A DNA stretch of 51,780 nucleotides, taken from Candidatus Fermentibacteraceae bacterium. Lineage in GTDB: Bacteria > Fermentibacterota > Fermentibacteria > Fermentibacterales > JCC-6. Shown here in pieces: positions 1 through 51,780 of the stretch. The position numbers and the translations under genes were made by a program. Every line of letters begins with the position of its first letter. Within the stretch, counting starts at the first letter, position 1. The stretch is from the NCBI GenBank assembly GCA_016936235.1, contig JAFGPK010000070.1, positions 1 through 51,780 on the forward strand, written 5' to 3'. Below the pieces are notes generated by a model. That model ran no database searches and had not been told where the DNA came from. It saw only the letters and a program-made list of their open reading frames with translations.

Positions 1-875
1 ACCAGCGTGAGGTAGACGGTGAACTTAGTGGCAAGGGCCAGACCCAGGACCGGGAACGCCGACAGGTCGTCTTTCGAACCGTCTTCCGTGAGCTGCCTAA
101 GAAGAATGACGGCGGAAACCGTTACGAAGAACAGCGCGAATCCGTCGGGCTTGGCGAAATGGCACCAGAGAAGGATAGTGGAGCAGCCGGTGATGCTGAC
201 AATGGCCGCGGGGTACCATCTCCACCGGAACCTCATCAGGGACATCGCCGCGATGACCAGGGCGAAGATCATGCTCAGGGAGAATATCTGTCCCAGTACC
301 ATCTGGTCGAGCCTGTCCGCCGCGAGGGATGACGGGAGGAGGAGCAGCATCTCCGAAGTCATCGGATAGGCGGAGAATACGGTCTCGTCCAGGAAATACA
401 TCCTGCCCTCGTTGAGCCACCTGTCAGGCTGCACGAGGTAGGTAACCTGGGTATCGTTGAAGTTGATCTCCGGACGCCCGGCAAGCATCATATTCGTTAT
501 GCTCAAATAGAGCGCGACCAGTACGGGGAGGATGATGAGGGGATGTTTCAGCCGGAAACAGGAACCCCCGATCAGTCTTCTGCATTGGATGTACAGGAAT
601 ACGAACCCTGCAGCGGCGCCGGCTCCCACCAGCACTGAAAGCACCGTTCTCGTGAGGATGTGGAAGATAGAGAGGACAACGGCCACCGCCAGGTAGGACA
701 GCATTCCGAAAACGACCCCGGGCATCAATCTGAAGTTGTTTCTCAGTACTCCGGCACTCTTGACGAGGTGACCTGTCCCGTAGAAGGCCAGCCATACGAG
801 AGCTACCCTGAAAACGGACCAGGAGAGGGAACCGATGCTCAGCCAGCCTGTTACAGTCTCGATACCGGTCATCAT
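1..875 (-). CDS. Polytopic membrane protein, GT-C glycosyltransferase-like (partial, C-terminus off window)
   Basis: An uninterrupted reading frame starts at ATG 875 and runs off the left edge, giving at least 291 residues. Its ATG overlaps the TGA of the upstream minus-strand gene (ATGA), so the two are probably translationally coupled. The product is a chain of hydrophobic helices joined by short basic loops. Around residues 130-190 it reads YLVQPDRWLNEGRMYFLDE, then SAYPMTSEMLLLLPS. This resembles the loop of bacterial GT-C membrane glycosyltransferase-like proteins, whose usual form is a YHL..P...L..G.......Y..YP...EML pattern. By analogy it would transfer a sugar from a polyprenyl-phosphate donor on the outer face of the inner membrane, but no acceptor can be inferred. 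The family call is moderate; membrane topology is clear. Confidence 0.7.
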   Translation of the reverse strand, partial: MMTGIETVTGWLSIGSLSWSVFRVALVWLAFYGTGHLVKSAGVLRNNFRLMPGVVFGMLSYLAVAVVLSIFHILTRTVLSVLVGAGAAAGFVFLYIQCRRLIGGSCFRLKHPLIILPVLVALYLSITNMMLAGRPEINFNDTQVTYLVQPDRWLNEGRMYFLDETVFSAYPMTSEMLLLLPSSLAADRLDQMVLGQIFSLSMIFALVIAAMSLMRFRWRWYPAAIVSITGCSTILLWCHFAKPDGFALFFVTVSAVILLRQLTEDGSKDDLSAFPVLGLALATKFTVYLTL

Positions 876-1798
876 CGTCTCCCGCCGTCGGGGAAGCTGA
901 AATCGAACACCATGAAATCGCCGGTGAGGAACAGTGTCCTGACCGAGTTCTCGTACAGTTCGAAGAAAGCCCTGTATTCCGCACCCGCCTGGTCGAAACC
1001 GGTGAGTGCGCAACTTCCCGGAGGAAGGGCGGCAAGAATACATTCCCCGGGCTGCAGGGAGATGTCATGGAGGCTGATGCCCTCCCGACCTGCTTCGGGA
1101 ACGATTTCAAATCCTGCCAGTGCGGACCGGGGAAGACGGTTCATTATCAGAAGGGATGCGCTGCCGTTCCCGGCGATCCCCACGGGAAGAGGCGGGTCGA
1201 CGCGCATGCTTTCGTCTATGGATATCCCGCCGTTCCGGGCGGGGAAGAGGAACTCGCCGGTACTGTACTCCACTCCCGTCCGATCCAGCGCGTCTATGGA
1301 GTAGATTCCCTTGTCCAGCCAGATGATGATGCCGGTCCCGGGGAATACCCTCTGCGCGCCAAGCAGTATATCCCCTTCGAGGCCTGGAGATGATATCCTG
1401 AAAGTGTCCAGGCTGGACCCGTAAAGCGTGTTCTCGATGTTCAGCATGTACGGGCCGAAGTCAAAATTGGGCCTGCCGTAGGTTATATGTTCGAGATCGA
1501 TCACCAGTGTATCGGCGTTGTTCTTCAGCACAAAACCCGGGATTCCGTAGGAGTTTCCCAGCTGGTCGAATGCCAGGACGTTCATCCGGCCGGAGGGCAG
1601 GAGGAGAGTGACGGACGAATCAGGCTGAAGATCGCCGGCAAGAAGATCATCACCCTTTGAAGCGAAGTCCGCGCTCCATACGTACAGACTCAGGATATCC
1701 AGCTCGGGGATCCCGTTCACCACGGCGAAGGGATGAACTTCCGCGTCCCCGGAGAAAAGAGGGGCGATCAGCATCCGCAGTATCAGGATCATGCTCAT
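872..1798 (-). CDS. Secreted protein made of three ~85-residue repeats, function unknown
   Basis: A 308-residue protein with a short hydrophobic N-terminus (MSMILILRMLIAPLFSG) that looks like an export signal. I chose ATG 1798 because AAGGG lies 8 bases upstream; an in-frame TTG at 1819 lacks a ribosome site. The remainder falls into three similar units, roughly residues 22-106, 117-203 and 216-302. Each has an initial V/I-x-N strand, a mid-unit 'G-D-x-L' or equivalent, a 'PG/PD...L..G' turn and a closing 'A/G-x-D-x-x-G-x-x-Y' motif (AFDQLGNSY, ALDRTGVEY, GFDQAGAEY). This pattern suggests three beta-sandwich domains. I do not recognise a named family. It overlaps and probably is cotranscribed with the membrane protein at the left edge, which suggests a role at the cell surface. 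Confidence 0.75.
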   Translation of the reverse strand: MSMILILRMLIAPLFSGDAEVHPFAVVNGIPELDILSLYVWSADFASKGDDLLAGDLQPDSSVTLLLPSGRMNVLAFDQLGNSYGIPGFVLKNNADTLVIDLEHITYGRPNFDFGPYMLNIENTLYGSSLDTFRISSPGLEGDILLGAQRVFPGTGIIIWLDKGIYSIDALDRTGVEYSTGEFLFPARNGGISIDESMRVDPPLPVGIAGNGSASLLIMNRLPRSALAGFEIVPEAGREGISLHDISLQPGECILAALPPGSCALTGFDQAGAEYRAFFELYENSVRTLFLTGDFMVFDFSFPDGGRR

Positions 1799-2093
1799 CC
1801 TACTATCCCTTTCTCTCAATCGTTCCGGGAAACATAGTCAATAATGTCCCGGCTCCGGGACCAGTATACCAACTCTCAGCGTCTCCGTCATTTCAGCATG
1901 ACCGGATCAACGATCATGCAAAATGCAATGCGGAAAGGAACAATGCTGCCCATGAGGTCCAATATATTAAGATTAAATAGTAATATCAAAAAATAATATA
2001 GATAAATGATCTGCTCTTTCATCTGGCAAGAATCTTGCACTTACATATCTATCAATAGCGAACACGTTCCTGCTGTTAGATTTGGGGATGGGC
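1799..2093. other. AT-rich divergent intergenic region
   Basis: This 295-base gap separates the minus-strand repeat-protein gene from the plus-strand pilin gene. It is clearly AT-rich from about 1915 to 2075, in contrast with the GC-rich surroundings, so it probably holds divergent promoters. I could not settle on a well-spaced -35/-10 pair. The pilin ribosome site GGGGA (2084-2088) is at its right end. A short open frame crossing this area (2006-2521) looks like a shadow of the pilin gene. Confidence 0.4.
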
Positions 2094-2453
2094 ATGAATA
2101 CGAAAGGTTTTACACTGATAGAACTCATGATAGTCGTGGTGATAATCGGTATACTCTCCTCCATAGCGATCCCCAAGTTCGCATCCGTGAAAGACCAGGC
2201 GAACCAGGCCGCCTGCAGAAGCAATCTCCGTTCGATCGCGGGAGCGGAGATGATCTATTACGCTCGGTACAGCACCTTCGCCGATCTTCACGGTCTCCAG
2301 AGCTCACATGCCCTTATGAACGCCACACTGATCGAGTGCCCCTCCGCCAATGCCGTGTACGATGTGGTATTCACTCCCGTCGTATACACGATTACGTGCC
2401 CCAACCCTGCTCCCTGTCACGGCAGCATGACCGACGGGATCGCTTCCTGGTAG
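2094..2453 (+). CDS. Type IV pilin-like protein (prepilin N-terminal methylation domain)
   Basis: A 119-residue prepilin. The N-terminus MNTKGFTLIELMIVVVIIGI carries the prepilin peptidase site after Gly5, the new N-terminal Phe to be methylated, and the conserved Glu5 of the mature protein, followed by the hydrophobic alpha-helix. ATG 2094 is preferred over ATG 2088 because GGGG at 2084-2087 sits six bases upstream and the leader is then the usual short, basic one. The globular part is small and has four cysteines (ACRSN, ECPSAN, TCPNPAPCHG), enough for two disulfides. It resembles the short GspG/PilA-type pilins; whether it is a major pilin, minor pilin or pseudopilin cannot be decided. PilT is encoded at 22626, so a retractable pilus system is plausible. 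The following genes are glycan-related. Confidence 0.9.
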   Translation: MNTKGFTLIELMIVVVIIGILSSIAIPKFASVKDQANQAACRSNLRSIAGAEMIYYARYSTFADLHGLQSSHALMNATLIECPSANAVYDVVFTPVVYTITCPNPAPCHGSMTDGIASW

Positions 2454-2566
2454 CACCCGGCCTTCAGGGAGGTCCCGCCGGAGTTGACCCGCAGCGTCAC
2501 CATCCATATTATGCCCTCTGAAGACCGTTACCTTTTTACCGGGGATCGCACCATGCCGGAGCCGTA

Positions 2567-4168
2567 ATGACCGTAATTCAAAGAGGTACCGGGAGCAGGC
2601 TCTTCCTGTCATCCGTGGTGTGTGTCAGTCTCCTGATATCACTTTCCGTCTTTCATCCGTATCCCTACGACAATGTAGTAACCAGGTGGGGTCTGGCGGA
2701 AAGACTGGTCGCGAGCGGTTCCATCCGAATAGACGAATGGGCTTTCCTGACAGGTGACAAGGCCGAGTACCAGGGCCACTACTATTCGGACAAGTCCTTT
2801 CTCCCCTCTGCGGTGGCTGCACTTGCGGTCCTGCCCCTGAAGCTGTCGGACTGCATCGACGGACCCGGCGAATACCCTGTGGGGGGAGCGGGGAGGTACG
2901 CAGCCGAGAGGCTCACGGTGACACTGGCGTTCCTTCTACTGCTTTTCCTCCTTCGGAAAAAGGGGGAGCGGGAAGGCGAAGACCCGGTCCTCCCTGTGCT
3001 TGCCGCAGGACTGGGCAGCATCCTGCTGCCCTACTCGACACTTCTCTACACACATGTTCCAGCGGCTCTTCTGATCTTTTCCTGCTACTGCGCGCAGAGC
3101 AGGGGGAGGTTCCTTGCCTCGGATGTGCTGGGCGGCCTGGCTGTCGCTTACGAGTATACACTGGTGCTGCCTTTCCTCGTCCTGCTGGCGTACAGGGACA
3201 GGAGCTACTGGAGCGCCACCCGTGCCGCCAGGGCCGCCCTGCTGCCCGTCCTGGTATTCATTCCCCAGCTGGTGCATAACTGGATAGCCTTCGACAATCC
3301 GCTCAGCATGGGCTACGGGCTGGAAGCCGAAGGATCCTTCCCCGTGGTTTCCAGGGGCTTCTTCGGGTTCACATTTCCTTCATTCCACCGCTTGTACCTG
3401 ATACTCCTCTCGCCGGAGCGGGGCATTCTCTTCTACATGCCCTGGGCGGTCCTGGGACTCTGGGGCCTGATGGGCGGCTCCCACTGGAGGCGCAGGGTCC
3501 GCAGCGACCCGCTGCCGGTACTGGTGCTTTCGTACATCCTGCTCTATTCGGCGCAGAACGCCGCCACCGCAGGCTGGGCATACGGGCAGCGATACCTGAT
3601 ACCGATGATACCCTTCCTCGCCCTGGGTCTCGGGCGCTTCTCGGGAGGGAGCGCCGGTAGAAGAAGCGCGGCGGCGCTGGCGATCCTGCCGGGCGTCGTG
3701 ATATCTCTCCTGGGAGTGTTCGGCGAAGTGCACATGCCCGTCCACCCGGTGGAGAATCCCGTACCGCTGCCACAGATGAACATATCCCTGTCCATGATGC
3801 TCAGCGGGCACCACTCGACCTGGCTCCTTGGATCCATCGGCGCAGTGACGCTCTCGACAGCGGCCGTCGTCTGCTCCCTCATCCTCATCAGAAGGAGCGG
3901 ATTCCGTCTTGCGGGCCTTGCCTGGCTTCCCATCTGGCTCATTCTTGCGGTCATTTCACAGACGGAGGACTGGGGAGGGAGGATAGACTATTACAGGGGC
4001 ATACTGGCCCAGCACCGGGGTGAATGGGAACTGGCAGCGGGATACTACGGGAGGGCGCTGGAGGACGAGAACGCGCCGGAAGTCGTTCGGACAAGGCTGA
4101 TTTACGTCCGGTCACAGGCCGGAGCCGGGGGGGAAGGGACATCGGTTCCGCGAAGCGGGGTTGATTGA
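2567..4168 (+). CDS. Polytopic membrane protein with C-terminal TPR-like tail, possible GT-C glycosyltransferase
   Basis: A 533-residue protein with about ten hydrophobic segments between residues 12 and 475. Early in the protein the extracytoplasmic loop reads FHPYPYDNVVTRWGLAERL, then YYSDKSFLPSAVAALAVLPL. This is reminiscent of the donor-binding loop of PMT/ArnT-type GT-C enzymes, where an acidic pair follows the first helix and a 'Y..K....' motif follows later. The last ~55 residues (RIDYYRGILAQHRGEWELAA onward) are soluble and look like one TPR hairpin. ATG 2567 has GGAG five bases upstream. It lies between the pilin gene and an ArnC-like glycosyltransferase, so transfer of a lipid-linked sugar to a surface polymer or pilin is an attractive but unproven role. 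Confidence 0.65.
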   Translation: MTVIQRGTGSRLFLSSVVCVSLLISLSVFHPYPYDNVVTRWGLAERLVASGSIRIDEWAFLTGDKAEYQGHYYSDKSFLPSAVAALAVLPLKLSDCIDGPGEYPVGGAGRYAAERLTVTLAFLLLLFLLRKKGEREGEDPVLPVLAAGLGSILLPYSTLLYTHVPAALLIFSCYCAQSRGRFLASDVLGGLAVAYEYTLVLPFLVLLAYRDRSYWSATRAARAALLPVLVFIPQLVHNWIAFDNPLSMGYGLEAEGSFPVVSRGFFGFTFPSFHRLYLILLSPERGILFYMPWAVLGLWGLMGGSHWRRRVRSDPLPVLVLSYILLYSAQNAATAGWAYGQRYLIPMIPFLALGLGRFSGGSAGRRSAAALAILPGVVISLLGVFGEVHMPVHPVENPVPLPQMNISLSMMLSGHHSTWLLGSIGAVTLSTAAVVCSLILIRRSGFRLAGLAWLPIWLILAVISQTEDWGGRIDYYRGILAQHRGEWELAAGYYGRALEDENAPEVVRTRLIYVRSQAGAGGEGTSVPRSGVD

Positions 4169-4238
4169 GCATCCCGGGTCGTTATTATTGAAGCGTTCGG
4201 ACAGGTCACGGTCACGAATGGTCCCGGATCAGGTTCCC

Positions 4239-4247
4239 GGGGGGAGG
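4239..4247 (+). promoter_or_regulatory. Strong Shine-Dalgarno upstream of possible ATT/ATC start
   Basis: The purine run GGGGGGAGG ends seven bases before an in-frame ATT (4255) and four bases before ATC (4252). The frame of the following glycosyltransferase is open back to 4192 but contains no ATG, GTG or TTG before GTG 4279. This is the best ribosome site near the gene, yet it faces no standard start codon. The GTG at 4279 has its own weaker site (AAGG, spacing seven). Confidence 0.5.
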
Positions 4248-4278
4248 TTTTATCATTCCTGAATCAGAAGGTATCTCC

Positions 4279-5214
4279 GTGGTGGTCCCGGTGTACAACA
4301 GTTCCCAGTCCCTGAGGGAACTGACGCTGAGGGTCCGTGAGGTCATGAACGGTCTGGGAAGGCCTTTCGAGGTGCTGCTTGTGGATGACGGCAGCTCTGA
4401 CGACAGCTGGAACGTGATAGCGGCTCTGAAGACAGAGCTCGCCGGGCTCAGGGGGATCCGTCTCAGCCGGAACTACGGCCAGCACAACGCGCTGCTCTGC
4501 GGCATAAGGGCCGCGAGGATGCCGCTGACGGTAACCATCGACGACGACCTCCAGATACCGCCGGAGGAGATACCCGTCCTTCTGGACAGGCTGAAGGACG
4601 ATGTGGATGTGGTGTACGGAACGCCGGCCAGGGAACGGCACAACTTCTGGAGAAAAGCGGCATCGAGGATGACCAAGGCGGTCCTCAGAAGCGCCATGGG
4701 CGCCAGGACGGCGTCCAGGGTCAGCGCTTTCAGGGTATTCAGGACCAGGCTCAGGGAGGCCTTCTCCAATTACGGCGGAGCATTCGTCTCCATGGACGTG
4801 CTCCTTTCCTGGGGCACGACGAGGTTCGATTCCGTGGATGTCAGGCACGAACCGAGGAAGTACGGCAGATCGCAGTATACCGTCCGAAGGCTTGTCTTCC
4901 ATGCGCTGAACATGATGACGGGCTTCAGTACCCTTCCTCTGGAGATAGCCAGCATGGCCGGTTTCGTCTTCACCCTCTTCGGAGTGGCCGTATTGCTGTT
5001 CGTGGTCAGCAGGTACCTGATCGAAGGAGGGAGCGTTCCCGGCTTCCCCTTCCTGGCTTCGATAATCGCCATCTTCTCCGGTGTTCAACTGTTCTCCCTG
5101 GGAATAATCGGCGAGTACCTGGCCCGCATGCATTTCAGGGTCATGGACAAGCCGCCCTATGCCGTGAGGTCCGAGACGGGAACTCCTTCAGGGCATGAAC
5201 CGGGGCGGGTATGA
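4279..5214 (+). CDS. Polyprenyl-phosphate glycosyltransferase, GT2 family, ArnC/GtrB-like
   Basis: A 311-residue family 2 glycosyltransferase with two C-terminal membrane helices. Visible signatures are VVVPVYNSSQSL at the first beta strand, VDDGSSDDS, the motif SRNYGQHNALLCGI, TIDDDLQIPPEEIP containing the DxD-like metal site, and a C-terminal pair of helices ending in GIIGEYLARM. These follow ArnC (undecaprenyl-phosphate Ara4FN transferase) and the DPM1/GtrB group almost block for block, so it probably loads a sugar onto undecaprenyl phosphate on the cytoplasmic face. The start is uncertain. GTG 4279 is the first standard codon but cuts into the first strand; the in-frame upstream residues IPESEGIS match the ArnC N-terminus and follow a stronger ribosome site. 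Its TGA overlaps the next ATG. Confidence 0.9.
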   Translation: MVVPVYNSSQSLRELTLRVREVMNGLGRPFEVLLVDDGSSDDSWNVIAALKTELAGLRGIRLSRNYGQHNALLCGIRAARMPLTVTIDDDLQIPPEEIPVLLDRLKDDVDVVYGTPARERHNFWRKAASRMTKAVLRSAMGARTASRVSAFRVFRTRLREAFSNYGGAFVSMDVLLSWGTTRFDSVDVRHEPRKYGRSQYTVRRLVFHALNMMTGFSTLPLEIASMAGFVFTLFGVAVLLFVVSRYLIEGGSVPGFPFLASIIAIFSGVQLFSLGIIGEYLARMHFRVMDKPPYAVRSETGTPSGHEPGRV

Positions 5215-5948
5215 TAGAACATCTGGCCTGGGACAGCGATCACTTCGGTTTCAGCATCGGTTCGGCCGGGGAACCCGTCAGGTCGTCCGCCGAGCTCGGA
5301 AGACTCATGGATGAATTGCATGGCTGCGATGAGGATCTCGTATACGCCTTTCTGCCGCTGTCCAGGATGGACCTCATAAGCTCGCTCCTGGGGACAAGGG
5401 GAGCCAGGCTGGCCGATGTCAGGGTGGAAATGGAGCTGGATCTTCAGGGATCGAGAGATTCCGGGGAAATACCCGGAGAGCTGGTATTCAGGAACGCCAG
5501 GCGGACCGATTCCGGCGAAGCGGCTGAGCTTGCCTCGCGGTGCTTCAGGGGCGGAACCCGCTTCTACCGTGATCCCGGCATCGACAACGGGCTATGCGAC
5601 CTGCTCTACGGGACCTGGGCCGAAAAGGACATCCTCGACGGGGAAGACACCTGTCTTGTCTGCCTGGGAGAAGAAGGTCTGATAGGATTCTGCACCGCGG
5701 CGGTGTCAGATGGCGGGGAAGCCAGGCTGGGCCTCATCGGAGTATCGCCGGAAGCCAGGGGCCGTGGCGTGGGTAAAGGGCTTCTCGGCTCCGTAGCCGG
5801 GATACTTCGGGAAAAAGGCTGCAGTAAACTGGCGGCAGTGACCCAGCTGTACAATACCGGTGCCGTGAGGATGTACGGTAGAGCGGGCTTTCTTCTCCGA
5901 AGCGCCACCGCCGTAGTCCATCTATGGCGGAATTCAGGAGGAAGCTGA
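5211..5948 (+). CDS. GNAT N-acetyltransferase, WecD-like (dTDP-fucosamine acetyltransferase type)
   Basis: A 245-residue protein with the two-part architecture of WecD/RffC. The N-terminal segment opens with LAWDSDHFGFSIG, the 'WDS..FG' signature of this family. A C-terminal GNAT fold follows, with the acetyl-CoA pyrophosphate loop GVSPEARGRGVGKGLLG around residues 178-194 and the closing 'TGAVRMYGRAGF' motif. WecD acetylates the 4-amino group of dTDP-4-amino-4,6-dideoxygalactose. The next gene encodes a close WecE relative, the aminotransferase that makes this substrate, so the pair is functionally consistent. ATG 5211 overlaps the preceding stop by four bases, and only one base separates it from the aminotransferase gene. 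The exact sugar is inferred from the neighbour. Confidence 0.82.
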   Translation: MIEHLAWDSDHFGFSIGSAGEPVRSSAELGRLMDELHGCDEDLVYAFLPLSRMDLISSLLGTRGARLADVRVEMELDLQGSRDSGEIPGELVFRNARRTDSGEAAELASRCFRGGTRFYRDPGIDNGLCDLLYGTWAEKDILDGEDTCLVCLGEEGLIGFCTAAVSDGGEARLGLIGVSPEARGRGVGKGLLGSVAGILREKGCSKLAAVTQLYNTGAVRMYGRAGFLLRSATAVVHLWRNSGGS

Positions 5949-5949
5949 C

Positions 5950-7092
5950 ATGGCCGCCGACTGGAGGATACCGTTCAACAGACCCGCCATGGCAGGCAGG
6001 GAACTCGACTATGTGCGCCGGGCGATAGAGGATGGTCATATCTCCGGAGGGGGGAGTTTCACATCGAGATGCCAGGATCTTCTCAGGGACGTCCTGGGAA
6101 CCGAGGCGGTCATACTTACCACTTCGGGCACCCACGCCCTGGAGATGTCGGCCATCCTTCTCGGCATAAAACCCGGCGATGAAGTTATCATGCCCTCCTT
6201 CACCTTCGTATCCACCGCGAACGCCTTTGCGCTGAGGGGGGCAAGGATAGTCTTCTCGGACATAAGGATGGATACTCTTAACATGGACGAGGATCAGCTT
6301 CCTTCACTTGTAACGGAAAGGACCAGGGCAGTCGTTCCGGTCCATTACGGAGGGGTCGGCTGCGAGATGGACTCCATCTCTTCCATATGCGGGCCACTCG
6401 GGATACCCGTTGTGGAAGACAACGCCCACGGGCTGTTCGCGACATACAGGGGCAGGAAGCTCGGGACAATGGGTCGGATGGCGGCCCTGAGCTTCCACGA
6501 GACCAAGAACATAACCTGTGGAGAGGGCGGCGCGCTGGTCGTGAACGATCCGTCGCTGGTCTCAGCCGCCGAGATAGTGCGGGACAAGGGCACGGACAGG
6601 AGCCGTTTCCTCCGGGGAGAGGTTGACCGCTATACCTGGGTCTCTCTGGGGTCCAGCTATCAGCCTTCAGACATGCTGGCGGCCTATCTCCTTGCACAGC
6701 TTGAGGATCGACAGAAAATATGGGAGAGAAGGTCGTTTCTGTGGAACCGATACATGGACGGACTGGCGCCCCTGGCGGCGGAACACGGTATCAGGCTGCC
6801 TGCGGTGCCCGCGCACTGCAGCCATTCATCCCATGTCTTCTACCTCCTGATGCCGGACCGGCCATCCAGGGACGGACTCATGGACGGTCTCAGGAACAGG
6901 GGCATACTGGCCGTCTTCCACTACCAGCCGCTTCACCTTTCCGTAATGGCGCGAGGAGAGGGGCACTGTCCGAACACCATCTCCGCCGCTTCCAGGATAC
7001 TGAGGCTGCCCATTTATCCCGGTCTGACGGAAAGCGAGCAGGATACCGTTATGGAAGGAGTTCGCGAAACCATTGAAGGCGGGTTACGATGA
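5950..7092 (+). CDS. wecE: dTDP-4-amino-4,6-dideoxygalactose transaminase, WecE/RffA-like
   Basis: A 380-residue PLP enzyme of the DegT/DnrJ/EryC1/StrS group. It tracks E. coli WecE closely over its length: IPFNRP at the N-terminus, PGDEVIMPSFTFVSTANAF, VVPVHYGG, SFHETKN containing the Schiff-base lysine (Lys186), RDKGTDRSRF, VDRYTW, SSYQPSDMLAAYL and AVFHYQPLH. WecE converts dTDP-4-keto-6-deoxyglucose to the 4-amino-4,6-dideoxygalactose nucleotide using glutamate. Together with the WecD-like acetyltransferase just upstream, this predicts dTDP-Fuc4NAc or a close relative. The RmlA/RmlB enzymes needed for the substrate are not in this window. The end overlaps the methyltransferase gene by four bases. 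Confidence 0.9.
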   Translation: MAADWRIPFNRPAMAGRELDYVRRAIEDGHISGGGSFTSRCQDLLRDVLGTEAVILTTSGTHALEMSAILLGIKPGDEVIMPSFTFVSTANAFALRGARIVFSDIRMDTLNMDEDQLPSLVTERTRAVVPVHYGGVGCEMDSISSICGPLGIPVVEDNAHGLFATYRGRKLGTMGRMAALSFHETKNITCGEGGALVVNDPSLVSAAEIVRDKGTDRSRFLRGEVDRYTWVSLGSSYQPSDMLAAYLLAQLEDRQKIWERRSFLWNRYMDGLAPLAAEHGIRLPAVPAHCSHSSHVFYLLMPDRPSRDGLMDGLRNRGILAVFHYQPLHLSVMARGEGHCPNTISAASRILRLPIYPGLTESEQDTVMEGVRETIEGGLR

Positions 7093-7823
7093 ACATGCCA
7101 GGGTCACTGGAGAGGTTAATAAGGTTCATGCTCGACGAGTGCTGCCCTCCATTCCTGAGGGACAGCCGCCTTTTCATGTGGCTGCCCTTCAGAATAGCCT
7201 TCGGAGACAAGGCCGGGTGTTTCATGGATTTCAAGGAAAGGGCTGCGGAAGACCACGACGGACTGCTCGCATCGGTATACGAAGAGACCGGTGACGTCAG
7301 GATACAGGACAGGGGTTCCGACCTGAGCGATGCCCTTGCTTCCCTTGTCGCTTCCGAGATCGCGGGAAGGACCGTACTGGATGCCGGATGCGGCGGCGGG
7401 CATCTCGCCGGCATGCTGAGCGGGGACCACGAGGTGACGGCCTGCGATATCTCAATAGATGATGAGGCCGTCCGGCGATATCCCGGGGTCCTGTTCCGGA
7501 CCGGGGACGTTCAGGCCCTGCCTTTTGCCGACGGCGAGTTCGATACGGTGACATGCGCCCATACCCTGGAACATATCTGGGACGTCCGCCGGGCCGTGGC
7601 GGAACTGAGGAGAGTCTCAGCAGAACGTCTGATCGTGGTCGTGCCGAGGGAGAGACCATACAGGTTCTCGTTCAACCTGCACCTGCATTTCTTCCGTTTC
7701 GAATACCAGCTTCAGCAGCTTTTTGCGGGTCGGGATCCGGGAGCGCCCTTCAGGATCGAGCTCATGGACGGCTGCTGGTACTACAGGGAGGACAGGGACA
7801 CGGAGATGGTAGCCGGCCCCTGA
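7089..7823 (+). CDS. Class I SAM-dependent methyltransferase
   Basis: A 244-residue methyltransferase. The SAM-binding motif I is VLDAGCGGGHLAGML at about residues 97-111, followed by an acidic strand end (VTACDISIDDEAV), then GDVQALPFADGEFDTVTCAH and LEHIWDVRRAVAEL, which match the Methyltransf_11 pattern. The first ~90 residues are a helical extension without a recognised domain. It starts by ATGA overlap with the WecE-like gene and ends the plus-strand glycan operon. A sugar O-methyltransferase or a lipid-linked intermediate methylase would fit the context, but the substrate cannot be read from the sequence. Confidence 0.85.
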   Translation: MNMPGSLERLIRFMLDECCPPFLRDSRLFMWLPFRIAFGDKAGCFMDFKERAAEDHDGLLASVYEETGDVRIQDRGSDLSDALASLVASEIAGRTVLDAGCGGGHLAGMLSGDHEVTACDISIDDEAVRRYPGVLFRTGDVQALPFADGEFDTVTCAHTLEHIWDVRRAVAELRRVSAERLIVVVPRERPYRFSFNLHLHFFRFEYQLQQLFAGRDPGAPFRIELMDGCWYYREDRDTEMVAGP

Positions 7824-7847
7824 AAGGTCATCGTGTACGGTCCGGGG

Positions 7848-8771
7848 TCAGGCTGCCGTGCTTCCCTGAGCCGAGGACCTGTCCATAACCCTTGAGAGAC
7901 CTGCAAGGGAAAGCTCGGCTCCCATCATGACCAGCCGGATGAGTATCGCCCCTACTATCACGGTGGGTTCGGGCACGAAGGAGGGCAGGACCAGCATCAG
8001 CACTCCCTCCCTCACTCCGATGCCGCTGGGGGCGAAAACCGCCGCTATTCCAACAAGGGTCGCCGCCCAGAAGGTTCCGGTCACAGGGAGATAGTACTCC
8101 AGCGAGAGCCCGGACAATGAGTTCAGCACCGTGAAAAGGCCCAGACCGAACAGCAGGCCTGCTGCGATGTACATGAGCACAAGCACAAGGATGCTTCCGT
8201 AGGATGGGACATTCTCAACGGGCTGCCGCCGGAGCAGCCTGAACACCCTGTCGGCCGCGGCCTTCAGGAAGGGAGGCCACAGGGCGACAAGCATCACCGC
8301 CAGCATTCCCGCAGCCAGCCATTTCACCATGCCCGGGAGACCCGACCGGACGAACAGGGTGGAAACCAGCACCAGAATGCAGGCGCTCACGAAACTGAGT
8401 ACGTACTCGATCCCTGTGGCCAGGGCCACGGTCCTGCGGGAGTAACCCCTGTATGAGTCCATCCGGACAAGGACCAGCCCGACCTTTCCCGGTACGTACT
8501 TGCCGAGCTGGGACGTGAAGAAGGCCCTGGCGGCCCTGGAACGCGGCGCGGTCAGACCGAAGCAGCGGCTCAGCCTCTCCCATGCCAGGAACATCATCAT
8601 CAGCCCGGCAATCGAGGACAGGAAACCGGCGATCATCAGTGTCCACTGGAAATGGAACTGGTATCTCCTTATCTCTCCGATGTTCTCATGGATGTAGTAC
8701 ACCAGTGCGGCGATCACCGCAAGCGTCAGGACGTAGCTGTACCACGGGCGGCCCCCGCCCTGTCTCATCAA
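7848..8771 (-). CDS. UPF0104 / lysylphosphatidylglycerol synthase TM-domain-like membrane protein
   Basis: A 307-residue protein with about eight membrane helices. The conserved loop FFTSQLGKYVPGKVGLVLVR around residues 85-105 is the hallmark of the UPF0104/LPG_synthase_TM family (the 'GK..PG..G' motif), and the C-terminal APSGIGVREGVLMLVL segment also fits. Members are often found beside DPM1-type glycosyltransferases, as here, and are suspected lipid or lipid-linked-sugar translocases. It lacks the soluble synthase domain of MprF. Its ATG overlaps the glycosyltransferase stop by four bases, so it is the last gene of the minus-strand operon. It converges with the methyltransferase gene across a 24-base gap with no obvious terminator. 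Confidence 0.85.
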   Translation of the reverse strand: MMRQGGGRPWYSYVLTLAVIAALVYYIHENIGEIRRYQFHFQWTLMIAGFLSSIAGLMMMFLAWERLSRCFGLTAPRSRAARAFFTSQLGKYVPGKVGLVLVRMDSYRGYSRRTVALATGIEYVLSFVSACILVLVSTLFVRSGLPGMVKWLAAGMLAVMLVALWPPFLKAAADRVFRLLRRQPVENVPSYGSILVLVLMYIAAGLLFGLGLFTVLNSLSGLSLEYYLPVTGTFWAATLVGIAAVFAPSGIGVREGVLMLVLPSFVPEPTVIVGAILIRLVMMGAELSLAGLSRVMDRSSAQGSTAA

Positions 8772-9721
8772 CTCCCCTTCAGTTCCCTGTTAGCCTCCAT
8801 GTCGAACAGCATGGCGAAGAGAAGTGACTGGGTGCTCATGATGGTGCAGAAGAGGATGGCCAGTGATGTCATGGGCGGCGCATAGCCCTGTGAGGACCAT
8901 ACCAGGATGAGGCGGATGATGAGGGGTATATCGACGAGCATCAGCAGGAATCCCAGGGAGTAGAAGAAGATCAGGGGATGAAAATCCCGGATGATGTACT
9001 TCTGGACCATTCTCCGGCAGAAGAGGCGGAGCAGGAGGAGAGGCAGGGAGAACATGACCTGGGATATCCTGATGCCGCTCTTCTCGCCTACGTTGTAGAC
9101 AGGCTTTATGGGTACGTCCATCACTCTCATGTTGTAGATGTTGCAGGTTACCAGGAAATCGTTCGGCATTCCGTACCTGGGGTATATGTCCTCGAGGGGC
9201 AGAAGCTCAAGCCCTTTTCTGTTCAGGGCGGTGTACCCGGTCTGAGAGTCCGTGACGTGCCAGTACCCTGATGCCACCTTGGTCATCAGCGTCAGGGCCG
9301 AGTTGCCAAGGTACCTGACCCTTGGGATGTTCTTCCAGGCCTCTCCCGTGATGAGCCTGTTCCCCTTCGCATAATCCGCTCTGTCCTCGATGACGGGATC
9401 CAGCAGTCCGGGCATGTCGGCGGGATCCATCTGACCATCCCCGGCCATGACCACGGCGATATCGACATGGTTGTCCCTGCACCAGATGTAGCCCGATGAT
9501 ATCGCCCTGCCCACGCCGCCGTTCTCGGAATGGCGTATGAGGGTCACCCTCGGGTCATCCTCCGCCAGCCGGACGACTATCTCCGCGGTCCCGTCCGTGC
9601 TCATGTCGTCGATGACCACGATCCTGTCGACGTAGTCCGGCATCGTTTCAACCGTACCGGCTATCTGAGTCTCCTCGTTGTAGGCGGGGACCACCACTCC
9701 GATGGTCTTATCCCTGTACAT
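8768..9721 (-). CDS. Family 2 glycosyltransferase, DPM1-like, with C-terminal membrane helices
   Basis: A 317-residue protein. The N-terminal GT2 domain shows GVVVPAYNEETQI, VIDDMSTDGTAEI, NGGVGRAISSGY and the DxD-type AGDGQMDPADMP. It then has a DSQTGYTALNRKGLELLPL segment typical of dolichyl/polyprenyl-phosphate mannose or glucose synthases. From about residue 210 the motif KYIIRDFHPLIFFYSLG leads into three to four membrane helices. The likely reaction is transfer of a nucleotide-linked sugar to a polyprenyl phosphate. Its first 14 bases overlap the acetyltransferase gene and its end overlaps the UPF0104 gene, which suggests translational coupling. The donor sugar may be the amino-uronic acid implied by the two upstream genes; that is inference. 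Confidence 0.88.
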   Translation of the reverse strand: MYRDKTIGVVVPAYNEETQIAGTVETMPDYVDRIVVIDDMSTDGTAEIVVRLAEDDPRVTLIRHSENGGVGRAISSGYIWCRDNHVDIAVVMAGDGQMDPADMPGLLDPVIEDRADYAKGNRLITGEAWKNIPRVRYLGNSALTLMTKVASGYWHVTDSQTGYTALNRKGLELLPLEDIYPRYGMPNDFLVTCNIYNMRVMDVPIKPVYNVGEKSGIRISQVMFSLPLLLLRLFCRRMVQKYIIRDFHPLIFFYSLGFLLMLVDIPLIIRLILVWSSQGYAPPMTSLAILFCTIMSTQSLLFAMLFDMEANRELKGS

Positions 9722-10295
9722 CCGACACCAGTCTTCCGCTTCGGTCGATGTGGTAGGCGATTCCGCATCTGGCGCACTTCACTGTTCCTCCGGGATCGGG
9801 GAGTATCTCGCCGCATTCGCAGATCCAGCCCTTCCGTCTTGCCGGAACGCCCATCATGAGGGCGTAGTCGGGGACATCACCGGTGACCACGGCTCCGGAT
9901 CCTATGAAGGCGTGTCTCCCTATGGTGTTGCCGCAAACCACAGTTGCGTTGGCCCCGATGGAAGCGCCTTCCCTTACCAGGGTCCTGATATAGAATTCCG
10001 AACCCCTCTGGGGATACTTGCACCTCGGGTCCCTGATATTCGTGAAGACCATGGACGGCCCGCAGAAGACGTAATCCTCCAGAATGACTCCCTCGTAAAT
10101 GGAGACATTGTTCTGTATCTTGCAATGAGCGCCTATGATGACATTGCTCTGTACGAAGACGTTCTGGCCCAGAGTGCAGTCCTCCCCCAGCACTGCGCCG
10201 GGCATGATGTGACTGAAATGCCAGATGCTGGTTCCCCTGCCTATAACCGCGCCTTTGTCGACGTATGACGATTCATGGGCGAAGAAATCAGACAT
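9708..10295 (-). CDS. wbpD: Hexapeptide-repeat N-acetyltransferase, WbpD/WlbB-like, with Cys-rich C-terminal tail
   Basis: A 195-residue left-handed beta-helix acyltransferase. Hexapeptide turns run from about residue 10 to 135 and include GTSIWHFSHIMPGAVLGEDC, the motif QNNVSIYEGV, and NIRDPRCKYP, which match WbpD and WlbB. Those enzymes acetylate the 3-amino group of UDP-2-acetamido-3-amino-2,3-dideoxyglucuronate. After the PARRKGW motif that normally closes the fold, the protein has four cysteines arranged CECG...CARCG, a probable zinc ribbon. It overlaps the WbpB-like oxidase by eight bases and the glycosyltransferase by 14. Substrate assignment rests on the adjacent oxidase. Confidence 0.87.
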   Translation of the reverse strand: MSDFFAHESSYVDKGAVIGRGTSIWHFSHIMPGAVLGEDCTLGQNVFVQSNVIIGAHCKIQNNVSIYEGVILEDYVFCGPSMVFTNIRDPRCKYPQRGSEFYIRTLVREGASIGANATVVCGNTIGRHAFIGSGAVVTGDVPDYALMMGVPARRKGWICECGEILPDPGGTVKCARCGIAYHIDRSGRLVSDVQG

Positions 10296-11247
10296 GATGC
10301 TCTCTTTCCAGAAGGTAGGCGTGGGAGTTCTTCCCTGTACCGGTCGGGGTTGATTCCCTTATGTCATGGATGAGCTGAATGGATGGTTTCACATCCTGTA
10401 TCCCGAAGCCGCACCCCGCCAGCGTCCTGCGATAGAGTTCGGTGTGAAGACCTGTGAAACCCTCCGTGAACTCCAGCTCCCAACCGTTTATCCGGATGGA
10501 GCGGTAGGTGCGAGGCCTCTGATCCTCACCACGTACCGGAGAGTCCTCACCGTCTATGGACAGGAACCATCTCACCATGGCTCTCTCCAGTTCCAGGAAT
10601 CCCCCGCATCTGCCGGGTTCGGAAACGTGGACCTCGCATCGGACGACGTTTCCGAACAGCCATATCAGCATGTCGTAGAAATGCACTCCGATGTTTGTGG
10701 CAAGGCCGCCGGAACGCTCCGTGTTCCCTTTCCAGGAGCTGAGATACCACGGGCCCCTTGGGGTGATGTAAGTAAGGTCGATCTCGTACTTGGCGCCAGG
10801 ATTCTCGCCGTCTATCCTTTCCTTCAGCGCGATTATGGATGGATGGAGCCTCAGCTGGAGCACTGACCAGACCCTGCATCCGGATTCGTCCTCGAGCTCC
10901 TCGAGGGCGTCAAGGTTCCAGGGATTCAGCACCAGGGGCTTCTCGCAGATGGCGTCCGCCCCTATCCGGAATGCCATCCTGATGTGGGCGTCATGAAGAT
11001 AGTTCGGTGAGCAGATGCTCATCCAGTGGACCCTGCGCTCCTCGCCGGACCTCCTGAGCTTCTCGATGTGCCGGTCGAACCTCTCCGGCTCCGGGAAGAA
11101 CCTGGCCCCGGGACAGCAGGAGTCGAGTATGCCCACTGAATCGTGGGGGTCCAGGGCGGCCACCACGGTATTGCCCGTTCCCACTATCGCCTCGAGATGC
11201 CTCGGGGCGATGTAGCCCGCAACGCCCGTTATCGCAAAATTACTCAC
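10288..11247 (-). CDS. wbpB: UDP-GlcNAcA 3-oxidase, WbpB/WlbA-like (Gfo/Idh/MocA family)
   Basis: A 319-residue NAD(P)-binding oxidoreductase. GTG 11247 is chosen because it gives the N-terminus VSNFAITGVAGYIAPRHLEA, which matches WlbA/WbpB from the first residue, and purine-rich GGAAGAGG lies just upstream; a longer frame to 11337 adds unrelated residues. Family signatures include SICSPNYLHDAHI, CEKPLV (the conserved EKP lysine), LQLRLHPSIIALK, DLTYITPRGPWYL and TNIGVHFYDML. WbpB oxidises the 3-hydroxyl of UDP-N-acetylglucosaminuronate to a ketone for the WbpE aminotransferase and then WbpD. WbpD is next door, but no WbpA or WbpE gene is nearby; the DegT-type enzyme at 5950 is more like WecE. 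Confidence 0.9.
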   Translation of the reverse strand: MSNFAITGVAGYIAPRHLEAIVGTGNTVVAALDPHDSVGILDSCCPGARFFPEPERFDRHIEKLRRSGEERRVHWMSICSPNYLHDAHIRMAFRIGADAICEKPLVLNPWNLDALEELEDESGCRVWSVLQLRLHPSIIALKERIDGENPGAKYEIDLTYITPRGPWYLSSWKGNTERSGGLATNIGVHFYDMLIWLFGNVVRCEVHVSEPGRCGGFLELERAMVRWFLSIDGEDSPVRGEDQRPRTYRSIRINGWELEFTEGFTGLHTELYRRTLAGCGFGIQDVKPSIQLIHDIRESTPTGTGKNSHAYLLEREHHV

Positions 11248-11445
11248 TGGTCCTCTTCCGGTTACCTGGTTCCTGTGTCCTGTCCGGGAAGCTCCCTGCT
11301 TCGGCAAATCATAAGCACTTCCATCGCGCCGGGTCAAATGCGGTCAGAGGTTCGAAGTCCGATGCGCTGACTGTTCCTGCGTACGTAGGGTTCTACTCGA
11401 CTTGATGATACGGGTAGTGCTATACTTGCCCCGACACGATTCCCG
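11248..11445. other. Divergent intergenic region between wbpB-like gene and obg
   Basis: These 198 bases must carry the promoters for the minus-strand amino-sugar operon and the plus-strand obg-dprA pair. A TATACT hexamer (11431-11436) is the best -10-like element on the plus strand, but no well-spaced -35 accompanies it. I found no hairpin or riboswitch-like structure that I would defend. Confidence 0.3.
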
Positions 11446-12489
11446 GTGATTATCGTTATCGAACCGCCGAAGGGAGGGACCGGACTGGGAACCCGATTCA
11501 TAGATCTCGTGACCATCGAGGTTCACGGGGGCAGGGGAGGCGACGGCATTGTCTCATTCCGCAGGGAAGCCCATGTGCCCAGAGGAGGACCCAACGGAGG
11601 CGACGGAGGTGCCGGAGGCGACGTGGTGCTGGTGGTGGACCCGAAACTTGCAACCCTTGCGGATTTCCGAAACGGAGCCATCTTCAGGGCGGAGAAGGGT
11701 GTGTCGGGGGGCCCCAACAACAGGACCGGAAGGAGGGGGGAAAGCGCCTTCCTGAAGGTCCCGCCGGGCACGGTGGTCTGCGATGCCGATACCGGAGCAG
11801 AGCTTGGCGACCTCACATTGAACGGTCAGAAGCTCGTCGCGGCCCGGGGCGGCCAGCCGGGGAAGGGGAACGCGTCCTTCGCAACGCCCAGGATAAGGGC
11901 TCCCAGGAATGCCACCAGGGGGGAGCCGGGCGAGTTCAGGCGGCTGAGGCTGGAGCTTAACCTCATTGCCGATGCGGGTCTCATAGGGGTTCCCAACGCG
12001 GGAAAATCCACCCTGCTGGCCACGGTCAGCGCGGCAAGGCCGCGAATAGCGGACTATCCCTTCACCACATTAAACCCGGCTCTCGGGATGGTGAAGATGG
12101 ACAGGGGCTTCAGCTTCGTACTCGCGGACCTCCCCGGACTCATCGAGGGGGCCAGCCAGGGGATCGGACTCGGTCTGCAGTTCCTGCGCCATGTGGAAAG
12201 GACCAGCATCCTCATCTACGTTCTCGGAACGGGGCTTGAGCTGACGCCTCTCCAGCAGTACCTCACGGTCCGTGAGGAAGTCCTGACCTACAAACCGGAG
12301 CTCGAGAGGCTTCTTGAGATAGTAGTCCTTTCCAGGGTGGACCTTGCGGGAAAAGCCGAAATGGATGAGGCTCTGGCCTCGCTGCCGGAGGGAGCGCTGC
12401 CCGTAAGCGCCGCCACCGGCCAGGGGATCGACGTATTCCTGAGAAAACTGTCGGACTCGGTGAGGAAGCTGAGGGAGGGTCTGGAATGA
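11446..12489 (+). CDS. obg: Obg/CgtA GTPase (ribosome assembly)
   Basis: Up to 347 residues. The N-terminal glycine-rich Obg fold is obvious (FIDLVTIEVHGGRGGDGIVS, GGPNGGDGGAGGDVV, GKGNASFATP). It is followed by the G domain with G1 GVPNAGKST, the switch region PFTTLNP, G3 DLPGLIEGA and the NKxD-like position read here as SRVD. Obg binds the 50S subunit and acts in late ribosome assembly. The C-terminal OCT domain of some homologues is absent. The start is unclear: GTG 11446 is the only standard codon but has no ribosome site, whereas CTG 11485 has GGGAGGG six bases upstream and gives MGTRFIDLVTI, the expected N-terminus. The usual rplU-rpmA neighbours are missing. It overlaps dprA by four bases. 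Confidence 0.95.
   Translation: MIIVIEPPKGGTGLGTRFIDLVTIEVHGGRGGDGIVSFRREAHVPRGGPNGGDGGAGGDVVLVVDPKLATLADFRNGAIFRAEKGVSGGPNNRTGRRGESAFLKVPPGTVVCDADTGAELGDLTLNGQKLVAARGGQPGKGNASFATPRIRAPRNATRGEPGEFRRLRLELNLIADAGLIGVPNAGKSTLLATVSAARPRIADYPFTTLNPALGMVKMDRGFSFVLADLPGLIEGASQGIGLGLQFLRHVERTSILIYVLGTGLELTPLQQYLTVREEVLTYKPELERLLEIVVLSRVDLAGKAEMDEALASLPEGALPVSAATGQGIDVFLRKLSDSVRKLREGLE
11472..11478 (+). promoter_or_regulatory. Shine-Dalgarno placed for a CTG start of obg
   Basis: GGGAGGG lies inside the 5' extension of the obg frame, six bases before CTG 11485. A start there would yield an Obg protein beginning MGTRFIDLV, aligned with other Obg N-termini. The upstream GTG (11446) has no comparable site. 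Confidence 0.45.
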
Positions 12490-13529
12490 GGTGTGCCCTG
12501 CAGCTCGCTTCATGGGAGAAGGTAGGCAGGGAGGACCTTCGAAGGCTTCTCCGGTCGCACACGCCTTCGGAGACGGTGGAAATACTCCTGCGGGAGGTGC
12601 CGGGGGGAAAGCCGGACGGGAGGGTGCTGGATTCCATGGATGCGGCGGCTTCGGCCGGCGGGATGGAAGCCGTTGTATACGGCACGGAAGACTATCCGGA
12701 TATCCTCAGGGATATACCGGACCCGCCGGCGGTGCTGTTCTACAGGGGCTGCCTCCAGGGCTTCCTGGCGATGCCCGCCGTGGCCGTCATCGGCTCCCGC
12801 CGCTGCACGAGGTACGGCAGGAACGTGGCCAGGACCCTGGCCGGGGATTTCGTCCGGAGCGGAGTGGCGGTGGTGAGCGGCCTGGCGAGGGGAATAGACG
12901 GCGAGGCCCACAGGGGGACTCTGGAGGCCGGCGGCGTCACCATGGCGGTCCTTGGCAACGGGCTTGATATCTGCTACCCTCCGGAGCACGAGAATCTGGC
13001 GGAGAGGATAGCGGAGAAGGGGGTCCTGGTCAGCGAATACCCTCCGGGGACCGAGCCGGCCAGGTACCGGTTCCCCGAAAGGAACAGGCTTATCAGCGGC
13101 TTCTCAAGGGGAGTCGTGGTGGTGGAGGCGGGCAGGCGGAGCGGAACCATGATAACGGTGAACACCGCGCTGGACCAGGGAAGGGACGTCTTCGCCGTTC
13201 CCGGCGAGGTGACCAGGGCGCTCTCGATGGGAACCAACATGCTTCTACGGGACGGCGCGGGAGTGGTGATAACCGCGGCCGATGTCCTGGAACCCCTCGG
13301 TATCAAGACCGAGGAGGGCTTTCCGGGCAGTGGATTCGAACCTGAGAGCGAGACCGGCAGGGCCGTGCTGGAACACCTCGCCTGCGAGACCCTTCACTTC
13401 GACCAGCTCCTGCGAAGGGTCGGCGTAGGCACAGCGGTCCTGCAGTCAGAGCTCCTCGCCCTGGAAATGGCGGGTGTGGTGGTCGGGCACCCGGGAAAGT
13501 ACTACTCCCTGAGGAGGGCTATTCCCTGA
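12486..13529 (+). CDS. dprA: DNA processing protein DprA/Smf
   Basis: A 347-residue protein with the Rossmann-like DprA core: YPDILRDIPDPPAVLFYRG, AVIGSRRCTRYGR, VVSGLARGIDGEAHRGTLEAGG, AVLGNGLDICYPPEH, SEYPPGTEP and FPERNRLISG, then VVEAGRRSGTMITV. A C-terminal winged-helix-like region (ETLHFDQLLRRVGVGTAVLQ) is also present. DprA protects incoming single-stranded DNA and loads RecA during natural transformation. PilT and a pilin in the same window are consistent with, but do not prove, competence. It begins within the obg stop (ATGA) and its last 11 bases overlap the convergent aroK gene. Confidence 0.95.
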   Translation: MRCALQLASWEKVGREDLRRLLRSHTPSETVEILLREVPGGKPDGRVLDSMDAAASAGGMEAVVYGTEDYPDILRDIPDPPAVLFYRGCLQGFLAMPAVAVIGSRRCTRYGRNVARTLAGDFVRSGVAVVSGLARGIDGEAHRGTLEAGGVTMAVLGNGLDICYPPEHENLAERIAEKGVLVSEYPPGTEPARYRFPERNRLISGFSRGVVVVEAGRRSGTMITVNTALDQGRDVFAVPGEVTRALSMGTNMLLRDGAGVVITAADVLEPLGIKTEEGFPGSGFEPESETGRAVLEHLACETLHFDQLLRRVGVGTAVLQSELLALEMAGVVVGHPGKYYSLRRAIP

Positions 13530-14037
13530 GCCTTTCAAGTATGGCTGACGCGGTCTGCTCAGGTGTGAGCCCCGTTGTGTCGATGGGCCTCCCGATCGAC
13601 AGGTAGTGTCCCCTCCTCGCCTTCATCAGTTCGATCAGATCTGCGTCCGACGTGGACAGAGGGCGTTCATCCGCTTCCCGGTGCATTCTCTCCAGAAGCG
13701 TTTCCACGGAGGCCGTGAGCGCTATCAGCCTTCCGTTCCCGATGACCAGCCGGAGGTTCCTTTCCCTCAGGAGACAACCACCTCCAAGGGCCGTGACCGA
13801 GACCGCGTAGTCCTGGATGGATTCCTCCAGCGCCCTGGACTCGAGGTCCCGGAAACCCTCCTCGCCAAGCTGCCTGAATATTTCGGGGACGGTCATCGAG
13901 ACTTCCCTCTCCACCAGGCGGTCGAGGTCGATGAAGGCAACACCGAGCGCGGCTGCCAGGAATCTTCCCGCTTCGGACTTGCCGGAGCATGGAGGACCCG
14001 CAATGAAGATCCTGGAGGCGGTGAGTTCCATTCCCAT
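13519..14037 (-). CDS. aroK: Shikimate kinase
   Basis: A 172-residue kinase, the normal length for AroK. It has a P-loop FIAGPPCSGKSEAGRFLA, the shikimate-binding FIDLDRLVE, the FRDLES segment, the glycine-rich ALGGGC substrate motif and the lid region RMHREADERPL. It phosphorylates shikimate at O3 in the aromatic amino acid pathway. The open frame continues upstream to 14376, but the extra 113 residues are unlike any kinase N-terminus and cross the HU gene, so ATG 14037 is used; ATG 14031 is also possible. The ribosome site is weak. It converges with dprA (11-base overlap) and is divergent from the HU-fusion gene. Confidence 0.9.
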   Translation of the reverse strand: MGMELTASRIFIAGPPCSGKSEAGRFLAAALGVAFIDLDRLVEREVSMTVPEIFRQLGEEGFRDLESRALEESIQDYAVSVTALGGGCLLRERNLRLVIGNGRLIALTASVETLLERMHREADERPLSTSDADLIELMKARRGHYLSIGRPIDTTGLTPEQTASAILERLRE

Positions 14038-14075
14038 CCGAAAACGATAATCGACCCCGGGCTTCGGGGACAGGG

Positions 14076-14102
14076 GCTCCGGGAAGATGGGCTTCCCGGA
14101 GC
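14076..14102. promoter_or_regulatory. 10-bp perfect hairpin in the aroK leader region
   Basis: GCTCCGGGAA and TTCCCGGAGC form perfect arms around a seven-base loop. The element lies 39-65 bases upstream of the aroK start on the minus strand. There is no U-tract on either side, so it is more likely a leader structure or protein site than an intrinsic terminator. Confidence 0.4.
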
Positions 14103-14166
14103 TTGGCAGCTTCCAGGAGCCCGGCAGGTTGACGGATCGGGCCGGTTGATGTATTGACTTCATCGT

Positions 14167-14208
14167 CCGTTGTCTCAACGGCCGTTGCCAAGGAGAGATA
14201 AATATCTC
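14167..14208. promoter_or_regulatory. Clustered palindromes between aroK and the HU-fusion gene (candidate operators)
   Basis: Within 42 bases there is a three-half-site array CCGTTG-TCT-CAACGG-CCGTTG (14167-14187), whose last 12 bases CAACGGCCGTTG are a perfect palindrome. After seven bases comes a second dyad, GAGATA-AA-TATCTC (14195-14208). They sit 44-85 bases upstream of the HU-fusion start. Such density of symmetric sites suggests a regulator binding site for one or both divergent genes; the factor is unknown. Confidence 0.4.
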
Positions 14209-14251
14209 CCGCATTTCAAAGTCACCTGTACATGCGTGATCGGGGGTCGGT

Positions 14252-14782
14252 ATGACCAAGGACGAGCTTGCCGGGGAAGTGGCGGAGAGGACCGGGGTCA
14301 GCAGGAAGGTCGCCAGAACGGTCCTGGCGGCTCTGCTCGACACTATCACCGAGCAGCTCTGCAGCGGTGAGAACATCTACTTCAGGGGCTTCGGATGCTT
14401 CGAGACCAGGGAGGGCAAGAAGAGGCGCGCCCGGGATCCCCAGGGAGAGGGCCTCATAGACATCCCTCCCAGGATAAGGCCTGTTTTCCGGCCCTACAAA
14501 GACCTCAAGGAAGTCGTCCAGGAAAATCTCGGCAGGAGGGTCGCCGTGGACTTCCTCTGCCTCAGCGCGAAGAATGCCGGGAAGGTGTCCGTTGTGGGCA
14601 AGTTCAACGGCTGGAACGAGGACAGGAACCCCATGCAACGGCTCCCCGACGGCAGCTGGGTCGGAGAGATACAGGCCGTTTCCGGTCAGACCCTGAGGTA
14701 CCAGTACTGGATCGACGGAGCGCTGGAAAGAGATCCGGCATTCCCGTCCGACAAGCACGGTGTTACCATGAGGCAGATCTGA
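14252..14782 (+). CDS. HU/IHF-family DNA-binding protein fused to a CBM48/AMPK-type glycogen-binding-like domain
   Basis: A 176-residue two-domain protein. Residues 1-92 are a complete HU/IHF domain: MTKDELAGEVAERTGVS, FRGFGCFETR, the DNA-intercalating arm with RARDPQGEG (HU consensus RNPxTGE, Pro kept), and VFRPYKDLKEVV. Residues 95-176 form a beta-rich module, VSVVGKFNGWNEDRNPMQR, DGSWVGEI and RYQYWIDGALERDPAF. It fits the CBM48 / AMPK glycogen-binding pattern (V.GdFN.W...m....G.W......Y.Y.iDG....dp). I know of no characterised protein with this combination. ATG 14252 follows GGGGGTCGGT. The TGA overlaps the ftsK ATG (TGATG), indicating coupling. A nucleoid protein tethered to, or sensing, a polysaccharide is one reading; the module might instead bind another protein. 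Confidence 0.88.
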   Translation: MTKDELAGEVAERTGVSRKVARTVLAALLDTITEQLCSGENIYFRGFGCFETREGKKRRARDPQGEGLIDIPPRIRPVFRPYKDLKEVVQENLGRRVAVDFLCLSAKNAGKVSVVGKFNGWNEDRNPMQRLPDGSWVGEIQAVSGQTLRYQYWIDGALERDPAFPSDKHGVTMRQI

Positions 14783-16998
14783 TGGCCGAGAGGAGAAGGC
14801 GTGCGACGGTGCGCAGCTCCCGCAGGGGCGGCCCGGGCAGGGCCAGGAATTTTCTTCTTGTCACGGTCATCTTCCTCGGTGCGGCCACGGCGGTGGTGCT
14901 GGCGGTTCCGGCTCCGGGATTCGCCGGGTCGGTGCGCCGATTCCTGCTTGACAGGCTGGGTCTGCTTTCCGTCCTTGTACCCCTTTTCCTTCTGCAGACG
15001 GGGGCGATGCTGCTTAATCTGAGGTTCAGAAGGTCCGGCTTCAGAGTGCTCTCGGGAATAACCGTCACGGGTTACTTCTTCGCCGCCGCCCTGGATTTCG
15101 TGGTCAGCATGCGGTCGCCCGGATTCCATAACCTCCCGGGAGGCTCGGTAGCCGGTGGTATAGGGGACCTGCTGGCCCCCGTCACCGGCGCCCCCATAAC
15201 CTTCCTCATCCTGTTCACGGCCTTCACTGCCTCCCTGGTGGCATTCACCGGGTGGGACATCGGAGGCGACTTCCAGTCACTGGCCGACAGACTGCAGGGG
15301 CTTTTCGAGAGGAAGGGGAAGAAAGGCGGCGGGAGGAAGCCCGGCGACGCCCCGAAGGAGAAGAACTCAGGTCCCAATGCCTGGTCCAGGGACAAGACCG
15401 AGGAACCGGTCGCCGAGATACCTTTCCAGTCCGGATCCCCGGGAACGCCGGCGGTCCCCTCCGCAGGGAAGACCTCTCCTCCCGTCCCGGAGACGGGAAG
15501 GATAAGGGTCAGTCCCCAGGGGATATCCGGAGGTCTCCCCAGGAGGGCGGAGGACACGGGGGATCCTGACGGCTACATGCCGCCTCCTCTGTCCTGCCTC
15601 GACATGCCTGACGAGAAGGCAAGGGTAAGGATGACCCAGGACAAACTGGACGATCTCGCGGACCTCCTTGTGGAGAAGCTGATGGATTTCGGTATCGAGT
15701 GCACCGTTTCCGCCACATGCCCCGGACCTGTCATAACGAGGTTCGAGGTGGAACCGGGCCCGGGTATAAAGGTGAACAGGTTCGTCGCCCTCTCCGACGA
15801 CCTGGCACTGGCGCTAAAGGCGAAGCGGATAAGGATACTGGCGCCTGTTCCTGGAAAGGGCGCGGTTGGGATCGAGGTTCCCAACCCGTATCCTGAGACC
15901 GTCTACCTCAGGGAGGTGATAGACAGGGTCTCCGGCGAGGAGTTGCCCATCGCACTGGGCAAGAAGATAGAGGGTGAGCCCTTCGTTGCCGACATTACCG
16001 CGATGCCCCACCTCCTCATCGCCGGGGCCACGGGTTCCGGCAAGAGCGTATGCATGCATTCCATAATAGCGTCCATGCTCCTCAGCAGGACCCCGTCGGA
16101 AGTCAGGTTCGCCATGATAGATCCCAAGATGCTGGAGCTTTCCATTTACGAGGGGATACCTCATCTCTGGGCCCCGGTGGTCATAGAGACGGAGAAATCC
16201 ACCATGCTTCTGGAGGCCCTGGTCAGGGAGATGGAGAACCGCTACAAGAGGCTCTCGAGGATGGGTGTCCGGTCGATCCAGGAGTTCAACTCGAAGCTGA
16301 CACCGGAGTCGGAGGACGAGCGGATCCCGTTCATAGTCCTCTTCATCGACGAGCTTGCAGACCTTATGGTGACGGTATCCAGGGACATAGAACCCGCCAT
16401 ATCGAGACTGGCCCACATGGCGCGGGCGGTGGGCATCCACATGGTCCTTGCGACACAGAGGCCGTCGGTGGATGTAATAACCGGTGTGATAAAGGCGAAT
16501 TTTCCCTCCAGGATAGCGTTCAACGTCCAGTCCAAGACCGATTCCAGGACGATCCTGGACATGAACGGCGCCGAGAAGCTGCTGGGCAAGGGCGACATGC
16601 TCTTCCTTCCCACCACCTCGCCGGAACCGGTGAGGATACACGGCAGCTTCATATCCACGGAGGAGACGAGGACCATCGTCGAACACCTCAGGGACCAGCC
16701 GTCGATCCCTTACGAGTTCGATTTCCCCGATACGGGGGCAGGAATAATGGGGGGGGGCTCCGCGGTGGAGATAAACGATCCTCTGTTCGAGAAGGCCAGG
16801 GATGTCGTGGTCCTATCACAGCAGGGGTCTGTATCCATCATCCAGCGGAGGCTCCGCGTTGGTTATTCACGGGCCGCCAGCCTGATAGACATGCTTGAGC
16901 AGGCTGGTGTGGTGGGTCCTTTTCAGGGAAGCAAGGCCAGGGATGTGCTGGTCGGTCCCGACGAACTGGAGTGTGAGGTTGCCGATGAAGATGAATAG
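14782..16998 (+). CDS. ftsK: DNA translocase FtsK/SpoIIIE
   Basis: A 738-residue translocase. ATG 14782 is used since it overlaps the preceding TGA and is followed by a basic N-terminus; the frame is open further upstream but only as a shadow. About four membrane helices lie within residues 25-155, followed by a Pro/Gly-rich charged linker to about 270. The motor domain has Walker A GATGSGKSV (~415-423), Walker B IVLFIDELADLM, and HMVLATQRPSVDVITGVIKANFPSRIAF. The C-terminal gamma winged helix (VVLSQQGSVSIIQRRLRVGYSRAASLID) recognises polar DNA motifs. It pumps DNA at the division septum and activates dimer resolution. Confidence 0.96.
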   Translation: MAERRRRATVRSSRRGGPGRARNFLLVTVIFLGAATAVVLAVPAPGFAGSVRRFLLDRLGLLSVLVPLFLLQTGAMLLNLRFRRSGFRVLSGITVTGYFFAAALDFVVSMRSPGFHNLPGGSVAGGIGDLLAPVTGAPITFLILFTAFTASLVAFTGWDIGGDFQSLADRLQGLFERKGKKGGGRKPGDAPKEKNSGPNAWSRDKTEEPVAEIPFQSGSPGTPAVPSAGKTSPPVPETGRIRVSPQGISGGLPRRAEDTGDPDGYMPPPLSCLDMPDEKARVRMTQDKLDDLADLLVEKLMDFGIECTVSATCPGPVITRFEVEPGPGIKVNRFVALSDDLALALKAKRIRILAPVPGKGAVGIEVPNPYPETVYLREVIDRVSGEELPIALGKKIEGEPFVADITAMPHLLIAGATGSGKSVCMHSIIASMLLSRTPSEVRFAMIDPKMLELSIYEGIPHLWAPVVIETEKSTMLLEALVREMENRYKRLSRMGVRSIQEFNSKLTPESEDERIPFIVLFIDELADLMVTVSRDIEPAISRLAHMARAVGIHMVLATQRPSVDVITGVIKANFPSRIAFNVQSKTDSRTILDMNGAEKLLGKGDMLFLPTTSPEPVRIHGSFISTEETRTIVEHLRDQPSIPYEFDFPDTGAGIMGGGSAVEINDPLFEKARDVVVLSQQGSVSIIQRRLRVGYSRAASLIDMLEQAGVVGPFQGSKARDVLVGPDELECEVADEDE

Positions 16999-17641
16999 GT
17001 ACCTGCGGGCCGTGCTGATCGCCGTAATGCTTCTGCTTCCCGGATGCGGCGGAGGCGGGGACGACTACGACCGGTCGGGGTATATGACCGGGGATACCGA
17101 TGAGGCACTGTTCACCAGGGGATGCCAGGAGTACCTCAGGGGCAGCCTGACCGGTTCGAGGGAGACCTTCAACTCTCTCATATACAGGTTCCCTGATTCG
17201 CCGCTCAGAGGCGACGCACAGCTGGCGGTTCGCAAGATCGAGGCAGACCTCACCGGACAGGTTGTGGAGCCTGTGGAAGTGAACGGGGGCTCAAGGGTGT
17301 CGTTCCCCTCGGTGGCCATAGTCGGCACTCCCTCGGTGTTCTCCACCGTTACGCAGCTCGAGGCGCTTGTGTCATCAACAGGGTCGCAGCCGATAACTAT
17401 CGAGGATCCCGGAGCTCCCGACGTCACTCTGGTCCTGTACCCGGAGGGGTACCTCGAACAGGCGAACCAGGTTTCGGATTCTCTCTCGGGCTGGCTCTCG
17501 TCCCACTCCTCCGTCCCCGTCCAGCCCGGCGGGGATATCATTTCCACCGTGGCCCCACAGCACGTCGGGGTGGTGATAGTGATAGGCTCCGACGCCTCCG
17601 TGAATCCCTTCGTCATCAGGGAACACTCCGTGGAACCCTGA
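16985..17641 (+). CDS. Lipoprotein with TPR-like N-terminal region, function unknown
   Basis: A 218-residue protein with the signal MKMNRYLRAVLIAVMLLLPG followed by CGGGG, a lipobox with an unusual Pro at -2. ATG 16985 has GAGG six bases upstream and lies inside the 3' end of ftsK (14-base overlap). Residues ~40-90 (ALFTRGCQEYLRGSLTGSRE, then PDSPLRGDAQLAVRKIEADL) look like a helical repeat of the BamD/YbgF kind. The second half contains a possible alpha/beta region with hydrophobic strands VAIVG, VTLVLYP and VGVVIVIGSD. I do not recognise a family. It is probably an envelope protein cotranscribed with ftsK. Confidence 0.75.
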   Translation: MKMNRYLRAVLIAVMLLLPGCGGGGDDYDRSGYMTGDTDEALFTRGCQEYLRGSLTGSRETFNSLIYRFPDSPLRGDAQLAVRKIEADLTGQVVEPVEVNGGSRVSFPSVAIVGTPSVFSTVTQLEALVSSTGSQPITIEDPGAPDVTLVLYPEGYLEQANQVSDSLSGWLSSHSSVPVQPGGDIISTVAPQHVGVVIVIGSDASVNPFVIREHSVEP

Positions 17642-17701
17642 GCCGGTTCAGGGCTACAAGTGGACGGTCTTCGGGACGCATCACTCGTTTGAAGGATAAG
17701 G

Positions 17702-17739
17702 ACCGGTCCGTCAACCGGTTATGATTCAAACCGGTCCGT
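17702..17739. repeat. ACCGGTCCGT direct repeats flanking an AACCGGTT palindrome
   Basis: ACCGGTCCGT occurs at 17702-17711 and again at 17730-17739, and the palindrome AACCGGTT sits between them (17713-17720). All copies share the CCGG core. The array ends 10 bases before the lolA start, next to its ribosome site, in the 108-base gap behind the ftsK-lipoprotein unit. It could be an operator or RNA structure controlling lolA-rimO. Confidence 0.4.
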
Positions 17740-17749
17740 AGGGAGGATC

Positions 17750-18340
17750 ATGATACAGCTTCTCGCACTTCTGGCAGCCGTCTCTTCCTCGCCCCTCTCG
17801 CCTCTGCTGGACAAGCTGAGCGATACCGGCTACATGACCGGTTCTTTCAGCCAGACCGACTTCTGGGCGCTTACGCTGGAGGAGGAGAGCTCCTCCGGGA
17901 TCATGCACCTCGCTCTGCCGGACCTCTTCAGGCTCTCCTACTCGGACCCGGAAGGGTCCGAAACCGGTTTTGACGGTACCGTGCTCTATACCGTCGAGCC
18001 CGATCTGCGCCAGGTGATCATCTACCCGTCCAGGGAGCCGGAGAGCTTCCTTCATCTCCTTTCGCAGTGCGACGATTCCACCATCTGCAGGACGCTGGAG
18101 AGCGGGGAGGACAGTCTGCTCTTTGAACTGGAGGGTGATTTCGGTCAGGGCATACGCCTCATGGAGGTGGGTTTCACTCTGTCGGACAGTCTTCCCTTCC
18201 TTTTCTCCACCACGGATTACAACGGCAACACGACCACCTACAGGCTCCGGGACCTTGTCACGTCAGCGGACTGTCCTGACGGTGTATTCAGCTTCTCGGC
18301 CCCCGACGGGTACGAGATCATCGACCCGGAGGGGATGTAG
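17750..18340 (+). CDS. lolA: Outer-membrane lipoprotein carrier protein LolA-like
   Basis: A 196-residue periplasmic protein. A short signal peptide (MIQLLALLAAVSSSPLS) precedes the LolA fold: LLDKLSDTGYMTGSFSQTDF, the strand SSGIMHLALPDLFRLSYSDP (compare 'G.l.l.rP..fRw.y..P'), DGTVLYTVEPDLRQVIIYP, and a C-terminal NTTTYRLRDLV...DCPDGVFSFSAPDGYEII. LolA ferries lipoproteins across the periplasm to the outer membrane, consistent with the many lipoprotein genes nearby. ATG 17750 follows GGGAGGATC. The rimO TTG start follows one base after its stop. The divergence from proteobacterial LolA is considerable, so a LolA-like relative with another lipid cargo is possible. Confidence 0.8.
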   Translation: MIQLLALLAAVSSSPLSPLLDKLSDTGYMTGSFSQTDFWALTLEEESSSGIMHLALPDLFRLSYSDPEGSETGFDGTVLYTVEPDLRQVIIYPSREPESFLHLLSQCDDSTICRTLESGEDSLLFELEGDFGQGIRLMEVGFTLSDSLPFLFSTTDYNGNTTTYRLRDLVTSADCPDGVFSFSAPDGYEIIDPEGM

Positions 18341-18341
18341 C

Positions 18342-19595
18342 TTGAGAAAAGCCTGCATCCATACACTGGGATGCCCCAAGAACGAAGCGGATTCGGATTC
18401 GTTCGCCGCCTGCCTTGCTGCAGCCGGTTGGCTTATCACCGATGACCCGGGATCCGCCGACCTGCTTCTGCTTAACACATGCGCTTTTATCAGCCCCGCG
18501 GTGGACGAATCCCTGGAAGCCATGGAGCAGGCCGTGGAATGGAAGGCGTCCGGGACCGGAAGACGGATCGTCCTGGCAGGATGCCTGCCCGGGAGGTTCG
18601 CGGACGACGGTTCGGGAGGGCTTGAGGATTTCGACCTCATAATAGGCCCCGCCGACACCCGGGGGCTTCTCTCCTACCTCGGCCCGTCTGCGGGAGCATC
18701 CCGGCCCATTTTGGAAAACCGCCACTTCCGGTACCTGAAGGTGTCCGAGGGATGCTCCAACAACTGCTCATACTGCACGATACCGCTGATCAGGGGACCC
18801 AGGAGGGACAGGACCGCGGAGGAAATACTGCTCGACGCTGATACACTGGCAGTGCAGGGAGCTGCGGAGATAGGCCTGGTCGGACAGGACACCGGCGCCT
18901 GGTCGTCCGGGGAGGGGGGAGTATCGCGTTTGCTCGAAGTACTCTCGGGAAGGTACCCCGGAACGTGGTTCAGGCTTTACTACGTGCACCCCTCTCACAT
19001 GTTGCCCGATTTTCTCGACCTTGTCCGAAATCACCGCAATATCATGCCCTACATTGATATGCCCATCCAGCACTTCTCGGACAGGATCCTGTCGAGGATG
19101 GGAAGGGGGTATACCGGCCGGGATCTGGAGAGGATGTTCTCGGAGTTCGACCGGTTCGAGACACCCCTTGCCGTCAGGACTACCGTCATCGCAGGGTATC
19201 CCGGCGAGACGGAAACGGATTTTCAGATGCTTGAGGATTTCCTGGCCAGGCACAGCTGCATAAGGACCGTGGCCGCCTTTCCCTACTGGCCCGAGGAGGG
19301 TACCCGTGAGTTCGAGAGAAAGGATCCCGGAGAGACGGTGCAGGACGGAACGGTCCAGTCCAGGCTGTCACGGATAGGGGATGTGGCCGACCTTCACTAC
19401 CTTCAGTGGGGAGATCTTCTGGAGGAAATGGAGCTGGACGTCATGGCAGATTCCCCCGGGCTGGGCCATACCGTGTTCGATGCTCCGGAGGTGGACGGGG
19501 CCTGCAGTCTGGACAGGTATGTCGCTCCGGGTACCGTTGTCAGGTGCAGAATAATCGGTTCCCTGGGACCCGACCTTATCGCCGAGGTGGTCTGA
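18342..19595 (+). CDS. rimO: Ribosomal protein S12 methylthiotransferase RimO
   Basis: A 417-residue radical SAM methylthiotransferase. TTG 18342 is chosen because GGAGGGG ends seven bases upstream and it gives the canonical opening IHTLGCPKNEADSD. The UPF0004 domain provides three cluster cysteines (LGCPKN, LLLNTCAFI, LAGCLPG). The radical SAM motif is C138-x3-C142-x2-C145 in EGCSNNCSYCTIP, and a C-terminal TRAM-like region ends the protein. GCPKN, NTCAFI and the following ES indicate RimO rather than MiaB. It adds a methylthio group to Asp89 of S12 (E. coli numbering). It is next to lolA and followed by a probable terminator. Confidence 0.93.
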   Translation: MRKACIHTLGCPKNEADSDSFAACLAAAGWLITDDPGSADLLLLNTCAFISPAVDESLEAMEQAVEWKASGTGRRIVLAGCLPGRFADDGSGGLEDFDLIIGPADTRGLLSYLGPSAGASRPILENRHFRYLKVSEGCSNNCSYCTIPLIRGPRRDRTAEEILLDADTLAVQGAAEIGLVGQDTGAWSSGEGGVSRLLEVLSGRYPGTWFRLYYVHPSHMLPDFLDLVRNHRNIMPYIDMPIQHFSDRILSRMGRGYTGRDLERMFSEFDRFETPLAVRTTVIAGYPGETETDFQMLEDFLARHSCIRTVAAFPYWPEEGTREFERKDPGETVQDGTVQSRLSRIGDVADLHYLQWGDLLEEMELDVMADSPGLGHTVFDAPEVDGACSLDRYVAPGTVVRCRIIGSLGPDLIAEVV

Positions 19596-19596
19596 T

Positions 19597-19628
19597 GAGG
19601 GGATTGGCGCAAACGTCCCTCGTTTTTA
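19597..19628 (+). terminator. Weak intrinsic terminator after rimO
   Basis: GAGGG and CCCTC can pair over a 15-base loop, and the downstream arm is directly followed by GTTTTTATC. The stem is only five base pairs, so termination may be partial. It overlaps the rimO stop and precedes a 90-base gap before the next gene. Confidence 0.4.
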
Positions 19629-19718
19629 TCTTTGTTACTGCGATCGCGCTTTCGAAGCCCGGGATCCATTCCGGCCGGGCACGGGAGTTGAACCGTTTTC
19701 TATTGAGAAGGATGAAAC

Positions 19719-20306
19719 ATGCATATCATTCTGATGACCGCGATAATCGCCCTGGTCCCCACCAATATGGAACTGGCGGAGGACGCCCTGGAGATGTCTC
19801 TCATGGAGCTGCCGGCCCAGCTGTCGGCCTACGGCGTCGAGGATGTCTGTGTGGAGATGACAGGGGAGCATTCAGGCGACTGGTTCATCAAGCAGACGGT
19901 GGTGTCCGTACTGCATGAAAGCGGGTTCACAGTCCTTGACCGCGATGTCTCAGATGGTTCCGGCATTGTGCTCAGGATCCGCCCCATGGAGCTCGTAGTG
20001 GAGTACGGCGATGTGAGCAGGCCGTGGATCGTGGGAAGCAAGCGGGTGGAGAGGATCGCCAAGTGCGAGCTGATGGTCACCCTCCTTGACCATGCGGGCG
20101 AGATCCTCATGAGCGTGAGGACCAGCGGCATGGAACAGGATGTTGTATCCTGGTCGGATGCCGAGATCCTTGGGGGCTCCTCCGAATGGGACTGGCTCTC
20201 GGGAGAGCTTCCCGAGAACAGGGGAGGCGGCATACTGGAGCCCATAGTAGTCACCGGCGTGGTGGCCAGCCTGGTCTACCTCTTCTATTCCAGCAGAGCA
20301 GAGTAG
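19719..20306 (+). CDS. Exported or membrane-anchored protein of unknown function
   Basis: A 195-residue protein. ATG 19719 has GAAGGA six bases upstream. The first ~15 residues (MHIILMTAIIALVPT) are hydrophobic, suggesting export. The centre reads SVLHESGFTVLDRDVSDGSG, then LRIRPMELVVEYGDVSRPW, then a strand-rich LMVTLLDHAGEILMSVRTSG. This is loosely like periplasmic lipoprotein folds that recur next to secretion or assembly factors. The C-terminus carries a hydrophobic segment (VVTGVVASLVYLFYSS), so both ends may be membrane-associated. I do not recognise a family. The next gene, a TPR lipoprotein, is nine bases away, implying cotranscription and an envelope role. Confidence 0.75.
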   Translation: MHIILMTAIIALVPTNMELAEDALEMSLMELPAQLSAYGVEDVCVEMTGEHSGDWFIKQTVVSVLHESGFTVLDRDVSDGSGIVLRIRPMELVVEYGDVSRPWIVGSKRVERIAKCELMVTLLDHAGEILMSVRTSGMEQDVVSWSDAEILGGSSEWDWLSGELPENRGGGILEPIVVTGVVASLVYLFYSSRAE

Positions 20307-20315
20307 AAAGCCATC

Positions 20316-21335
20316 GTGCTCCGTTTTTCGGCCCCTGTCATGGCACTGGCGGCGGTTTACCTTGTTTCGGGGTGCGGGGGACGGGACGGGTCCGGCAGTG
20401 CAGCCGACGAAGCCAGGCTCCTGAGGAGTTCCGGCAACTACGTACAGGCCCTCATGCTCTTCGAGGAGGCCGTTGCCATGGGGGACAGCCAGCCTCTCCT
20501 GCTGCTGGATTACGCCGAGACGGCGGTGCTGGCTGCCCAGTCCGAGAGGAGCACCCAGTACAGGCAGAAGGCCAGGGAGGCGGTGGAACTCCTCTCGTCC
20601 AATCCCGGGGAAGTGGATCCGAGGGAGATAGGGGAGCTCTGGAGGAGGCTGGCCTGGGAGATGGCCAGGAACGCCGATTCTCTGCAGGCGTTCAACTGCC
20701 TCGAAAGGGCGCTGGAGTTCAACATACAGGACATATTCGAATCCGAATGGCTCTTCAGGGGCACTTTCGCAGGGAACCACCTCGAGCTTCTCGCCCGGAT
20801 ACCGGACAGTATCGCCGGGTCCGCCGCGGCTGACAGCATCCTGACCTCTTCCGCCGAAAGGTACCTTGTCGAGCTGGACAGGATACCGCGGTCGCGCACT
20901 GACCTCAGGGAGTCCATACTCCGCGCCAAGTCGTCGCTGCTCCCCTACACCGGACGAAGGGACGACGAACTCGCGGTGCTTACGGAACTTGACAGGCTCG
21001 GCGGGATAGAACCCGATATGCGGCTCCGAAGGATCGATCTCCTGCTTGAAGCGGCCGAGAAGGACATGGCCGAGGACAGGAGAACACTTGCCAGGCAGAA
21101 GCTGCTGGAGGTCTGGGATTCCAATTTCTCAGGCGAAAGGATAGAGGCAGCCTACATGCTGGGGCTGATGGAGGAGGAGGGTGGCAACATAGAGAACGCC
21201 CTCATGTGGTACAGACGGGCGTGTTCCGTCTCGCCCGGCTCTTCCTCCCAGGCGGCCCTTGCCGCCGCTGCCAGAAGGGATTCGCTTACTTACGACCACC
21301 CCGAGGATGGAGTGCATTATCCGAATGAACCTTAA
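20316..21335 (+). CDS. TPR-type lipoprotein
   Basis: A 339-residue lipoprotein. GTG 20316 gives the signal MLRFSAPVMALAAVYLVSGC, with a good lipobox (LVSGC). The mature part is entirely helical and TPR-like. Examples are ARLLRSSGNYVQALMLFEEA near residue 35, then RRLAWEMARNADSLQAFNCL, and near the end GLMEEEGGNIENALMWYRRA. It resembles solenoid scaffolds that assist outer-membrane assembly or pili (PilF/BamD-like), and the following gene is BamD-like. The ribosome site is poor (AGAAAG), so weak expression or coupling from upstream is possible. The end overlaps the next gene's start by 11 bases. Confidence 0.82.
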   Translation: MLRFSAPVMALAAVYLVSGCGGRDGSGSAADEARLLRSSGNYVQALMLFEEAVAMGDSQPLLLLDYAETAVLAAQSERSTQYRQKAREAVELLSSNPGEVDPREIGELWRRLAWEMARNADSLQAFNCLERALEFNIQDIFESEWLFRGTFAGNHLELLARIPDSIAGSAAADSILTSSAERYLVELDRIPRSRTDLRESILRAKSSLLPYTGRRDDELAVLTELDRLGGIEPDMRLRRIDLLLEAAEKDMAEDRRTLARQKLLEVWDSNFSGERIEAAYMLGLMEEEGGNIENALMWYRRACSVSPGSSSQAALAAAARRDSLTYDHPEDGVHYPNEP

Positions 21336-22065
21336 AACAGCCACGACAACGGCGATGGTCATACTGGCCGCCGCCTGCGGGAGGAACTACGACACCAGGG
21401 GAATGAGCCTGGAACAGCTGGAGGAGATCGCCGACCAGACCTTCCTGGATGAGGATTACAACGATGCATCACGCCTCTACACGGAACTGATGTTCACATT
21501 CCCCGGCTCTGCCCGGATGGACTTCTACTATTACAGGCTCGGAATGTCGGAATCCGGCAACAGGCTGTGGGCCGACGCTCTGTTCTACTTCGACAGGGTA
21601 CAGAACGAATTCCCCAGGAGCCAGTGGGCCGATGACTGCTCCTTTCAGTCAGCCGTTGTATGGTGGGCCCAGCGTCACGACTTCAGAAAGGACCTGACAC
21701 CGGTCATAAACTGCCGTGATCAGCTGGAGAGCTTCTTCGACCGTTACCCGGGGTCAGTTCTTTCGGAGCAGGCCGACGACCTCATGGAGGATGTAGACGA
21801 TTACATGGCAAGGAGAGCTCTGTTCACGGGGCTGTTCTACGCCAGGAGGGAGAGGTTCGACGCCTCGCTCCTGTACCTGAGGGAAGCCCTGAACGATTAC
21901 GGTGAGACGGACTGTCTGGCGGACGTTCTCATTGCCCTGGGAGACGTCTACGCAGCGAAGGGGAACACCTTCACAGCAAGGGAGTTCTACCAGAGGGCCG
22001 TCGACCAGTGCGAGCTCAGCAGCGATCAGCTGGATGATGTCCAGTCGAAACTCGGTGAACTGTGA
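21325..22065 (+). CDS. bamD: Outer-membrane assembly lipoprotein, BamD-like
   Basis: A 246-residue lipoprotein. ATG 21325 gives MNLKTATTTAMVILAAACGR, a signal ending in a cysteine; ATG 21307 is also in frame. The mature protein opens with LEEIADQTFLDEDYNDASRL and YTELMFTFPGSARMDFYYYR, then LWADALFYFDRVQNEFPRS. It has TPR units with the spacing and 'FP.s' turns of BamD/YfiO, followed by LESFFDRYPGSVLSEQADD and a final TPR. BamD is the essential lipoprotein partner of BamA in beta-barrel insertion. The family assignment is reasonable, although other TPR lipoproteins look alike. One base separates it from nadD. Confidence 0.78.
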   Translation: MNLKTATTTAMVILAAACGRNYDTRGMSLEQLEEIADQTFLDEDYNDASRLYTELMFTFPGSARMDFYYYRLGMSESGNRLWADALFYFDRVQNEFPRSQWADDCSFQSAVVWWAQRHDFRKDLTPVINCRDQLESFFDRYPGSVLSEQADDLMEDVDDYMARRALFTGLFYARRERFDASLLYLREALNDYGETDCLADVLIALGDVYAAKGNTFTAREFYQRAVDQCELSSDQLDDVQSKLGEL

Positions 22066-22066
22066 G

Positions 22067-22633
22067 ATGACGGGACTCCTGGGCGGGACATTCGACCCAC
22101 CCCATTACGGCCACCTTATCCTGGCTATGGAAGCATTCTTCAGGTTCGATCTGGACCGTGTCCTTCTGGTGCCTTCCAGGTTCCCGCCCCATAAGACGGG
22201 GCGGACAGTCACACCATTCCTTCACCGCTTCAGGATGACCGAGCTGGCGACGGAAGGAGCCCCGGAGCTTGCCGCTTCAGACCTGGAGCCTCCCGAGGGT
22301 CCGTCCTGGACCGTGAATCTTCTGCAGAAACTGAAGGGGGAGGGTCTGGAGATCTGCTTCATCATGGGAATGGACAGCCTGCGTGAGCTTCACACCTGGA
22401 AGGATCCGGGCGGGATCTCCAGAATGGCCAGGATGGTGGCCGGGACCAGGCCCGGGTTTGACGGCGATCCCGTTTCGCAGGAGTTCCGGAACATGGTGGA
22501 GACGTTCTCCATCCCGGCTGTTGATATATCCTCGAGCCAGCTCAGGAACAGGTTTGCGGAAGGACTGAATACCCGCTATCTTCTACCGGAGACCGTAAGG
22601 GACTACATCAGGGAGAACGATCTTTATGCCTGA
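22067..22633 (+). CDS. nadD: Nicotinate-nucleotide adenylyltransferase
   Basis: A 188-residue nucleotidyltransferase. ATG 22067 yields MTGLLGGTFDPPHYGHLILA, with the GGTFDPxHxGH nucleotide-binding motif at the very N-terminus as expected; the upstream open frame is a shadow of bamD. Other landmarks are VPSRFPPHK, FRMTELA, the MGMDSLRELHTW segment, and the C-terminal DISSSQLRNRFAEG (ISSTxIR-type) motif. It converts nicotinate mononucleotide plus ATP to deamido-NAD. It lies one base after bamD and overlaps pilT by eight bases, an unusual setting for an NAD synthesis gene. Confidence 0.95.
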   Translation: MTGLLGGTFDPPHYGHLILAMEAFFRFDLDRVLLVPSRFPPHKTGRTVTPFLHRFRMTELATEGAPELAASDLEPPEGPSWTVNLLQKLKGEGLEICFIMGMDSLRELHTWKDPGGISRMARMVAGTRPGFDGDPVSQEFRNMVETFSIPAVDISSSQLRNRFAEGLNTRYLLPETVRDYIRENDLYA

Positions 22634-23735
22634 GGAAAAGGCCGTTGACAAACTGCTGAGAGCAGTTCTCGATGAAGACGTGAGCGATATCCACTTCAAG
22701 GTGGGCAGCACGCCCATCATACGGAAGTCAGGTTCCATAGTGCACGTGGAGGAGTTCTCCGTCATGAAGACGGAACATCTCCGCAGGATCATCATGGAAA
22801 TGCTGAACGAGAGGCAGGCGGAGAAATTCGCCAACGGAGAGGAGCTGGACCTCGGCTACGCACTTCAGGGCAGCGCGAGGTTCAGGGTCAACATCTACCA
22901 TCAGCGGGGAACTCCGGCCATGGTAATGAGGCGGATACCCTTCGAGGTCCCGGATGTGGATGAACTGGGGCTTCCGGAAGTGGTCAAGAAGATCTCCATG
23001 GAGCACAGGGGGCTCATACTTGTCACTGGAGCCACCGGGACAGGCAAATCCACCACCATAGCGGCCATGATAAACTATATCAACCAGAACCGTACCACTC
23101 ATATAGTCACCATAGAGGATCCCATTGAGTTCCTCCATCGGGACAGCAGATCCACCATCTGCCAGAGGGAGGTGGGCATCGACACGAAGGACTGGGCCTC
23201 GGGCCTCAAGTCCGTATTCCGTCAGGATCCCGATGTCATCCTCATAGGTGAGATGAGGGACATCACATCCATCTCCACGGCTCTGACCGGAGCCGAGACC
23301 GGCCACCTGGTGCTGAGCACACTGCACACCACCAACGCCATCGAGACGATTTCCAGGATCATTGACGTGTTCCCGTCGGAGCAGCAGCACCTGGTCCGGC
23401 TGCAGCTGGGCCAGCTGCTCTGCGGTGTGATATCCCAGAGGCTGCTTCCGGCCAAGGACGATGTCAGCAAGCGGGTACTGGCCGCCGAGGTGCTGGTGCA
23501 GTCATCCACCGTTTCCGAATGCATAATACACCCCGACAAGACCTACCTCCTCACCGAGACCATGGAGAAGAGCTACAGCCAGTACGGAATGCAGACATTC
23601 GACATGGCGGTGTACAATCTGATCGTGAACGACAAGATAGATAGAGATACGGCTCTTGCTGCAGCATCGAATCCCACGAAGCTCGACCTGAAGCTCAAGG
23701 GAATAGATACTGCTTCGGACTGGAGGATGGACTGA
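22626..23735 (+). CDS. pilT: Type IV pilus retraction ATPase PilT
   Basis: A 369-residue secretion ATPase. Landmarks in order are SDIHFKVGSTPIIRKSG, the Walker A GATGTGKSTTIAAMI, THIVTIEDPIEFLH, the retraction-specific AIRAGE-like region read here as TALTGAETGHLVLSTLHT, and GEMRD for the Walker B. Length and motifs fit PilT rather than the longer PilB. It powers pilus depolymerisation for twitching, adhesion or DNA uptake. No PilB, PilC or PilM-Q gene is nearby, though a pilin-like gene is at 2094. It overlaps nadD upstream and the NfeD gene by one base. Confidence 0.95.
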   Translation: MPEEKAVDKLLRAVLDEDVSDIHFKVGSTPIIRKSGSIVHVEEFSVMKTEHLRRIIMEMLNERQAEKFANGEELDLGYALQGSARFRVNIYHQRGTPAMVMRRIPFEVPDVDELGLPEVVKKISMEHRGLILVTGATGTGKSTTIAAMINYINQNRTTHIVTIEDPIEFLHRDSRSTICQREVGIDTKDWASGLKSVFRQDPDVILIGEMRDITSISTALTGAETGHLVLSTLHTTNAIETISRIIDVFPSEQQHLVRLQLGQLLCGVISQRLLPAKDDVSKRVLAAEVLVQSSTVSECIIHPDKTYLLTETMEKSYSQYGMQTFDMAVYNLIVNDKIDRDTALAAASNPTKLDLKLKGIDTASDWRMD

Positions 23736-24067
23736 TGATCGCGTATTGGGTCGATGCGACGGTGAACGTTGTCCCGCTGGTGATAACCGGGGGCGCTGTG
23801 CTGCTCATACTTGGGCTCATCCAGCTGTTCCTCGGTCTCAAGGCCCAGAGATCCCCCGGGGTCACCGGGGAAAGGGCTATGATAGGCGAGACCGGTGTTG
23901 TCAGGAAAGCCGCCGGATTCAGGCAGCGATGCATAGTCGAGATAAGGGGTGAACTGTGGTGGTGCGTCCCGGCCGCTGCAGGGACCGTACTCGGCGAGGG
24001 AGCCACCGTGAAGGTGGTGGACATCACCGCGGATTCCATGATACTGAAAGTTGACACAGTGGAATAA
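23735..24067 (+). CDS. Short NfeD-like protein (membrane helix plus OB fold)
   Basis: A 110-residue protein. One hydrophobic segment ([20 protein letters not shown]) precedes an OB-fold domain with [40 protein letters not shown] and [15 protein letters not shown]. This matches the soluble C-terminal domain of NfeD proteins. NfeD partners are nearly always encoded next to stomatin/slipin proteins, and one follows here at 24102. The short form lacks the serine protease domain. It is thought to help organise membrane microdomains together with the SPFH protein. Confidence 0.85.
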
Positions 24068-24101
24068 GGGATACCGGGAAGAAGAGAAGAAGGGAGTCGC
24101 A

Positions 24102-24860
24102 ATGGGGCCGGGAATCATAGTCGTGCTGGTGATCCTGTTCATTTTCCTGCTTTCGGCGCTGAAGGTGCTCAAGGAATATCAGAGGGGCGTCATATTCAGG
24201 CTGGGTAAGGTAATAGGGCTCAAGGGACCAGGGCTCATCATCGTCTGGCCCATGATAGATAACATCAGGCGGGTGGACCTCAGGGTGGTCACCATGGACG
24301 TGCCCCCGCAGGATATCATTACACGGGACAACGTGTCCGTGAGGGTGAACGCCGTTGTCTACTTCAGGGTCGTTGATCCCAGGAGCGCCATTCTCGAGGT
24401 CGAGAACTACATCTACGCGACGAGCCAGCTTGCCCAGACCACCCTCAGGAGCGTACTGGGCGAAGCTTCCCTTGACCAGCTCCTCTCCCAGAGGGACGAG
24501 ATCAACGCCAAGCTCCAGGACATACTCGACAGGATGACCGACCCTTGGGGCATCAAGGTCAGCACCGTGGAGGTCAAGCATGTGGACCTTCCCGAGGACA
24601 TGCAGAGGGTCATGGCAAGGCAGGCCGAGGCGGAGAGGGACAGGAGGGCCAAGATAATCAGGTCCGATGCCGAGTTCCAGGCCGCCCAGAAGCTGGCCGA
24701 CGCCGCGGACATCATAGACGCCCACCCGGTGGCCCTGCAGCTTCGTTACATGCAGACGCTCTCCGAGATAGCCGTAGAGAACAATTCCACCACCATATTC
24801 CCGCTTCCCATCGAGCTGCTCAAGCCCTTCCTCAGGAAGCTCGAAGACGGACAGGGGTAG
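24102..24860 (+). CDS. SPFH/Band 7 slipin-type membrane protein
   Basis: A 252-residue stomatin-like protein. ATG 24102 is chosen because AAGGGAG lies five bases upstream and the N-terminus then starts directly at the membrane helix [16 protein letters not shown]. The SPFH core includes [20 protein letters not shown], the [20 protein letters not shown] segment and [20 protein letters not shown]. The C-terminal helical part has [19 protein letters not shown]. Slipins oligomerise on the inner membrane and, with NfeD, are linked to microdomain organisation and protein quality control. The following dapA begins six bases later. Confidence 0.92.
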
Positions 24861-24866
24861 CCGGCC

Positions 24867-25736
24867 GTGTTCGGAGGGGCGATAACCGCTCTGGCCACTC
24901 CCTTCAGGAACGGGTCGGTGGACGACCAGGCCATCGCCAGGATGGTCAACCGGCAGATCGAGAGGAACATAGACGGACTCCTGGCATGCGGATGCACCGG
25001 TGAGGCCGCTACCCTGACAACGGCGGAGCACCTCCATGTGATAGAGCAGGTGCTGGAAGCCGCAGGTGGAAGGGTACCGGTGATTGCCGGGACCGGAAAG
25101 AACGACACCGCCGCCTCCATCCGGCTTTCGAAGGATGCGGAGGCGATGGGAGTGGACGGTGTGCTCCTGATAACGCCCTACTACAACAAGCCCACGCCAA
25201 GGGGTCAGATAGAGCACTACACCGCCGTGGCGGACGCCGTCGACTGCCCCGTCATCCTGTACAATGTACCAGGGAGGACCGGAACGGACATGCTGCCGGA
25301 GACTGTGGCGCGTCTCTCACGGCACCCCAGGATAGTAGCCATCAAGGATGCCTCCGGTTCAGCCGAGAGGGTCACCGCGATCCGGGAGCTGTGCGATATA
25401 ACGATCCTAAGCGGCGACGACGCCATAGCGATGGCGCAGATAGCCCTTGGAGCGGAGGGTGTGATCTCGGTGATTTCCAACGTAGCCCCCGGAGAGATGG
25501 CCAGGCTGGTCTCCCTGACTGCCGAAGGAAAGCTGGCTGACGCACGGGAACTTCAGAACAGGCTCTACCCGGTCATGAAGGCGATGTTCCTCGAGACCAA
25601 TCCCATCCCTGTCAAGAAAGCGCTTTCCCTGATGGGTCTCTGCACCGACGAGATGAGGCTGCCTCTGGTGAGCATGTCCGACGAGCTGGTGCCGAGGCTC
25701 GAACAGGCGATGAAGAAGGCCGGGCTTCTGGGATGA
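24867..25736 (+). CDS. dapA: 4-hydroxy-tetrahydrodipicolinate synthase
   Basis: A 289-residue TIM-barrel aldolase. GTG 24867 gives MFGGAITALATPF. Diagnostic segments are GLLACGCTGEAATL (consensus GTTGE), VIAGTGKNDT, the catalytic tyrosine in VLLITPYYNKP, LYNVPGRTG and the Schiff-base lysine Lys160 in AIKDASGS. It condenses pyruvate with aspartate semialdehyde in the diaminopimelate/lysine pathway. Together with the adjacent dapB it makes the precursor of peptidoglycan cross-links. The final bases overlap dapB by four (ATGA). Confidence 0.95.
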   Translation: MFGGAITALATPFRNGSVDDQAIARMVNRQIERNIDGLLACGCTGEAATLTTAEHLHVIEQVLEAAGGRVPVIAGTGKNDTAASIRLSKDAEAMGVDGVLLITPYYNKPTPRGQIEHYTAVADAVDCPVILYNVPGRTGTDMLPETVARLSRHPRIVAIKDASGSAERVTAIRELCDITILSGDDAIAMAQIALGAEGVISVISNVAPGEMARLVSLTAEGKLADARELQNRLYPVMKAMFLETNPIPVKKALSLMGLCTDEMRLPLVSMSDELVPRLEQAMKKAGLLG

Positions 25737-26461
25737 GATTGTGCGTCTTCGGCAGCGAAGGCAGGATGGGCAGGCTGATAAGGGATGAGGCCGGCGATTC
25801 TGTGGTGGCCTGCTACGACAGGGTACCCCCGGGTACCCCGCCCGAGGTCCGGCTGCCGGACGACGTGGATGTGATCCTGGATTTCTCGCTCCCTTCAGCA
25901 TGGGGCGATCTGGACCTGCTGATGTCTCCCTCCCGGGCAGCCCTGGTCACCGGAACAACCGGTCTCGGTCCGTCTCACATGGAGATGCTTGACAGATGGG
26001 CCGGAGAGAGGGCCGTTTTTGCTTCCGCGAACATGAGCCGGGGAATCTACGTCCTCGGAAGACTCCTGGAGCTTGCCGGAAGGATGCTGTCCCGGGATTT
26101 CTCCCTCGAGGTGGTGGAGATCCACCATGGCGGGAAGGTGGACAGTCCCAGCGGCACCGCTCTTAAACTTGCTGATATCTGGGAGAGCTTTGCGGGACAG
26201 GGCGTCAGGACGATGGGAAGGTCGGGATCCGTGGGGCCGCGGAAGCCGGTTGAGATAGGCATGCACTCCCTGCGGGGAGGGGATGTGGCCGGCGAGCACC
26301 AGCTTCATCTCCTCGGCGAAGGTGAGCGTCTGGTCCTCACCCACATGATCACGGGGAGGAGGACCCTGGCCCTCGGTGCCCTCAGGGCGGCCGAGTTCCT
26401 CATCGGGAAGGAGCCGGGGCTGTATTCCATGGATGATCTGATGAACGGTGACCGGAAGTGA
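25733..26461 (+). CDS. dapB: 4-hydroxy-tetrahydrodipicolinate reductase
   Basis: A 242-residue reductase. The Rossmann motif CVFGSEGRMGRLI is at the N-terminus, DVILDFSLPSA and VTGTTGL follow, and the catalytic region EIHHGGKVDSPSGTALKLAD contains the paired histidines and lysine. GEHQLHLLGEGERLVLTH closes the core. It reduces hydroxy-tetrahydrodipicolinate with NAD(P)H. It is somewhat short for the family (E. coli about 273 residues). It starts within the dapA stop, and its own TGA is three bases before the MEMO gene start. Confidence 0.93.
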   Translation: MRLCVFGSEGRMGRLIRDEAGDSVVACYDRVPPGTPPEVRLPDDVDVILDFSLPSAWGDLDLLMSPSRAALVTGTTGLGPSHMEMLDRWAGERAVFASANMSRGIYVLGRLLELAGRMLSRDFSLEVVEIHHGGKVDSPSGTALKLADIWESFAGQGVRTMGRSGSVGPRKPVEIGMHSLRGGDVAGEHQLHLLGEGERLVLTHMITGRRTLALGALRAAEFLIGKEPGLYSMDDLMNGDRK

Positions 26462-26463
26462 CA

Positions 26464-27285
26464 ATGGTCCGCAGACCGGCGGTTGCGGGAATGTTCTATC
26501 CGGCACGGAGGGATGATCTGGAGAGGGTGGTCAGGACCTTCATCGAAGGGTCAGGCATGTCTCCCGATGATTCCGTCACCGGCCTGGTAAGCCCCCACGC
26601 GGGGTACGTTTACTCCGGTGCGGTGGCCGGTGCCGCCTACGCGAGCGCCCCGGACGATGTGGAGACGGTGGTTGTCCTGGCCCCTCCCCACCGTTTCCCC
26701 GTGAGAGGGGCGTCAGTCTTCGACGGCGATGGATACGCGACTCCCCTGGGGGAGGCGCCGGTGAACAGGTCCATCACCGAAGCCCTGCTGAAGGCGGGGT
26801 ATTCATTCCAGCCAGAGGCTCACATGAGCGAGCATTCAGCCGAGGTCCAGGTACCATTCATCCAGGTGAGGTGGTCCGGTGTCCGGATAGCCGTGATACT
26901 CCAGGGAGACTCATCCCCTGAATTCTCCAGGGAGCTGGCCGGGGCCGTCGCAGGATCATGCGAGCACACGGGCCGTCTTCTGGTGGTTGCCTCCAGCGAT
27001 CTCTCCCACTACCATTCACTGAGAGTGGCCAGGGAGAAGGACAGGATGATGATAGAGGCCTTCAAATCCGGCGATCCTTCCAGAATGGAGGATGCCGCTG
27101 CCGCAGGAGGCGAGGCCTGTGGAAAGGGACCCATCATCACCCTCATGCATTATGCGCACATGAAGGGATGCTCCAGGTTCGGCGAGATAAGATGGACGAC
27201 CTCCGCCGACGCAAGCGGCGACAGCAGTTCGGTGGTGGGCTACTTCGCCGGATACTGCGGAGACGGAGGTGGATGCCCGTCATGA
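26464..27285 (+). CDS. amrB: MEMO1-family protein (AmmeMemoRadiSam system protein B)
   Basis: A 273-residue protein. ATG 26464, with GGAAG five bases upstream, gives MVRRPAVAGMFYPARRD, which matches the MEMO family N-terminus (REPAVAGxFYP); a GTG six bases earlier is less likely. Other signatures are LVSPHAGYVYSGAVAG, the APPHRFP motif and the C-terminal VVGYFAGYC. MEMO proteins resemble class III extradiol dioxygenases. In bacteria they usually occur with AMMECR1 and a radical SAM enzyme (AmrS) in a trio of unknown function. The AMMECR1 gene follows by ATGA overlap, but the radical SAM partner is not in this window. Confidence 0.92.
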   Translation: MVRRPAVAGMFYPARRDDLERVVRTFIEGSGMSPDDSVTGLVSPHAGYVYSGAVAGAAYASAPDDVETVVVLAPPHRFPVRGASVFDGDGYATPLGEAPVNRSITEALLKAGYSFQPEAHMSEHSAEVQVPFIQVRWSGVRIAVILQGDSSPEFSRELAGAVAGSCEHTGRLLVVASSDLSHYHSLRVAREKDRMMIEAFKSGDPSRMEDAAAAGGEACGKGPIITLMHYAHMKGCSRFGEIRWTTSADASGDSSSVVGYFAGYCGDGGGCPS

Positions 27286-27836
27286 CATCACAGCAGAGGG
27301 AGGATCTCCTCAAGCTGGCGAGGAGCGCGGTGATGGCCGCGGCATCGGGGCAGCCGCTGCCGGAGGAACCGGAAGACGAAGCTTTCCGGTGCAGGAGGGG
27401 GGCCTTCGTGACACTGAAGAAGGACGGCTCCCTAAGGGGGTGCATAGGTCATTTCACCGGTACCGGTTCACTCGGCAGGACCATTGTCGACATGGCCGCT
27501 TCGGCGGCGGTGAACGATCCCAGGTTTTCCCCTGTGCGTCCATGGGAAGTGGAGGGTCTATCCATCGACATATCCATACTGAGCCCCCTGGAACCCGCCG
27601 TTCCGGAGGACGTGGTCCCCGGGACCCACGGCCTTTACATAAAGCTCGGTTTCAGGTCCGGCACACTCCTGCCCCAGGTGGCCGCGGAGGAGGGATGGGA
27701 CCGCGGGACATTCCTTGCCCATACCTGTCTCAAGGCGGGTCTTCCCCCCGACAGCTGGAAGAGGGACGATGTAGAGATATACACATACACTGCTGAAGTG
27801 TTCGGCGAAGAAGAGGAAGGAGCTTACGGTAAATGA
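27282..27836 (+). CDS. amrA: AMMECR1-domain protein (AmmeMemoRadiSam system protein A)
   Basis: A 184-residue protein. ATG 27282 overlaps the MEMO stop (ATGA); ATG 27273 is another in-frame option with a closer GGAGG. Landmarks are RCRRGAFVTLKKDGSLRGCI, the invariant LRGCIGHF motif, VNDPRFSPVRPWEVEGLSID, a SILSPLEP strand and the closing LLPQVAAEEGWDRGTFL. AMMECR1 proteins are small alpha/beta folds with an unassigned biochemical role. The pair with MEMO1 is conserved. It overlaps the following lipoprotein gene by four bases. Confidence 0.93.
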   Translation: MTSQQREDLLKLARSAVMAAASGQPLPEEPEDEAFRCRRGAFVTLKKDGSLRGCIGHFTGTGSLGRTIVDMAASAAVNDPRFSPVRPWEVEGLSIDISILSPLEPAVPEDVVPGTHGLYIKLGFRSGTLLPQVAAEEGWDRGTFLAHTCLKAGLPPDSWKRDDVEIYTYTAEVFGEEEEGAYGK

Positions 27837-28480
27837 AATATCTTCTTATCCTGGCCGCTGTCCTGATGATGGGCTGCAAGATGCCCGGTGTCGGCGAACT
27901 GGAGGAGAGGGTGGACGAACTTGAATCCACCACCGTCTACGATGATTCCGACCTTGTCGACAGGGTTGAATACGTCGAGAACGAGATCGTGATTATTGAC
28001 CAGAGGGTCACGTCGCTGGAAATGGGCGAGGTGGCTCAGATCCCGGAGATGCCGGAACAGGGGAGGCCTCCGGTTCAGGAAGAGGGACCCGATACCACGC
28101 CGGTCGAACAGCGGGTCCCGGCCATGGAGGACATTCCCGGTCTGCTTGAACACCTCGATGGAATGGAATCCGCCTTCTTCGACAGCATGACGGTGCTTGA
28201 CGTTTCACTGGCCGACCTGTACGCCACGGTGGAGGATCTGAGTTTCGCCGTGGACAGTCTCACCATGGGTATGGACAGCCTCTCCATCGAGAACGATTCC
28301 CTCAAGGTCCGGATGGAGGAACTGGAGGAGACGGTTCAGGATCTCAGCTATACGGTGAGCACCCTCAGGACATCCTCTACATCCTCCACTACGTCCACCG
28401 GCGGCAGGGGCACCACTTCCTCCTCCACCGGCGGCAGGGGCAGCACCAGCAGCACTACCAGCTCAACAGGGGGCAGATGA
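27833..28480 (+). CDS. Coiled-coil lipoprotein with STGGRG repeat tail
   Basis: A 215-residue lipoprotein starting in the AMMECR1 stop. The signal MKYLLILAAVLMMGC ends in a good lipobox. Two heptad-rich regions follow (ELEERVDELESTTVYD onward, and residues ~100-180 with recurring D-S-L/x-L-S units such as AVDSLTMGMDSLSIENDSL), predicting long coiled coils separated by a Pro/Glu-rich stretch. The C-terminal ~35 residues are Ser/Thr/Gly low complexity with three STGGRG/STGGR units. This architecture recalls envelope spacers (Lpp, YbgF) with a flexible, possibly surface-exposed tail. No family is recognised. It is the last gene before the strong hairpin at 28501. Confidence 0.8.
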   Translation: MKYLLILAAVLMMGCKMPGVGELEERVDELESTTVYDDSDLVDRVEYVENEIVIIDQRVTSLEMGEVAQIPEMPEQGRPPVQEEGPDTTPVEQRVPAMEDIPGLLEHLDGMESAFFDSMTVLDVSLADLYATVEDLSFAVDSLTMGMDSLSIENDSLKVRMEELEETVQDLSYTVSTLRTSSTSSTTSTGGRGTTSSSTGGRGSTSSTTSSTGGR

Positions 28481-28500
28481 TCCGATCCCTGAAAAGGCGG

Positions 28501-28531
28501 GGCGGTGGCGGGCCCGGTGCCCGCCACCGCC
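28501..28531. terminator. Perfect 13-bp GC hairpin, bidirectional terminator
   Basis: GGCGGTGGCGGGC pairs perfectly with GCCCGCCACCGCC over a CCGGT loop. It lies between two convergent genes, 20 bases after the lipoprotein stop and 18 bases before the tyrS stop. On the minus strand the stem is followed by CCGCCTTTTC, a short U-run; on the plus strand the tail is only TTCCCC, so it may act better for tyrS. Confidence 0.8.
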
Positions 28532-28549
28532 TTCCCCGGAACACACTGT

Positions 28550-29785
28550 CTATTCGGCGCTGAAAACCACTCTGTAATACCTTTTCTTGCCTGCCCTGAG
28601 AAGAAGGCTGTCCGGCGTCGTATCAGGGTCAAGGCACTCAAGCGGGTCCTCCACGCGACCGCTGTCTATGTAAAGTCCCCCCTGGCCCGCAAGCCTTCTC
28701 ACTTCGCTCCTGGTGTCGCAAAGGCCGGTCTTCACGAAGAGGTCGAGACATGTCACACCTTCCCGCAGGATGGAGCGGGGCAGCTGGAGGCTGGGAACCT
28801 CGTCATGTGATCCCTCGCCCTCGAACAGGGACCTTGAAGCTTTCTGCGCCCTGATTGCCTCCTCCATGCCGTGAGTGATTGCAGTGGCTTCCACGGCGAG
28901 TCTCTCCTTCACGCTCCTCAGATCGGCCCCCTTCAGGAGGGAAAGCTCGTCTATCTCCTCCATGGGCATGAAAGTGTAGAGCTTCATGAAGTAGACGGCG
29001 TCCTTGTCATCCACGTTTATCCAGAACTGATAGTAGTCGTAGGGGCTGGTCAGGCGAGGATCCAGCCAGACGGCGCCTCCGGCCTGTGTCTTGCTCATCT
29101 TCTCCCCGGACGCGGTAGTGACCAGGGGACAGGTGAACCCCCAGGTCTCCTTGCCCTCGGATCGTCTGATAAGGTCGATACCGGCCACTATATTGCCCCA
29201 CTGGTCCGACCCGCCTATCTGCAGGACGCAGTCGAACTCGCGGAACAGGTGAAGGAAATCGTATGCCTGAAGCAGACTGTAGCTGAACTCGAGGAAGGAG
29301 ATGCCGGTCTCCAGCCGCAGCCTCACTGATTCCGCCGAAAGCATCCTGTTGACGCTGAAATGGCGCCCCACATCCCTGAGGAACTCGAGGTGGTTCAGTC
29401 CCGAGAGCCAGTCCCAGTTGTCAAGCATGATGGCTCCGTTGTCCCGGGATTCGAAATCAAGGAACCTGCCCAGCTGCCTCCTCAGGGATCCTGCCCATCC
29501 GGCCACGGTGTTCATGGACTCGAAAGTCCTCTCGGTGCTTCTTCCCGAGGGATCGCCCACCAGGGCTGTGCCTCCCCCCACGACGATGATGGGCCTGTGG
29601 CCCCCATCCTGAAGATGGCGCGCTATCATGAGGGGCACGAGGTGCCCCAGGTGAAGGCTTTCGGCGGTTGCGTCGAATCCGATGTAGAAACTCAATGGAG
29701 GTCCGTCCAGGAGTTCAGAAAGCTTCTCCTCGGCCGTCATCTGGAAGATGAGACCCCTCTCGCTGAGTATTCTCAGTAGCTCCAA
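28550..29785 (-). CDS. tyrS: Tyrosyl-tRNA synthetase
   Basis: A 411-residue class I synthetase. TTG 29785 is chosen because AAGGGAG lies seven bases upstream; a TTG at 29812 has no ribosome site. Landmarks are FYIGFDATAESLHLGHLVPL with the HIGH motif read HLGH, VVGGGTALVGDPSGR, the tRNA/Tyr-binding QIGGSDQWGNI, and GEKMSKT in place of KMSKS. A C-terminal S4-like domain (CLDLFVKTGLCDTRSEVRRL) binds the tRNA arm. It charges tRNA-Tyr. It is the only gene on its strand here, divergent from upp, and converges on the shared hairpin terminator. Confidence 0.95.
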   Translation of the reverse strand: MELLRILSERGLIFQMTAEEKLSELLDGPPLSFYIGFDATAESLHLGHLVPLMIARHLQDGGHRPIIVVGGGTALVGDPSGRSTERTFESMNTVAGWAGSLRRQLGRFLDFESRDNGAIMLDNWDWLSGLNHLEFLRDVGRHFSVNRMLSAESVRLRLETGISFLEFSYSLLQAYDFLHLFREFDCVLQIGGSDQWGNIVAGIDLIRRSEGKETWGFTCPLVTTASGEKMSKTQAGGAVWLDPRLTSPYDYYQFWINVDDKDAVYFMKLYTFMPMEEIDELSLLKGADLRSVKERLAVEATAITHGMEEAIRAQKASRSLFEGEGSHDEVPSLQLPRSILREGVTCLDLFVKTGLCDTRSEVRRLAGQGGLYIDSGRVEDPLECLDPDTTPDSLLLRAGKKRYYRVVFSAE

Positions 29786-29835
29786 AACCTTGCTCCCTTC
29801 AACCTGAGACAACTGGCAGACAGCCTGTCAGGTGC

Positions 29836-29868
29836 TTATGTTCCCGTCTGTCGTAACAGGGAACATAA
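29836..29868. promoter_or_regulatory. Perfect 10-bp inverted repeat upstream of upp
   Basis: TTATGTTCCC and GGGAACATAA are exact inverse copies separated by 13 bases, ending 14 bases before the upp start. A second short palindrome, GACAGCCTGTC, lies at 29819-29829. The position between divergent tyrS and upp suits an operator for a dimeric regulator or a 5' leader hairpin; which of the two genes it serves is not evident. Confidence 0.5.
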
Positions 29869-29882
29869 TATCGGAGAGAATA

Positions 29883-30494
29883 ATGGAAACCATCGAATTC
29901 GAACATCCGGTTGCCAGAAGCATACTGACGAAGCTGCGGGACAGGGACACGGGCTCCGACGAGTTTCGCAGGCTTGCGCACCGGCTGGGGTTCATGCTGG
30001 CGGTGGAGGCTACAAGGAACCTCTGCACGGCACCTCTCCCGGTCGAGACCCCCATGGAACCCACGCTGGGAGAGAAGACCGCGGAAAACCCCGTGCTGAT
30101 GCCTGTCCTGAGGGCTGGACTGGGTATACTCGCCCCCTTTCAGGAGCTTCTGCCGGATTCCCCCGTGGCCTTCGTGGGACTCAGGAGGGATGAGAGCACA
30201 GGGGAAGCCGAGTGGCTCTACGATTCCGTTCCCGACCTGTCAGGCAGGCACGTCATCATACTCGATCCAATGCTGGCCACTGCCGGAACCGCCAGGGCCG
30301 TTATCGATTATGTTATCAGGATGGGGGCGGAGGAGATAACGCTGGTCAGCGTGGTTGCAGCCCCCGAGGGTATATACAGGCTCGGTGAGTACGAGAACCT
30401 GACCGTGATAACGGTTTCCGTCGACAGGGAACTGGACGACAGCTGGTTCATACTCCCGGGCCTGGGAGATTTCGGGGACAGACTGTTCCAGTAG
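29883..30494 (+). CDS. upp: Uracil phosphoribosyltransferase
   Basis: A 203-residue PRTase. ATG 29883 follows GGAGAG by four bases and gives the expected start METIEFEHPVARSILTKLRD; the open frame upstream (to 29832) would run through the inverted repeat. Landmarks are FMLAVEATRNL, the VLRAGLGIL loop, VGLRRDE, the PRPP-binding ILDPMLATAGTA (consensus DPMLATGGT, one Gly replaced by Ala) and the C-terminal PGLGDFGDRLF. It salvages uracil to UMP. It is the first gene of the long plus-strand run to 45751. Confidence 0.94.
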   Translation: METIEFEHPVARSILTKLRDRDTGSDEFRRLAHRLGFMLAVEATRNLCTAPLPVETPMEPTLGEKTAENPVLMPVLRAGLGILAPFQELLPDSPVAFVGLRRDESTGEAEWLYDSVPDLSGRHVIILDPMLATAGTARAVIDYVIRMGAEEITLVSVVAAPEGIYRLGEYENLTVITVSVDRELDDSWFILPGLGDFGDRLFQ

Positions 30495-30524
30495 CATCTA
30501 AACCGGCATAGAACGGGGCTGCGG

Positions 30525-31718
30525 ATGGACGGCAAGGGCTTATTCATAGCCGGAAGCGACATGAACGCAGGCAAGACAACCCTTAGTCTGGGGCTGATCT
30601 CCTGGCTGGAGGAGAACATCTCAGGCAGGGTGTCCTTCATGAAACCGCTGGGGCAGAAGACCATGCTCTTCGACGGCGAGTCGGTTGGCGAGGACACCTT
30701 CCTGGTCAGTAATTCCCTCGGCCTGGACATGCCCCTTCAGCACACGGCCCCTTTCACCATGTCCTCGGGTATGGCCCAGCAGTACCTTTCCGAGGGCAGG
30801 CCCTCCGACCTGGAAAAGCGTATCAGGAAGGCCTTCAGGTATCTCAGGTCCCATTCCGACCTGGTTGTGGTGGAGGGAACGGGACATCCCGGAGTGGGAT
30901 CCGTGTTCGATCTCTGCAACGCCAGAGTAGCGGGCATCATGGACATTCCGGTCCTGATGGTCCTTGACGGGGGCATAGGAAAGACGATCGACAGGTTCAC
31001 TCTGTGCAGCAGTCTGTTCCGCGAGTACTCCATACCCATACTGGGAGTCGTCATCAACAGGGTACTGCAGGACAGGATGGAGAAGGTCAAGGAGTATCTC
31101 GATCCCTGGTTCCGCCGCATGGGGATACCGGTTTTCGGGTACATACCCTTCGTGAACTCACTGGCCAGACCCTCCATAGGGATGCTGGGGCGCGAACTGG
31201 GATTCCAGGCCGACGAGTACAGGGGAAGCGGACCCGGTTCCTCCGCCGAGGGGTTCATTACCGGTTTCGGGAGCACTTCGGAGATACTGAAGGAGATCGG
31301 CGACAGCCCCAGGAGCGCACTTCTTTTGAGTTCACACAGGGAGGAGGTGCTTGACGCCATACTTGCCAGAAGGCTTTCCGGAAGCCTTGCCGAAGGGCCC
31401 GGGGCTATAGTCCTCTGCGGAGGTCCCCCCCAGGGAGACCCCAGGGTGGCGGATGGATGCAGGCAGCTGGGCATTCCCCTCTACGGTACGTCCAGAAGCG
31501 CGGGAGACTCGGTCTCGATACTCAACAGGAGAATCTTCAAGGTGGAGCCCGGTGAATCGATCAAGATCGGCGAGATAGTGAGGACCATAAAGAGCAGCGT
31601 GAATCTTCAGGCTGTCATCGATGCCCTGGCCACATGCCCTTCGGTACCCGGGAGGGGTGCTGAGAAGCCCGTATCCAGGCTGAGGTCGTGGTTCTCCCGG
31701 ATCTTCCGGGGACGTTGA
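30525..31718 (+). CDS. BioD-like P-loop protein with C-terminal DRTGG-like domain
   Basis: A 397-residue protein of two parts. The N-terminal ~215 residues are a dethiobiotin-synthetase-like ATPase: FIAGSDMNAGKTTLSLGL (Walker A), VVVEGTGHPGVGSVFDLCNA and LGVVINRVLQ. From about residue 250 a DRTGG-type fold is suggested by ALLLSSHREEVLDAILARRL, AIVLCGGPPQGDPRV and GIPLYGTSRSAGDS. This pairing matches the regulatory N-terminal half of long phosphotransacetylases (Pta), but no catalytic PTA_PTB domain follows. It is therefore probably a stand-alone nucleotide-sensing protein. Start ATG 30525 is 30 bases after upp; the M23 peptidase gene follows 13 bases later. Confidence 0.8.
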   Translation: MDGKGLFIAGSDMNAGKTTLSLGLISWLEENISGRVSFMKPLGQKTMLFDGESVGEDTFLVSNSLGLDMPLQHTAPFTMSSGMAQQYLSEGRPSDLEKRIRKAFRYLRSHSDLVVVEGTGHPGVGSVFDLCNARVAGIMDIPVLMVLDGGIGKTIDRFTLCSSLFREYSIPILGVVINRVLQDRMEKVKEYLDPWFRRMGIPVFGYIPFVNSLARPSIGMLGRELGFQADEYRGSGPGSSAEGFITGFGSTSEILKEIGDSPRSALLLSSHREEVLDAILARRLSGSLAEGPGAIVLCGGPPQGDPRVADGCRQLGIPLYGTSRSAGDSVSILNRRIFKVEPGESIKIGEIVRTIKSSVNLQAVIDALATCPSVPGRGAEKPVSRLRSWFSRIFRGR

Positions 31719-31731
31719 CCTGGATGTCGGC

Positions 31732-33120
31732 ATGAGATCCAGAATATTACTTATTTCCATATTCCTGCTGGCCCTGGGGGCCACTTTCCTCTTCAGGAAA
31801 CCCCATTCCGCGGCAAGCGGAGGAGCCTGGCACTTCCAGAGACAGCTTGAGGCGCTCTCCATGTTCACTGATTCGCTGAATGCGATCCTGGCGGACACTC
31901 TGGAGATAAGGACCGCCAGCGTGGGCGAGGGGGGGACCCTGGGAGCGCTGCTTTTCGAGACAGGCATAGAGGGGTCCCGTTATCTGAGCTGCTGCGACCT
32001 CTTCATTGACAGCCTGGGCTGGACTTCGGTCAGGGTCGGGGATACTCTCGAGGCCATCTACGCCAGGGACACCCTCTGCGAAGTGAGGGGAAGGCCGAGG
32101 AACCGTCGCGGCTATTTCAGTATAGTGTTCGGAGATTCCGCGCGGCCGGTGGACTGGCGCTGGGTGCCCGAGGAGAATTACAGGAGGCTCAGGGCGGTGA
32201 CCCTGGCAGTCACGAGTACGGTGTGGGAGAGCATTGACGACAGCGGAGTACCGCCCGATCTGACCCCAACGGGGCACATCGTCACGGCCAGGGACTCCAT
32301 CCGTGAGGTCGCGTACATAAAGAACTTCGAGGACCAGCTGGCCAATAGGCTCTTCGTGTACGACATAGACTTCTATTACGACGTACAGCCGGGGGACAGC
32401 GTCTGGGTGCTTCTCGAGGAAGTGCGTTACCCCGGTTCCATGGAGACTTCCTTCAGCAGGATCGTGGCTGCCAAATACGATTTCGCTCTTGGAGGAATGA
32501 CCGAAGCCATCCCGTTCTTCCATCGCCCCGACTCCCTGGCCCCGGGGGGCACGGTGGTGATACTGGACCATTACCACAGGGACGGGGCTTCTCTCCGGAC
32601 AATGTTCATCAAGATGCCGGTTCCCTTCGGAAGGGTCAGCTCCGTTTACTCCGACTCCAGAATGCATCCGGTCCTCGGTTATACGAGGGCTCACAGGGGA
32701 ATTGACTATGCAGCCCCCATGGGCACCGAGATCTATGCCGTGGGAGACGGGATAATCACTTTCCGAGGCTGGAGCGGTGGTTACGGCAACATAGTGAGGG
32801 TAAGGCACGCCAACGGGTACGAGACCGGATACGGACATATGAGCAGCTTCGCTTCGGGCCAGGAAGTCGGCTCATACGTGAGGCAGGGGGATGTCATTGG
32901 ATTCATAGGCACCACAGGTCTTTCGACTGGTCCGCATGTGCACTTCGAGATGAAGCTCAACGGTGAGTACGTCAACCCGGCTACGGAGATCCTTCCTCCT
33001 GCCAATCCCCTGGAAGATCAGCAGCTGGAGCTTTTCCGGCTGCAGCTGCCGGTGCTGGAGAGCACTTGGGGCAGGATGACCGGAGGAAGCCTGCCGGCAC
33101 CTCCTCCCGAAGACGAATAA
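31732..33120 (+). CDS. M23-family (LytM/MepM-like) peptidoglycan endopeptidase
   Basis: A 462-residue protein. An N-terminal membrane anchor or signal (ILLISIFLLALGATFLF) precedes about 290 residues that resemble the LysM/linker part of MepM-like proteins. The C-terminal LytM domain has the zinc site: HRGIDYAAPMGTEIYAVGDG (H...D) and GPHVHFEMKLNG (HxH), with YGNIVRVRHANGYETGYGHM between. It should cleave cross-links in peptidoglycan to permit growth or separation. Because the catalytic residues are all present, it is a likely active enzyme rather than an EnvC/NlpD-type activator. FtsEX, which controls such enzymes in other bacteria, is encoded about 8 kb downstream. Confidence 0.9.
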   Translation: MRSRILLISIFLLALGATFLFRKPHSAASGGAWHFQRQLEALSMFTDSLNAILADTLEIRTASVGEGGTLGALLFETGIEGSRYLSCCDLFIDSLGWTSVRVGDTLEAIYARDTLCEVRGRPRNRRGYFSIVFGDSARPVDWRWVPEENYRRLRAVTLAVTSTVWESIDDSGVPPDLTPTGHIVTARDSIREVAYIKNFEDQLANRLFVYDIDFYYDVQPGDSVWVLLEEVRYPGSMETSFSRIVAAKYDFALGGMTEAIPFFHRPDSLAPGGTVVILDHYHRDGASLRTMFIKMPVPFGRVSSVYSDSRMHPVLGYTRAHRGIDYAAPMGTEIYAVGDGIITFRGWSGGYGNIVRVRHANGYETGYGHMSSFASGQEVGSYVRQGDVIGFIGTTGLSTGPHVHFEMKLNGEYVNPATEILPPANPLEDQQLELFRLQLPVLESTWGRMTGGSLPAPPPEDE

Positions 33121-33125
33121 TCCTC

Positions 33126-36100
33126 ATGGCGGACCGTGCCGGGATCGAACCTCCCGGGGGCTGGGTTAAGAACGAGTTCTTCTGGGACAGTGTGTTCTCC
33201 GAAATGCTTACCTCGCTCACCGCGCGGCGTCTGACCACGATCGGTGGTCTGTGCGGCTCCTCCATCTCGTTCGCGGCGGCGGCTGTTCACAGGCTGGCGG
33301 GGCCCACGGTGCTTGTCGCCCCTTCCGTATCACAGGCCGAGAGCATCAGGGACGACCTCAGGAGCATCCTCGGGGATGTCCTGTACTTCCCCGCTTACGA
33401 GACCCTGCCCTTCGAAGGTGAACCTGCCCATCCAGGAGTGATCTCCGACCGCGTCGAGTGCATGGCCGAGCTTAAATCCGGCAGCAGCAGGGGCATAATA
33501 GTCCTGCCGGCTTCGGCCCTTGTGAAGAAAGTCCCTCCACCTGAGAATTTCAGCTGCTTCAGGCTGTACCGGGGCATGAGGCTCTCCATCGACACCCTCG
33601 AGGCCTGGCTGCTGGCTGCTGGATATCTGAGGGAGGACGGAGTGTGGGAGCAGGCGAGGTGGGCCAGGAGGGGCGGCATAGTCGATGTGGGCACCTACGG
33701 CATGGAGAACCCTGTAAGGCTGGAGTTCTTCGGTGACGAACTGGAATCGCTCCGCTCCTTCGACCAGAGATCACAGAGGAGCATAAGGAACCTCGTCGAA
33801 TGCCTCCTGCTGCCGGCCAGGGAGGTCATACTCACTCCCGAACACTGGAACAGGGCAATGGAAGTCGTACCCGAGGATCACCAGCTCAGCGAGAAGCTCT
33901 GGACCGCCAACGATTTCCCGGGTATCGAGCACTATCTTCCCATCTTCCTCGACAGGTGCGTCAGCATACTGGACTATGTGGGCGAGGACGGCACCGTCAT
34001 TCTTTCCGATCCCGAAGGGATAATCGGGAACATGGAAGAAGCCATGACCTTCTACAGGGAAAGCTACGACCCGGGGAAGGTACCCTTCGGGTTCAGCAGG
34101 ATCTTCTTCGGGATGGACGAGGTGAAGGGCTGTCTCGACAGTCGGGGCAGAGTGGTCCATTTCCTTCCGTTGCCCCGGGGAGAAGTCGATGTCCATTACA
34201 GGATCCTTCCCCAGATAAGCTTCACCGGACACAGGGGGGAGATGCTCAGGCAGTTCCGGGATTACCTGGGACAGGGCAGCAGGATATCCGTCCTGTGCGA
34301 CTCCAGGGCGGAGGAGGAGACTTTTCTGGAGCTGGTGCCCGAGGACCTTGATCTGGATACGGAGGTACTCTCCATCTCCCAGGGCTTCAGGATGCCCGAA
34401 CAGGGACTGGTGGTCATGGCGGAAAGGGGACTGCTCTCGGGGAGACGCAGACCCGAGAGGGTGAGAAGGTACAGGGGGGGAGAGGGCCTGGCTGATACGA
34501 CGGAGATATCGCCGGGTGACCTTGTGGTTCACAGGCGGTACGGAATAGGGATGTTCACCGGACTGGAGCAGATAGAGACCTCCGGGACGATCCTTGACTG
34601 CCTGGCAATTGAGTACAGGGACGGCGACAGGCTTCTTGTCCCGATGCACGAGATAGGTTCGGTCCAGAAGTTCATGGCTCCTGACAGGGTAAGCCCCAGA
34701 CTGGATAAGATCGGGGGGGATTCCTGGGACAGGCGAGTCTCGGCGGCGCGAAAGAAGGCCACGGAGATAGCAGGCAGGCTGGCTTCCCTTTACGCGCAGA
34801 GAAGGGCCATGAGCCGGGAACCTCTGGAACCCCCCGGACACCACGTGGCCGCCCTTGCCGAGAGCTTTCCCTACGAGGAGACCCAGGATCAGAAGAAGAC
34901 CATAGAGAAGGTGATGCAGGACTTCAGAAGCGATTCCCCCATGGACAGGCTGGTTTGCGGCGACGTAGGCTACGGCAAGACGGAAGTTGCTATACGGGCT
35001 GCATTCAGGGCGGTGGATGCAGGACTGCAGGCTGCAGTGCTGGTTCCCACCACGGTACTCGCAGAACAGCATTACTTCACTTTCAGGGACAGGCTGGCGG
35101 AATTCCCGGCCAGGATAGACATGCTCAGCAGGTTCAGAACGCCGGCTGAACAGAAAAAGACCATAGGTGACCTGGCCCTTGGCGAGGTTGACGTGATAAT
35201 CGGTACCCACAGGCTTCTCCAGAAGGATGTCCGCTTCCACAGACTGGGTCTTCTCGTGATAGACGAGGAACATCGTTTCGGCGTCCGCCAGAAGGAGTAC
35301 CTCCGGGAACTGCGTACCGGTGTGGACACACTGGCCATGACCGCGACCCCTATTCCAAGGACCCTTCACATGGCTCTTTCAGGTTTCCGGGACATCTCCA
35401 TCATCTCCACGCCCCCCAGGGACAGGTACCCCATTCACACCGAGCTGACGCCGTTCAATCCGGGCATCATCGCCAGAGCCGTGAAGAGGGAGCTGGAGAG
35501 GGATGGTCAGGTCTTTTTCGTCCATAACAGGATACAGTCCATAGAAGGGGTGAGGGAGAAGCTCCAGTCGCTGCTGCCCAGGGTCAGTATAGTGGTGGCC
35601 CACGGCAGGATGAACCCCAGGCAGCTTGAGAACGTCATGCATGATTTCATGGAGCACAGGTACGACGTTCTCCTCAGCACTTCGATAATCGAGTCCGGTC
35701 TCGATCTCCCAAGGGTGAACACCATGGTGATAGACAACGCCCACATGTTCGGTCTTGCCGACCTCTACCAGCTGAGGGGAAGAGTGGGTAGAAGCCATCA
35801 TCAGGCCTACTGCTACCTGATAGTGCCGGAAGGGAAAAGGCTGAAGCCCGAGGCCGGGAACCGCCTTGACGCAATCAGGAGGTTCACCGAACTGGGTTCA
35901 GGCTGGAACATAGCCATGCGCGATCTCGAGATAAGGGGAGCCGGAGAACTGCTGGGAGCCTCGCAGCACGGTCAGATGGTCTCAATCGGCTATTCGCTCT
36001 TCGAAGAACTGATCAGGGAAGAGGCCGCTCAGCTCAAGGGAGTCGACAGGGGCGACATGTCCGATGTCCGGGTGGAGATACCGGGTGATTCTTACATACC

Positions 36101-36494
36101 TCCGTCCTATATCCCGGATGTATCCGAGAGGGTCCGCATATATCGCAGCTTCTGGAGAGCCGAGAGCGAGAGGGACATCGACGGGTGGACGGAGTATCTG
36201 AAGGACCGGTTCGGGGAGCCGGAGGATCCTGTGAGGAACACGGTCCTCCGGGCCAGGATGGGATACCTGGCACGGGAATCAGGTATGGAGGAGGTCGTTG
36301 TCAGCGGCTCGACGGGGAGGCTGGTCTTCAGACCCGGGGCGAGACTTTCCGATCCGCTTCCCGCCTCCGCCAAGGTCAGGGTGACCGCTGAGAAGACCGG
36401 TCGTGTAGTACTGGAAGTGGCCCTGAAGGGTCTGTCCGATCAGGAGAAGATCGCGAGGCTGCTGGATCTGATGAGGTTCCTGGCTCCGGTCTGA
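33126..36494 (+). CDS. mfd: Transcription-repair coupling factor Mfd
   Basis: An 1122-residue helicase-like protein. ATG 33126 is preferred; the open frame extends to 33066 within the previous gene. The N-terminal UvrB-like module has YFPAYETLPFEGEPAHP. The RNA-polymerase-interacting domain lies near residue 460 (GDLVVHRRYGIGMFTGLEQI). The motor carries Walker A GDVGYGKTEVAIRAAF (~612-627), VIDEEHRFGVRQ (DEEH) and TATPIPRTLHMALSG. After the helicase come QLRGRVGRSHHQAYCYL and the C-terminal TRCF domain. It releases stalled RNA polymerase and recruits UvrA to lesions. It ends about 108 bases before the four-gene chaperone series. Confidence 0.96.
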   Translation: MADRAGIEPPGGWVKNEFFWDSVFSEMLTSLTARRLTTIGGLCGSSISFAAAAVHRLAGPTVLVAPSVSQAESIRDDLRSILGDVLYFPAYETLPFEGEPAHPGVISDRVECMAELKSGSSRGIIVLPASALVKKVPPPENFSCFRLYRGMRLSIDTLEAWLLAAGYLREDGVWEQARWARRGGIVDVGTYGMENPVRLEFFGDELESLRSFDQRSQRSIRNLVECLLLPAREVILTPEHWNRAMEVVPEDHQLSEKLWTANDFPGIEHYLPIFLDRCVSILDYVGEDGTVILSDPEGIIGNMEEAMTFYRESYDPGKVPFGFSRIFFGMDEVKGCLDSRGRVVHFLPLPRGEVDVHYRILPQISFTGHRGEMLRQFRDYLGQGSRISVLCDSRAEEETFLELVPEDLDLDTEVLSISQGFRMPEQGLVVMAERGLLSGRRRPERVRRYRGGEGLADTTEISPGDLVVHRRYGIGMFTGLEQIETSGTILDCLAIEYRDGDRLLVPMHEIGSVQKFMAPDRVSPRLDKIGGDSWDRRVSAARKKATEIAGRLASLYAQRRAMSREPLEPPGHHVAALAESFPYEETQDQKKTIEKVMQDFRSDSPMDRLVCGDVGYGKTEVAIRAAFRAVDAGLQAAVLVPTTVLAEQHYFTFRDRLAEFPARIDMLSRFRTPAEQKKTIGDLALGEVDVIIGTHRLLQKDVRFHRLGLLVIDEEHRFGVRQKEYLRELRTGVDTLAMTATPIPRTLHMALSGFRDISIISTPPRDRYPIHTELTPFNPGIIARAVKRELERDGQVFFVHNRIQSIEGVREKLQSLLPRVSIVVAHGRMNPRQLENVMHDFMEHRYDVLLSTSIIESGLDLPRVNTMVIDNAHMFGLADLYQLRGRVGRSHHQAYCYLIVPEGKRLKPEAGNRLDAIRRFTELGSGWNIAMRDLEIRGAGELLGASQHGQMVSIGYSLFEELIREEAAQLKGVDRGDMSDVRVEIPGDSYIPPSYIPDVSERVRIYRSFWRAESERDIDGWTEYLKDRFGEPEDPVRNTVLRARMGYLARESGMEEVVVSGSTGRLVFRPGARLSDPLPASAKVRVTAEKTGRVVLEVALKGLSDQEKIARLLDLMRFLAPV

Positions 36495-36541
36495 TGAAGG
36501 CAAAGGTAGCTATCAAGGGGCTGCATCCCTTATATTTCTGG

Positions 36542-36563
36542 CCGGCCGGGGATTCCCGGTCGG
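36542..36563. other. GC-rich hairpin between mfd and the chaperone-like genes
   Basis: CCGGCCGGG and CCCGGTCGG form a nine-pair stem (one G-U) over a GATT loop. There is no U-run, so classic intrinsic termination is doubtful. A TATATT hexamer (36531-36536) lies just upstream and could be a -10 element, placing the hairpin in a 5' leader of the gene at 36603. Confidence 0.35.
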
Positions 36564-36602
36564 AGTCATCCCGTCCCGTCCGTCTATGAAAGGAAGAGTC
36601 AA

Positions 36603-38234
36603 TTGTCTTATTTCAAGTTCTCGTGGAGTTGCGTGATCGTTCCGTCGCTTCTGCTGTTTATCTCCTGCGGCGGCGAGGACCCCGGAATTCTCGCGAGGGG
36701 CAACGGAATACAGGTCACCGGGGATGATTTTCACCGGGAATTCGAGAGGCTGCTGCCGGACGATCAGGTGAGCGTACTGGAACCCGGCGGGAAGTTCGGC
36801 CTGGTGACCAGGCTGGCGTACCGGGAGATGCTCCTTGAAGAGGCCCGTGAGATGGAGCTGCCTGACATGGACAGGTGGATGGAGATATCCGAGGATGTAT
36901 GGATGGCTCAGAAGTGGCTGGAGATGGAACTGGAAAGAATATACGACGCCGGACTGGACACCGCAGGCATTGACGGCATGATGTCCATTCTGGTGTCTGT
37001 CAGCGCGGTGCTGATGAAGGACAGCGCTCAGGCCATGGACGTCCTGGAAGAATGGAGGTCCGGTTCTCCTTCCCGACCCGCGGCCGGTATGGCCCTGGCC
37101 CCATGGAACCATGAAGGCTCAAGCTATTTCGAATTCAAAGGCAGCTTCTTCCTCCTCCATTCAGGCAACCCCGGTTTTGCCTCGGCCCTGATGGAACACG
37201 CCGGAGTCGGACCCGCGGCTATCCCTTATTTTGGAGCCTGGGCAGTATTCACCATTGACACTGTCCGTACAGCGGTACCCGAGTACAGCGTTCCTGCGGC
37301 GGCCAGGTACTACATAAGCTCCAGGCTGTCAGCGAAGAGGGAAGTGACGGTGCTCTCCGGGGCGGTGGCGCAGCTGGCGGAGCATATTGCGCTTACAGAC
37401 GGAGAGTATTCCTTCATCGACCTCGAAGGGCTGGATCCCGACCTTGTTCTGGCGGTATTTCCCCGGGGCGGTTTGACCGCCGGGGATGTGATCGCCGATG
37501 CCCGTCTGGTGGATGATGATAACTTTTTCAACGGAGTCCCCGAGGATTTCCTTCCCTACCGGTTGCCGAGGCCCATGCTGGATCCCGAAGTGGACCTGTG
37601 GATCTACGTCGAGGGAATAGCGGAGATCATGAGGCAGGCGGATCTGGCCGCGGAGGATGGTGTTTCCTGGCCGGAGCCGGAGAGGGAACTGACCGTCACC
37701 GACCAGGTTCTCAAGTACCACGTCCTGGGCCGGGAGACGGAGGCTGACACGGCGGCGGCCATGGAGTTCTACCGCGAGAACTCACACCTTTACGATATTC
37801 CGGAACTGCGCTCCATAGAGGTGGCCTACGTTCCCTTCGACTGGATGCCCGAGGGCGAGGTCAGGACATTCGATGACCTTGAGAGGTACTACAGCCATAC
37901 CGGCGAGGATGGTGTGCTCATACCCACGGATCCCTGTCCCATGGAGCTCTACGGTGGTTTCGGCGAAGCCGTGTTCAGTGCGCCGGAGAGCGTTTTCACC
38001 GGCCCGGTGCAGTATCCCGGAGACGAGGTGTTCGTCTTCTTCCGCGTGGTTGATGTCATTCCCGCCGGCATGGACGATCCTATGGTGATAATGCCCTTGC
38101 TAATGGAGGACTGCAGGCAGGCAATGGTCAGCAGACGCCTCGAGGACTATCTTCTGGAACTCTGGGATAGCTACAGTATAGAGATTGACAGCGGGCTGGT
38201 AAGAGAACTGGACCCATGGGAGTCCGGCTACTGA
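36603..38234 (+). CDS. Lipoprotein of SurA/PrsA-like build, no clear PPIase domain
   Basis: A 543-residue lipoprotein. TTG 36603 follows GGAAGAG and gives a signal ending in FISCGG. The first ~110 residues (ILARGNGIQVTGDDFHREFE, then RLAYREMLLEEAREMELP) resemble the helical SurA_N/PrsA chaperone segment, with 'V.....F' and 'll...A' features. A second helical block lies near residue 370 (DQVLKYHVLGRETEADTAAA). I do not see the conserved parvulin residues that the downstream genes have. It is probably a periplasmic folding factor or a diverged relative anchored by lipid. It is followed by three more PpiC/SurA-type genes, all in one direction. Confidence 0.75.
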   Translation: MSYFKFSWSCVIVPSLLLFISCGGEDPGILARGNGIQVTGDDFHREFERLLPDDQVSVLEPGGKFGLVTRLAYREMLLEEAREMELPDMDRWMEISEDVWMAQKWLEMELERIYDAGLDTAGIDGMMSILVSVSAVLMKDSAQAMDVLEEWRSGSPSRPAAGMALAPWNHEGSSYFEFKGSFFLLHSGNPGFASALMEHAGVGPAAIPYFGAWAVFTIDTVRTAVPEYSVPAAARYYISSRLSAKREVTVLSGAVAQLAEHIALTDGEYSFIDLEGLDPDLVLAVFPRGGLTAGDVIADARLVDDDNFFNGVPEDFLPYRLPRPMLDPEVDLWIYVEGIAEIMRQADLAAEDGVSWPEPERELTVTDQVLKYHVLGRETEADTAAAMEFYRENSHLYDIPELRSIEVAYVPFDWMPEGEVRTFDDLERYYSHTGEDGVLIPTDPCPMELYGGFGEAVFSAPESVFTGPVQYPGDEVFVFFRVVDVIPAGMDDPMVIMPLLMEDCRQAMVSRRLEDYLLELWDSYSIEIDSGLVRELDPWESGY

Positions 38235-38277
38235 AGGCCCGCCTGCCGATAACGAGAACGGAATATTGGAGGATGAT

Positions 38278-39093
38278 ATGAGAATGGTCCTTTTAGCATC
38301 AGCGATGCTTGTCCTGCCTGGAACGGTATTCGCCCAGGTCCTTGCCACAGTCGACGATGCCCAGCTGACCTGGGATGATGTCCTTTACATGATAGGCGGT
38401 GAACAGAACGTACCGTACCTCGGGATAACTTCAGAGGCAAGCGCCGTTGAGGTCCTCCAGTCATGGGTGAGGGAGGAGATACTGGTTCGGGCCGCGAAAA
38501 GCTCCGGGCTGGAAACTGACCCGGAGGTACAGCATCTGCTGGAACAGGCTGAAAGGCAGATCCTCCTCGAGGCGTACATGTCGGAACTGGTCGCGGGACT
38601 CCAGCCTTCGCAGCTGGAGATAGAGAACTACGTCGACGAATGGCTCAGCACCTACCGGAAAAGCGCCCATGTAAGGCACATAGTGGTTGATAACCTCAAC
38701 CTCGCCAATTCCATCCTTGCCAGGGTCAGGGCCGGCAGCGATTTCGCCTCCCTGGCCGAGGAATACTCCATGGGCCCCAGCTCAGCCAACGGAGGTGACC
38801 TTGGCTGGATCACCCGAGGACAGTCTGGTTTTATGGCCTTCGATGAGGCCGCATTCAGGCTTGGTGAGGGAGAGGTCAGCGATGTCGTGGAGACCGGTGC
38901 AGGGTATCACATCATCAAGGTGGTGGAAACGGAGCCTCTTTCTCCCGAGCCCACTCTGGATGAGATCAAGCAGGTGGTGGCCATGGAACTGACCCAGGTC
39001 ATGCAGGAAGAAGCCATAATGGCCAAGGTGGAGGAGCTGGAGGTCAACCACGAGGTGAACCTCTACCCGGAAAGGCTCCTTGAACAGCTTTAG
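38278..39093 (+). CDS. Parvulin-type (PpiC) peptidyl-prolyl isomerase, exported
   Basis: A 271-residue secreted protein. ATG 38278 has GGAGG five bases upstream; the open frame begins at a TTG 12 bases earlier. The signal peptide ends VLPGTVFAQ. A SurA_N-like helical part (DVLYMIGGEQ onward) precedes a good rotamase domain at about residues 125-220: AHVRHIVVD, FASLAEEYSMGPSSANGGDL, GWITRGQ, AFRLGEGEVSDVVETGAGYH, then IIKVVE. It should assist folding of outer-membrane or secreted proteins. The last bases overlap the next gene by 14. Confidence 0.9.
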   Translation: MRMVLLASAMLVLPGTVFAQVLATVDDAQLTWDDVLYMIGGEQNVPYLGITSEASAVEVLQSWVREEILVRAAKSSGLETDPEVQHLLEQAERQILLEAYMSELVAGLQPSQLEIENYVDEWLSTYRKSAHVRHIVVDNLNLANSILARVRAGSDFASLAEEYSMGPSSANGGDLGWITRGQSGFMAFDEAAFRLGEGEVSDVVETGAGYHIIKVVETEPLSPEPTLDEIKQVVAMELTQVMQEEAIMAKVEELEVNHEVNLYPERLLEQL

Positions 39094-39991
39094 CGGTGAC
39101 AGACGCCTGATATGGGCCGTCTGGGCACTGGCTGCGGTGGTGGCCGCCTCCACCGCCGCGGTACTCCTGGGCGCCGGCAGAAGGCTGGACGCAGTTCCGG
39201 TGATGGAGATACCGGAGGTGGATGAAGGTCCCGCCGACGGCATGGTCGCCGCCAGTGTCGGGGGTACCGCAATCTATCACGAGGATCTTGCCATGGTCGG
39301 GATAGACGATCCGTCGGTGCTGGGGGAATGGGTCGAAGACCAGCTCCTTGCCGACCTGGCAGTGGAAGCCGGCCTCGAGAACCCCCGCCGGAGCCGTCTG
39401 CTCCAGGAAAGGGTCAGACAGCTCTACCTGAGGGACGAGCTGCTATCCAGGACATACTCGAGGGTACCTTTCCCTGACAGCCTGGATGTGATGACGTTCA
39501 TGCAGGCGGACAGTCCCGCCTACATGGTAGAGAGGCACTACTGGCAGATACTCGTGGCGGACGGTCAGCTGGCGGATTCGATCCATCAGAGGCTGTCACG
39601 GGGGGAGAATTTCCAGCTCACTGCGGAAAACCTGTCTCTGGGGCAGAAGGCCGGTATCGGGGGAGACCTGGGCTTCATGACCGCGGGTGAACTCATGGCA
39701 TACGGAATCCCCAGGGACATGGCTCTGATTGAAGGTCTCGGCCGGCCGGTGGAGAGCTCCTACGGCTGGCATATTCTGATGGTCGACGAGGTGAGATCCC
39801 TGGAGGATACCGCGCGGGTGATGTGGGCCGTGGCCGACGATATGCACAGGCAGATGCTGCGGACCGCCAGGGACAGCCTTCTTGAACTCGCATCGCTGGA
39901 GAGGGATATCTACATCGATCCATCGCTGATTGACGGCGGTGCTCCGGAGACGGAAGTCAGCGGAACTACCCAGGGAAGAGGGACGCAATGA
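39080..39991 (+). CDS. Membrane-anchored PpiC-like protein
   Basis: A 303-residue protein starting at TTG 39080 inside the previous gene, with GGAAAGG upstream. A single N-terminal helix (LIWAVWALAAVVAASTAAVL) anchors it in the inner membrane. Residues ~155-245 look like a diverged parvulin domain: MVERHYWQILVADGQ, SRGENFQLTAENLSLGQKAG, IGGDLGFMTAGEL and PVESSYGWHILMVDEV. Several residues normally conserved in active isomerases differ, so a chaperone role without catalysis is possible. It overlaps the next gene by four bases. Confidence 0.82.
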   Translation: MNSFSGDRRLIWAVWALAAVVAASTAAVLLGAGRRLDAVPVMEIPEVDEGPADGMVAASVGGTAIYHEDLAMVGIDDPSVLGEWVEDQLLADLAVEAGLENPRRSRLLQERVRQLYLRDELLSRTYSRVPFPDSLDVMTFMQADSPAYMVERHYWQILVADGQLADSIHQRLSRGENFQLTAENLSLGQKAGIGGDLGFMTAGELMAYGIPRDMALIEGLGRPVESSYGWHILMVDEVRSLEDTARVMWAVADDMHRQMLRTARDSLLELASLERDIYIDPSLIDGGAPETEVSGTTQGRGTQ

Positions 39992-41223
39992 GCCTTATGA
40001 TACTTGCCGCCCTTGTGGCGGGATTCGTCCCGCTGGAGAGAACGGTGGCCGTGGTGGAGGACAACCCCATTCTGCATTCACAGGTCATGGAGCTGCTGGC
40101 TGGAATGGGAATTGCACCCGAGGGTGATTTCGAAACGGTGTCCGGGACCCCCGGCTACCGGGAAGCTCTCCAGGAGCTGGTGGAGAACAGGCTGCTTGTC
40201 CAGGCCGGTATCGATGCCGGATACTACCCCGCTGACGAGGAGATACAGGCCCTGGTGACGGAGGAGTTGGAGAACAACCCCGATATGGCCTCCCTGGACC
40301 CGGTCTACCTTTCCCGCTATCTGGCGGAGAACCAGGCGGCGCAGGTATTCCTGGGAAGGAAGATTCAGGCGGCATTCTCCGAGATGCCCATGAGTCCCGA
40401 GACGTTCCTCGCCGCGAATGCGGACCTGGTGGAAGAGATCGTAATGCCCAGGGGAGTATCCTGGATCTACCTTCCCGTTCTCCCCTCCGGACCCGAATAC
40501 CAGTCGGCGGTGGAGGAGTTGCTCGCGCTGAGGGCCAGGATAATGGCCGGCGAATCCTTCGAGGAACTGGCCATGGAATACTCCGACGACGGTTCAGCAG
40601 CCGGAGGCGGATACCTGGGGACCTTCGGCCCCGGGGAGATGACCTTCGCCTTCGAGGATGCCGCCTTCGCCCTGGAACCGGGCGAGGTAAGCCAGCCTGT
40701 GTCGACTCCGTTCGGTGTCCATCTCATCAGACTTGACAGCCGTGAGGACGACGGCAGGATATCCGCCAGCCATATACTCAGAGTGGTCCCGGTCGACAGT
40801 ACGGACATTCAGGACACCGTCGTCGAAGCATGGGGGATCATGGGCGGGATCGAGACCGGAGAGCTCTCCTTCGAAGAAGCCGCATCCCTTTACAGCCTTG
40901 ACAGGACCTCCGCCTCAAGTGGAGGGGACATGGGAGTGGTTCCCCTGAGATTATGGCTGCCGGCGGTAGCCCTCGGCATCGAAGACCTGGCTCCGGGCCG
41001 CTGCTCCGATCCCATCATCCTCGCGGAAGCAGGAGCCGTGGTCATAGTGCAGCTGCACGAGAATACGGGCCGGGTGGACTGGAGCTCCTACACCCCCGCT
41101 GAGCTGAACGGCCTTGTCCAGCAGGTGATCTATCAGGATACCTACTATGAGATGGTGGATTCGCTCATGGATGAGATACCCGTGGTCTTTCTCCTGGAAG
41201 ATGATGGCGCAATTGAGGATTGA
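39988..41223 (+). CDS. surA: SurA-like periplasmic chaperone with two parvulin domains
   Basis: A 411-residue protein. It begins by ATGA overlap with a short hydrophobic leader (MSLMILAALVAGFVPL), then a SurA_N-like region (VAVVEDNPILHSQVMELLA; ALQELVENRLLVQAGIDAGY). The first parvulin domain (about residues 140-250) has RARIMAGESFEELAMEYSDD, GGGYLGTFGPGEM and VSTPFGVHLIRLD. The second (about 255-365) has RISASHILRVVP, FEEAASLYSLDRTSASSGGD and MGVVP. Domain order matches E. coli SurA, the main outer-membrane-protein chaperone. The symbol is used for the overall architecture; orthology should be confirmed by phylogeny. Confidence 0.85.
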   Translation: MSLMILAALVAGFVPLERTVAVVEDNPILHSQVMELLAGMGIAPEGDFETVSGTPGYREALQELVENRLLVQAGIDAGYYPADEEIQALVTEELENNPDMASLDPVYLSRYLAENQAAQVFLGRKIQAAFSEMPMSPETFLAANADLVEEIVMPRGVSWIYLPVLPSGPEYQSAVEELLALRARIMAGESFEELAMEYSDDGSAAGGGYLGTFGPGEMTFAFEDAAFALEPGEVSQPVSTPFGVHLIRLDSREDDGRISASHILRVVPVDSTDIQDTVVEAWGIMGGIETGELSFEEAASLYSLDRTSASSGGDMGVVPLRLWLPAVALGIEDLAPGRCSDPIILAEAGAVVIVQLHENTGRVDWSSYTPAELNGLVQQVIYQDTYYEMVDSLMDEIPVVFLLEDDGAIED

Positions 41224-41473
41224 CGTATTCCTGAAGCTTACGGGTATCTTCAGGACCCGCTCCTCCGCGGGCAAGGCGGCATCCGCAGGTTACGTATCCA
41301 TGGATGGAAGGAAACTGAAGTCGTCCCATTCGGTTGGCAGAGGTGACGTCCTTCACATAGTGAAGCCCGACGGGACAGCCTTTTCCATACGCGTGGAGGA
41401 GATCCCGGAAAACCGCCAGGTATCCCGCAGGGACCGTCAGGAGTATTTCACTATCCTTGGAGACCCGGACTGA
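41201..41473 (+). CDS. Small S4-domain RNA-binding protein
   Basis: A 90-residue protein. The S4 fold is RIDVFLKLTGIFRTRSSAGK, followed by AASAGYVSMDGRKLKSSHSV and GRGDVLHI. This is the arrangement of Hsp15/RlbA-type and other free-standing S4 proteins that bind structured RNA. ATG 41201 or 41204 is likely; GGAAG lies just before. The gene starts inside the 3' end of the SurA-like gene (23-base overlap) and its TGA is merged with the ftsE start. Proteins of this type bind stalled 50S-peptidyl-tRNA complexes or act on ribosomal RNA; the precise role here is open. Confidence 0.8.
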   Translation: MMAQLRIDVFLKLTGIFRTRSSAGKAASAGYVSMDGRKLKSSHSVGRGDVLHIVKPDGTAFSIRVEEIPENRQVSRRDRQEYFTILGDPD

Positions 41474-42156
41474 TGGTGGTCTCCTTCCAGAACGTCAGCA
41501 GGTTCTACAACGACTGGCCGGCTCTCGAGAGGATAAACCTTCAGCTGGAACAGGGCGAATTCCTGGTGATCTCCGGGCCCAGCGGCGCCGGCAAGACTAC
41601 ACTCTTCAGACACATCTGGATGGGCGACCTGCCCAGTTCCGGCACCGTCGAAGTGGCCGGCTACAGTTCCGACCGGCTGAGCAGGAAGGAACTCCCGCTT
41701 CTCAGGAGGAAACTGGGAATAGTGTTCCAGGATTTCCGTCTGCTCCCCGAAAGGACCGTATACGATAACGTGGCACTTCCCCTGCAGGTAGCCGGAACAT
41801 CCCCCAAGGCGGTCAGGAGGAGGGTCTTCTCCCTCCTGGCTGAGATGGAGCTCAACCACAGGAGAGGCTCCTACCCCCACGAGCTTTCAGGCGGCGAGCA
41901 GCAGCGAGTCGCCATTGCGAGGGCGATGGTCGCACATCCCGTGATACTCCTCGCCGACGAACCCACGGGCAACCTGGACCCGGAGGTTTCCAGGAAGGTC
42001 ATAGAACTCCTGATGGAGATAAACAGGTCCGGGACAGCCGTGGTTCTCGCCACTCACGACCCCAGGCAGGTTCCCGCCGGTGTGGCCAGGTTCATGTATC
42101 TGGACAGGGGACACCTGGTGAATCCCAGCTCCTGGGACGGCTACGAGCAGCTGTGA
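41473..42156 (+). CDS. ftsE: Cell-division ABC transporter ATP-binding protein FtsE
   Basis: A 227-residue ATPase. Walker A ISGPSGAGKTTLFRHIW (~33-49), the Q-loop VFQDFRLLPERTVYDNVALP, the ABC signature ELSGGEQQRVAIARA and Walker B VILLADEPTGNLDP are intact, with the switch His in ATHDPRQ. FtsE works with FtsX to activate peptidoglycan hydrolases at the septum. Start ATG 41473 shares a base with the S4 gene's stop, and the end overlaps ftsX by four. Confidence 0.95.
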   Translation: MVVSFQNVSRFYNDWPALERINLQLEQGEFLVISGPSGAGKTTLFRHIWMGDLPSSGTVEVAGYSSDRLSRKELPLLRRKLGIVFQDFRLLPERTVYDNVALPLQVAGTSPKAVRRRVFSLLAEMELNHRRGSYPHELSGGEQQRVAIARAMVAHPVILLADEPTGNLDPEVSRKVIELLMEINRSGTAVVLATHDPRQVPAGVARFMYLDRGHLVNPSSWDGYEQL

Positions 42157-43028
42157 TACACCTCATCCGCAATGCGTTCCGCGAGGGTCTCATGAACATC
42201 AGGGGCAAGCTGGCCACCTTCCTCATCACGCTGCTCATGGTAAGTCTTTCGTTCATGGTCTTCGATATCTTCCTGGTGGTCTCCTGGAATCTCGGGACCG
42301 TACTCCGCAACGAGCAGGAGAACGTGGGGATAGAGATATTCCTGAAGGACACCGTAAGCGAGACTGATGCCGTGAACCTGGCGGACCTCGTTTCGGAGAT
42401 GGAGGGCGTAAGGTCCGTCTATTACGTTTCTCCGCAGGAGGCCGAGGCCATCTTCAGGGCGGACATGCCCGAGCAGGCGGACCTCCTGGCGCTCCTTGGC
42501 CCCCAGTTCCACCTCCCGGCTTCCATTCAGGTCACGCTTCACCCCGAATACAGGACCTCAGAGAGGGTAGGCGGCGTGGCCAGGACGGTATCGGGAATGG
42601 ACGGCGTGGATGACGTCATATACGGCAAGGAGTACCTTCCGGGACTGACAAGGGCGGTGGACATCCTGGAGAAGCTCGTCATCCTTGCCGGCCTTGTTCT
42701 GGCGGTGAGCCTCTCACTGGTGGTCGCGAATACCGTGAGGCTGGCCATAGCCAAGAGGGCGCTCACGGTTCAGATAATGAGTATAGTAGGGGCACCGGGA
42801 TGGTTCGTTAGGATGCCCTTCATCGGAGAGGGGCTCGTAACGGGAACGGCGGGTTCAGCCGGAAGCCTGCTTCTGACTGGGGCTGTATCATGGATGCTTT
42901 CGTCCAGCGTGCCCCACCAGTTCCTTCCCGGAGACTGGATAGCCCTTGTGCTGGTCCTGGGCGCGGGCTCGGGAGCGGCTGGCAGCTGGATCGGGATGAG
43001 GTCGGGAGTCCCCAAGCCCCGGCGATAG
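42153..43028 (+). CDS. ftsX: Cell-division protein FtsX
   Basis: A 291-residue permease-like protein with GTG start 42153 overlapping ftsE. One N-terminal helix (KLATFLITLLMVSLSFMVFD) is followed by an extracytoplasmic domain of ~125 residues (VGIEIFLKDTVSETDAVNLA; YYVSPQEAEAIF). Three further helices follow near residues 175, 225 and 265. VRLAIAKRALTVQIMSIVGA, the conserved FtsX 'EI.....GA' cytoplasmic loop region, is present. FtsEX carries a mechanical signal to murein hydrolases. The M23 peptidase encoded at 31732 is a candidate target, by inference only. Confidence 0.93.
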   Translation: MIHLIRNAFREGLMNIRGKLATFLITLLMVSLSFMVFDIFLVVSWNLGTVLRNEQENVGIEIFLKDTVSETDAVNLADLVSEMEGVRSVYYVSPQEAEAIFRADMPEQADLLALLGPQFHLPASIQVTLHPEYRTSERVGGVARTVSGMDGVDDVIYGKEYLPGLTRAVDILEKLVILAGLVLAVSLSLVVANTVRLAIAKRALTVQIMSIVGAPGWFVRMPFIGEGLVTGTAGSAGSLLLTGAVSWMLSSSVPHQFLPGDWIALVLVLGAGSGAAGSWIGMRSGVPKPRR

Positions 43029-43083
43029 GTTTTTCACTGCCGGAATTCAATGGCAAAGCATGTTGAACGACAGGAGTTGTTGT

Positions 43084-43545
43084 ATGAAAAGTACCGTAAT
43101 CGTACTGATGCTGATCACCGCCGCGGTCTTCGCCCAGAGCGGATCCCGCACCGAACCCGCCCCGATGGACCAGCAGACGGTGGAGGCCGCCCCGGCCGAT
43201 GGACAGCCTGCCGCCTCCGGAGGCGCTGCGACCCAGACCACGGCCCAGGAGCCGCAGACCTGCATGGGCGGAGGGGGCATCATGAGCTTCGTTCCCATGA
43301 TAGCCATAATCGCCATCTTCTACTTCCTTATGATACGTCCGCAGCAGAAACAGGCAAAGATGCTGAGGGAGATGAGGGACGCTCTGCAGAAGGATGACAG
43401 GGTCATTACCAGCGGAGGCATCCACGGGATAATAACCAATCTCAAGGGCGACGTGGTGACCGTAAGGATAGCCGAGGGCGTGAAGATAGACGTTGACAGG
43501 AACTCCCTTCAACTCGACAGCGTTGAGAAGGAAGCGGCCAGGTAG
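43084..43545 (+). CDS. yajC: Preprotein translocase subunit YajC
   Basis: A 153-residue YajC, longer than usual because of a secretory leader and a Pro/Ala/Gln-rich stretch. ATG 43084, with CAGGAG seven bases upstream, gives MKSTVIVLMLITAAVFAQSG. The YajC domain starts at about residue 75: MIAIIAIFYFLMIRPQQKQA, then KMLREMRDALQKDDRVITSG and GIHGIITNLKGDVVTVRIAE. YajC associates with SecDF in the Sec pathway. SecD and SecF genes do not follow here as they often do; def is next. Confidence 0.9.
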   Translation: MKSTVIVLMLITAAVFAQSGSRTEPAPMDQQTVEAAPADGQPAASGGAATQTTAQEPQTCMGGGGIMSFVPMIAIIAIFYFLMIRPQQKQAKMLREMRDALQKDDRVITSGGIHGIITNLKGDVVTVRIAEGVKIDVDRNSLQLDSVEKEAAR

Positions 43546-43578
43546 ATCCCTGCCGCCCGAAAGGGGAATTTCACGCAA

Positions 43579-44106
43579 ATGGGAAGGAAACTTCAGTATT
43601 ACGGGTCGGAGATACTGAGGAACGTTTCAGGTGAAGTGGACATATCCGCAGGGATGGATTTTCTCCGTGACCTGGTCTCAGACATGAAGCAGATACTCCT
43701 CATGGAGAGAGGCCTGGGACTGGCGGCCCCGCAGGCCGGGGAGAATGTCAGGGTTTTCATACTCAATCCTGCCGAGCTGGACCTGAACGGGCATTCGGTC
43801 TTCATTAATCCTGAGGTCAGAGCCCACGGCCCAATGCAGAAGGACGAGGAGGGTTGCCTGAGCATCCCCGGTATCTTCGAATTGGTGCGCCGTCCGTCCA
43901 TGGTCTCCGTACGGGCTGCGGACCTCGAGGGGGCCGAGTTCACTCTGGAACTGTCGGATTACGCGGCCAGGGCCGTTCAGCACGAGAAAGATCACCTCGA
44001 CGGGGTGCTCTTCGTAGACAAGCTGAGTCCCATAAGAAAGAAGCTCGTCAGGAAACAGCTTGCCGATATCCGGCGGGAGTACGGCAGCGACCGCGGGATA
44101 TTCTGA
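43579..44106 (+). CDS. def: Peptide deformylase
   Basis: A 175-residue metalloenzyme. The three diagnostic motifs are intact: GLGLAAPQAG, EEGCLSIPG with the cysteine ligand, and VQHEKDHLDG with the two histidine ligands and catalytic Glu. It removes the formyl group from nascent N-termini. fmt, which adds the formyl group, starts directly after the stop codon. ATG 43579 is 33 bases after yajC. Confidence 0.96.
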   Translation: MGRKLQYYGSEILRNVSGEVDISAGMDFLRDLVSDMKQILLMERGLGLAAPQAGENVRVFILNPAELDLNGHSVFINPEVRAHGPMQKDEEGCLSIPGIFELVRRPSMVSVRAADLEGAEFTLELSDYAARAVQHEKDHLDGVLFVDKLSPIRKKLVRKQLADIRREYGSDRGIF

Positions 44107-45048
44107 GTGAAGCCGCATCTGCGTATCGTCTTCTTCGGCACGTCATCCTTCGCCGTACCGGTGCTGGGGAGTCTCCTTGGATCGGTGCACCCGGTACTCT
44201 GCGTGGTCACCAGGCCTCCCATGCCGGCCGGGAGGGGAAGAAGCCTTACACAGCCCCCGGTATACCTCCACATAAGGGAGAACGCTCCCCGGGTGGATGT
44301 CCATCAGCCTGCGAAGCTCACCGAAGAGTTCATCGGCATCCTTGCTGAAATGGAGCCTGACGTGATGGTCACCGCGTCCTACGGCGCATGGCTGCCGGAG
44401 GGACTTCTCGGGATTCCGCGGCTCGGTGTCCTGAACGTCCACCCTTCGCTTCTCCCTCTCTACCGGGGAGCTTCGCCCGTGATAAGGGCGATACTGGACG
44501 GAAGGGAGGAGACGGGAGTCTCCTTCATGCTCACCGACTCCGGATGGGATACGGGTCCCGTGGTGGCCGTTTACCGGGAGTCCATACATCCCGACGATAC
44601 CGCGGGAACACTGGAGGACAGGCTTGCCCGGCTTGCGGGCGACATGATCCTCCCGACGCTGGAAGGATATGACGGCGGCAGCCTCGAACCGGAGCCGCAG
44701 AAGGGGGAGCCCCTCTACGCGAAGAAGATAAGCGCCGGGGAAACCTGGCTGGACTGGAAATGCACCGCCCGTTCCCTTGAAAGAAAGGTCAGAGCCTTCC
44801 AGCCTTCTCCAGGCGCCAGGACATCCCACGGTGGAAGGCTGCTTAAGGTGATTGCCGCCTGCATCTCCAATGCCTCTGTCCCTCCCGGGGAGGTGGCGGT
44901 GGAAGGCGGCAGCCTCACCGTTGGCTGCGGAGACGGGGAATCACTGAGGATAATATCGCTCCAGCCGGCTTCCCGCGGCGTGATGACCGCGGAGGAATTC
45001 CTGCGGGGATACAGGATGAGAACGGGTGACCGTCTTGAGAGACCCTAA
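44107..45048 (+). CDS. fmt: Methionyl-tRNA formyltransferase
   Basis: A 313-residue enzyme with GTG start immediately after the def TGA. The N-terminal domain shows IVFFGTSSFAVPVL, VTRPPMPAGRG and the formyl-transfer motif LNVHPSLLPLYRGASPV. FMLTDSGWDTGPVVA and KKISAGETWLDW follow, and a C-terminal OB-like domain extends to residue 313. It formylates initiator Met-tRNA with 10-formyl-THF. Its final 23 bases overlap the DUF116 gene. Confidence 0.96.
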   Translation: MKPHLRIVFFGTSSFAVPVLGSLLGSVHPVLCVVTRPPMPAGRGRSLTQPPVYLHIRENAPRVDVHQPAKLTEEFIGILAEMEPDVMVTASYGAWLPEGLLGIPRLGVLNVHPSLLPLYRGASPVIRAILDGREETGVSFMLTDSGWDTGPVVAVYRESIHPDDTAGTLEDRLARLAGDMILPTLEGYDGGSLEPEPQKGEPLYAKKISAGETWLDWKCTARSLERKVRAFQPSPGARTSHGGRLLKVIAACISNASVPPGEVAVEGGSLTVGCGDGESLRIISLQPASRGVMTAEEFLRGYRMRTGDRLERP

Positions 45049-45751
45049 GAGATCCGTTCTTCTCTTCCATACGGGCCTGGCGGTCTTCTCACTGCTTCCC
45101 GCCCTGATTCTTCTCCCGCTGCTGGCGGCAGCCACGGGGAAAAGCCCGGTTCCACTTCTGTCAGGCCTTGCGGTTATTGCGCTCTTCCAGCTCCTTGGGG
45201 CGCTCTACAGGGCTGGAGCGATTCCCGGGGCCCTTCCCCTCAGGCTCTCGTACTTGACACTGAAGATGATCCAGTCGCTGCACCTTATCTCCGAGTACAC
45301 ACCGGAGAAGGTGGTGGTTGTCATGAACAACAGGAAAGCTCTGGCCGCGGCCCCGGCAGGTTTCAGCCCTGACAGGACCCTGATACTGCTGCCTCACTGT
45401 CTTCAGAGCCATCAGTGCCCCATAAGGCTCACCTACGATCCCGACGGATGCGAAAGGTGCGGCAGGTGCCCCATAGGGAACCTGCTGGACATCCGTGACA
45501 GGTTCGGGACACATTTCGCCATTGCCTCGGGAGGAACGTCGGCCAGGCGTATCGTGGAGAAGGTCAGGCCTTCCCTGATCGTAGCTGTGGCCTGTCCCAT
45601 CGATCTTTCGCTGGGAATACTGGACGTGCAGCCCATAACTACTGTCGGTGTCCTGAACCAGTGGCGCAACGGCCCGTGCTACGATACGTGGGTGGACAGC
45701 CGTGAGCTTGAAGCAGCGCTGACCCTTCTCCTGGGCGGCGGCGGGACCTAG
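45026..45751 (+). CDS. DUF116 family membrane protein
   Basis: A 241-residue protein. Two membrane helices occupy residues ~12-60. The rest matches DUF116: LILLPHCLQSHQCPIRLTYD, DGCERCGRCPIGNLLDI, the 'ASGGTSARRIV' segment, VVAVACPIDLSLGIL-like text (read IVAVACPIDLSLGI), and LNQWRNGPCYDTWVD. The cysteines suggest metal or Fe-S binding. The function is not known. GTG 45026 lies inside fmt; TTG 45035 is an alternative. Its stop overlaps the convergent pepF stop by four bases. Confidence 0.88.
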   Translation: MTVLRDPKRSVLLFHTGLAVFSLLPALILLPLLAAATGKSPVPLLSGLAVIALFQLLGALYRAGAIPGALPLRLSYLTLKMIQSLHLISEYTPEKVVVVMNNRKALAAAPAGFSPDRTLILLPHCLQSHQCPIRLTYDPDGCERCGRCPIGNLLDIRDRFGTHFAIASGGTSARRIVEKVRPSLIVAVACPIDLSLGILDVQPITTVGVLNQWRNGPCYDTWVDSRELEAALTLLLGGGGT

Positions 45752-47562
45752 TCCAGGAGTTCTTCCAGCTCGTCCAGAGTCTCCTCCATCTTGGAAAGAG
45801 CAGAATTGACAGGCGCCGGTGTGGCAAGATCAACCCCCGCGTTCCGCAGCAGTTCCAGGGGGGGCTTTGAAGCGCCTCCCTTGAGGAACTCCATGTAGCT
45901 CTCCACGGCTCCCGGTCTTCCCTCCAGTATCCGCGAGGATATGTCGACGGCCGATGAAAGCCCGGTGGCGTATTTGTAGACGTAGAAGTTGTAGTAGAAA
46001 TGAGGTATGCGGGACCATTCCGCGGCTATCGGCTCATCCTCAAGGTCCCAGGCGAAGGAATCGCCGTGGTAGAGGCGCACCAGTTCGTAATAGGTCTCGT
46101 TGAGCCAGTCCGGCGTCAGGGAACCGCCGGATTCGACTTCCTCGTGCAGGAGCTTTTCGAATTCGGCGAACATGGTCTGTCTGACGATGGTGCTCCTGAA
46201 CTTGCCCAGCAGATGGTCGAGGATGTAGGTCCTGGCGCTCTCATCGTCGAGTTTCCGTAGAAGCAGGTCGATGAGAAGCATCTCGTTGGTTGTTGAAGCG
46301 ACCTCCGCCACCAGTATCCTGTAATCCGAAGTATGGTACGGCTGGTGCTTCCGCGAAAGGTAGCTGTGCATGGAGTGGCCTGCCTCGTGGGCAAGGGTGA
46401 AAACGCTGGAGAGGTTGCCGTTGAAGTTGTGGAGTATGTAGGGATGGGAGTCGTAGCAGCCGCCGGAATAGGCTCCCGAGCGCTTTCCTATGTTCTCGTA
46501 CCTGTCCGCCCACCTTTCCCTGAATCCCGCTGCAAGTACATCGGTGTAGTCGCTCCCCAGCCTGGCGGTGGCCTCCAGTGTGAGGCCCACGGCATCGTCC
46601 CAGCTGTATTCCCCGCTGGATTCAGGCACGATGGGAACGTGGACATCGTACATGTGAGCGGGAGAGAGTTCCAGGACCTCGCTTCGAAGACGGTAGTACC
46701 TGTGGATCGCGGGAAGGTTGTCGTGGACGGAGCTGATCAGGGAATCGTAGACCGAGGTGTCCACCCGATCGTTGAAAAGTGAGGCCTCAAGGGCGGAAGC
46801 GAAGTTCCTCGTCCTAGCTCTGAATACCTGCGACCTAACCTGTCCCTGCAGAAGGGCGCCCTTGGTGGGGACGTTCCCAAGCACTTCGCGGTAGAAACCT
46901 TCGAATGCATCCTTCCTGACCCTTCTGTCCTTCTTCTGAAGGAGCGCGCTCAGATTGCCGTTGGTCAACCTGACCCTCTCACCGGTCTCGTCCTCTATCT
47001 CAGGGAGCCTGGCGGGCATGTCCACGTTGCTCAGCTTGCCGAAGGTATCCGCGAAACATCCGATTATCTCGCTTGTGCCTGCAAGGATCTTCTCCTCGCT
47101 CTTCGAGAGCGTATGGGGCCGGTACCTGAGTATGTTCTCCAGCCAGGCTGCGTACGTTCTCAGATCGTGTGTTCCGATCCAGGAGTCCATGGTCTCCTCG
47201 GGGATGGCCAGAAGCTCCGGAACGAAGAAGGAGGATGCCGCGCCGACCTCGGCGACCCTGCTGTCGATCCTGGATGCCATTCCTCCGAAAAGGGAATCGG
47301 AGAGGTCCTCGTCCCTCTTCATACCGGCGTAGGTTTGCAGTTTCTCCAGCGTGCGGTGTTGCGCCAGGAGTACTTCCAGGGCCTCTTTCAGTGTGCCCGG
47401 TGTCTCCCCGAGCCTGCCCGACCATACGCTTATCTCCCCGGGGAACGAGGTTGTCCTACTGAATTCCTCTTCCCACGATTCGGGAGAGGAGTAGATCTCC
47501 TCCACGCTCCACCTGTCCTTTTGCGGGACCTCGCTCCTCTTCCTGAGATTATTCGCCATCAT
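45748..47562 (-). CDS. pepF: Oligoendopeptidase F, M3B family
   Basis: A 604-residue zinc peptidase. The HExxH motif lies in FTLAHEAGHSMHSYLS and the third ligand follows in VAEVASTTNEMLL. The N-terminal DRWSVEEIYSSPESWEEEF, the mid-region FARARTRNFASALEASL-like stretch (read VFRARTRNFASALEASLFND), and the closing AVDISSRILEG all fit PepF. It hydrolyses 7-17 residue peptides in the cytoplasm. Start ATG 47562 overlaps the thioesterase stop (ATGA), so the two form a small minus-strand operon. Confidence 0.94.
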   Translation of the reverse strand: MMANNLRKRSEVPQKDRWSVEEIYSSPESWEEEFSRTTSFPGEISVWSGRLGETPGTLKEALEVLLAQHRTLEKLQTYAGMKRDEDLSDSLFGGMASRIDSRVAEVGAASSFFVPELLAIPEETMDSWIGTHDLRTYAAWLENILRYRPHTLSKSEEKILAGTSEIIGCFADTFGKLSNVDMPARLPEIEDETGERVRLTNGNLSALLQKKDRRVRKDAFEGFYREVLGNVPTKGALLQGQVRSQVFRARTRNFASALEASLFNDRVDTSVYDSLISSVHDNLPAIHRYYRLRSEVLELSPAHMYDVHVPIVPESSGEYSWDDAVGLTLEATARLGSDYTDVLAAGFRERWADRYENIGKRSGAYSGGCYDSHPYILHNFNGNLSSVFTLAHEAGHSMHSYLSRKHQPYHTSDYRILVAEVASTTNEMLLIDLLLRKLDDESARTYILDHLLGKFRSTIVRQTMFAEFEKLLHEEVESGGSLTPDWLNETYYELVRLYHGDSFAWDLEDEPIAAEWSRIPHFYYNFYVYKYATGLSSAVDISSRILEGRPGAVESYMEFLKGGASKPPLELLRNAGVDLATPAPVNSALSKMEETLDELEELLD

Positions 47563-47969
47563 TTTCCAATCCGATCGCTGTACTTTTCAACCAGCTTTTC
47601 CATGAATCCGACAATGTCCACCACGTACCTCTCGTGGGTCCCCGCTCCCACCGTACCATGACGGTCGGAGGCGCTGACCGCGAAAAGGATCCTTCTTCCG
47701 GTCACTTCCATCACCGACGCACCCGCCCTGACCCTCTCGCCAACAGGAGTGGCGGAGATGTGCCGGATGTCCACCCTTGTCCCCACCGTGGTGAATCCCT
47801 CGGGGAGGGCTGACTGGACGGCGTCCCTTGCGGTCTGCTCGAAGAGCAGGATCATGGATGGGGTGGATAGAACGTCCACACCTCCGGAGCCGACCGAAGA
47901 GGCGGTCACTTTATCGTCAACGGTTATTTCCACGCTTCGCTGGAGGCCGATCAGGTGATCGAGGTTCAT
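47559..47969 (-). CDS. Hot-dog fold thioesterase, FlK-like
   Basis: A 136-residue protein. The pattern matches the fluoroacetyl-CoA thioesterase (FlK) family: VDVLSTPSMILLFEQTARDA, the TTVGTRVDIRHISATPVGER segment with its histidine, and VGAGTHERYVVD. Residues corresponding to the FlK catalytic Thr (in STPSM), Glu (FEQ) and His (IRHIS) are all visible. In most bacteria these proteins are general acyl-CoA thioesterases, and nothing here suggests fluoroacetate. ATG 47969 follows GGGAG at a modest distance. Confidence 0.85.
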   Translation of the reverse strand: MNLDHLIGLQRSVEITVDDKVTASSVGSGGVDVLSTPSMILLFEQTARDAVQSALPEGFTTVGTRVDIRHISATPVGERVRAGASVMEVTGRRILFAVSASDRHGTVGAGTHERYVVDIVGFMEKLVEKYSDRIGK

Positions 47970-48121
47970 GGTATCTCACTCCCGGGTGTGGCGCAAGAAT
48001 GGTATTTACGGTGAGCAGGAACTAATATACATTATAGCTCACTGTTTTCAACTATTTCCGGAAACGTTTCCCTCAGATCTCGGAACACATGAACAACGAA
48101 CTTGAACGATGGAGATAAGCT
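47970..48121. promoter_or_regulatory. Divergent promoter region, AT-rich
   Basis: These 152 bases separate the thioesterase-pepF operon from the plus-strand lipoprotein gene. Around 48005-48035 there is TTTACG, 17 bases, then TACATT, a passable plus-strand -35/-10 pair within an AT-rich patch (ACTAATATACATTATAG). No terminator or riboswitch is evident. Confidence 0.3.
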
Positions 48122-48904
48122 ATGAGATCACTAGGATATTTACTGGCCGCCGGACTCCTGGCGGCCCTTGCCTGCACCGGTGAGCCCAGCGCCTCCGCAC
48201 AGCCCGGGATCGAGATCGGCGTGATCACGGACTGCCTGCCCTCGCCGGGGGAAACCGTAACCGGCCTGGCGTTCGGAGGAGGATGGTTGTGGGCGGTGGA
48301 CTCGTCAACCAGGACCGTCTTCAGGATGGATCCGGCCACCGGAGAAGTGGATGGGTCATTCCCCTGCAGCCTGCCGAACTCGTACAGGACCACGGGTCTG
48401 GCCTACAGCAGCGAGAATGCCATGATCCTGGTGGGACTCTGGGATTACGGATACAACGGTTATGTATACCAGTACTCGCTATCCGGCGAACTCATCGGTT
48501 CCATGAGCATGTGCGGGGGTTGAGGCAATCCTGTCTCGTCGGTGACGGGACTGGCTGTTCACACTGACTACCTCTACCTTGCCTCCAGGTCACAGAGCAG
48601 GACATACAGGTATTCCCTTCCCGGTATCTACGGCATGACCAGCAGTACGCCCTTCGGAAGGACCAGCAAGACCTGGGATATCGCCCGTGACCTCCAGGGG
48701 GGCATATGGGCTGCCATGGACAGCGGCGGGTATTCCGTCGGATGCTTCGACTCCGGAGGCGACATGGTGGCCGGTATCAGCACCGACCTCGTCTCCCGGG
48801 CGATGGGAGTGGCCATGGACGATGACGGCACACTCTGGGTCAGCAATAACGATGACGGGATGATATACGGGATAGACGTCTCCCGGGATGAGACCGGGGA
48901 CTGA
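48122..48904 (+). pseudogene. Lipoprotein, beta-propeller-like, interrupted by one in-frame UGA
   Basis: A 259-codon sense frame from ATG 48122 to TGA 48902 broken only by TGA at 48521-48523. The N-terminus MRSLGYLLAAGLLAALACTG is a lipoprotein signal. Both halves have WD/NHL-like beta-propeller character: TVTGLAFGGGWLWAVDSSTR, FRMDPATGEVDG before the stop, and SVTGLAVHTDYLYLASRSQS and GVAMDDDGTLWVSNNDDGMI after it. The repeated 'VTGLA' units on each side show one original protein. The text at the break is MCGG-stop-GNPVSSV. Explanations are a nonsense mutation (TGG to TGA is one step), an assembly error, selenocysteine or readthrough. UGA is a normal stop elsewhere in this window. Confidence 0.8.
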
Positions 48905-48942
48905 GGAAGACGAGCGCACATCCACATGAACCGGAGATGACG

Positions 48943-50331
48943 ATGCGAGAATGTATTTACGGTATCGACGCCATGGTCCCGCTCCTCAGCGGCAGGACAG
49001 TCCGATATGTGAACCTCGACAATGCCGCCAGCACCCCCCCCATGAAATCCGTGGTCAGGGCCATATCGGAGCTGGCTCCCTACTACTCCAGCGTTCACAG
49101 GGGGACCGGGTTCAAGTCCAGGCTCTGCACCGACGCGTACGACCAGGCCCACGAGATAATCGGGGAGTTCGTGGGCGCCGACCTGCGGTCCAACACGGTC
49201 ATTTTCGTAAAGAACGCAACCGAAGCCATCAACAAGCTTTCACACAGGTTCGTCGCCCCGGAGGGTTCCTTCGTGGTGACCACGAGGATGGAGCACCATT
49301 CGAATGACCTTCCGTGGCGTGACCATTTCGATACCCTTCATGTTAGGATCGAACCTGATGGAAGGCTGGACGAGGAGCATTACGATTCCATACTCAGGGA
49401 TCATGCCGGCAGGATCGCCCTTGTCGCGGTGACCGGAGCCTCCAATGTGACCGGTTTCATACTGCCGATACACAGACTTGCGGAGAAGGCGCATGCCGCC
49501 GGTGCGCGCATCATGGTGGATGCCGCCCAGCTGGCGCCCCACAGGAAGATAGACATGAAGCCGGACGACGCCCCGGACCACATCGATTACCTGGCCATAG
49601 CCGGGCATAAGATGTACGCACCCTACGGAACCGGCGCTCTTATCGGTCCGAAGGAGGGTTTCCTCGACGGAGCGCCCGATTACTGCGGCGGAGGAACGGT
49701 CCACGTCGTCACTCCCGATGAGGTCTACTGGGCCGGAATGCCCGACCGCGACGAGGCGGGAAGCCCCAATGTCATGGGCGCCGTAGCCATGGCCGCTGCG
49801 GCGAAGACGCTGATGGAAGAGGGAATGGATTCAGTGGCCGAGCACGAGCGGGAACTCACCGAGTACGCCCTGAGAAAGCTGGCCGGGATGGGCGACATAC
49901 TCATCTACGGCGAGACGGACCCGGCACGGGCTTCGGAGAAGGTGGGAGTCATACCCTTCAACCTCCGGGGAACGGACCATGCTCTGCTGGCGGCGGTGGC
50001 CGGTTTCGAATGCGGCGTGGGCGTCAGGAACGGGTGCTTCTGTGCCCATCCCTACGTGGTGGAGCTCCTGCACCTAAAGGACAGCGAGATCTCCAGCTGG
50101 CGGGAGCAGTTCCTCAGGGGTGACAAGACAAGGATGCCGGGCATGGTCCGCATGAGCTTAGGGTGCTACAGCAACCGGGAGGACGTCGACCGTCTTCTTG
50201 AAGCGATCAACATCATAAGGGACCGTGATTACATAGGCGACTACCATCAGATCCCTGAGACCGGGGAGTTCTTCCCGAGAGGGTACACGGATGACTACTC
50301 AGGATACTGGATGTACCCTGATGGGGTATAA
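48943..50331 (+). CDS. Class V aminotransferase (cysteine desulfurase/SufS-like)
   Basis: A 462-residue PLP enzyme. ATG 48943 has GGAG six bases upstream; ATG 48937 is too close to it. Landmarks are VNLDNAASTPPMKSV, the HRGTGFKSRLCTDAYDQAHE segment, FVKNATEAINKLSHRF, MEHHSNDLPW, MVDAAQLAPHRKID and the Schiff-base lysine Lys223 in AGHKMYAPYGTGALIG. The C-terminal VRNGCFCAHPYV segment carries two cysteines near the place of the persulfide cysteine in group II desulfurases. It could be a SufS-like desulfurase, or another class V lyase; no suf or isc partner gene lies next to it. Confidence 0.88.
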   Translation: MRECIYGIDAMVPLLSGRTVRYVNLDNAASTPPMKSVVRAISELAPYYSSVHRGTGFKSRLCTDAYDQAHEIIGEFVGADLRSNTVIFVKNATEAINKLSHRFVAPEGSFVVTTRMEHHSNDLPWRDHFDTLHVRIEPDGRLDEEHYDSILRDHAGRIALVAVTGASNVTGFILPIHRLAEKAHAAGARIMVDAAQLAPHRKIDMKPDDAPDHIDYLAIAGHKMYAPYGTGALIGPKEGFLDGAPDYCGGGTVHVVTPDEVYWAGMPDRDEAGSPNVMGAVAMAAAAKTLMEEGMDSVAEHERELTEYALRKLAGMGDILIYGETDPARASEKVGVIPFNLRGTDHALLAAVAGFECGVGVRNGCFCAHPYVVELLHLKDSEISSWREQFLRGDKTRMPGMVRMSLGCYSNREDVDRLLEAINIIRDRDYIGDYHQIPETGEFFPRGYTDDYSGYWMYPDGV

Positions 50332-50382
50332 TGTTATATGAATATATTATGCATATCCAACCAATTGATTGAGAGGTTAATC

Positions 50383-51579
50383 ATGGATAGAGGAGTCAAA
50401 GCGGCGCTGATACTTGCCATTGCCGCCTTTTTTGCAGCATCCTGCGGCGGTGAGGGCGGACAGCCTGCTATTGGGGCGGATACGACCTCAGTAACTGGAA
50501 CCTCACCCTTCGAAGCGGCTGACAGCGCGGCCCAGGCTGTAATTGCGTGCAGTTACGGCTTCAGGCTCTACGGCACCGGCTCCTTCGCAGTGGAACCAGC
50601 CATGGTGGGGCAGTTCTCGGGCTTTCTCACCGGGAGTTCCGAGTACCCCCTGATCAGGGTCGAGATGGGTAATGACTCCACCCCCGAGGACGGCATCGAC
50701 CCCGAGCCGTCCCTCATTCTGATCTCAGCCGAAGACTCCGCCTACGCATACAACATCTACGATAACATCCTTGAGAAGGGAGCCCTGGAAGAGGGGGGAA
50801 ACGACCTCCTCAGGCCCGTGGCCTACGCCATCATGAACGAGTTCTTCATCGACGGACCCTTCTCAGACGAGATAGGTGCCGACACGGTCTCCTTACAGGG
50901 TACGGAATCGATCGCCGGGATCGATTGTGAGAAATGGCTGGTCACTTATTCCGGAGGCTCCATGGCGGAATGGGCACTGGGAGTCGAGGACCACCTTCCA
51001 AGGAGGGTGGAGAGGTTGATGACCGACAGGGAAGGTTCGCCGGCATCCATAGTATTGGAGCTGAATGATCTGGAAGTCCTTGACGGAATGGATGCTGCTG
51101 TATTCACGCCGGATTTTCCAGGGGACGCTGAATTGATAATCTACAGCGCCTTCCTGACCATCGGTGTCCAGGCCCCGGAATGGACACTGACCGACAGGGA
51201 AGGCTCCATCGTCACCCTGGCCGACCAGAGGGGCAAAATCGTGATACTGGACTTCTGGGCAACCTGGTGCGGTCCGTGTGCAGCGGTCATGCCGGCGATC
51301 CAGCATGTGCACGAGACCTGGCCGGAAGAGGATGTGGCAGTCTACGGCGTGAACGTATGGGAGACCGGAGACCCGGCATCCTTCATGGACGAGAATGGCT
51401 ATACATACGGGCTTCTCCTTAACGGCGACGCCGTGGCCGATGATTACAAGGTATCCGGAATACCCACCATGTACGTGGTAGACCAGCAGGGAAGGATAGC
51501 CTTCGCTGAAGTCGGGGCCAACCCCGATATAGCAGATCTACTGACTGGAGTGGTGGACAGCCTCATCTCAGCTCAGTAG
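50383..51579 (+). CDS. Lipoprotein with C-terminal TlpA/ResA-type thioredoxin domain
   Basis: A 398-residue lipoprotein. ATG 50383 follows GAGAGG by six bases; an earlier in-frame ATG at 50338 only adds a non-signal stretch. The signal ends in FFAASCGG. Residues ~30-255 form a LolA/DUF2092-like lipoprotein-binding type domain, including LQGTESIAGIDCEKWLVTYS. From ~265 a redoxin follows: VQAPEWTLTDREGSIVTLAD, FWATWCGPCAAVMPAIQHVH with the active site W295-C-G-P-C299, and GIPTMYVVDQQG with the cis-proline. It probably reduces or oxidises disulfides at the envelope. Coupling of a LolA-like domain to TlpA is a recurring arrangement in environmental bacteria. Confidence 0.88.
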   Translation: MDRGVKAALILAIAAFFAASCGGEGGQPAIGADTTSVTGTSPFEAADSAAQAVIACSYGFRLYGTGSFAVEPAMVGQFSGFLTGSSEYPLIRVEMGNDSTPEDGIDPEPSLILISAEDSAYAYNIYDNILEKGALEEGGNDLLRPVAYAIMNEFFIDGPFSDEIGADTVSLQGTESIAGIDCEKWLVTYSGGSMAEWALGVEDHLPRRVERLMTDREGSPASIVLELNDLEVLDGMDAAVFTPDFPGDAELIIYSAFLTIGVQAPEWTLTDREGSIVTLADQRGKIVILDFWATWCGPCAAVMPAIQHVHETWPEEDVAVYGVNVWETGDPASFMDENGYTYGLLLNGDAVADDYKVSGIPTMYVVDQQGRIAFAEVGANPDIADLLTGVVDSLISAQ

Positions 51580-51719
51580 TAACAGGGAAGCCTTCAAACC
51601 CGTCTCCGTACGTGATGATCCCCCTCACGGCGGCCCTGCCGACATCTTTTTCTGTCCGCGTCCTTCGCTTGTTATATTGAACGGTGGAACATGAACTGGT
51701 GGAGAGGGGTCTCGCAATC
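51580..51719. other. Intergenic region with possible terminator and promoter
   Basis: Between the TlpA-type gene and the next start are CGTGA/TCACG and CGGC/GCCG arms (about 51611-51644) followed by CTTTTTC, which could form a weak terminator. TATATT (51673-51678) is a -10-like hexamer, and GAGGGG (51703-51708) may be the ribosome site for the partial gene at 51720. Confidence 0.35.
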
Positions 51720-51780
51720 ATGCACTGCCCGGCTGTGGACAGCGTATTCCTCAGGGCGAACGGCAGCTTCGTATGCTGGG
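51720..51780 (+). CDS. Start of a truncated gene, possibly radical SAM/SPASM-like
   Basis: Only about 20 residues are visible. They read MHCPAVDSVFLRANGSFVCW. The 'CP.........G....CW' spacing is like the opening of radical SAM proteins with an early cysteine pair (SPASM/Elp3-like forms). GAGAGGGG lies about ten bases before the ATG. The call is tentative because the remainder lies beyond the window. Confidence 0.35.
   Translation, partial: MHCPAVDSVFLRANGSFVCW

Follow-up and report, generated by a model that had tools for sequence, protein, structure and literature searches.

The closest described counterparts of the locus considered here are the SurA chaperone of E. coli (PDB 1m5y, 9hg5) and the 8hm3 PPIase, which have an N-terminal helical domain, two parvulin domains and a C-terminal helix; PpiD, which has an N-terminal membrane anchor and one inactive-looking parvulin domain; and the PrsA lipoprotein foldases, which have one active parvulin domain. 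One study places mfd next to prsA2 in C. difficile (PMC6288519). In Bacteroides, SurA (Bt3848) co-purifies with BamA according to another report (PMC12578637). The Bacteroidota BAM proteins BamJ, BamK and BamM are described in PMC12578637 and PMC12611786 as PPI-fold proteins tied to outer-membrane assembly, BamJ and BamK being reported there as surface lipoproteins.

We analyzed a 51,780-nt stretch of DNA (the window) from the genus Candidatus Aegiribacteria (Fermentibacterota), which carries PPI-fold genes of this kind as a contiguous block. The open literature, preprints aside, on SurA/PPIase clusters, SurA paralogs, mfd with SurA and this phylum returned no description of the block.

Four SurA/PrsA-class genes in series after mfd

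Positions 36603-41223 hold four neighboring genes for envelope proteins of the SurA/PrsA class, here called P1, P2, P3 and P4, all on the forward strand. The genes of the region are as follows.

33126..36494, forward strand: mfd, upstream neighbor, with Pfam TRCF, CarD_TRCF_RID, UvrB_inter and helicase domains; same position in relatives
36603..38234, forward strand: P1, TTG start, 543 aa, lipobox ending at Cys22
38278..39093, forward strand: P2, 271 aa, signal peptide, single-parvulin periplasmic PPIase by family
39080..39991, forward strand: P3, 303 aa, N-terminal hydrophobic anchor, one degenerate parvulin domain
39988..41223, forward strand: P4, 411 aa, SurA-like, two parvulin domains
41204..41473, forward strand: small gene fixed between P4 and ftsE, at the same position in relatives
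41473..42156, forward strand: ftsE, downstream neighbor; same position in relatives
42153..43028, forward strand: ftsX, downstream neighbor; same position in relatives

The small gene presumably encodes an S4-type protein, an assignment that, like the names ftsE and ftsX, we take from reading the sequence. The first-pass annotation had described four SurA/PpiC-type genes in series after mfd, the last three overlapping, and this description is borne out: the reading frames are in place, all four products belong to the SurA/PpiC/PrsA class, and the overlaps measure 14 nt (P2/P3) and 4 nt (P3/P4). Pfam rotamase models score above cut-off once in P2, once in P3 and twice in P4.

Throughout the taxonomic order, wherever a relative's contigs span the block, the gene order mfd-P1-P2-P3-P4-S4-ftsE-ftsX-yajC-def-fmt is kept, and the gene row is therefore far beyond chance. 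Scattering of the genes in related genomes, which would have spoken for their independence, was looked for, and P1-P4 were found together throughout the order. Our scan of genome contigs covered Fermentibacterota. Distant genomes likewise have mfd next to a lipoprotein parvulin and SurA (L129, L130 and L134), and two further genomes show this neighborhood as judged by coordinates.

P1 is modeled as a lipoprotein with two degenerate parvulin-like domains

P1 had been taken for a lipid-anchored protein without clear parvulin residues. The lipid anchor stands, and the lipobox Cys22 and the adjoining Gly23 are invariant in the P1 alignment; the remainder needs correction, in that the protein has two parvulin-like domains, both degenerate.

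36972..37286, forward strand: first parvulin-like domain of P1, degenerate, aa 124-228; PpiD parvulin 2kgj, Z 6.8
37788..38075, forward strand: second parvulin-like domain of P1, about aa 396-491; 3gpk_B, Z 8.5, rmsd 2.8 over 89 residues

A family search with P1 finds Rotamase_2 alone, below cut-off (E 0.013), and the active-site motifs are absent from the alignment, the active-site residues of the second domain being lost. The AlphaFold2 model (pLDDT 87) is SurA/PrsA-like: its top Foldseek matches include SurA, PrsA and related chaperones, and a second structural alignment matches residues 22-531 to SurA with Z 10.0. On the strength of this model the lipoprotein P1 belongs to the SurA/PrsA class. 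It resembles the PrsA lipoprotein foldases, including C. difficile PrsA2, in its predicted fold, its lipid anchor and its place next to mfd, but differs from PrsA in having two degenerate parvulin-like domains and in being expendable. BamJ and BamK are set beside P1 by their description and not by sequence.

P2, P3 and P4 form the constant core

P2 matches Rotamase_3 (E 2e-21) and is, as previously proposed, a soluble parvulin; it has a signal peptide. The active-site set RHIV, GGDLG, M-F and GYHII is present, with both histidines kept in the alignments; we assume for these residues the roles of the two His, the GGD and the Met/Phe pocket in PpiC-type parvulins. At the position that we take, by analogy with PpiC, to be that of the Cys/Asp nucleophile, the Aegiribacteria rows shown have Gly, and six of the eight rows shown from other genera have Cys. 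The Gly makes catalysis by P2 unsure, and we refer to P2 as a PpiC-type PPIase by family, with putative activity.

P3 matches the same Pfam family (E 1.4e-7) and combines an N-terminal hydrophobic stretch with GGD/GWHI motifs, consistent with its earlier assignment as a membrane-anchored degenerate parvulin. It shares with PpiD the N-terminal membrane anchor and the single inactive-looking parvulin domain, but PpiD is longer (626 aa in the model and 663 aa in 8zht, against 303 aa), and P3 has no match to the PpiD model NF008054 at E values up to 1.

P4 matches SurA 1m5y in a phmmer search from residue 17 onwards (E 1e-18). Structure prediction, which had been suggested as a check, points the same way for P4 as for P1: the AlphaFold2 model of P4 (pLDDT 87.9) aligns with 8hm3_B (Z 18.5) and, over residues 16-403, with SurA 1m5y_C (Z 15.7), sharing the domain layout of both and ending in a C-terminal helix at residues 370-396. 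Unlike SurA, P4 is encoded next to three relatives, and it has a first parvulin domain without the first His and a second without the last His. P4 reaches 65.2 bits against the NCBIfam SurA equivalog, below the cut-off of 394, and is therefore named SurA-like only; Bacteroides Bt3848 is likened to it on grounds other than sequence comparison. The first-pass description of P4 as a two-domain SurA-like protein agrees with its two Rotamase stretches and SurA match, with the amendment that its signal sequence is atypical. That sequence has no basic residues, so that P4 is only presumed to be soluble.

These assignments bear on the rather unlikely reading that the block is a PrsA-like set of foldases serving secreted and periplasmic proteins at large and not mainly outer-membrane barrels. 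Such a role would suit the best-scoring profiles of P2, which are PRK00059 and PrsA-type models, the presence of ftsEX, def and fmt among the neighbors, and the mfd-prsA neighborhood of C. difficile, an organism without an outer membrane. It is opposed by the match of P4 to SurA and the 8hm3 PPIase over nearly its full length, and by the outer-membrane assembly genes of the same genome, which has three Omp85 matches, one of which adjoins an OmpH/Skp gene.

P1 has been lost repeatedly

P1 is absent from 11 of the 17 scorable genomes of the genus, with P2-P4 kept. A whole-genome search of these 11 genomes for a relocated P1 (E 0.001) gave no match besides remnants in G012 and G013. Presence and absence of P1 require three changes on the mfd tree (calculated without G003, G005, G019, G024 and G026, whose mfd is absent, masked, incomplete or located on a different contig) and again three on a tree built from five further proteins (19 rows; without G003, G005, G008, G019, G021, G023-G027 and G029), on which a single P1-less clade is rejected (p-AU 0.0002). 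P1 was lost three independent times within the genus. A single ancestral loss followed by regain was considered and rejected: the P1 tree pairs G000 with G001 and joins G009, G016 and G018, and its agreement with the other gene trees favors vertical descent, the tree of the N-terminal part of P1 being weak.

These losses are difficult to reconcile with the relay proposed in the first-pass annotation, in which inner-membrane, soluble and outer-lipid members would pass one client in sequence to BAM. The members of the operon do differ in their anchors, and the Bacteroides SurA-BamA contact described above is in keeping with such a scheme. However, since P1 has gone three times with P2-P4 retained, a relay needing P1 cannot be general, and in another phylum the second protein of the block is also a lipoprotein, so that the anchor scheme is not conserved. 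We consider the relay improbable.

The deletions spare a constrained 42-nt element

Unexpectedly, all three deletions left the same 42 nt of the P1 3' end. A further stretch, just after mfd, is one of two conserved islands in the P1-less gaps.

36515..36540, forward strand: conserved island CATCCCTTATATTTC, just 3' of mfd; probable promoter of the whole block
38151..38192, forward strand: 42-nt cis-element in the P1 3' end (codons 517-530), remaining in P1-less genomes; predicted internal promoter of P2-P4

The island spelling CTTATATT is found in all 16 aligned genus members, G011 having the variant TTTATATT.

In both of the aligned P1-less clades (without G014, and without G012, the sole member of its loss event), the 42-nt element is the best-conserved 42-nt window of the mfd-P2 gap, and its reading frame is mostly broken in P1-less genomes. 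In two P1-less clades its identity lies above that at 4-fold sites (0.874 vs 0.623 and 0.940 vs 0.721); this comparison drew on four of the six P1-bearing genomes and, in the first P1-less group, on four of five members, all but G014. Within intact P1 genes the same codons are synonymously conserved (0.95 vs 0.45, permutation p 0.00015; four of six P1-bearing genus genomes, five including the C-terminal part from G016). Of 19 genomes of the genus, 16 have the element, each at a single site. It is under DNA-level constraint. A neutral scar, at which deletions chanced to stop and whose decay is still pending, would fit the small sample of three loss events, but conservation above 4-fold sites in both multi-member P1-less clades and the freezing of the same codons in intact P1 make it very improbable. 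Sabulitectum-type relatives likewise have their best synonymous window at the P1 end (p 0.004; eight of ten P1 rows), with another window only slightly lower; this signal may stem from the P2 ribosome site.

The element is probably a promoter inside the end of P1 that drives P2-P4 in part. A candidate -35/-10 pair, TGGAAC-N16-TATAGA, can be spotted in it by eye; a sigma-70 scan does not call the element. An ECF-sigma reading of GGAAC was dropped, no regulon having been found, and loose matches to the element spelling are not enriched in the window's own genome (15 vs 33 for the reversed control). Neither the scan nor this count favors a common promoter motif. A structured RNA is supported by neither an Rfam search, which returned no match, nor single-strand folding, which is unremarkable (z -0.6 to -1.5). 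It is less likely that the element is real but of another kind, one that binds a regulator, directs processing of the transcript or enhances translation of P2. The constraint holds irrespective of element type and the promoter scan is negative, both of which would allow this reading, whereas the folding and Rfam results, and the distance of about 86 nt from the end of the element to the P2 start, far from the ribosome site, tell against it. If the element is a promoter, it is not strictly needed as a second one, since the island behind mfd is still present in operons that lack P1; the deletions probably kept the element because the P2-P4 core needs it. The open literature, preprints aside, returned no promoter-bearing gene remnants.

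A proposed role for the block

On balance we favor an envelope-chaperone operon feeding BAM, with a core, P2-P4, driven partly by a cis-element in the end of the expendable P1; the chaperone function, the hand-over to BAM and the promoter identity of the element are what we infer. The constant core would comprise a PpiC/PrsA-type isomerase (P2), a membrane-anchored PpiD-like holder close to the Sec exit (P3) and a SurA-like chaperone (P4) that most likely ferries unfolded outer-membrane proteins to BamA. P1 would be a lipid-anchored accessory, its two parvulin active sites lost, that several lineages have discarded. P2-P4 would owe their expression to the island behind mfd and most likely also to a further element within the final codons of P1. 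It also seems probable that the tail of one gene here doubles as a control element of the genes that follow, so that natural deletions take the body of the gene and not its last constrained 42 nt, leaving a fossil that serves only as a putative promoter or regulator site.

P1 is a lipid-anchored SurA relative, by its model, without recognizable parvulin sequence, and annotation easily overlooks such proteins. In this uncultured phylum, the loss of P1 amounts to a natural experiment that separates the SurA-class chaperones that are always kept (P2-P4) from one that is expendable (P1). The 42 nt would be an unusually clear example of DNA that serves both coding and regulation, brought to light because the gene was lost repeatedly, and the comparison of P1-bearing with P1-less genomes suggests a general route to promoters buried inside genes.

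Four SurA/PrsA-class genes in series

The first-pass annotation had described four periplasmic proteins encoded after mfd: a lipid-anchored protein without clear parvulin residues, a soluble parvulin, a membrane-anchored degenerate parvulin and a two-domain SurA-like protein, with overlaps among the last three. Four open reading frames lie at that place in the window, and both the class descriptions and the overlaps (14 nt for P2/P3, 4 nt for P3/P4) are borne out.

36603-38234 (+): P1, TTG start behind a GGAAGAG ribosome site, lipobox ending at Cys22
38151-38192 (+): 42-nt element at the 3' end of P1
38278-39093 (+): P2, plain signal peptide
39080-39991 (+): P3, N-terminal hydrophobic anchor
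39988-41223 (+): P4, short hydrophobic N-terminal start without basic residues
41204-41473: S4, small gene between P4 and ftsE

Pfam rotamase models match P2, P3 and P4 above cut-off (P4 twice). Cys22 and Gly23 of P1 are invariant across 12 aligned sequences. Since P1 has only a single, sub-threshold rotamase match, its structure was modelled from a 17-row alignment (mean pLDDT 87), and the best PDB matches found by Foldseek are SurA, the YRVJ-YACD model 9a7d_B, PrsA, LIC12922 and PEB4. Residues 22-531 align with SurA at Z 10.0 and an rmsd of 12.4 (VIA-align 2), and the domain arrangement therefore differs; in the same comparison the parvulin-like domains at 398-491 and 124-228 match 3gpk_B (Z 8.5, rmsd 2.8 over 89) and 2kgj (Z 6.8), respectively. 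Best matches to the P4 model (23 rows, pLDDT 87.9) include 8hm3_B (Z 18.5) and SurA 1m5y_C (Z 15.7), and phmmer agrees with the SurA match.

Active-site residues were read on alignments, and we take their roles to be those familiar from parvulins. P2 of the window retains both His residues, the GGD motif and the Met/Phe pocket, and differs from PpiC in having Gly at one active-site position where PpiC has Cys. Among eight rows shown from other genera this position is Cys in six and Gly in two (G019, G022); Aegiribacteria P2 (38278-39093) has Gly where most other genera of the order have Cys, a difference which may weaken catalysis. P3 keeps GGD and, mostly, GWHI, its first His position is variable (Q, E or H) and its pocket is lost. 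P4 lacks the first His in its first domain and the last His in its second, and P1 lacks both active-site His residues. The four proteins thus look, for the most part, more like chaperones than like enzymes.

The window's own genome has three Omp85 matches, with an OmpH/Skp gene adjoining one Omp85 gene (L194, L196; contig C61), and a Bacteroides study reports that BamA co-purifies with SurA (Bt3848) (PMC12578637). A P4-to-BAM role is therefore likely, in which P4 would be the carrier, P2 the isomerase and P3 a membrane-side holder.

Conservation of the neighbourhood

Named P4 relatives (24 loci) all belong to Candidatus Aegiribacteria, Sabulitectum, Fermentibacter and other Fermentibacteria. 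Wherever contigs span the region, the order M23-mfd-(P1)-P2-P3-P4-S4-ftsE-ftsX-yajC-def-fmt is identical. The four genes form a genuine, conserved row of an ordinary kind. In the Sabulitectum silens JCC-6 stretch (L159), mfd, P1, ftsE, ftsX and def are split over several frames, perhaps through sequencing errors. Weak matches to the C-terminal part of P1 in other open reading frames of 292-584 aa (L029, L030, L032, L034) suggest that the order has additional proteins of the P1 type.

Ten genomes outside the order were compared, with lipoboxes read by eye. In G035, mfd is followed by two lipoproteins, the first of 601 aa with two parvulin domains and the second of 327 aa, and by a SurA-like protein of 440 aa, with ftsE and ftsX one gene further on. 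In G038 and G034 one lipoprotein (588 aa in G038; a parvulin of 337 aa in G034) stands between mfd and a SurA-like protein, which has 428 aa in both. mfd adjoins parvulin genes in three of four genomes of G035's phylum; the examined stretches of G032, G033, G036 and G037 hold no mfd-parvulin-SurA-like neighbourhood. The gene prsA2, which encodes a lipoprotein foldase, adjoins mfd in Clostridioides difficile (PMC6288519). Given these mfd-linked lipoprotein parvulins in distant genomes, the best reading of P1 is that it derives by decay from an old lipoprotein that had two parvulin domains and was linked to mfd.

Repeated loss of P1

P1 presence was scorable in 17 of the 19 genomes of the genus, the window's own included; G005 is masked there, and G003 has neither mfd nor P4 in place. 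The G005 stretch (L136) contains 12,000 N, which account for a 24,166-aa open frame falsely resembling a giant gene. P1 is present in six genomes (G000, G001, G008 in part, G009, G016 on two contigs, and G018), absent from 11, and present in every scorable relative outside the genus. P1 presence requires three changes both on a tree of mfd (25 rows) and on one of P2+P3+P4+FtsE+FtsX (19 rows); on the latter a single clade of P1-less genomes was rejected (lnL 314 worse, p-AU 0.0002).

Loss event 1: G004, G006, G007, G014, G017
Loss event 2: G012
Loss event 3: G002, G010, G011, G013, G015

The deletion break points differ, the P1 ribosome site and start being kept in G012 and gone in the third group. 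G012 retains a short open frame of ~50 aa (L107, 5255-5521) in which the P1 start is fused to the last codons. Separately, contigs of G008 and G016 (L102, L112, L113) end at nearly the same position in P1 (aa ~231-245), which may point to variation among strains or to a region that is difficult to assemble.

The division of anchors into outer lipid, soluble and inner membrane had been taken to suggest a relay along the envelope. Three losses, leaving 11 of 17 genomes without P1, rule this out as a general principle, whereas within P1-bearing strains a relay keeps a small probability.

A spared element at the end of P1

About 42 nt from P1 codons 517-530 (CTTCTGGAACTCTGG...TATAGAGATTGAC) are kept in each P1-less gap. 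The frame is broken by stops in the first P1-less group and in G011; G002 and G015 have no usual in-frame start codon upstream, and short open frames are still present in G010, G012 and G013. The element pattern matches once each, always at this place, in 16 of the 19 genus genomes and two further genomes; sequence from the other three (G003, G005, G008) does not span the site. The reversed pattern gave two matches in 42 genomes.

In P1-bearing genomes, codon identity over 517-529 is 0.95, against a mean of 0.45 at conserved residues (permutation p 0.00015); the best windows elsewhere reach 0.70 (P2) and 0.62 (P4). In two P1-less groups the element exceeds the 4-fold sites of neighbouring genes in identity (0.874 vs 0.623; 0.940 vs 0.721). 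The element was picked for looking conserved, and sliding 42-nt windows over the gap, the control for that choice, peak on it in both groups (0.888, mean 0.588; 0.940, mean 0.694). A second conserved island is a TATATT-bearing stretch after mfd. The P1 end is likewise the most frozen stretch in Sabulitectum-type relatives (p 0.004), where this may reflect the ribosome site of P2.

The simplest account would be that P2-P4 are served by a control element of their own in the P1 end, so that deletions removing it would be selected against. Its likeliest form is a candidate promoter, made of two short blocks separated by 16 nt, the second of which stops ~86 nt upstream of P2. Two results speak against a promoter: the element is absent from the calls of the sigma-70 scan, and the window's own genome shows no enrichment of its spelling. 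The surprise is that one member of the row has been lost repeatedly while a constrained scrap of its coding DNA was spared.

Follow-up and report, generated by a model that had tools for sequence, protein, structure and literature searches.

The 51,780-nucleotide stretch of DNA analysed here (the window) carries on its forward strand a gene at 48122..48904 whose internal stop codon is, judging by comparative analysis, very probably read as selenocysteine (Sec), so that the gene would encode a selenoprotein. The reading frame runs from an ATG at 48122 to a TGA stop at 48902-48904 and gives 260 residues once a single in-frame UGA (48521..48523, + strand) is read through. The initial annotation had reported this UGA in an otherwise intact open reading frame, in the context MCGG-stop-GNPVSSVTGLA, and had raised both selenocysteine and a one-base change from TGG as explanations. 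Frame and context were found exactly as described. Selenocysteine is clearly preferred over a nonsense change from TGG: the genome has the Sec machinery, paralogues and relatives keep TGA at this codon, and downstream of it lies a SECIS-type hairpin with covarying pairs. The predicted product of this gene, here called the Sec-propeller gene, is an exported five-bladed propeller with Sec at residue 134, in the motif C131-G-G-U134-G. We consider it likely that the gene belongs to a founding, phylum-wide family of exported selenoproteins, in which a five-bladed propeller would carry a Cys-Sec (CU or CxxU) redox centre on a blade-to-blade loop, with Sec as the only form in the sampled genomes and with part of the family exported via type IX secretion.

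Conservation of the internal TGA

With the read-through protein as query, the source genome (2.68 Mb in 117 contigs, 94% complete) yielded four paralogues of 31–43% identity, each with one internal TGA. This TGA falls in one alignment column in all five copies, in the contexts SMCGG-U-GNPVSSV, SLDC-U-GSDLDQ (two copies) and DVYC-U-GSSIYSS. When 146 genomes were searched with a profile, nearly all of the 42 belonging to the order proved to have family members with a single internal TGA, typically several copies apiece; of the loci then fetched, 125 hits to the family, or about 117 distinct rows, have TGA at this column. Cysteine precedes the TGA at position −1 (CU) or −3 (CGGU, CSGU or CDGU, with CPGGU in the copies of genome G099), and the motif is followed by glycine, as C-U-G or C-G-G-U-G. 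The identical TGA, together with the hairpin, is present in the GenBank-named Candidatus Aegiribacteria sp. and Candidatus Sabulitectum silens, the latter placed in Candidatus Fermentibacterota by NCBI taxonomy. An alignment of homologues at this codon had been proposed as a check in the initial annotation, and a conserved TGA column spanning own paralogues and relatives is its outcome.

Viewed in a single window alone, the TGA could be taken for a sequencing error or nonsense mutation in a propeller lipoprotein of the ordinary kind, given that a sense codon (originally TGG, or TGC/TGT) lies one base away. The codon is, however, shared by the four paralogues, by about 41 separately assembled genomes and by the named GenBank MAGs, and the frame is intact beyond the TGA. 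Trp occupies this position in no homologue found, which leaves the proposed TGG change unsupported. Since the TGA is kept in four paralogues and more than 100 homologues, chance or sequencing error is ruled out, and the nonsense mutation was rejected as vanishingly improbable.

Sense homologues account for 15 rows in the tree, forming two clusters that lack the Cys-Sec pair. Cys in place of the TGA, a usual supporting sign of Sec and not a strict requirement, was seen in none of the homologues found, which counts against the selenoprotein reading; a Cys replacement at the Sec position was rejected, the sense homologues being these two clusters without the motif.

Selenocysteine machinery and the use of UGA

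The genome search for selA, selB, selC and selD suggested in the initial annotation returned selA, selB, tRNA-Sec and a Sec-type selD. The selA gene (510.7 bits) immediately precedes selB (318.9 bits; C3:7780-9645), the tRNA-Sec has the anticodon TCA (UCA in RNA), and selD has an in-frame TGA at its own active site, CAG-TGA-AGK; the selD locus (G000:C40:87082-88008, L174) is thus a selenoprotein gene itself. Across the order, selB was over the cut-off in 35 of 42 genomes and tRNA-Sec was present in 36 of 42, several of the misses falling in incomplete assemblies. Genome G012, of the same order, had no TGA-type member in the profile search, no selB over the cut-off and no tRNA-Sec; this genome is 73% complete, and TGA-type members and Sec machinery have possibly been lost jointly.

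UGA is a sense codon at this site, as it would also be if a changed genetic code or a suppressor tRNA made it specify a standard amino acid (Trp, Gly or Cys). In favour of such a reading, insertion of Cys or Ser by unusual tRNA-Sec-like tRNAs is known. Elsewhere, however, UGA serves as an ordinary stop: most genes in the window terminate with it (24 of 39 main ORFs), and the tRNA-Trp anticodon is CCA. On these grounds genome-wide UGA recoding was rejected. Readthrough is moreover tied to the covarying hairpin, and with selA and selD present Sec is what the tRNA would be expected to carry, making a standard amino acid at this position highly unlikely.

A SECIS-type hairpin downstream of the UGA

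The UGA is followed, in the order 5'-GGCAATCCT-GTCTCGTC-GGU-GACGGGAC, by a bSECIS-type hairpin (48533..48551, + strand). Eight pairs join 48533-48540 with 48544-48551 and close a GGU apical loop (48541-48543) at a distance of 17 nt from the UGA; folding of the 42-nt stretch with the hairpin gives an MFE of −14.5 kcal/mol. The bSECIS model specifies a loop of 3–9 nt with G at either or both of its opening positions, a stem of 4–16 bp, a distance of 16–37 nt from the UGA and an MFE of at most −7.5 kcal/mol (PMC13188914), and the hairpin here conforms to it in spacing, loop and stem length, as does the 42-nt stretch in energy.

A different stem, CCTGTC/GACGGG, had been drawn in the initial annotation, with the caveat that its loop began nearer the UGA than the usual SECIS range. 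This stem is drawable (48530-48535 with 48544-48549) and has its 3′ arm in common with the conserved helix, but its register is shifted and is not the conserved one, and it was rejected as the SECIS element in favour of the eight-pair helix. The concern over distance arose because the wrong register had been chosen, and falls away with the conserved loop.

Nearly all TGA sites of the family have a hairpin of 6–11 bp 17–25 nt downstream, with an apical loop that is mostly G-G-Y. Under a family rule comparable to the bSECIS model (a perfect stem of at least 6 pairs and a hairpin energy of at most −5), hairpins were found in 115 of 121 distinct contexts, whereas the rate was 7.4% in random stretches and 7.7% downstream of other TGA triplets; the other six contexts fail this strict rule. 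Covariation was analysed in 44 sequences of no more than about 87% similarity, with the protein alignment and not the structure as anchor. Helix cells were paired in 92.6% of cases, against 66.0% when shuffled and at most 56.5% when slid, and both-side changes fell in 79 helix cells against 23 when shuffled, the shuffle controls being inflated by shared ancestry. Six of the eight pairs vary on both sides. In the gene's codon alignment the helix ranks first in pairing among 4550 possible 8-bp hairpins (z 6.2); by double changes alone it is not first, as poorly paired registers in variable stretches outscore it. An Rfam scan of the window gave nothing at gathering thresholds.

Predicted structure and export of the Sec-propeller

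An AlphaFold model built with three sequences predicts a propeller of five four-stranded blades (20 strands), with a pLDDT of 81.6, a pTM of 0.81 and low confidence for residues 1–28. The model and a fold search back the earlier description of the protein as propeller-like: the best PDB matches include glutaminyl cyclases, with TM-scores of about 0.7 at 13–17% identity, alongside other propellers. Pfam gave nothing above cut-off on the protein, with weak propeller-type matches (DUF6923 and others). In the model, residues 131–134 sit between strands 124–129 and 141–147, placing Cys131 and Sec134 on the loop by which one blade's outer strand leads into the inner strand of the following blade. 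This loop may face the central channel.

An ORF starting from GTG 48542 exists, and translation might in principle stop at the UGA and restart there, yielding a two-piece propeller with the hairpin acting as a translational control element. Against this, the combination of a Cys-UGA-Gly motif and a G-G-Y hairpin specifically matches Sec insertion, and in the model the chain folds without a break into a single propeller, the UGA falling in an internal loop. We regard a restart as very improbable and retain readthrough with Sec.

The protein is probably exported, and here as a lipoprotein, to judge from its N-terminal sequence: a putative signal peptide (48122..48175, + strand) ends in a probable lipoprotein cysteine (C18). 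The lipoprotein assignment of the initial annotation is plausible: of 14 CGGU members without a tail, the group to which this protein belongs, 11 have a lipobox-like Cys at the end of a signal-like stretch. The lipobox of this protein is, however, imperfect. Such a Cys is almost never present in members with longer C-terminal parts, and the paralogues in the same genome show matches to type IX sorting domains, in two cases above the cut-off.

Gene neighbourhood and proposed function

The Sec-propeller gene is followed after 32 nt by a gene for a class-V aminotransferase/SufS-like cysteine desulfurase (48937..50331, + strand; PF00266, E 1.6e-75; TIGR01979 below cut-off) and, 6 nt further on, by one for a TlpA/ResA-like thioredoxin-fold lipoprotein with a WCGPC motif (50338..51579, + strand; PF00578, E 5.5e-23). 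The SufS-like PLP enzyme gene adjoins the Sec gene in all eight relatives checked, and the TlpA-like gene comes next in those whose stretch reaches far enough; positions 48937-51579 thus hold a conserved pair after the Sec gene. The paralogues in the same genome lack this neighbourhood. The TlpA-like lipoprotein is a probable partner of the Sec-propeller. The SufS-like enzyme is presumably cytoplasmic, making a shared pathway with an exported propeller uncertain.

From the conserved UGA, the hairpin, the machinery, the family spread and the neighbourhood, Sec insertion itself almost certainly takes place. SelB with Sec-tRNA would bind the hairpin just 3′ of the UGA, which would then be decoded as selenocysteine instead of terminating translation. 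After export, here probably as a lipoprotein, the protein would fold into the five-bladed β-propeller, in which a reversible selenenylsulfide probably links Cys131 and Sec134 (a CGGU motif, with CU in its place in other paralogues). The exported pair could cycle between selenol/thiol and selenenylsulfide states, and would give the protein an extracytoplasmic site for redox or metal/sulfur chemistry. In this subfamily the likely reductant is the TlpA-like thioredoxin lipoprotein encoded downstream.

Motif and neighbourhood tilt us modestly towards redox chemistry of the Cys-Sec pair. A serious rival, which we hold to be possible and less probable, is that Sec and Cys bind a metal (for example Hg or Cu) or a selenium or sulfur species, in a role related to the SufS-like neighbour. 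CU motifs occur in metal- and organometal-related selenoproteins, namely the MerB-like SaoL, HgcA and MbdU (PMC13188914, Table 1), and the SufS-like gene itself would suit such a role, whereas the CxxC thioredoxin of the TlpA type in the gene cluster would favour thiol/selenol redox. The habitats of relatives are rich in sulfide and polysulfide, for example Mahoney Lake (PMC4846661), which fits and does not decide the matter.

Relation to known systems and distribution of the family

The decoding is canonical: bSECIS-decoded bacterial selenoproteins of the Escherichia coli formate dehydrogenase type likewise combine a UGA with a G-G-U-loop hairpin about 17–20 nt after it and the presence of selA, selB, selC and selD. 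The protein differs from that type in its unrelated sequence, its propeller fold and its occurrence as several paralogues per genome across most of the order. Catalogued families such as GrdA (CxxU) and SaoL, HgcA and MbdU (CU) likewise have Sec with a nearby Cys (PMC13188914, Table 1). The protein family is new relative to the 2026 catalogue and to NCBIfam: none of the 119 prokaryotic selenoprotein families catalogued, compared by description, is described as a β-propeller (PMC13188914), and the selenoprotein models of NCBIfam 20.0 gave no match to Sec-propeller proteins. A search of the openly accessible literature for Fermentibacter(ota) and selenoproteins together gave no paper among the matches listed.

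Glutaminyl cyclases are five-bladed propellers and the closest solved folds (PDB 3mbr, 2iwa and 3nol), but their identity is low and function is not transferable; these enzymes are not, to our knowledge, characterised by a Cys-Sec motif. SBP1/methanethiol oxidase is a propeller-type protein with a reactive Cys and a link to selenium and sulfur, and is not Sec-encoded; no sequence relation to the Sec-propeller was found here.

The family adds to the selenoproteins a fold not described in the current catalogue, mainly in the uncultured phylum Fermentibacterota. Most genomes carry several copies, paralogues bear type IX secretion tails, and a Cys version was not seen. Default annotation cuts each gene at the UGA, so that more than 100 genes would be misread as truncated or as pseudogenes. 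Concrete tests of Sec insertion and of the chemistry of the exported Cys-Sec pair become possible.

Among 386 genomes sampled across the domain, strong matches were confined to this order and to G099, with one weak match in G424. G099 belongs to another phylum, has tRNA-Sec and carries three such genes with HCPGG-U, which could reflect either lateral spread or deep ancestry. Each of these propeller genes (G099:C1; L169, L199) has a candidate SECIS hairpin, and two of the three are arranged in tandem. A second, partial Sec-propeller of the window type is present in G016 (G016:C33, L188, 1443-1703), about 1.5 kb upstream of an intact copy.
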